A DNA stretch of 14,891 bases from Betaproteobacteria bacterium (GTDB lineage: Bacteria > Bdellovibrionota_B > Oligoflexia > Silvanigrellales > Silvanigrellaceae), in the NCBI GenBank assembly GCA_016868315.1, contig VGHE01000020.1, positions 1 through 14,891 on the forward strand. The letters run 5' to 3'. Position 1 is the stretch's first letter, and each line of letters opens with the position of its first letter. This document shows positions 1 to 14,891 of this stretch, one piece after another. Below the pieces are notes generated by a model, which ran no database searches, was not told the DNA's origin, and saw only the letters and a program-made list of their open reading frames with translations. The position numbers were made by a program, and so were the translations under genes.

Positions 1-244
1 AGAATGCTAAACACAACACTCAAGGAATTCAGAAAACAAGCAACACATATTTTAGATTAATATTCCCCGATATATTCATTATTTTACGATAATACTTTTA
101 TAAAATAAGAACATCTTCCGTTAACTCTACGAAAATTCTTAAGTCCAAAGCAGCGTATTGGTGCATGTTTACAGGTGGCTGTTCACTCCAGCCGCCTGAG
201 GACTTTGCCGTTTTTTGTCCAAACGTAAGGACAAGGGGGATTGC
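1..244. other. AT-rich leader region, no gene seen
   Basis: No convincing reading frame was found here. Roughly the first 120 bases are strongly A/T-rich and include a TATAAA hexamer at 99-104 that could be a -10 element for the downstream lipoprotein gene, but no good -35 lies at the right distance. The part nearer the gene is richer in G/C and holds the hairpin at 172-198. An in-frame TTG at 215 was not taken as a start because the signal peptide and the Shine-Dalgarno sequence both fit the ATG at 245. Confidence 0.4.
172..198 (+). repeat. 10-bp hairpin in the 5' leader of the first lipoprotein
   Basis: The arms CAGGTGGCTG (172-181) and CAGCCGCCTG (189-198) form a 10-bp stem with one G-U pair around a 7-nt loop. 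A T6 run follows only at 211-216, 12 nt later, so this is not a textbook terminator. It lies about 47 nt before the ATG at 245. It could be a weak terminator of an upstream gene outside the window or a leader structure of the lipoprotein mRNA. Confidence 0.4.
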
Positions 245-1111
245 ATGATTTTGCGTTTTGCTTCGATTTCGCTTTTTATTGTCGGCTTGAGCGCATGCGG
301 ACAACCCAATGGCAACAATCTTGCCTCGCAAACCAATTCTCTTGATTCCAGCGACGAATATACCGGATCCGCATTTGGTCTCGCTGGCATAGGTAACCAC
401 GAATGTGTGCTGAGTTACCGGAATGTTGTTGCAGTTAAGAACGCCGCAACCGGCGGAGTGCAATACGAATACTCATCCGAGCTGCAGAAGAAGACCATTT
501 CCGCAGAAAGCAAAGGATTTGGTCAAAGCTGCGCTTCTGCGTGTGCTTCACAGCTCTCCAGACTTCAGAGCCCACGCGACGGCAACGGCGTTTTGTTTCA
601 AGGATGTCAGTACAATCTTCTGCCAAAAACTGCGTCGTTCCGCGGAGTGGTTGAATCCTACAGCGACGGCGTGATCAAAGGTTGGGCTTGCCAATTCGGG
701 CAGGAAGCCTCAATCAAAGTTGAACTCTACCTGGGCGGCGCAAAAGGCTCCGGAAAATTGGTTGATAATGTGGTTGCCAGCGAGGTTGATGCGAACGCTC
801 CGCTTGCGAAAGAATGCGGAACAGCTGAGGCCAAACACCGCTTCTCCATTCGTCTCCCTGATATAATTCGCCAGGTATTCAAAGGCGACAGCATATACGT
901 ACATGCTGTGAATTCCACAGGCAAGGGCGATCCTTCGCCACTTCTTGGCAACTCTGGGAAACTGGCTGTGGACAAGGTTGTTGCGGAAAAGAAGGCTGGA
1001 GAAAAAGAAGGGACTGTTGAGCCGAAAAAAGAGGCTGAAGCTAAAAAGGAAGCTTCTGCACTTCGGGAAAAACTAGGTGCAGGTCGAGTTCCATCCATTG
1101 TAAAACGCTAA
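245..1111 (+). CDS. Lipoprotein with GWA-type beta-sandwich domain
   Basis: Predicted outer-membrane lipoprotein of 288 residues. The start at ATG 245 is preceded by AAGGGGG (233-239) and begins a short signal peptide ending in the lipobox LSAC, with Cys18 as the lipidated residue. The +2 residue is Gly, which favours the outer membrane by the Lol rule. The middle is rich in Cys, including CASAC, so disulfides are likely. Roughly residues 135-245 match the pattern of a common domain of bacterial surface proteins: F-R-G-V-V-E-S, then I-K-G-W-A, a beta-rich stretch, a 'xHRFSIRLP' element and a closing 'LLGNSGK'. The function of that domain is not established; it usually accompanies secreted or surface proteins. 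The last ~45 residues are a Lys/Glu/Ala-rich charged helix-like tail. The gene is single and convergent with the next one. The lipoprotein call is solid; the role is unknown. Confidence 0.85.
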   Translation: MILRFASISLFIVGLSACGQPNGNNLASQTNSLDSSDEYTGSAFGLAGIGNHECVLSYRNVVAVKNAATGGVQYEYSSELQKKTISAESKGFGQSCASACASQLSRLQSPRDGNGVLFQGCQYNLLPKTASFRGVVESYSDGVIKGWACQFGQEASIKVELYLGGAKGSGKLVDNVVASEVDANAPLAKECGTAEAKHRFSIRLPDIIRQVFKGDSIYVHAVNSTGKGDPSPLLGNSGKLAVDKVVAEKKAGEKEGTVEPKKEAEAKKEASALREKLGAGRVPSIVKR

Positions 1112-1136
1112 GGCGCGTGAAAGCTGGATAATAACC

Positions 1137-1196
1137 GCGCCGAGTGCCGACCCGCTCTAACTGGCTCGCCCAGGAAGAGCCTCGTGCACTCGGCGC
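1137..1196. terminator. Nested 60-nt hairpin between convergent genes
   Basis: A perfect 11-bp inverted repeat, GCGCCGAGTGC (1137-1147) and GCACTCGGCGC (1186-1196), encloses two further nested stems: GCTCT (1154-1158) with AGAGC (1176-1180), and CTGG (1161-1164) with CCAG (1170-1173). It begins 26 nt after the stop of the plus-strand gene and covers the last codons of the minus-strand gene, so it could end transcription from both sides. Neither flank has a T-tract. A competing 6-bp stem, GGCGCG (1112-1117) with CGCGCC (1136-1141), uses part of the left arm. The structure is directly visible; the terminator role is inferred. Confidence 0.5.
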
Positions 1197-2116
1197 ATCG
1201 TTTGCAGCAGAATCTTTACGCGCTCCAGATGCGACGCTTTTTCCCAACGCTGTGAACGCAGCTCGGTCATGAGAATTGCCTGAACTCTTTCACCATATTC
1301 TGAGTAACCAGAGCGCTCGCTGTTTTCGCTCTCTTGAATCAACTCTGAATCATATTTGGGATAATCAAAGCTGAAATTCATCCATCCCGATTCAACATCA
1401 AACGCCTTGCCGGGCATCCCGACATGGGCAATCCGCACGCGCAACTCGGTGTCGCGCCCGCGCCAAGAATCTTTTGCAGATGTCTCGCTCGGATTGAAAT
1501 CGTAGCGGTCGCGCGCTCTAGCTTGGCCTTTGAAGTGGGGAACGATTTTCCCAAAATCATTTTTGCGCCACACCAAAACGCCCTTCAACTCGAGTTGAAA
1601 ATTTCCCAGTGTATTTCCGAAGTGGGTGGACGCTATAACGCTCTCATTGATATCGGCTATTTTGTCGCCTACATCTCCGATCCGATTCCGAACTATCTCC
1701 GTCATATATTCACGTTTGAAAAACACAGATCCAAATTCCTGCTCCACGAGCTGCAGAGGCAGCGCACGGAACTCGGCCTCGCTCAATTGATAAGTTGCAC
1801 CCGAACATCCCATGTAGTGGGTCATGAAGCGGCGACCCAAGAGGTTCTCTTTGGAATTGAGATCAAGCCACAGGTTCTTATACCACTGGGGACTTGGAAC
1901 GATGCATTTTATGGAATCGAGAAGCTGAGCCATTTTATCGAGGTTTTCTTCGAAGCTTTGCGCGTCCGAAACGTTCTCGGAAGCATTCCGTTTGCAACCC
2001 ACAAGACCAACGCTCAGTGCAGTGCACAGCAGCGCCACAAACTTAAAGCGGCCTGAGAGAACCTTTGCCCTTCTCCTGAAGCTCGGAGTCGGCGAACCAC
2101 TCGTGACTGAAGACAT
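1157..2116 (-). CDS. Unrecognised lipoprotein
   Basis: Predicted lipoprotein of 319 residues that I do not recognise. It has an unusually long n-region (Arg-rich, residues 14-25), a hydrophobic core at 26-38 and lipobox LVGC, giving lipidated Cys41 with Lys at +2. Mature Cys71 and Cys104 could form one disulfide. The central part (about 170-255) looks beta-rich and contains DRYDFNP at 203-209, followed by WRGR and MPGKAFDV. This DxYDFNP element recalls the catalytic region of colicin-M-like lipid II hydrolases, but the His-Arg pair expected six to seven residues later is absent, so I do not assign that activity. The C-terminus is helical and charged. GGGG sits about 6-9 nt before the ATG at 2116. 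The 3' end overlaps the nested hairpin at 1137-1196. Confidence 0.8.
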   Translation of the reverse strand: MSSVTSGSPTPSFRRRAKVLSGRFKFVALLCTALSVGLVGCKRNASENVSDAQSFEENLDKMAQLLDSIKCIVPSPQWYKNLWLDLNSKENLLGRRFMTHYMGCSGATYQLSEAEFRALPLQLVEQEFGSVFFKREYMTEIVRNRIGDVGDKIADINESVIASTHFGNTLGNFQLELKGVLVWRKNDFGKIVPHFKGQARARDRYDFNPSETSAKDSWRGRDTELRVRIAHVGMPGKAFDVESGWMNFSFDYPKYDSELIQESENSERSGYSEYGERVQAILMTELRSQRWEKASHLERVKILLQTMRRVHEALPGRAS

Positions 2117-2177
2117 AAAACACCCCGCACCTGCATCCGTGCGGAGTCCAGCAAAAACGAAGCCAAGGCCCCGATTT

Positions 2178-2202
2178 CCAATAAAATCATCTATATTATT
2201 GG
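2178..2202 (-). promoter_or_regulatory. Inverted repeat upstream of the minus-strand lipoprotein
   Basis: CCAATAA (2178-2184) and TTATTGG (2196-2202) are perfect 7-bp arms around an A/T-rich 11-nt spacer, 60-90 bp before the start at 2116. On the minus strand the spacer contains TATAGA, a possible -10, with TTATCC 17 nt further upstream. Each hexamer matches only part of the consensus. An operator over a promoter is possible but unproven. The rest of 2117-2314 holds no gene. Confidence 0.2.
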
Positions 2203-2284
2203 GGAAATGAATGGATAAGGCAGCAATGAAGGTGTCTAGATCCTCAACACGATCATCACAACTGTGCTCACTGAACAGGGCTTA

Positions 2285-2320
2285 AGCTGACGCAAATCCC
2301 GTCCGCGGCCGCCGTCAGCT
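2285..2320 (-). terminator. Hairpin at the stop codon of the sugar dehydrogenase
   Basis: AGCTGACG (2285-2292) and CGTCAGCT (2313-2320) are perfect 8-bp arms with a 20-nt, very G/C-rich spacer. The right arm contains the stop codon of the minus-strand dehydrogenase. No T-tract follows on the minus strand, so this may be a weak terminator or an mRNA 3'-end stabilising stem. Confidence 0.35.
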
Positions 2321-3583
2321 CGCGGGCGAAATCCGATAAATCTCGCCATCATCTGTGGTGAAAAGGAGATTCCCCTCGGGGCTCTCTTTGACCTGGCGAA
2401 TGCGCTCGGACATCGATTCGAGGTAACGCGTTTCCTTTTTTCCATCCGCAGAAACCACATTTAGATGCTCGAGCACCAACGCACCCAGCACGAACGAATT
2501 TGCGAAGGCTTTGATTTTTCCGCTCTCGTATTTGATGAGCGAACTCGGCGCAATCGATGGCACATAAACCTTGAATGCCTGCTCCATTCCGGATTTGGCC
2601 GTGCCTTCACCGATCTTAGGGCCGTAGTATTCGCGTCCGAAGGTGACAACTGGCCAACCATAATTGAGCCCTTTGCGCACATCGTTGATTTCATCGCCGC
2701 CGCGCGGGCCATGTTCCGAATTGTAGAGTTTTCCATCTTTCAATGAGAAATAAAGACCCTGTGGATTGCGATGACCCAAAGAATAAATCTCGGGCAGAGC
2801 GTTCTTTGTACCTACAAAAGGATTGTCTTTGGGCACGCTGCCATCAAGCTTCAAGCGGATGATTTTACCGTTGTGCCAGTTGAGCTCTTGGCATCTGTCG
2901 CGCTCACCACGGTCGCCAATCCCAAAGAACACATGTCCTGAGTTGTCGAAGGTGATTCTTGATCCGAAGTGAACAGCACCACCGTTGTCGGTTGTGCCCA
3001 CAAAGAGATCGCTCACAGCAGAAAGGCTCTTGTCACTAATCTTAAAACGCGCCCGTGCCAACGCGGTGGTGTCGCCTTTGGGAGTTTTTTTGGAGTAGGT
3101 GAAATATATAAACTGCGTTGTGGCATAGTCGGGTGACAAACGCACATCGAGCAGACCGGCCTGCCCTGTCGTACTGACTTTAGGAACGCCTTGCAGTTCA
3201 ACGCGCGTCATTTGTTTGAAATTCACGTGGTACATCTTGCCCGTCTTTACAGTCACAAGTGCATCGTTCTCTGAAATCGTTTCGAGCCCCCAAATGACAT
3301 CGAAGCCGTCTATGAGCTTTTCCAGGCGCGTGTCTGGCGGGAGATCCTTCGCCGCTATAAATTGCGCTTTTCCTTCTACCCGCGATTTATCAGCCGCCTG
3401 AGTTAATTGCGCTTTATCAACGCCCCGCGATTTTTCCACCGCTTGCGATAATTGCGTTGCCGCCACCGCATCCGCATCCGTTGCCGCATTTCCTGCCACC
3501 GGCACCAAAACACAGAAAATAGGATGTGCAATCCAACGCCAGACGGTCGCTTGAAGGAACATTTGAAGCCTCTTGCGTTTCAT
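2315..3583 (-). CDS. PQQ-dependent aldose sugar dehydrogenase (GSDH family), exported
   Basis: Periplasmic soluble quinoprotein, 422 residues, that would oxidise aldose sugars with PQQ as cofactor and Ca2+ as structural ion. Family marks: a first blade near residues 93-120 (VIWGLETISENDALVTVKTG), SPDYATTQFIYFTYS at 150-164, GGAVHFGSRI at 201-210 with His205 as the likely catalytic base, GIGDRG at 221-226, RLKLDGSVPKDNPF at 243-256, EIYSLGHRNPQG at 265-276, EHGPRGGDEIN at 290-300 and GLNYGWP at 305-311. The signal peptide ends near GNA at 31-33. Residues 44-73 form two 15-residue repeats not expected in the family. No Shine-Dalgarno precedes the ATG at 3583, whereas AGAGG lies 6 nt before the in-frame ATG at codon 8 (3562), which may be the real start. 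Exact sugar specificity cannot be read from the sequence. No PQQ biosynthesis gene is nearby. Confidence 0.9.
   Translation of the reverse strand: MKRKRLQMFLQATVWRWIAHPIFCVLVPVAGNAATDADAVAATQLSQAVEKSRGVDKAQLTQAADKSRVEGKAQFIAAKDLPPDTRLEKLIDGFDVIWGLETISENDALVTVKTGKMYHVNFKQMTRVELQGVPKVSTTGQAGLLDVRLSPDYATTQFIYFTYSKKTPKGDTTALARARFKISDKSLSAVSDLFVGTTDNGGAVHFGSRITFDNSGHVFFGIGDRGERDRCQELNWHNGKIIRLKLDGSVPKDNPFVGTKNALPEIYSLGHRNPQGLYFSLKDGKLYNSEHGPRGGDEINDVRKGLNYGWPVVTFGREYYGPKIGEGTAKSGMEQAFKVYVPSIAPSSLIKYESGKIKAFANSFVLGALVLEHLNVVSADGKKETRYLESMSERIRQVKESPEGNLLFTTDDGEIYRISPAS
3365..3454 (-). repeat. Two 15-codon repeats in the dehydrogenase N-terminus
   Basis: The encoded segments QLSQAVEKSRGVDKA (residues 44-58) and QLTQAADKSRVEGKA (59-73) are direct tandem copies, with the start of a third (QF) following. 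They are hydrophilic and probably helical, and lie between the signal peptide and the propeller. They look like a recent 45-bp duplication acting as a spacer. Confidence 0.7.
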
Positions 3584-3742
3584 TTTAAAAAAAAAATGAA
3601 ATTCATTTTTAATCGTAAATACCCAGAATAAATGTAATAATATAAATTCATCGTTATTTTATTAAAGTTATTCCGAAAAATTCCGAAATGAATATCAAAC
3701 CGGGATTTCCTCGGTTGCAGAAAATAAATTGGGAGGTCCGAA
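3584..3742. promoter_or_regulatory. AT-rich divergent promoter region
   Basis: These 159 bp separate two divergent genes, so they should hold promoters in both directions. The sequence is much richer in A/T than its surroundings, with several TATAAA- or TATAAT-like hexamers around 3640-3660, but no single well-spaced -35/-10 pair stands out. TTCCGAAA occurs twice in close tandem near 3671-3688. Next to the plus-strand gene, AACCG and CGGTT near 3700-3716 could form a small hairpin. No small gene is supported here. Confidence 0.45.
3592..3610. repeat. AT-rich palindrome at the dehydrogenase start
   Basis: AAAAATGAA (3592-3600) and TTCATTTTT (3602-3610) are perfect 9-bp arms around one central A. 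The element ends 9 bp from the ATG at 3583, in the place where a Shine-Dalgarno would be expected. It could be an operator or simply an A/T-rich coincidence. Confidence 0.4.
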
Positions 3743-4669
3743 ATGGCAAATATGGTGAAGCTCGTAAGCTTGGTGTCCGCCCTGGGAGTTGTTACGGGCT
3801 GCGGTACGGCATTTGATCTCGATGCAGCCAAGAACGCAAACGAGATTGTTGAAGAGTCAAACAATGCTCTCGAAAAGCAAGTTGAATCAGACGAGACAGC
3901 ATTTGCACTCAGCGTTCCGGTCGCAGAAAAATCCAAAAAAGGCGCAATCGTGGTTGAGAAATCTATGTCTCTGCCACTCGCCTATCAACTTCTGGCCGCT
4001 GTTTTTCCACGGCCAATTGGGAAAACCTGCCTTGTGCATGCAGGCGCGCACCTGATTAACTTGAAGTACTCAGGCAAAAACGAGTTCTCTGCGGAAGTGA
4101 GCTATCCCAAAGGTCTCAAGATTAGCCTCAACAGAAAATCTTGTAAGCAAGGCGAACTGATCGAAGTGCGCGCAGGTAGCGATTTCAGAGGACTTGCAAT
4201 TGTGACCAACAAGCAAGCAACCTACTTCCAAAAAGAACTAACATACGTGCCATTCCCATCTGAACCGCGCAATGACCTCGCGCCTTTGCCAAAACTGCAG
4301 CCCGGTGCGATCGAGGGAAGCGATGCTCAGATCGGTGGAGTCACAACTGTTACGACACCATCGAAACCACCCAAGCCCCCAGCTGAATCCGAGCAGTGCT
4401 CTGTCCGTTCTGGCCGCCAGAACATCAGACTTCACGCCAGCAAAGAGCGCTCGTACATCAGCGGAACTGCCGTTGCCGCAAGCAAAGTCATGAATAAAAT
4501 ATATATATTCGGCGAATGTAATTTTGGTGAGAAACTGCTCGCCGACACGGTTAGTCTCGGACAGGCATTGGGCTACGACTTGAATGTTCCTTTTGTGCCT
4601 ATGGCAGGCGACTCTGTGATTCTTCGAACGGAAGTTGAACTCGGCAAGAAGGATGCTGAACAGCTCTGA
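3743..4669 (+). CDS. Unrecognised lipoprotein with Pro/Lys hinge
   Basis: Predicted lipoprotein of 308 residues with no family that I recognise. GGGAGGT (3731-3737) lies 5 nt before the ATG. The signal peptide ends in lipobox VTGC with Cys20 lipidated and Gly at +2, favouring the outer membrane. Residues about 25-190 form a first region with a probable beta-rich core (for example LKYSGKNEFSAEVSYPKGLKISL) and several Cys. A proline-lysine hinge (PSKPPKPPAE) near residues 210-220 separates it from a C-terminal module of about 85 residues with two Cys and a VILRTEVEL end. It is divergent from the sugar dehydrogenase and followed by a G/C-rich hairpin, so it is probably transcribed alone. Function unknown. 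Confidence 0.82.
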   Translation: MANMVKLVSLVSALGVVTGCGTAFDLDAAKNANEIVEESNNALEKQVESDETAFALSVPVAEKSKKGAIVVEKSMSLPLAYQLLAAVFPRPIGKTCLVHAGAHLINLKYSGKNEFSAEVSYPKGLKISLNRKSCKQGELIEVRAGSDFRGLAIVTNKQATYFQKELTYVPFPSEPRNDLAPLPKLQPGAIEGSDAQIGGVTTVTTPSKPPKPPAESEQCSVRSGRQNIRLHASKERSYISGTAVAASKVMNKIYIFGECNFGEKLLADTVSLGQALGYDLNVPFVPMAGDSVILRTEVELGKKDAEQL

Positions 4670-4682
4670 CCCAGGAACCGGT

Positions 4683-4729
4683 GCACGCGCTGGCGAGTTC
4701 TCCCCCACCCCGCACCAGCCGGCGCGTGC
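4683..4729 (+). terminator. G/C-rich hairpin after the lipoprotein gene
   Basis: GCACGCGCTGGC (4683-4694) and GCCGGCGCGTGC (4718-4729) pair over 12 bp with one G-U pair and a 23-nt C-rich loop, starting 13 nt after the stop at 4669. Only a short CCTTTC follows rather than a real T-tract. An alternative pairing, GGTGC (4680-4684) with GCACC (4712-4716), competes. It probably ends or stabilises the upstream mRNA before the next transcription unit. Confidence 0.5.
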
Positions 4730-4798
4730 CCTTTCAGAGGAACTTGGTGAAAATGTGCGCTATGCTTCCAAAACCAAGATAACCGGAGTGGCCACGAG

Positions 4799-5668
4799 AT
4801 GAACAATGATCTTAAAACGATCAGAAAACAAATCGAACTCACAAGCTACTCGAATTACCGTTCCTACTTTGAAGACCTTTATCAGCTCGCAAAAAACTCT
4901 CTCGAAAAATACTCCTACATGCGCTTCGCCGAAGACCTAAACCTAGGTGCAAGCAACATCATCTTTACGATTATTAGAGGCTCACGGAAGCTGATGTTTA
5001 AGCATGTGCGCAATGTCTCAGACGCACTTGGATTCGATGCAGGAGAGCGCAAATTCTTTGCTTCACTCGTGCGTTTGCAGAACTCCAACAATGTGAGTGA
5101 GCGTATTCAGGATTACGATGCCCTGCTCGATGTGGCCGGCAACCGCCAAAAAGAAGAAAGCTCAAAAGATGCCATCCTTTTTTTCAGCGCCTGGCATCAC
5201 GTTTTGGTCTTTGAAGCACTTGAGCTCTTCCCAGAAGGAGCAACTCCACAGATTCTTGCCAAGCAATTTCGTGTTCCGATTTCCACCACTGAAATCCGCG
5301 AGAGCCTAGAATTGCTCACTCACATGGGCTTGCTGGAAGTTCGTGAGAGTCTCTATTTCAAGAAGCAGAAAAACCTCAGCACAGGCGGAACGGTGCCGGG
5401 CTTTGGCGTAATTCGATTTCATCTCAAGATGCTTGAGCTTGCGCGCGAGTGCCTCGGACCAGAATTTAGCCCAGAGGAAAGAAACGTGAGTTCAGTGACT
5501 CTCGCGGTAAGCGAAACAGGAGCCCAGAGAATCCGCGAAACACTTGAAGAGTTTCGCAAGCGCATCTTTGCAATTGCGAATGAGGAAAGCTCAGCTGAGA
5601 AGCTCGTGCAAGTAAATTTCCAGGCATTCCCGATTCTTGAAGGCAAGAATAAGAGCAGTGGCAAGTAA
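4799..5668 (+). CDS. TIGR02147 family protein, probable transcription regulator
   Basis: Cytoplasmic protein of 289 residues, close to the usual family length. Family features: an N-terminal 'YRSYFEDLYQLAKNS..YSYMRFAEDLNLGASNIIFTIIRGSRKL' segment (about residues 17-65) that reads as a helix-turn-helix, 'ALGFDAGERKFFASLVRLQNS' at about 80-100, 'AILFFSAWHHVLVFEALEL' at about 123-141, and a winged-helix-like 'LLTHMGLLEVRESLYFKK' near 175-192. TIGR02147 was first described as a large paralogous set in Fibrobacter and is frequent in Bdellovibrio-like genomes; its biochemical role is not established, and DNA binding is inferred from the HTH-like part. GGAG lies about 10 nt before the ATG. A lipoprotein gene follows 62 bp later on the same strand, and such regulator-lipoprotein pairs may be a recurring unit. 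Confidence 0.85.
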   Translation: MNNDLKTIRKQIELTSYSNYRSYFEDLYQLAKNSLEKYSYMRFAEDLNLGASNIIFTIIRGSRKLMFKHVRNVSDALGFDAGERKFFASLVRLQNSNNVSERIQDYDALLDVAGNRQKEESSKDAILFFSAWHHVLVFEALELFPEGATPQILAKQFRVPISTTEIRESLELLTHMGLLEVRESLYFKKQKNLSTGGTVPGFGVIRFHLKMLELARECLGPEFSPEERNVSSVTLAVSETGAQRIRETLEEFRKRIFAIANEESSAEKLVQVNFQAFPILEGKNKSSGK

Positions 5669-5730
5669 AACCAGAAGGATCTCAAGTTTTTTACTGCGAG
5701 AACCGACATTGCCAAAAAAGGGAGAGGCGG

Positions 5731-6411
5731 ATGAAGCTAACCAAAACCCAGGCAGTGCGTTCCTCTTTGGGCATAGCTTTTGCCCTGCTGCTAGCTGCAT
5801 GTTCATTCGAGCTCGACACCTCGACGATCCACGCAGTGGAAGTTGGTAATCCTGAAGATAGCCGTCCTTTAACACCATCTTTGCCCAAGCCTCTGCGCCT
5901 GGTTCAGATTGAATTGCAAACAACTGACCTAGAGGAAATCGCACAGATTGATTTTGCCGTGCAGTCGGTCAATCTGGTTCTGCTCTCGTCCTCGGGTAAA
6001 GTGGTTGTTGTGGCGAGCAACAACCTGAAGCCAGGTTCACAGCTCACGCTGTTTCCTAAAAGCCAAAAGACCCTCAAGTTTGAAGTTCCAGGCGATGCGC
6101 TTGCGAACAATCCGCAACTCAAAATTCAAATGAAGTTCGTGGATGCGAAACCAGGGTCGGTGAAGGTCGATTCTCAAGAATTTGCTATTGCGCCGCAAGC
6201 AGAGCCACTGCACCTGCCCTTGCCCAGCGCGGCTACCGCGAAAGTCTCCGGACTGGCTCTGGTGATTGCAAAGTCCGTCGACAAGTCGAGCCTCTTCTCT
6301 TCAAGCGCTTCATCAGAGCCTAGATCTGGCTCGGTAGACCCGGCCAAAAGCCCTGGCACGCCTCAACCGACGTCAACCCACGCTCCCGTCTACAAACTCA
6401 AGGGCTCGTGA
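5731..6411 (+). CDS. Lipoprotein with EVGNP motif
   Basis: Predicted lipoprotein of 226 residues. GGGAGAGG (5720-5727) lies directly before the ATG. The signal peptide ends in lipobox LAAC with Cys24 lipidated and Ser at +2. Soon after the lipid anchor comes AVEVGNPEDS (35-44); I recall similar short E-[VT]-G-N-P motifs near the N-terminus of exported proteins next to TIGR02147 genes, but cannot verify this here. Residues about 53-175 alternate short hydrophobic strands and look like one beta-sandwich domain. The C-terminal ~45 residues are Ser/Pro/Thr-rich and probably disordered. It probably shares a transcript with the upstream TIGR02147 gene. Its last 14 bp overlap the end of the convergent gene. 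Function unknown. Confidence 0.82.
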   Translation: MKLTKTQAVRSSLGIAFALLLAACSFELDTSTIHAVEVGNPEDSRPLTPSLPKPLRLVQIELQTTDLEEIAQIDFAVQSVNLVLLSSSGKVVVVASNNLKPGSQLTLFPKSQKTLKFEVPGDALANNPQLKIQMKFVDAKPGSVKVDSQEFAIAPQAEPLHLPLPSAATAKVSGLALVIAKSVDKSSLFSSSASSEPRSGSVDPAKSPGTPQPTSTHAPVYKLKGS

Positions 6412-7474
6412 AGAAAGATGCAGGAAGTTGTTTCCAGTCGCTCGCATGCCACGGCCTCTGTGAATTGAGCATTCGCCACTTCTCGGGATTCTCTGTGGCT
6501 CTGCGAATCATTGCAGGCAGCTCGTCTTTTAGCTTCCGCACCGGTGTCCAACCCAATTGTTCTTGTGTCGCTGCAAGATCGAATTGATAGTGCTCATCGG
6601 CAAAATCAATCATCCAAGGCTGGTAGAATTCTCTTTTTCTCAACTTCGCTAGAAAGAACGCTCCCCACCGCGCAAGCCATTTGGGAACACGGATTTTTGG
6701 TAATCTGAAGCCAAACGCCTCTCTGTCTGCAATGCAACTAATCTGTTTGTAAGTTGTGGCCTCAGACTCACCCAGCAACAAGCGTCGATGCCGCACCTCA
6801 GATAAAAGCTGCTTTTGAAAGGCAGTACAAAGTTCATCCAAGTGAATGTAGGTGAGACCCTGATTCCCATCGCCCGGGTAGAACCATCGCTGCAATCTGA
6901 AATTCAGATGGCAATCCAAGAAATGATAGAGCGGTACCAGTTCGCAAAAGTCTGTGTAAACGCCAGCAATAACCATCTCCACGTAGGCCGCATTCGCGAG
7001 CTCAGCCCGCATAATATCTTCTGATTCTTTCTTGAAGCGCGGATACTCCCAGCGTGCAACACTCTGCGCACTTGCATCAATCAACGAACCATTTGCAACA
7101 GGTTCGAGGCAGGCCATGCTGCTTGCCTGAATGAAACGGCTCAATTCAGTCTTCAGCTGCAGGTAGCACCGAGCAATCTCGAACAATCCAAGCTTTAATC
7201 GATCGTAGTGTATGGAAGGCTGATTTGAAAAATCATAGTAACCTGCAAGATTCACAAAGCCCTGAATCGGGCGGGGATGTGCATCGAAAAATGCTCGAAT
7301 CGCTCCAGCATCACCCAAATCCACCTTGAAGAAATGAACGTTGCCGCTGCTACTCGCACCCTCTGCAGGCAATTTGATATCAAGCGCTGCAACTTCAAAC
7401 TGCTGAGCCAGTCGCTCCACGAGTGCTGTGCCAATGAGACCCGAACTTCCAGAAACAACAATCCAGGGCTTCAC
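6398..7474 (-). CDS. NAD-dependent epimerase/dehydratase-type extended SDR
   Basis: Cytoplasmic oxidoreductase of 358 residues with the extended short-chain dehydrogenase fold. GSSGLIG (9-15) is the nucleotide-binding glycine motif, Asp32 at the end of the second strand suggests NAD(H) over NADP(H), NLAG at 75-78 is the fourth-strand motif, Ser118/119 and YPRFK (Tyr144, Lys148) form the catalytic set, and GDGNQGLTYIHLDEL (201-215) is the substrate-side motif of nucleotide-sugar epimerases and relatives. The C-terminal block 'PWMIDFADEHYQFDL..QEQLGWTP' is a recognisable ending of one epimerase-like branch. The start is GTG, overlapping the stop of the upstream SDR gene as GTGA (7471-7474), so translation is probably coupled. 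The substrate is not readable from sequence; nucleotide sugar, sterol or carotenoid-like substrates are all possible. Confidence 0.85.
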   Translation of the reverse strand: MKPWIVVSGSSGLIGTALVERLAQQFEVAALDIKLPAEGASSSGNVHFFKVDLGDAGAIRAFFDAHPRPIQGFVNLAGYYDFSNQPSIHYDRLKLGLFEIARCYLQLKTELSRFIQASSMACLEPVANGSLIDASAQSVARWEYPRFKKESEDIMRAELANAAYVEMVIAGVYTDFCELVPLYHFLDCHLNFRLQRWFYPGDGNQGLTYIHLDELCTAFQKQLLSEVRHRRLLLGESEATTYKQISCIADREAFGFRLPKIRVPKWLARWGAFFLAKLRKREFYQPWMIDFADEHYQFDLAATQEQLGWTPVRKLKDELPAMIRRATENPEKWRMLNSQRPWHASDWKQLPASFFTSP

Positions 7475-8286
7475 GATTTTTTCCTTTTTGGCACAATGAA
7501 TGATTGCAGTGAGGTGATGATATTTTGCGTGGTTTCAGGAAAAAGCCTGGTCATTGTGAGAATAGCCTGATTTTCAACGCCATTGGTCTTTGCCATTCCA
7601 GGCTTTTCGAATGTTTTATAAATCAAATCAGCAACACTCTGTGCACTGCGCTTCGGAATCCACGCACTCAGTTTTTCGGTCATTTCCGTTTCAATCAGCC
7701 CAGGAAGAACTGTACTAAATGAAATTCCGGCATGAGCATATTCATGCTCGATACTCTGCCACAGAGCCGCAAGGGCTGCTTTGCTGGCGGCATAGGTTGC
7801 GTTTCCCGGAAAAGAAGTACACGCAGCAAGAGAGCCTATAGCCAAAAAGTGTCCCGACCTCCGCTTTTGCGCCTGCGGCAGAAAGACGTCGAGCATCCAA
7901 GTCGGACTCAAATAATTTAGAGTCATTTCATCCAAGCGATCCGAGGAATTATTCTCTGAAAAATTCTTGTTCGCTGATACTCCGGCATTAAATACCACGG
8001 CCTGAGGACAACCGTGCTCAACCAGAATTTGCTCTGACACGCGTGTGGTTGCGGTTTTGTCGGACAAGTCGCACTCGTACCAATAAGCAGCCAAACCAGA
8101 ACGCTTCAACTGATCCGTAATTGTGATAAGTTTTTGCCCACGGCGCGCAATCCCAATGGCCTTAAATCCTTTCGCTGCAAAGAGCCTGAGCGTTGCCTCG
8201 CCAATGCCGCTGGAGGCTCCCGTCACAACGATACATCCCGCATCCTCAACCCTTTTTTGGCTTCGCGATGCTTTTACTGACCTCAT
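7471..8286 (-). CDS. Classical short-chain dehydrogenase/reductase
   Basis: Cytoplasmic NAD(P)-dependent oxidoreductase of 271 residues, typical for classical SDRs. Motifs in order: TGASSGIG (22-29) for cofactor binding, ARR at 47-49 (basic residues that favour NADP(H)), CDL at 72-74, NAG (100-102), Asn124 in the fourth helix, Ser152, YAASK (Tyr165, Lys169) and LPGLIETEM (194-202). The catalytic tetrad is therefore complete. AGGGG lies 8-12 nt before the ATG at 8286. It is the first gene of a two-gene unit, overlapping the next by 4 bp. The N-terminal ~16 residues before the first strand are an extra basic tail. Substrate unknown. The pair is divergent from the rhodopsin gene across 412 bp, so a retinoid role can be imagined but nothing in the sequence shows it. 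Confidence 0.88.
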   Translation of the reverse strand: MRSVKASRSQKRVEDAGCIVVTGASSGIGEATLRLFAAKGFKAIGIARRGQKLITITDQLKRSGLAAYWYECDLSDKTATTRVSEQILVEHGCPQAVVFNAGVSANKNFSENNSSDRLDEMTLNYLSPTWMLDVFLPQAQKRRSGHFLAIGSLAACTSFPGNATYAASKAALAALWQSIEHEYAHAGISFSTVLPGLIETEMTEKLSAWIPKRSAQSVADLIYKTFEKPGMAKTNGVENQAILTMTRLFPETTQNIITSLQSFIVPKRKKS

Positions 8287-8473
8287 GACCCTACCCCTGA
8301 TTTTGCGCCAGACTGCCCCTGAATTGCATCAGGTAGCGGACTTAAGCTGAAACAACTGAAAATGTGTTCGAGAATATCCAATTTAAACCCAATTATCACT
8401 GCTGTGCTTTTTTTATCTTGGCCTTCAATTACTATGTGCTCATATCTCAGGGTTATTTTCTCCGCTGCAGGAC

Positions 8474-8503
8474 TTGAGTGGAGCAAGCACCCGACGAAAT
8501 AAT
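8474..8503 (+). promoter_or_regulatory. Candidate promoter for the rhodopsin gene
   Basis: TTGAGT (8474-8479) and AATAAT (8498-8503) are 18 bp apart. They match the sigma-70 consensus at four and five of six positions. The site would give a leader of roughly 190 nt, which is long. A weaker alternative near 8550-8575 cannot be excluded. Confidence 0.22.
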
Positions 8504-8687
8504 TTGAGTTCAAGTTTTTGAGTCTCACCCGATTTTACGACACGCAGGTTAACCGAGCGTCAATATTTCTTATTTATTGTCCAAATCCGACGACAAACTC
8601 TTTAGAGACAGGTAGGCTCGAAACGGATGACACCGGATTTTTGAGAGGCAAACAGGCGGATATCAGCAGTAAAGTAGGTTGTTCCTC

Positions 8688-8694
8688 AGGAGGT
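8688..8694 (+). promoter_or_regulatory. Strong Shine-Dalgarno of the rhodopsin gene
   Basis: AGGAGGT is a near-perfect anti-16S match, 4 nt before the ATG at 8699 and 10 nt before an in-frame ATG at 8705. It is among the strongest such sites in the window, pointing to high translation of the rhodopsin. The choice between the two ATGs changes the protein by only two residues. Confidence 0.85.
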
Positions 8695-8698
8695 ATTT

Positions 8699-9454
8699 AT
8701 GGAGATGTTAAGTATTTTCCAGTATTCATTGATATATAATGCGTTCTCTTTTGCGCTTGCTGCGATGGGAGCAGCGACCCTATTTCTTTGGTTTGGACGC
8801 TCTCAGGTTTCAGACCACTATAAAACAGCAGTCACAATTTCTGGATTGGTGTGTGCTATTGCAACATACCACTACCTGAGAATCTTCGAGAGCTGGGAGG
8901 CTGCCTACCAGGTAAAAGATGGCGTTTTGAGCGCCACAGGTGTGGCATTTAATGATGCCTATCGATACGTCGACTGGCTTCTCACAGTGCCTCTCCTGCT
9001 CGTCGAGCTTGTTCTCGTGATGCGCTTGAGCCGCGAAGAAACAGCGAGCAAGGCCAAGAAGTTGGGCTTTGCTGCAGCGCTGATGATTATTCTGGGTTAT
9101 CCGGGAGAAATCGCAGCTGACGTTCCCACAAGAGCACTTTGGGGCACACTCTCTGCACTTCCATTTTTGTATATCATCTGGGAATTGTACCGCGGCCTCG
9201 GCGAATCCATCGAGCGTCAGCCTGCAAATGTGCGTGAACTCATCAAGAAGGCCCGTCTGTTGACCTTGGCCTCCTGGGGCTTTTATCCAATTGTTTTTAT
9301 GGCTCCCTACATCAATATTTCGGGTGGTACGGCTCAAACAACCATTCAAGTGGGATATACAATCGCCGACCTGGTGGCGAAGGCAGTGTTTGGAATTGTG
9401 ATCTGGATGATTGCGGTTCAGAAATCTGAAGCCGAGAAGTCCGGGAATCACTGA
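8699..9454 (+). CDS. Proton-pumping rhodopsin of the xanthorhodopsin/Gloeobacter type
   Basis: Seven-helix inner-membrane retinal protein, 251 residues, light-driven outward proton pump by its residues. In helix C, R89, D92 (proton acceptor), T96 and E103 (donor) form the DTE set within RYVDWLLTVPLLLVELVLV; Leu100 at the spectral-tuning position predicts green absorption. H58 in helix B is the His that pairs with the acceptor Asp. D224 and Schiff-base Lys228 lie in GYTIADLVAKA of helix G. Spacing D92-G149-K228 (57 and 136) equals that of Gloeobacter rhodopsin D121-G178-K257, and H58-D92 (34) equals H87-D121. Gly149 in TRALWG therefore matches the glycine that opens the carotenoid-binding fenestration. 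Helices lie at about 8-32, 42-64, 84-108, 122-137, 145-165, 186-206 and 216-240. No retinal-forming gene (blh) is in the window. Confidence 0.96.
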   Translation: MEMLSIFQYSLIYNAFSFALAAMGAATLFLWFGRSQVSDHYKTAVTISGLVCAIATYHYLRIFESWEAAYQVKDGVLSATGVAFNDAYRYVDWLLTVPLLLVELVLVMRLSREETASKAKKLGFAAALMIILGYPGEIAADVPTRALWGTLSALPFLYIIWELYRGLGESIERQPANVRELIKKARLLTLASWGFYPIVFMAPYINISGGTAQTTIQVGYTIADLVAKAVFGIVIWMIAVQKSEAEKSGNH

Positions 9455-9473
9455 GTTAAGCTCGCCTTCTGAT

Positions 9474-9507
9474 TGCAGTGCATCCGTATCATTGCGGGTG
9501 CGCTGCA
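9474..9507 (+). repeat. Hairpin downstream of the rhodopsin gene
   Basis: GCAGTGCATCC (9475-9485) and GGGTGCGCTGC (9496-9506) pair over 11 bp with two G-U pairs, extended by T9474-A9507, around a 10-nt loop. It starts 20 nt after the rhodopsin stop. A C-rich stretch, not a T-tract, follows. It may mark the 3' end of the rhodopsin mRNA. The two G-U pairs mean that the stem is weaker on the other strand. Confidence 0.4.
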
Positions 9508-9595
9508 GACCCTCCTCCAGCGCGTCATAATTCAGACACGTCTACTCATTCTCGCCCGGGGCGATTCCGAACCTTCGGTAACGGGGGTGGAGCAC

Positions 9596-9949
9596 ATGGA
9601 TGTGCGCGAACGATCGGTTTTGATCATCACTCTGGTGGCCTCAAACGCTGCCCTGGCTTCAGATTTTCATGAAAGTCTGAAGCCAGGCGTTGTTTGCTCA
9701 TCTGACCAAAATCCCTCGAGATTTCAGATTCTGGAAAGCCCAGCATTCGACGGATTTTTCAATATCACCGAAGGTTTATGCAAGGCTTTGCCGATAGAAG
9801 AAGAGTTGGATTCGACTCTGTTCACAGTAGGGCACTGCATGCTCGACGATGGACAGCAGTTCGCCTTCTTATTCGGAGGCTGGCTGAACATGCTGACGGT
9901 GCGTTTCGATGAAAGAGATGAAGCCCAAGATTTGTTTTGTCACGAGTAG
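9596..9949 (+). CDS. Small secreted four-cysteine protein
   Basis: Hypothetical exported protein of 117 residues. The start at ATG 9596 is chosen because it gives a proper signal peptide (MDVRERSVLIITLVASNAALA, with a cleavage-type ALA before SDF); the frame remains open upstream from a TTG at 9473 but that extension has no signal-like character and overlaps the hairpin. GGAG lies at 9589-9592. The mature part has about 96 residues and four Cys (VVCSS, GLCKA, GHCML, LFCHE), enough for two disulfides, which fits a periplasmic or secreted location. No known family recognised. The next lipoprotein gene begins 12 nt later, so the two are probably co-transcribed and may act together. Confidence 0.65.
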   Translation: MDVRERSVLIITLVASNAALASDFHESLKPGVVCSSDQNPSRFQILESPAFDGFFNITEGLCKALPIEEELDSTLFTVGHCMLDDGQQFAFLFGGWLNMLTVRFDERDEAQDLFCHE

Positions 9950-9961
9950 AGGTAGATGAAA

Positions 9962-10576
9962 ATGAACAGGATTCTCTTCATCAATATGATGGCTGCATTT
10001 ACACTCTTTGCTGCCTGCAAAAAGCCCGCGAGCGACGCAGGAGCGGGAACAAATTCTTCAGCAAGCCAGCAGAGCCCTCAGCAGCAACAACAACAAAGGG
10101 GCGAGTTTCCGACGCAATTTGACTTGCAGGAGTTCTATGAAATCACGCGCGCTTCGTATCTCAAAAAGCTGCGAGCGTTTGGTGAAGACGGGTTGAGCCA
10201 GGCTGAGCTTGCATTCATGGCCAAGTTCAACATCAACACAAAGTATGTTGGGCAGATGGTGGACTTGGCAGAAACCATGTTCCAGCTGCTCGAATCAGGC
10301 CGATACGCGCAGAAGCTTCACGGTATTAGCCGCATGGATAAAGTTTCACGTAATGCACCTAAAGGTCTTACCGATAAAGATCTCGAACAATTCTTCCAGC
10401 TTGTGAAAATGGATTATTTCAGGCGCATAACGAAACGGCCGACGCCGGAAATGGACGCGCGTGAAACCAACTTCTACGCACGCGCGAGCGCTAAGTCAGA
10501 AAGCTCACATGCCTCACCCGCCGATGTTCTGCTACTATCCTCAGATCTTTTCGACAAGATTGAGGGTATCAAGTGA
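9962..10576 (+). CDS. Gln-rich helical lipoprotein
   Basis: Predicted lipoprotein of 204 residues. The ATG at 9962 is preferred over the one two codons earlier (9956) because AGAGG (9948-9952) is then 9 nt away instead of 3. The signal peptide ends in lipobox FAAC with Cys19 lipidated and Lys at +2. A Ser/Gln-rich linker with a run of six Gln (encoded by mixed CAG/CAA) follows. The rest looks almost entirely helical and charged: FDLQEFYEITRASYLKKL, then GLSQAELAFMAKFN and MVDLAETMFQLLESG, then DLEQFFQLVKMDYFRR. No Cys beyond the lipidated one. Not recognised as a known family. Likely operon partner of the small secreted protein upstream; convergent with the large gene downstream. Confidence 0.8.
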   Translation: MNRILFINMMAAFTLFAACKKPASDAGAGTNSSASQQSPQQQQQQRGEFPTQFDLQEFYEITRASYLKKLRAFGEDGLSQAELAFMAKFNINTKYVGQMVDLAETMFQLLESGRYAQKLHGISRMDKVSRNAPKGLTDKDLEQFFQLVKMDYFRRITKRPTPEMDARETNFYARASAKSESSHASPADVLLLSSDLFDKIEGIK

Positions 10577-10599
10577 GTCCGTTGAGATGATCTTTTTTT
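10568..10599 (+). terminator. Weak hairpin plus T7 after the lipoprotein
   Basis: ATCAA (10568-10572) can pair with TTGA-g-AT (10582-10588), and a run of seven T follows at 10593-10599. The stem is short and bulged, so only the T-tract makes it terminator-like. It overlaps the last codons of the plus-strand lipoprotein gene and is the only place near a gene end here with a real T-tract. Confidence 0.3.
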
Positions 10600-10607
10600 G
10601 CAGCACA

Positions 10608-10649
10608 TGAGCTTCATGAACTGGGATTTGCCGGATCACATGAAGCTCA
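10608..10649. terminator. Perfect 11-bp inverted repeat at a convergent junction
   Basis: TGAGCTTCATG (10608-10618) and CATGAAGCTCA (10639-10649) are exact inverse copies with a 20-nt spacer. The right arm encodes the final Ser-Phe-Met of the minus-strand protein, with the stop codon in the spacer. The element lies 31 nt after the stop of the plus-strand lipoprotein. On the minus strand it is followed by an A-run, not a T-run. A shared 3'-end structure for both mRNAs is the simplest reading. Confidence 0.5.
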
Positions 10650-13377
10650 CACTTGTACCAACAAGAATTGTATTGGTCCTGATGTCTTCCTGGACGCCAC
10701 TCAGAGGATTGGGTGTCTTGTAGGTACCAATCTGAACCTTACCATACAGATCAATAAGAAGATCAGGCACAGAAGTTGGGATGTCGTCCCCATGGTAAGA
10801 CACGCGCCAGCCCAAATGCAGACCAAGAACACGCCCCGTTAGACTTGAGCCCTTCTGCCATTCAGCTTCCAAACCAAACACGTCGCCCGAGTTCTCAAGC
10901 CATGGAACCCACAACAGTCGGAAACCGTAGTTGTAGGCCGCATTGCTGAGTGCTGGGAAAATCTTGCTGGTCAGGGCACGTTCGTAGCTCCACTGTGTGG
11001 TGTAGGAGACTTCGCCGCCATGCAATTCAAGCTGCAGACGCCGCTGAGCCACAACAACGGCTTGGTGGAAGCTCAACCCAATCGTGTTCTCGTAACGCAC
11101 GGCAGTTGCGGTCTTCTCATTCGCACTAGTGCTTTCAGAATCCTCATCATCAATGGGCGTGGCATCGGGGGTAAAGGAGAGCGAGTAAGCATGGCGCGCA
11201 CGTGCAGCACGCAGTCCAAAGCGTGTTGATTCGTGGCTCCAGAGTTTGGCATCGAATCCGTAGGTCAGCACGGAAGAAAACCGCTTCTGGTTGGCGCGCG
11301 GAACGGGAAGTCCGGCCACATTCAGTATTAGGCCGGCTGCTTTGGTGTGGCCGATATCAACCGCGGATGCGGCGGGCTTTGCTTCCGCTGCTTGAACGAC
11401 GGGGGCTGGAGCTGCGGGCTGCGGTTGGACAACTGCAGGCGCCTTGGCGGGTGCAGGTGCTGGACGACTCACGGCTGCAGGCTGTGGAGCAGGAGGAACA
11501 GGAATTTGTGCCACAGTTGGCCTCGCTGTCGTAGGGGAAACAGACGGATTCGGAACAAGAGGAAGTCCGACAGCCTTCGGTGCTAGGGGCTGCAGCGTGG
11601 GAACAGGAACGGGCGTGGTTGTTGGGCGCGGGAGCGCCGTCGGCAGAGGTGGCGGAGGAGTTTGAACAGGAGTGGGAGCAACCGTCGGAGCCAAGGTCGG
11701 CACCACTGTTGGAGCAGCGGTGGGTGTAACCGTAGGAATAACTGTGACGGCAGCGACAGCCAAAGGTGTTGCTGCGGGTACAACAGCGGCACTCTCTTTA
11801 ACAACTCCCGGAACCGCAACGACCGCGGTCGGAACAGCAGCCGCCGTTGCTGCGGGTTTAGGTGCAAGCTTCGCTAGGTCGAGCTTCTCAAGAGTCTGAT
11901 CAATAGCACGTTGGAAGGTGTTATTTCGTGCTGCGCTTGAAGGATAAACAGCAAGGAAATGAGTTCCAACAGTTGCATTGCGGCGCAAGCGAGAAATGTT
12001 TAATCGCAGACCGCCGCGGTCATAACCAAATTGAACCGCAGACAGGCGGGGCGGATTCGAGAGCTGTGCCGGCAAACGCGCGTCGCGCTTAGGCTGGACG
12101 CTCCCATTACCCATGTACGCAGACACAGGCGATGCTTCGAGCACAGCCGCAGTCAGCAAGGTAACAAAACTTGGCTGCTTGAGCGCTGCCACTACTTTAG
12201 ATTCTGGTGCGAGCTTGATGTGGCCATAGCACTCTTCGCTTCCCGAAGCTGATACCGGACGACATAGCGTCACGTGAGCACGTCCTTCGCGAGGAGCAAT
12301 GCCCAAACGCCAATAGTGTGCGTTTTGGCTTAGGATGGGAGCCGGAGAAATCGAGCTGCAAGTCACCACATTACCCAGAGTGATTCCCCAGGGGCTCGAG
12401 GTGCTCACAAAGGCATCGCGCAGCAACCCACACGCCTCCTCAGAATGGTAGGCGGGGTCGACCTGAATATTAATAAGCACAGGGTCTTTGACTTGTGCAT
12501 CTGCAACAAAGACTTCTGGCTCTGGCGTTGGGGGTGTCACCGGTGCAGCAGGCTGCTCGGCAACCGTAGCTTCACCTGAGGCTGCAACAGTTGCCGGCTC
12601 TGGTTTCAGAAGCTCAACCTGGAAGGCCTCTTTTCGGAAAGTGAATCCCTGCTTCTTGCCCCAGAAATATTTACGCGCCGGAGCAGGGCGATTGCGGGGA
12701 GTGAGAACAATTTCTTCACCATCGTTTGCGAACTGAATCCAGTAAGCCTGCAAAGTGGTTGAACGTGCGAGACCTCCGGGGAAGCGATATTGACGCCGAC
12801 CAGGAGGGGAGTTGTAACTTGTGGTGGTCGTGATGGGAGCCGCTTCAAGAAGACCTGCCATAAGGAGAGCAACGTAGTTGTCATCTTGAGACAACAACTT
12901 CTGCAACACGGGTGCACTGGGGAGTTTGAAATCGCCGTAGCACTCTTCATACCCTGGCTTTGAAAGATTACGAGGTCTACAAAGCGATCCGGTAAAAGCT
13001 GCTCCCTCAGCAACAACACGCACCGTCCAGTGCACGAGGCTCTGCGGAGGCGCTGGTGGATTCGCAGAAGACGCGCAGCCACCGAACTTATCGAGGCGTA
13101 AATCCCATGGAGCATTGGTTCCACCAATCGTGGCCTGGAACTTTGCACACGCAGCTTCAGAATGCACCTGAGCATCGAGAACAGCAGACAAAACGATGTC
13201 CGTGCGCGGCTCGACGATATCCGACAGGGTTTTGCTTGAATTCGGCTTTCGCGCGTCCGCGTCGGAGCGGGCAAAACCCCGGCTCGAGGTAACGTTCAAC
13301 GAGTAAATCGCGAGGAAAATAAGTACCGTCGGAAAAATGATGGCGTAATAGCGTGAAATTGAACGGTTAAATTTCAC
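10636..13377 (-). CDS. Large exported protein: duplicated Cys module, Pro-rich linker, barrel-like C-terminus
   Basis: Exported protein of 913 residues that I do not recognise as a named family. The hydrophobic segment at 11-28 is a signal peptide or anchor. Residues about 60-240 and 299-480 are two copies of one module: both have HSE-x-A-C, PW, LCRP and EECYG-x-x-KL elements and four Cys (77, 101, 133, 146 and 316, 340, 372, 383) with nearly the same spacing. Residues about 503-677 form a Pro/Thr/Ala/Val linker with PT repeats, suited to crossing peptidoglycan. The last ~225 residues look like amphipathic beta strands ending in SVSFM, consistent with an outer-membrane barrel. The start is GTG (13377-13375), with AGGAGG 11 nt upstream and no in-frame ATG alternative. 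It is divergent from the next lipoprotein across 62 bp. It could be an envelope-spanning adhesion or structural protein; that is inference. Confidence 0.85.
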   Translation of the reverse strand: MKFNRSISRYYAIIFPTVLIFLAIYSLNVTSSRGFARSDADARKPNSSKTLSDIVEPRTDIVLSAVLDAQVHSEAACAKFQATIGGTNAPWDLRLDKFGGCASSANPPAPPQSLVHWTVRVVAEGAAFTGSLCRPRNLSKPGYEECYGDFKLPSAPVLQKLLSQDDNYVALLMAGLLEAAPITTTTSYNSPPGRRQYRFPGGLARSTTLQAYWIQFANDGEEIVLTPRNRPAPARKYFWGKKQGFTFRKEAFQVELLKPEPATVAASGEATVAEQPAAPVTPPTPEPEVFVADAQVKDPVLINIQVDPAYHSEEACGLLRDAFVSTSSPWGITLGNVVTCSSISPAPILSQNAHYWRLGIAPREGRAHVTLCRPVSASGSEECYGHIKLAPESKVVAALKQPSFVTLLTAAVLEASPVSAYMGNGSVQPKRDARLPAQLSNPPRLSAVQFGYDRGGLRLNISRLRRNATVGTHFLAVYPSSAARNNTFQRAIDQTLEKLDLAKLAPKPAATAAAVPTAVVAVPGVVKESAAVVPAATPLAVAAVTVIPTVTPTAAPTVVPTLAPTVAPTPVQTPPPPLPTALPRPTTTPVPVPTLQPLAPKAVGLPLVPNPSVSPTTARPTVAQIPVPPAPQPAAVSRPAPAPAKAPAVVQPQPAAPAPVVQAAEAKPAASAVDIGHTKAAGLILNVAGLPVPRANQKRFSSVLTYGFDAKLWSHESTRFGLRAARARHAYSLSFTPDATPIDDEDSESTSANEKTATAVRYENTIGLSFHQAVVVAQRRLQLELHGGEVSYTTQWSYERALTSKIFPALSNAAYNYGFRLLWVPWLENSGDVFGLEAEWQKGSSLTGRVLGLHLGWRVSYHGDDIPTSVPDLLIDLYGKVQIGTYKTPNPLSGVQEDIRTNTILVGTSVSFM
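11350..11870 (-). repeat. Low-complexity Pro/Thr/Ala/Val linker coding region
   Basis: The stretch encodes about 175 residues dominated by Pro, Ala, Val and Thr, with [AV]PT-type steps such as PTVTPTAAPTVVPTLAPT. Because of this skew, long open frames appear on the other strand and other frames; they are not genes. Confidence 0.85.
11938..12483 (-). repeat. Second copy of the internal four-Cys module
   Basis: Encodes residues about 299-480. Cys316, 340, 372 and 383 are spaced 24, 32 and 11 residues, against 24, 32 and 13 in the first copy. Shared elements are HSEEAC, SPWGI, LCRP, EECYGHIKL and LLTAAVLEASP. Confidence 0.8.
12658..13200 (-). repeat. First copy of the internal four-Cys module
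   Basis: Encodes residues about 60-240. Shared elements with the second copy are HSEAAC, APWDL, LCRP, EECYGDFKL and LLMAGLLEAAP. The offset between copies is about 239 residues. Sequence identity is modest outside these blocks, so the duplication is old. Confidence 0.8.
13353..13377 (-). repeat. Inverted repeat at the GTG start of the large gene
   Basis: GTGAAATT (13353-13360) and AATTTCAC (13370-13377) are perfect 8-bp arms with a 9-nt spacer. In the mRNA of the minus-strand gene the start codon GUG is the first part of the 5' arm, so the stem would hide it. It could equally be a DNA operator at the divergent junction. Chance is not excluded. Confidence 0.4.
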
Positions 13378-13439
13378 TGGGAAACTAGCCTCCTCATGAT
13401 CTCCCGTGTTGTTCCGATCCCAAACTAGACAGGAGTTTT

Positions 13440-14891
13440 ATGTATAATATCAGGCCGAAATCTAGAATTACACGGGCAACCATCAGGCTGATGGCGGTCG
13501 CAGGTGTTTATTCTCTGACGGCTTGTGGTTTGTTGGGCGAGCAAGCGGCACCGCGCGATCCAACCATCGAAGAACTCCGTTCAACAAACTCAATCAAACG
13601 ACTTGCTGCTGCAAAACCTGGCCTCGACGCACTTTATGCGAGTGCATTGAAGGGTCAGGACAGCGCTATGCGCAAAGAGATCGACAACACCATGATGGTG
13701 ATTGTGGGTCGCAGCCTTTCGAACGCCGAGAAGGCGGAGTTAGCTTACGAATCTCTGCGTAACATTAAACTCCTTGTGCGCTTGCCCGGAAGTCAGCAGC
13801 GTGCATTGAAGGCTGTTGGCGATGTGCGTCAAACATCTGTCATCTTCGGCGCAGATCTGATGCGCACCATCTTCGACACTTTCTCTCAGTCAAGCAGCTC
13901 ACTGTTCTTCTCACTGAATGCGACTTCCGAACTGACCTCGCAAGAGATTGCTGAAAAAATTGAACGGACGTTTGACGTCTTCTCGAATGTTGCCACCGGT
14001 GTCGAAAATGCGGGGCAACAAAACCTAGGCAAGCAGGACGCACTCGACTCCGCAAAGAAGATTGAGACAACACTCAAAACGCTCCCCAAGGGTTTAGTTA
14101 CGACACTCATTGAGTCGCTCAAAGAAATCGTTGCCAATGTTGAGGCTTCGCAGCCTGCAAATGCACCGAAGACCTTAGTGGCCAGCAAAGCTTTGACTGT
14201 TGCGGTGAGCGTTGTGAACCTCGGTGAGGTCTTGAACGAAGGCCTCAGCAAAAAGATTATTAGCGATAAAGATGTGAGCGACTCCGTGAAGGAATGGAGA
14301 ACGAACGTCTCGGCAACCATCAGCAAGTCATCACCCGACAGCGTTCTGAACACCGACGTGATCACTCCGCCGCCACTACCGACCATCGACGCAGTTACAG
14401 GTTTGTATTCAGGCTCTCTGAATGACTGGGAATTTGTCATCAGCACGGCTCCAACAATGGGAACCTTGAACGCCAAGGAAAATCCGCCCAAGTACACGCC
14501 TGGTGCGAACTTTACGAACGACGACGTGTACTCGTTCCGCCTGTGCCACAAGACTTTCACGAAGATCTGCTCGAACGAAGTGGCACGAAAAATTAGCTTG
14601 CCGGTTCTCACTTTGCCTCCGTCGATTGCCCCCGGAAGCGATGGCAATACAGCAGCGCAGTGCTTGGTGGACGCAAAAGAGAAACGCACGGTCATTTACT
14701 CCTGGTATCAGAAGTCAGGCGATTCGGAACCCGTGCTGCTGGCTGCCGAAACCAGCCGTGACCTGCCTAACCGCGCTTATTCATCGTCTACAAAAGTCTT
14801 CTGCCAAGTGCGCGTTATTGACGACTACGGCCTGAGCTCGGCGAGCCTCGCGAGTGAACTGATTCCGATTGCCAACAACTCTCCAAGCCTG
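13440..14891 (+). CDS. Lipoprotein with Ig/cadherin-like domains, 3' end missing
   Basis: Partial gene, open to the window edge; 484 residues are seen. AGGAG (13431-13435) lies 4 nt before the ATG. The signal peptide ends in lipobox LTAC with Cys29 lipidated and Gly at +2, favouring the outer membrane. Residues about 40-300 look mainly helical (for example IERTFDVFSNVATGVENAG). After a Pro-rich joint (ITPPPLP) near 310, a domain with 'YTPGANFTNDDVYSFRLC' at about 350-368 matches the end of cadherin-like/tandem bacterial Ig repeats. A second domain has 'YSWYQKSG' near 420 and 'VFCQVRVIDDYG' near 454, the Trp and Cys pattern of Ig-like repeats; a third seems to begin at the edge (NNSPSL). It is probably a surface adhesion-type protein continuing beyond the window. 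Confidence 0.85.
   Translation, partial: MYNIRPKSRITRATIRLMAVAGVYSLTACGLLGEQAAPRDPTIEELRSTNSIKRLAAAKPGLDALYASALKGQDSAMRKEIDNTMMVIVGRSLSNAEKAELAYESLRNIKLLVRLPGSQQRALKAVGDVRQTSVIFGADLMRTIFDTFSQSSSSLFFSLNATSELTSQEIAEKIERTFDVFSNVATGVENAGQQNLGKQDALDSAKKIETTLKTLPKGLVTTLIESLKEIVANVEASQPANAPKTLVASKALTVAVSVVNLGEVLNEGLSKKIISDKDVSDSVKEWRTNVSATISKSSPDSVLNTDVITPPPLPTIDAVTGLYSGSLNDWEFVISTAPTMGTLNAKENPPKYTPGANFTNDDVYSFRLCHKTFTKICSNEVARKISLPVLTLPPSIAPGSDGNTAAQCLVDAKEKRTVIYSWYQKSGDSEPVLLAAETSRDLPNRAYSSSTKVFCQVRVIDDYGLSSASLASELIPIANNSPSL

What the first reader, a model, noticed from the sequence alone, without database searches (positions are those of the whole stretch)
8699..9454. Proton-pump rhodopsin with a carotenoid-antenna fenestration glycine
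The protein has the complete DTE proton-pump set (D92, T96, E103), Schiff-base K228 and, at the exact spacing of Gloeobacter rhodopsin G178, a glycine (G149). In most proteorhodopsins a bulky residue blocks this place; in xanthorhodopsin and Gloeobacter rhodopsin the glycine lets a keto- or hydroxy-carotenoid pass light energy to retinal. If the host is a predatory or Oligoflexia-like bacterium, a light-driven pump with an antenna would be an unusual energy strategy for that group.
Basis: partly seen in the sequence, partly recalled or inferred. Interest (0 to 1): 0.65.

Follow-up and report, generated by a model that had tools for sequence, protein, structure and literature searches.

The report
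Light-driven proton pump without retinal genes
This bacterium has a genuine light-powered proton pump whose gene derives from freshwater alphaproteobacteria, but we found no genes in its genome for making retinal or carotenoids, so it probably takes up the light-absorbing pigment from other organisms; the carotenoid-antenna slot is real but inherited, and ordinary for this family.

Summary
ORF 8699-9454 encodes a 251-aa xanthorhodopsin-type pump with D92, T96, E103, K228 and a glycine, G149, exactly at GR G178, XR G156 and Kin4B8 G153. The glycine is not special to this protein: all 79 aligned alphaproteobacterial relatives have it, and one 71%-identical relative is a strain of Sphingomonas glacialis, whose XR (strain AAP5) is reported to carry nostoxanthin. 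The interpretation needs changing. (1) The gene nests inside a Sphingomonadales clade, so it was probably acquired horizontally. [quoted passage not shown] (3) The host genome (95% complete) has no detectable blh, phytoene synthase, RPE65-type oxygenase or lycopene cyclase, and no true phytoene desaturase. Its two congeners also carry rhodopsins and lack these genes. In 76 of 80 relatives blh sits beside the rhodopsin; here it does not. (4) The gene is under strong purifying selection, so it is probably used. Best reading: a working proton pump loaded with retinal from outside, with any antenna also scavenged. Retinal-scavenging rhodopsins have been proposed before (Saccharibacteria), and Oligoflexia MAGs are listed in one published table of phototrophy-gene-bearing MAGs.

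The parts
8699..9454 (+). xanthorhodopsin-type proton-pumping rhodopsin gene, 251 aa
8688..8694 (+). Shine-Dalgarno AGGAGGT, 4 nt before the ATG
   Evidence: read from sequence
8972..8974 (+). D92 codon, Schiff-base counterion / proton acceptor position
   Evidence: 80/80 D in window plus relatives
8984..8986 (+). T96 codon of the DTE motif
   Evidence: 80/80 T
9005..9007 (+). E103 codon, proton donor position
   Evidence: 80/80 E
9143..9145 (+). G149 codon (GGC), fenestration glycine = GR G178 / XR G156 / Kin4B8 G153
9296..9298 (+). F200 codon (TTT) at the position of XR Y207 / Kin4B8 Y204, reported Tyr in all known carotenoid-binding rhodopsins
9308..9310 (+). Y204 codon at the position of XR M211 / Kin4B8 S208, floor of the carotenoid site
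9380..9382 (+). K228 codon, retinal Schiff-base lysine
   Evidence: 80/80 K
9473..9949 (+). downstream neighbour of the rhodopsin: no Pfam family; stands where the relatives have blh. A start at ATG 9597 with a signal-peptide-like N-terminus is more likely than the listed TTG (inference)

Best explanation
A horizontally acquired xanthorhodopsin that works as an outward light-driven proton pump in a host that cannot make its own chromophore by any known route. The rhodopsin gene came from the Sphingomonadales and ended up without the adjacent blh gene. Retinal is taken from outside (environment, neighbours or prey), reaches the apoprotein through the membrane and forms the Schiff base with K228. 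Light then drives protons outward through D92 and E103 and adds to the proton-motive force. The fenestration at G149 is kept; any antenna carotenoid would also have to come from outside. Shown here: sequence, motif, fold, ancestry, gene absences within the limits of the searches, selection. Inferred: pumping, uptake of retinal, source of retinal, antenna use.
For: Pump motif and Schiff-base lysine complete; model matches psXR (Z 34.8), XR (34.4) and zeaxanthin-bound Kin4B8 (33.3). Nested in a Sphingomonadales clade, sister to L011 with support 92/92. In 76 of 80 relatives a BCD/blh frame lies beside the rhodopsin (six checked by Pfam); in the window it does not. Own genome: no BCD, no phytoene synthase, no RPE65, no lycopene cyclase, best CrtI-like hit 78.5 bits against a cut-off of 238.1. 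The same searches found these families in other genomes of the class. Both congeners carry a rhodopsin and lack blh and phytoene synthase; G048's is a separate proteorhodopsin lineage. Purifying selection: window versus G049, dN 0.10 against dS 1.57 over 99 codons. The contig belongs to the genus: eight stretches match G049 at 66-80% DNA identity. Precedent: Saccharibacteria rhodopsins in genomes lacking blh bind added retinal within 30 s (PMC9296517).
Against: No retinal transporter or uptake mechanism was identified. GR, a close structural relative, takes up retinal slowly (>20 min, PMC9296517). Aurantimicrobium minutum makes retinal without known retinal genes (PMC7734400), so absence of blh is not proof, although that bacterium has carotenoid genes. 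The genome is 94.8% complete, so genes could fall in gaps, though hardly the whole set in three species. The six-frame family search is limited by its first look.
Confidence: 0.62

Rival explanations
1. Retinal is made inside the cell by an unknown pathway, as shown for Aurantimicrobium minutum.
For: Precedent PMC7734400; purifying selection suggests the gene is used. A FAD oxidoreductase distantly related to CrtI and carotenoid isomerase exists at G000:C5.
Against: A. minutum keeps carotenoid genes; here phytoene synthase, the entry step to C40 carotenoids, is not found in three genomes. The C5 oxidoreductase is far below the family cut-off (93.5 against 238.1 bits).
Confidence: 0.1
2. One reading: a pump with an antenna, supplied by the host's own retinal and carotenoid genes, which the assembly gaps or the searches missed.
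For: Genome 94.8% complete in 27 contigs, so some genes are missing. G149 present. XR of Sphingomonas glacialis AAP5 uses nostoxanthin (PMC12308411).
Against: The set is missing in three congeners of 93-98% completeness. Donor-type blh is not found in any of the three (without a positive control of its own).
Confidence: 0.12
3. The gene is a non-functional relic left after loss of blh.
For: No chromophore genes found.
Against: Intact frame, all functional residues, strong Shine-Dalgarno, dN/dS about 0.07 between two host species.
Confidence: 0.05
4. The contig is contamination from a sphingomonad or other bacterium.
For: The rhodopsin is up to 82% identical to sphingomonad proteins; the contig is only 14.9 kb.
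Against: Other genes of the contig match congeners G049 and G048. The nearest rhodopsin over the shared 99 residues is in G049 (88%; G049's best sphingomonad match is 77%). GC and GC3 match the neighbouring genes.
Confidence: 0.03
5. A variant of the main reading: the pump works with scavenged retinal but cannot hold a carotenoid, because Phe200 lacks the hydroxyl of the conserved Tyr and Tyr204 fills the floor of the site.
For: Residues; Kin4B8 S208A cuts zeaxanthin binding to 2% and Y204 is reported conserved (PMC12308411).
Against: Tyr204 is shared with most relatives, including the S. glacialis strain L019, of a species reported to bind nostoxanthin. Sister L011 also has Phe200 and keeps blh. 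Only Y204A, not Y204F, was made in Kin4B8, and it was unstable.
Confidence: 0.3

Closest known systems
Sphingomonadales xanthorhodopsins (group of Sphingomonas glacialis AAP5 XR; L002-L081)
   Same: 66-82% identity, same pump residues, fenestration glycine, mostly Tyr204; the AAP5 protein is reported to carry nostoxanthin (PMC12308411)
   Different: They have blh beside the rhodopsin (76/80) and mostly Tyr at position 200 (76/79); the window protein has Phe200, Leu190 for Phe, and no blh found in the genome
Gloeobacter rhodopsin (6nwd) and psXR (9wfa)
   Same: about 50-53% identity, gap-free alignment through the antenna site, GR G178 = G149
   Different: GR has Tyr at F200 and Met at Y204; GR binds keto-carotenoids (literature)
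Xanthorhodopsin of Salinibacter ruber (3ddl) and Kin4B8 (8i2z)
   Same: fold, DTE motif, fenestration glycine
   Different: Y207/Y204 replaced by Phe200; floor residue Met/Ser replaced by Tyr204; Asn191/188 replaced by Lys184
Saccharibacteria rhodopsins (SacR)
   Same: proton pump in genomes without blh, proposed to use retinal from other organisms (PMC9296517)
   Different: DTS rather than DTE motif, different rhodopsin clade, episymbiotic host group

Membership tests
Microbial (type 1) rhodopsin | Seven-helix fold of PF01036 | tested here: met
   PF01036 6.9e-40; model pLDDT 92.3; XR match Z 34.4
Microbial (type 1) rhodopsin | Schiff-base lysine in the last helix | tested here: met
   K228 aligned to all references
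Xanthorhodopsin-type proton pump | DTE motif | tested here: met
   D92, T96, E103
Xanthorhodopsin-type proton pump | Groups with XR, GR and Kin4B8, apart from proteorhodopsins | tested here: met
   Branch 100/100 separates the two sets
Xanthorhodopsin-type proton pump | Light-driven proton transport | not testable with these tools
   needs expression
Carotenoid-antenna rhodopsin | Glycine at XR 156 | tested here: met
   G149
Carotenoid-antenna rhodopsin | Tyrosine at XR 207, reported conserved in all known carotenoid binders | tested here: not met
   F200 in window and in G049; criterion from PMC12308411
Carotenoid-antenna rhodopsin | A carotenoid supply made by the host | tested here: not met
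   no phytoene synthase in G000, G048, G049; no lycopene cyclase in G000, only 40-residue stubs in the congeners. A supply from outside is not excluded
Carotenoid-antenna rhodopsin | Bound carotenoid with energy transfer to retinal | not testable with these tools
   needs spectroscopy
Self-sufficient rhodopsin photosystem | blh/brp or RPE65-type retinal-forming oxygenase in the genome | tested here: not met
   the family searches were positive in other genomes of the class

The most novel reading that the evidence does not exclude
A predatory or bacteria-associated genus that twice and independently acquired light-driven pumps and runs them on chromophores, retinal and perhaps antenna carotenoids, taken from the bacteria it eats or lives beside.
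Probability: 0.22. Interest if true: 0.75.

Novelty: new member of a known kind. Interest (0 to 1): 0.42.

Why it matters
Three species of one genus carry rhodopsins of two separate origins, and none has a detectable route to retinal or carotenoids. Other rhodopsin carriers in the class nearly all keep blh and phytoene synthase. This makes the genus a clean test of whether bacteria share or steal retinal, an open question raised for Saccharibacteria. It also shows that a fenestration glycine alone is poor evidence for an antenna in the host.

Tried and rejected
Plasmid tblastn with the TIGR02147 protein, meant to name the host, gave nothing. 'Phylum' returned the same 58 genomes as 'class', so a wider survey was not possible. 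The weak CrtI-like hit at G000:C5 was fetched and classed as a distant FAD oxidoreductase, not a phytoene desaturase. The blh search in the genus with the donor protein had no positive control of its own. Contamination was considered and rejected. No paper was found that reports this rhodopsin in this group with its chromophore genes examined; only the held library was searched.

Full report
What is there. The window is the whole of contig C20 (14,891 bases) of a 3.24 Mb genome in 27 contigs, 94.8% complete. At 8699-9454 on the + strand lies a single open frame of 251 aa with a strong Shine-Dalgarno sequence four bases before its ATG. It is a microbial rhodopsin (PF01036, 6.9e-40). Its nearest solved relatives are psXR, Gloeobacter rhodopsin, xanthorhodopsin and Kin4B8. 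The AlphaFold2 model (pLDDT 92.3, pTM 0.89) overlays psXR at 1.1 A, XR at 1.5 A and zeaxanthin-bound Kin4B8 at 1.5 A over 245-248 residues.

D92, T96, E103 and K228 align with the references and are invariant among the aligned alphaproteobacterial relatives. G149 is GR G178, XR G156 and Kin4B8 G153. All 79 aligned alphaproteobacterial relatives have glycine there, so the residue is inherited family anatomy. The proteorhodopsins GPR and 4jq6 have F and W, but 9jov and the congener's rhodopsin have G.

The antenna site in detail. A study of Kin4B8 names the glycine as the first criterion for carotenoid binding and a tyrosine (XR Y207, Kin4B8 Y204), conserved in all known carotenoid-binding rhodopsins, as the second; it also finds that S208A cuts zeaxanthin binding to 2% (PMC12308411). 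In the window protein these positions are Phe200 and Tyr204. Phe200 also occurs in the congener G049 and in the sister sequence L011; 76 of 79 relatives keep Tyr. Tyr204 is common in the relatives (64 of 79), including L019, a strain of Sphingomonas glacialis; strain AAP5 of that species is reported to carry nostoxanthin on its XR. So binding of a hydroxylated carotenoid is possible, but one published criterion is not met.

Ancestry. In a maximum-likelihood tree the protein sits inside a Sphingomonadales clade, next to L011 (support 92/92) and near L002-L012. Rhodopsins of other families in the same phylum fall elsewhere: those of f13 form their own group among the XR references, and two of f8 (L082, L083) group with proteorhodopsins. 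Acquisition by horizontal transfer is the simplest reading. Contamination is unlikely: other stretches of the contig match congeners G049 and G048; over the 99 residues available the rhodopsin is 88% identical to that of G049, while G049's best sphingomonad match is 77%; base composition agrees with the neighbouring genes. The G049 copy has a different downstream neighbour, a DUF4143 protein.

The missing chromophore. In 76 of 80 relatives a blh-like frame lies beside the rhodopsin, nearly always directly downstream (six checked by Pfam). Two of the four exceptions are contigs that end within about 250 bases of the rhodopsin. In the window the next gene has no Pfam family. Genome-wide, no blh, no phytoene synthase, no RPE65-type oxygenase and no lycopene cyclase were found; the best CrtI-like frame scores far below the family cut-off. 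The same searches found these families in other genomes of the class. Congeners G048 (93% complete) and G049 (98%) also have a rhodopsin and also lack blh and phytoene synthase. Among the seven other rhodopsin carriers of the class, six have blh and six have phytoene synthase. G048's rhodopsin belongs to a separate proteorhodopsin lineage, so the pattern holds for two rhodopsins of different origin.

Is it used? Between the window and G049 genes dN is 0.10 and dS 1.57 over 99 codons (dS is near saturation, so the ratio of about 0.07 is approximate). That is strong purifying selection in the new host, hard to explain for a dead opsin.

Mechanism. I conclude that it is most likely a light-driven outward proton pump charged with retinal from outside. 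Precedents: Saccharibacteria rhodopsins in genomes without blh, which bind added retinal within 30 s (PMC9296517), and Aurantimicrobium minutum, which makes retinal without known retinal genes but does keep carotenoid genes (PMC7734400). The source of retinal, an uptake route and antenna use are inferences. Whether the host is a predator could not be tested.

Known or new. XR pumps, fenestration glycines and blh-less rhodopsins are all known, and a survey of a Greenland glacier lists Oligoflexia MAGs among MAGs with phototrophy genes (PMC7701988). The rhodopsin-type columns of that table were not readable here. The new element is the consistent absence of chromophore genes across a genus with pumps of two origins.

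Noticed in passing
L096:268-2367 (G015:C5), also G018, G039, G040, G042, G043: The gene beside the rhodopsin in other families of the same phylum is a ~680-710 aa fusion of lycopene cyclase (PF05834) and beta-carotene dioxygenase (PF15461), so one polypeptide would make and cleave beta-carotene (G018's copy is cut by contig ends). One search of the held library found no paper that reports it.
   Followed up: partly
G017:C60 (L089, rhodopsin at 1501-2187): A very divergent rhodopsin with DTE motif, fenestration glycine and Phe at XR 207, in a genome with phytoene synthase but no blh found.
   Followed up: no
G040:C2:26746-27279 (L091, L092): A second, weakly matching rhodopsin-like frame that lacks the middle part of the profile.
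   Followed up: no
window 9652-9687: A perfect 16-pair hairpin with a 4-base loop about 200 bases after the rhodopsin stop, inside the start of the next reading frame.
   Followed up: no
L147 (G048:C36): The congener's proteorhodopsin lies beside a Kef-like Na+/H+ exchanger with TrkA-N domain and a flavodoxin-fold gene, i.e. proton-coupled ion transport.
   Followed up: partly
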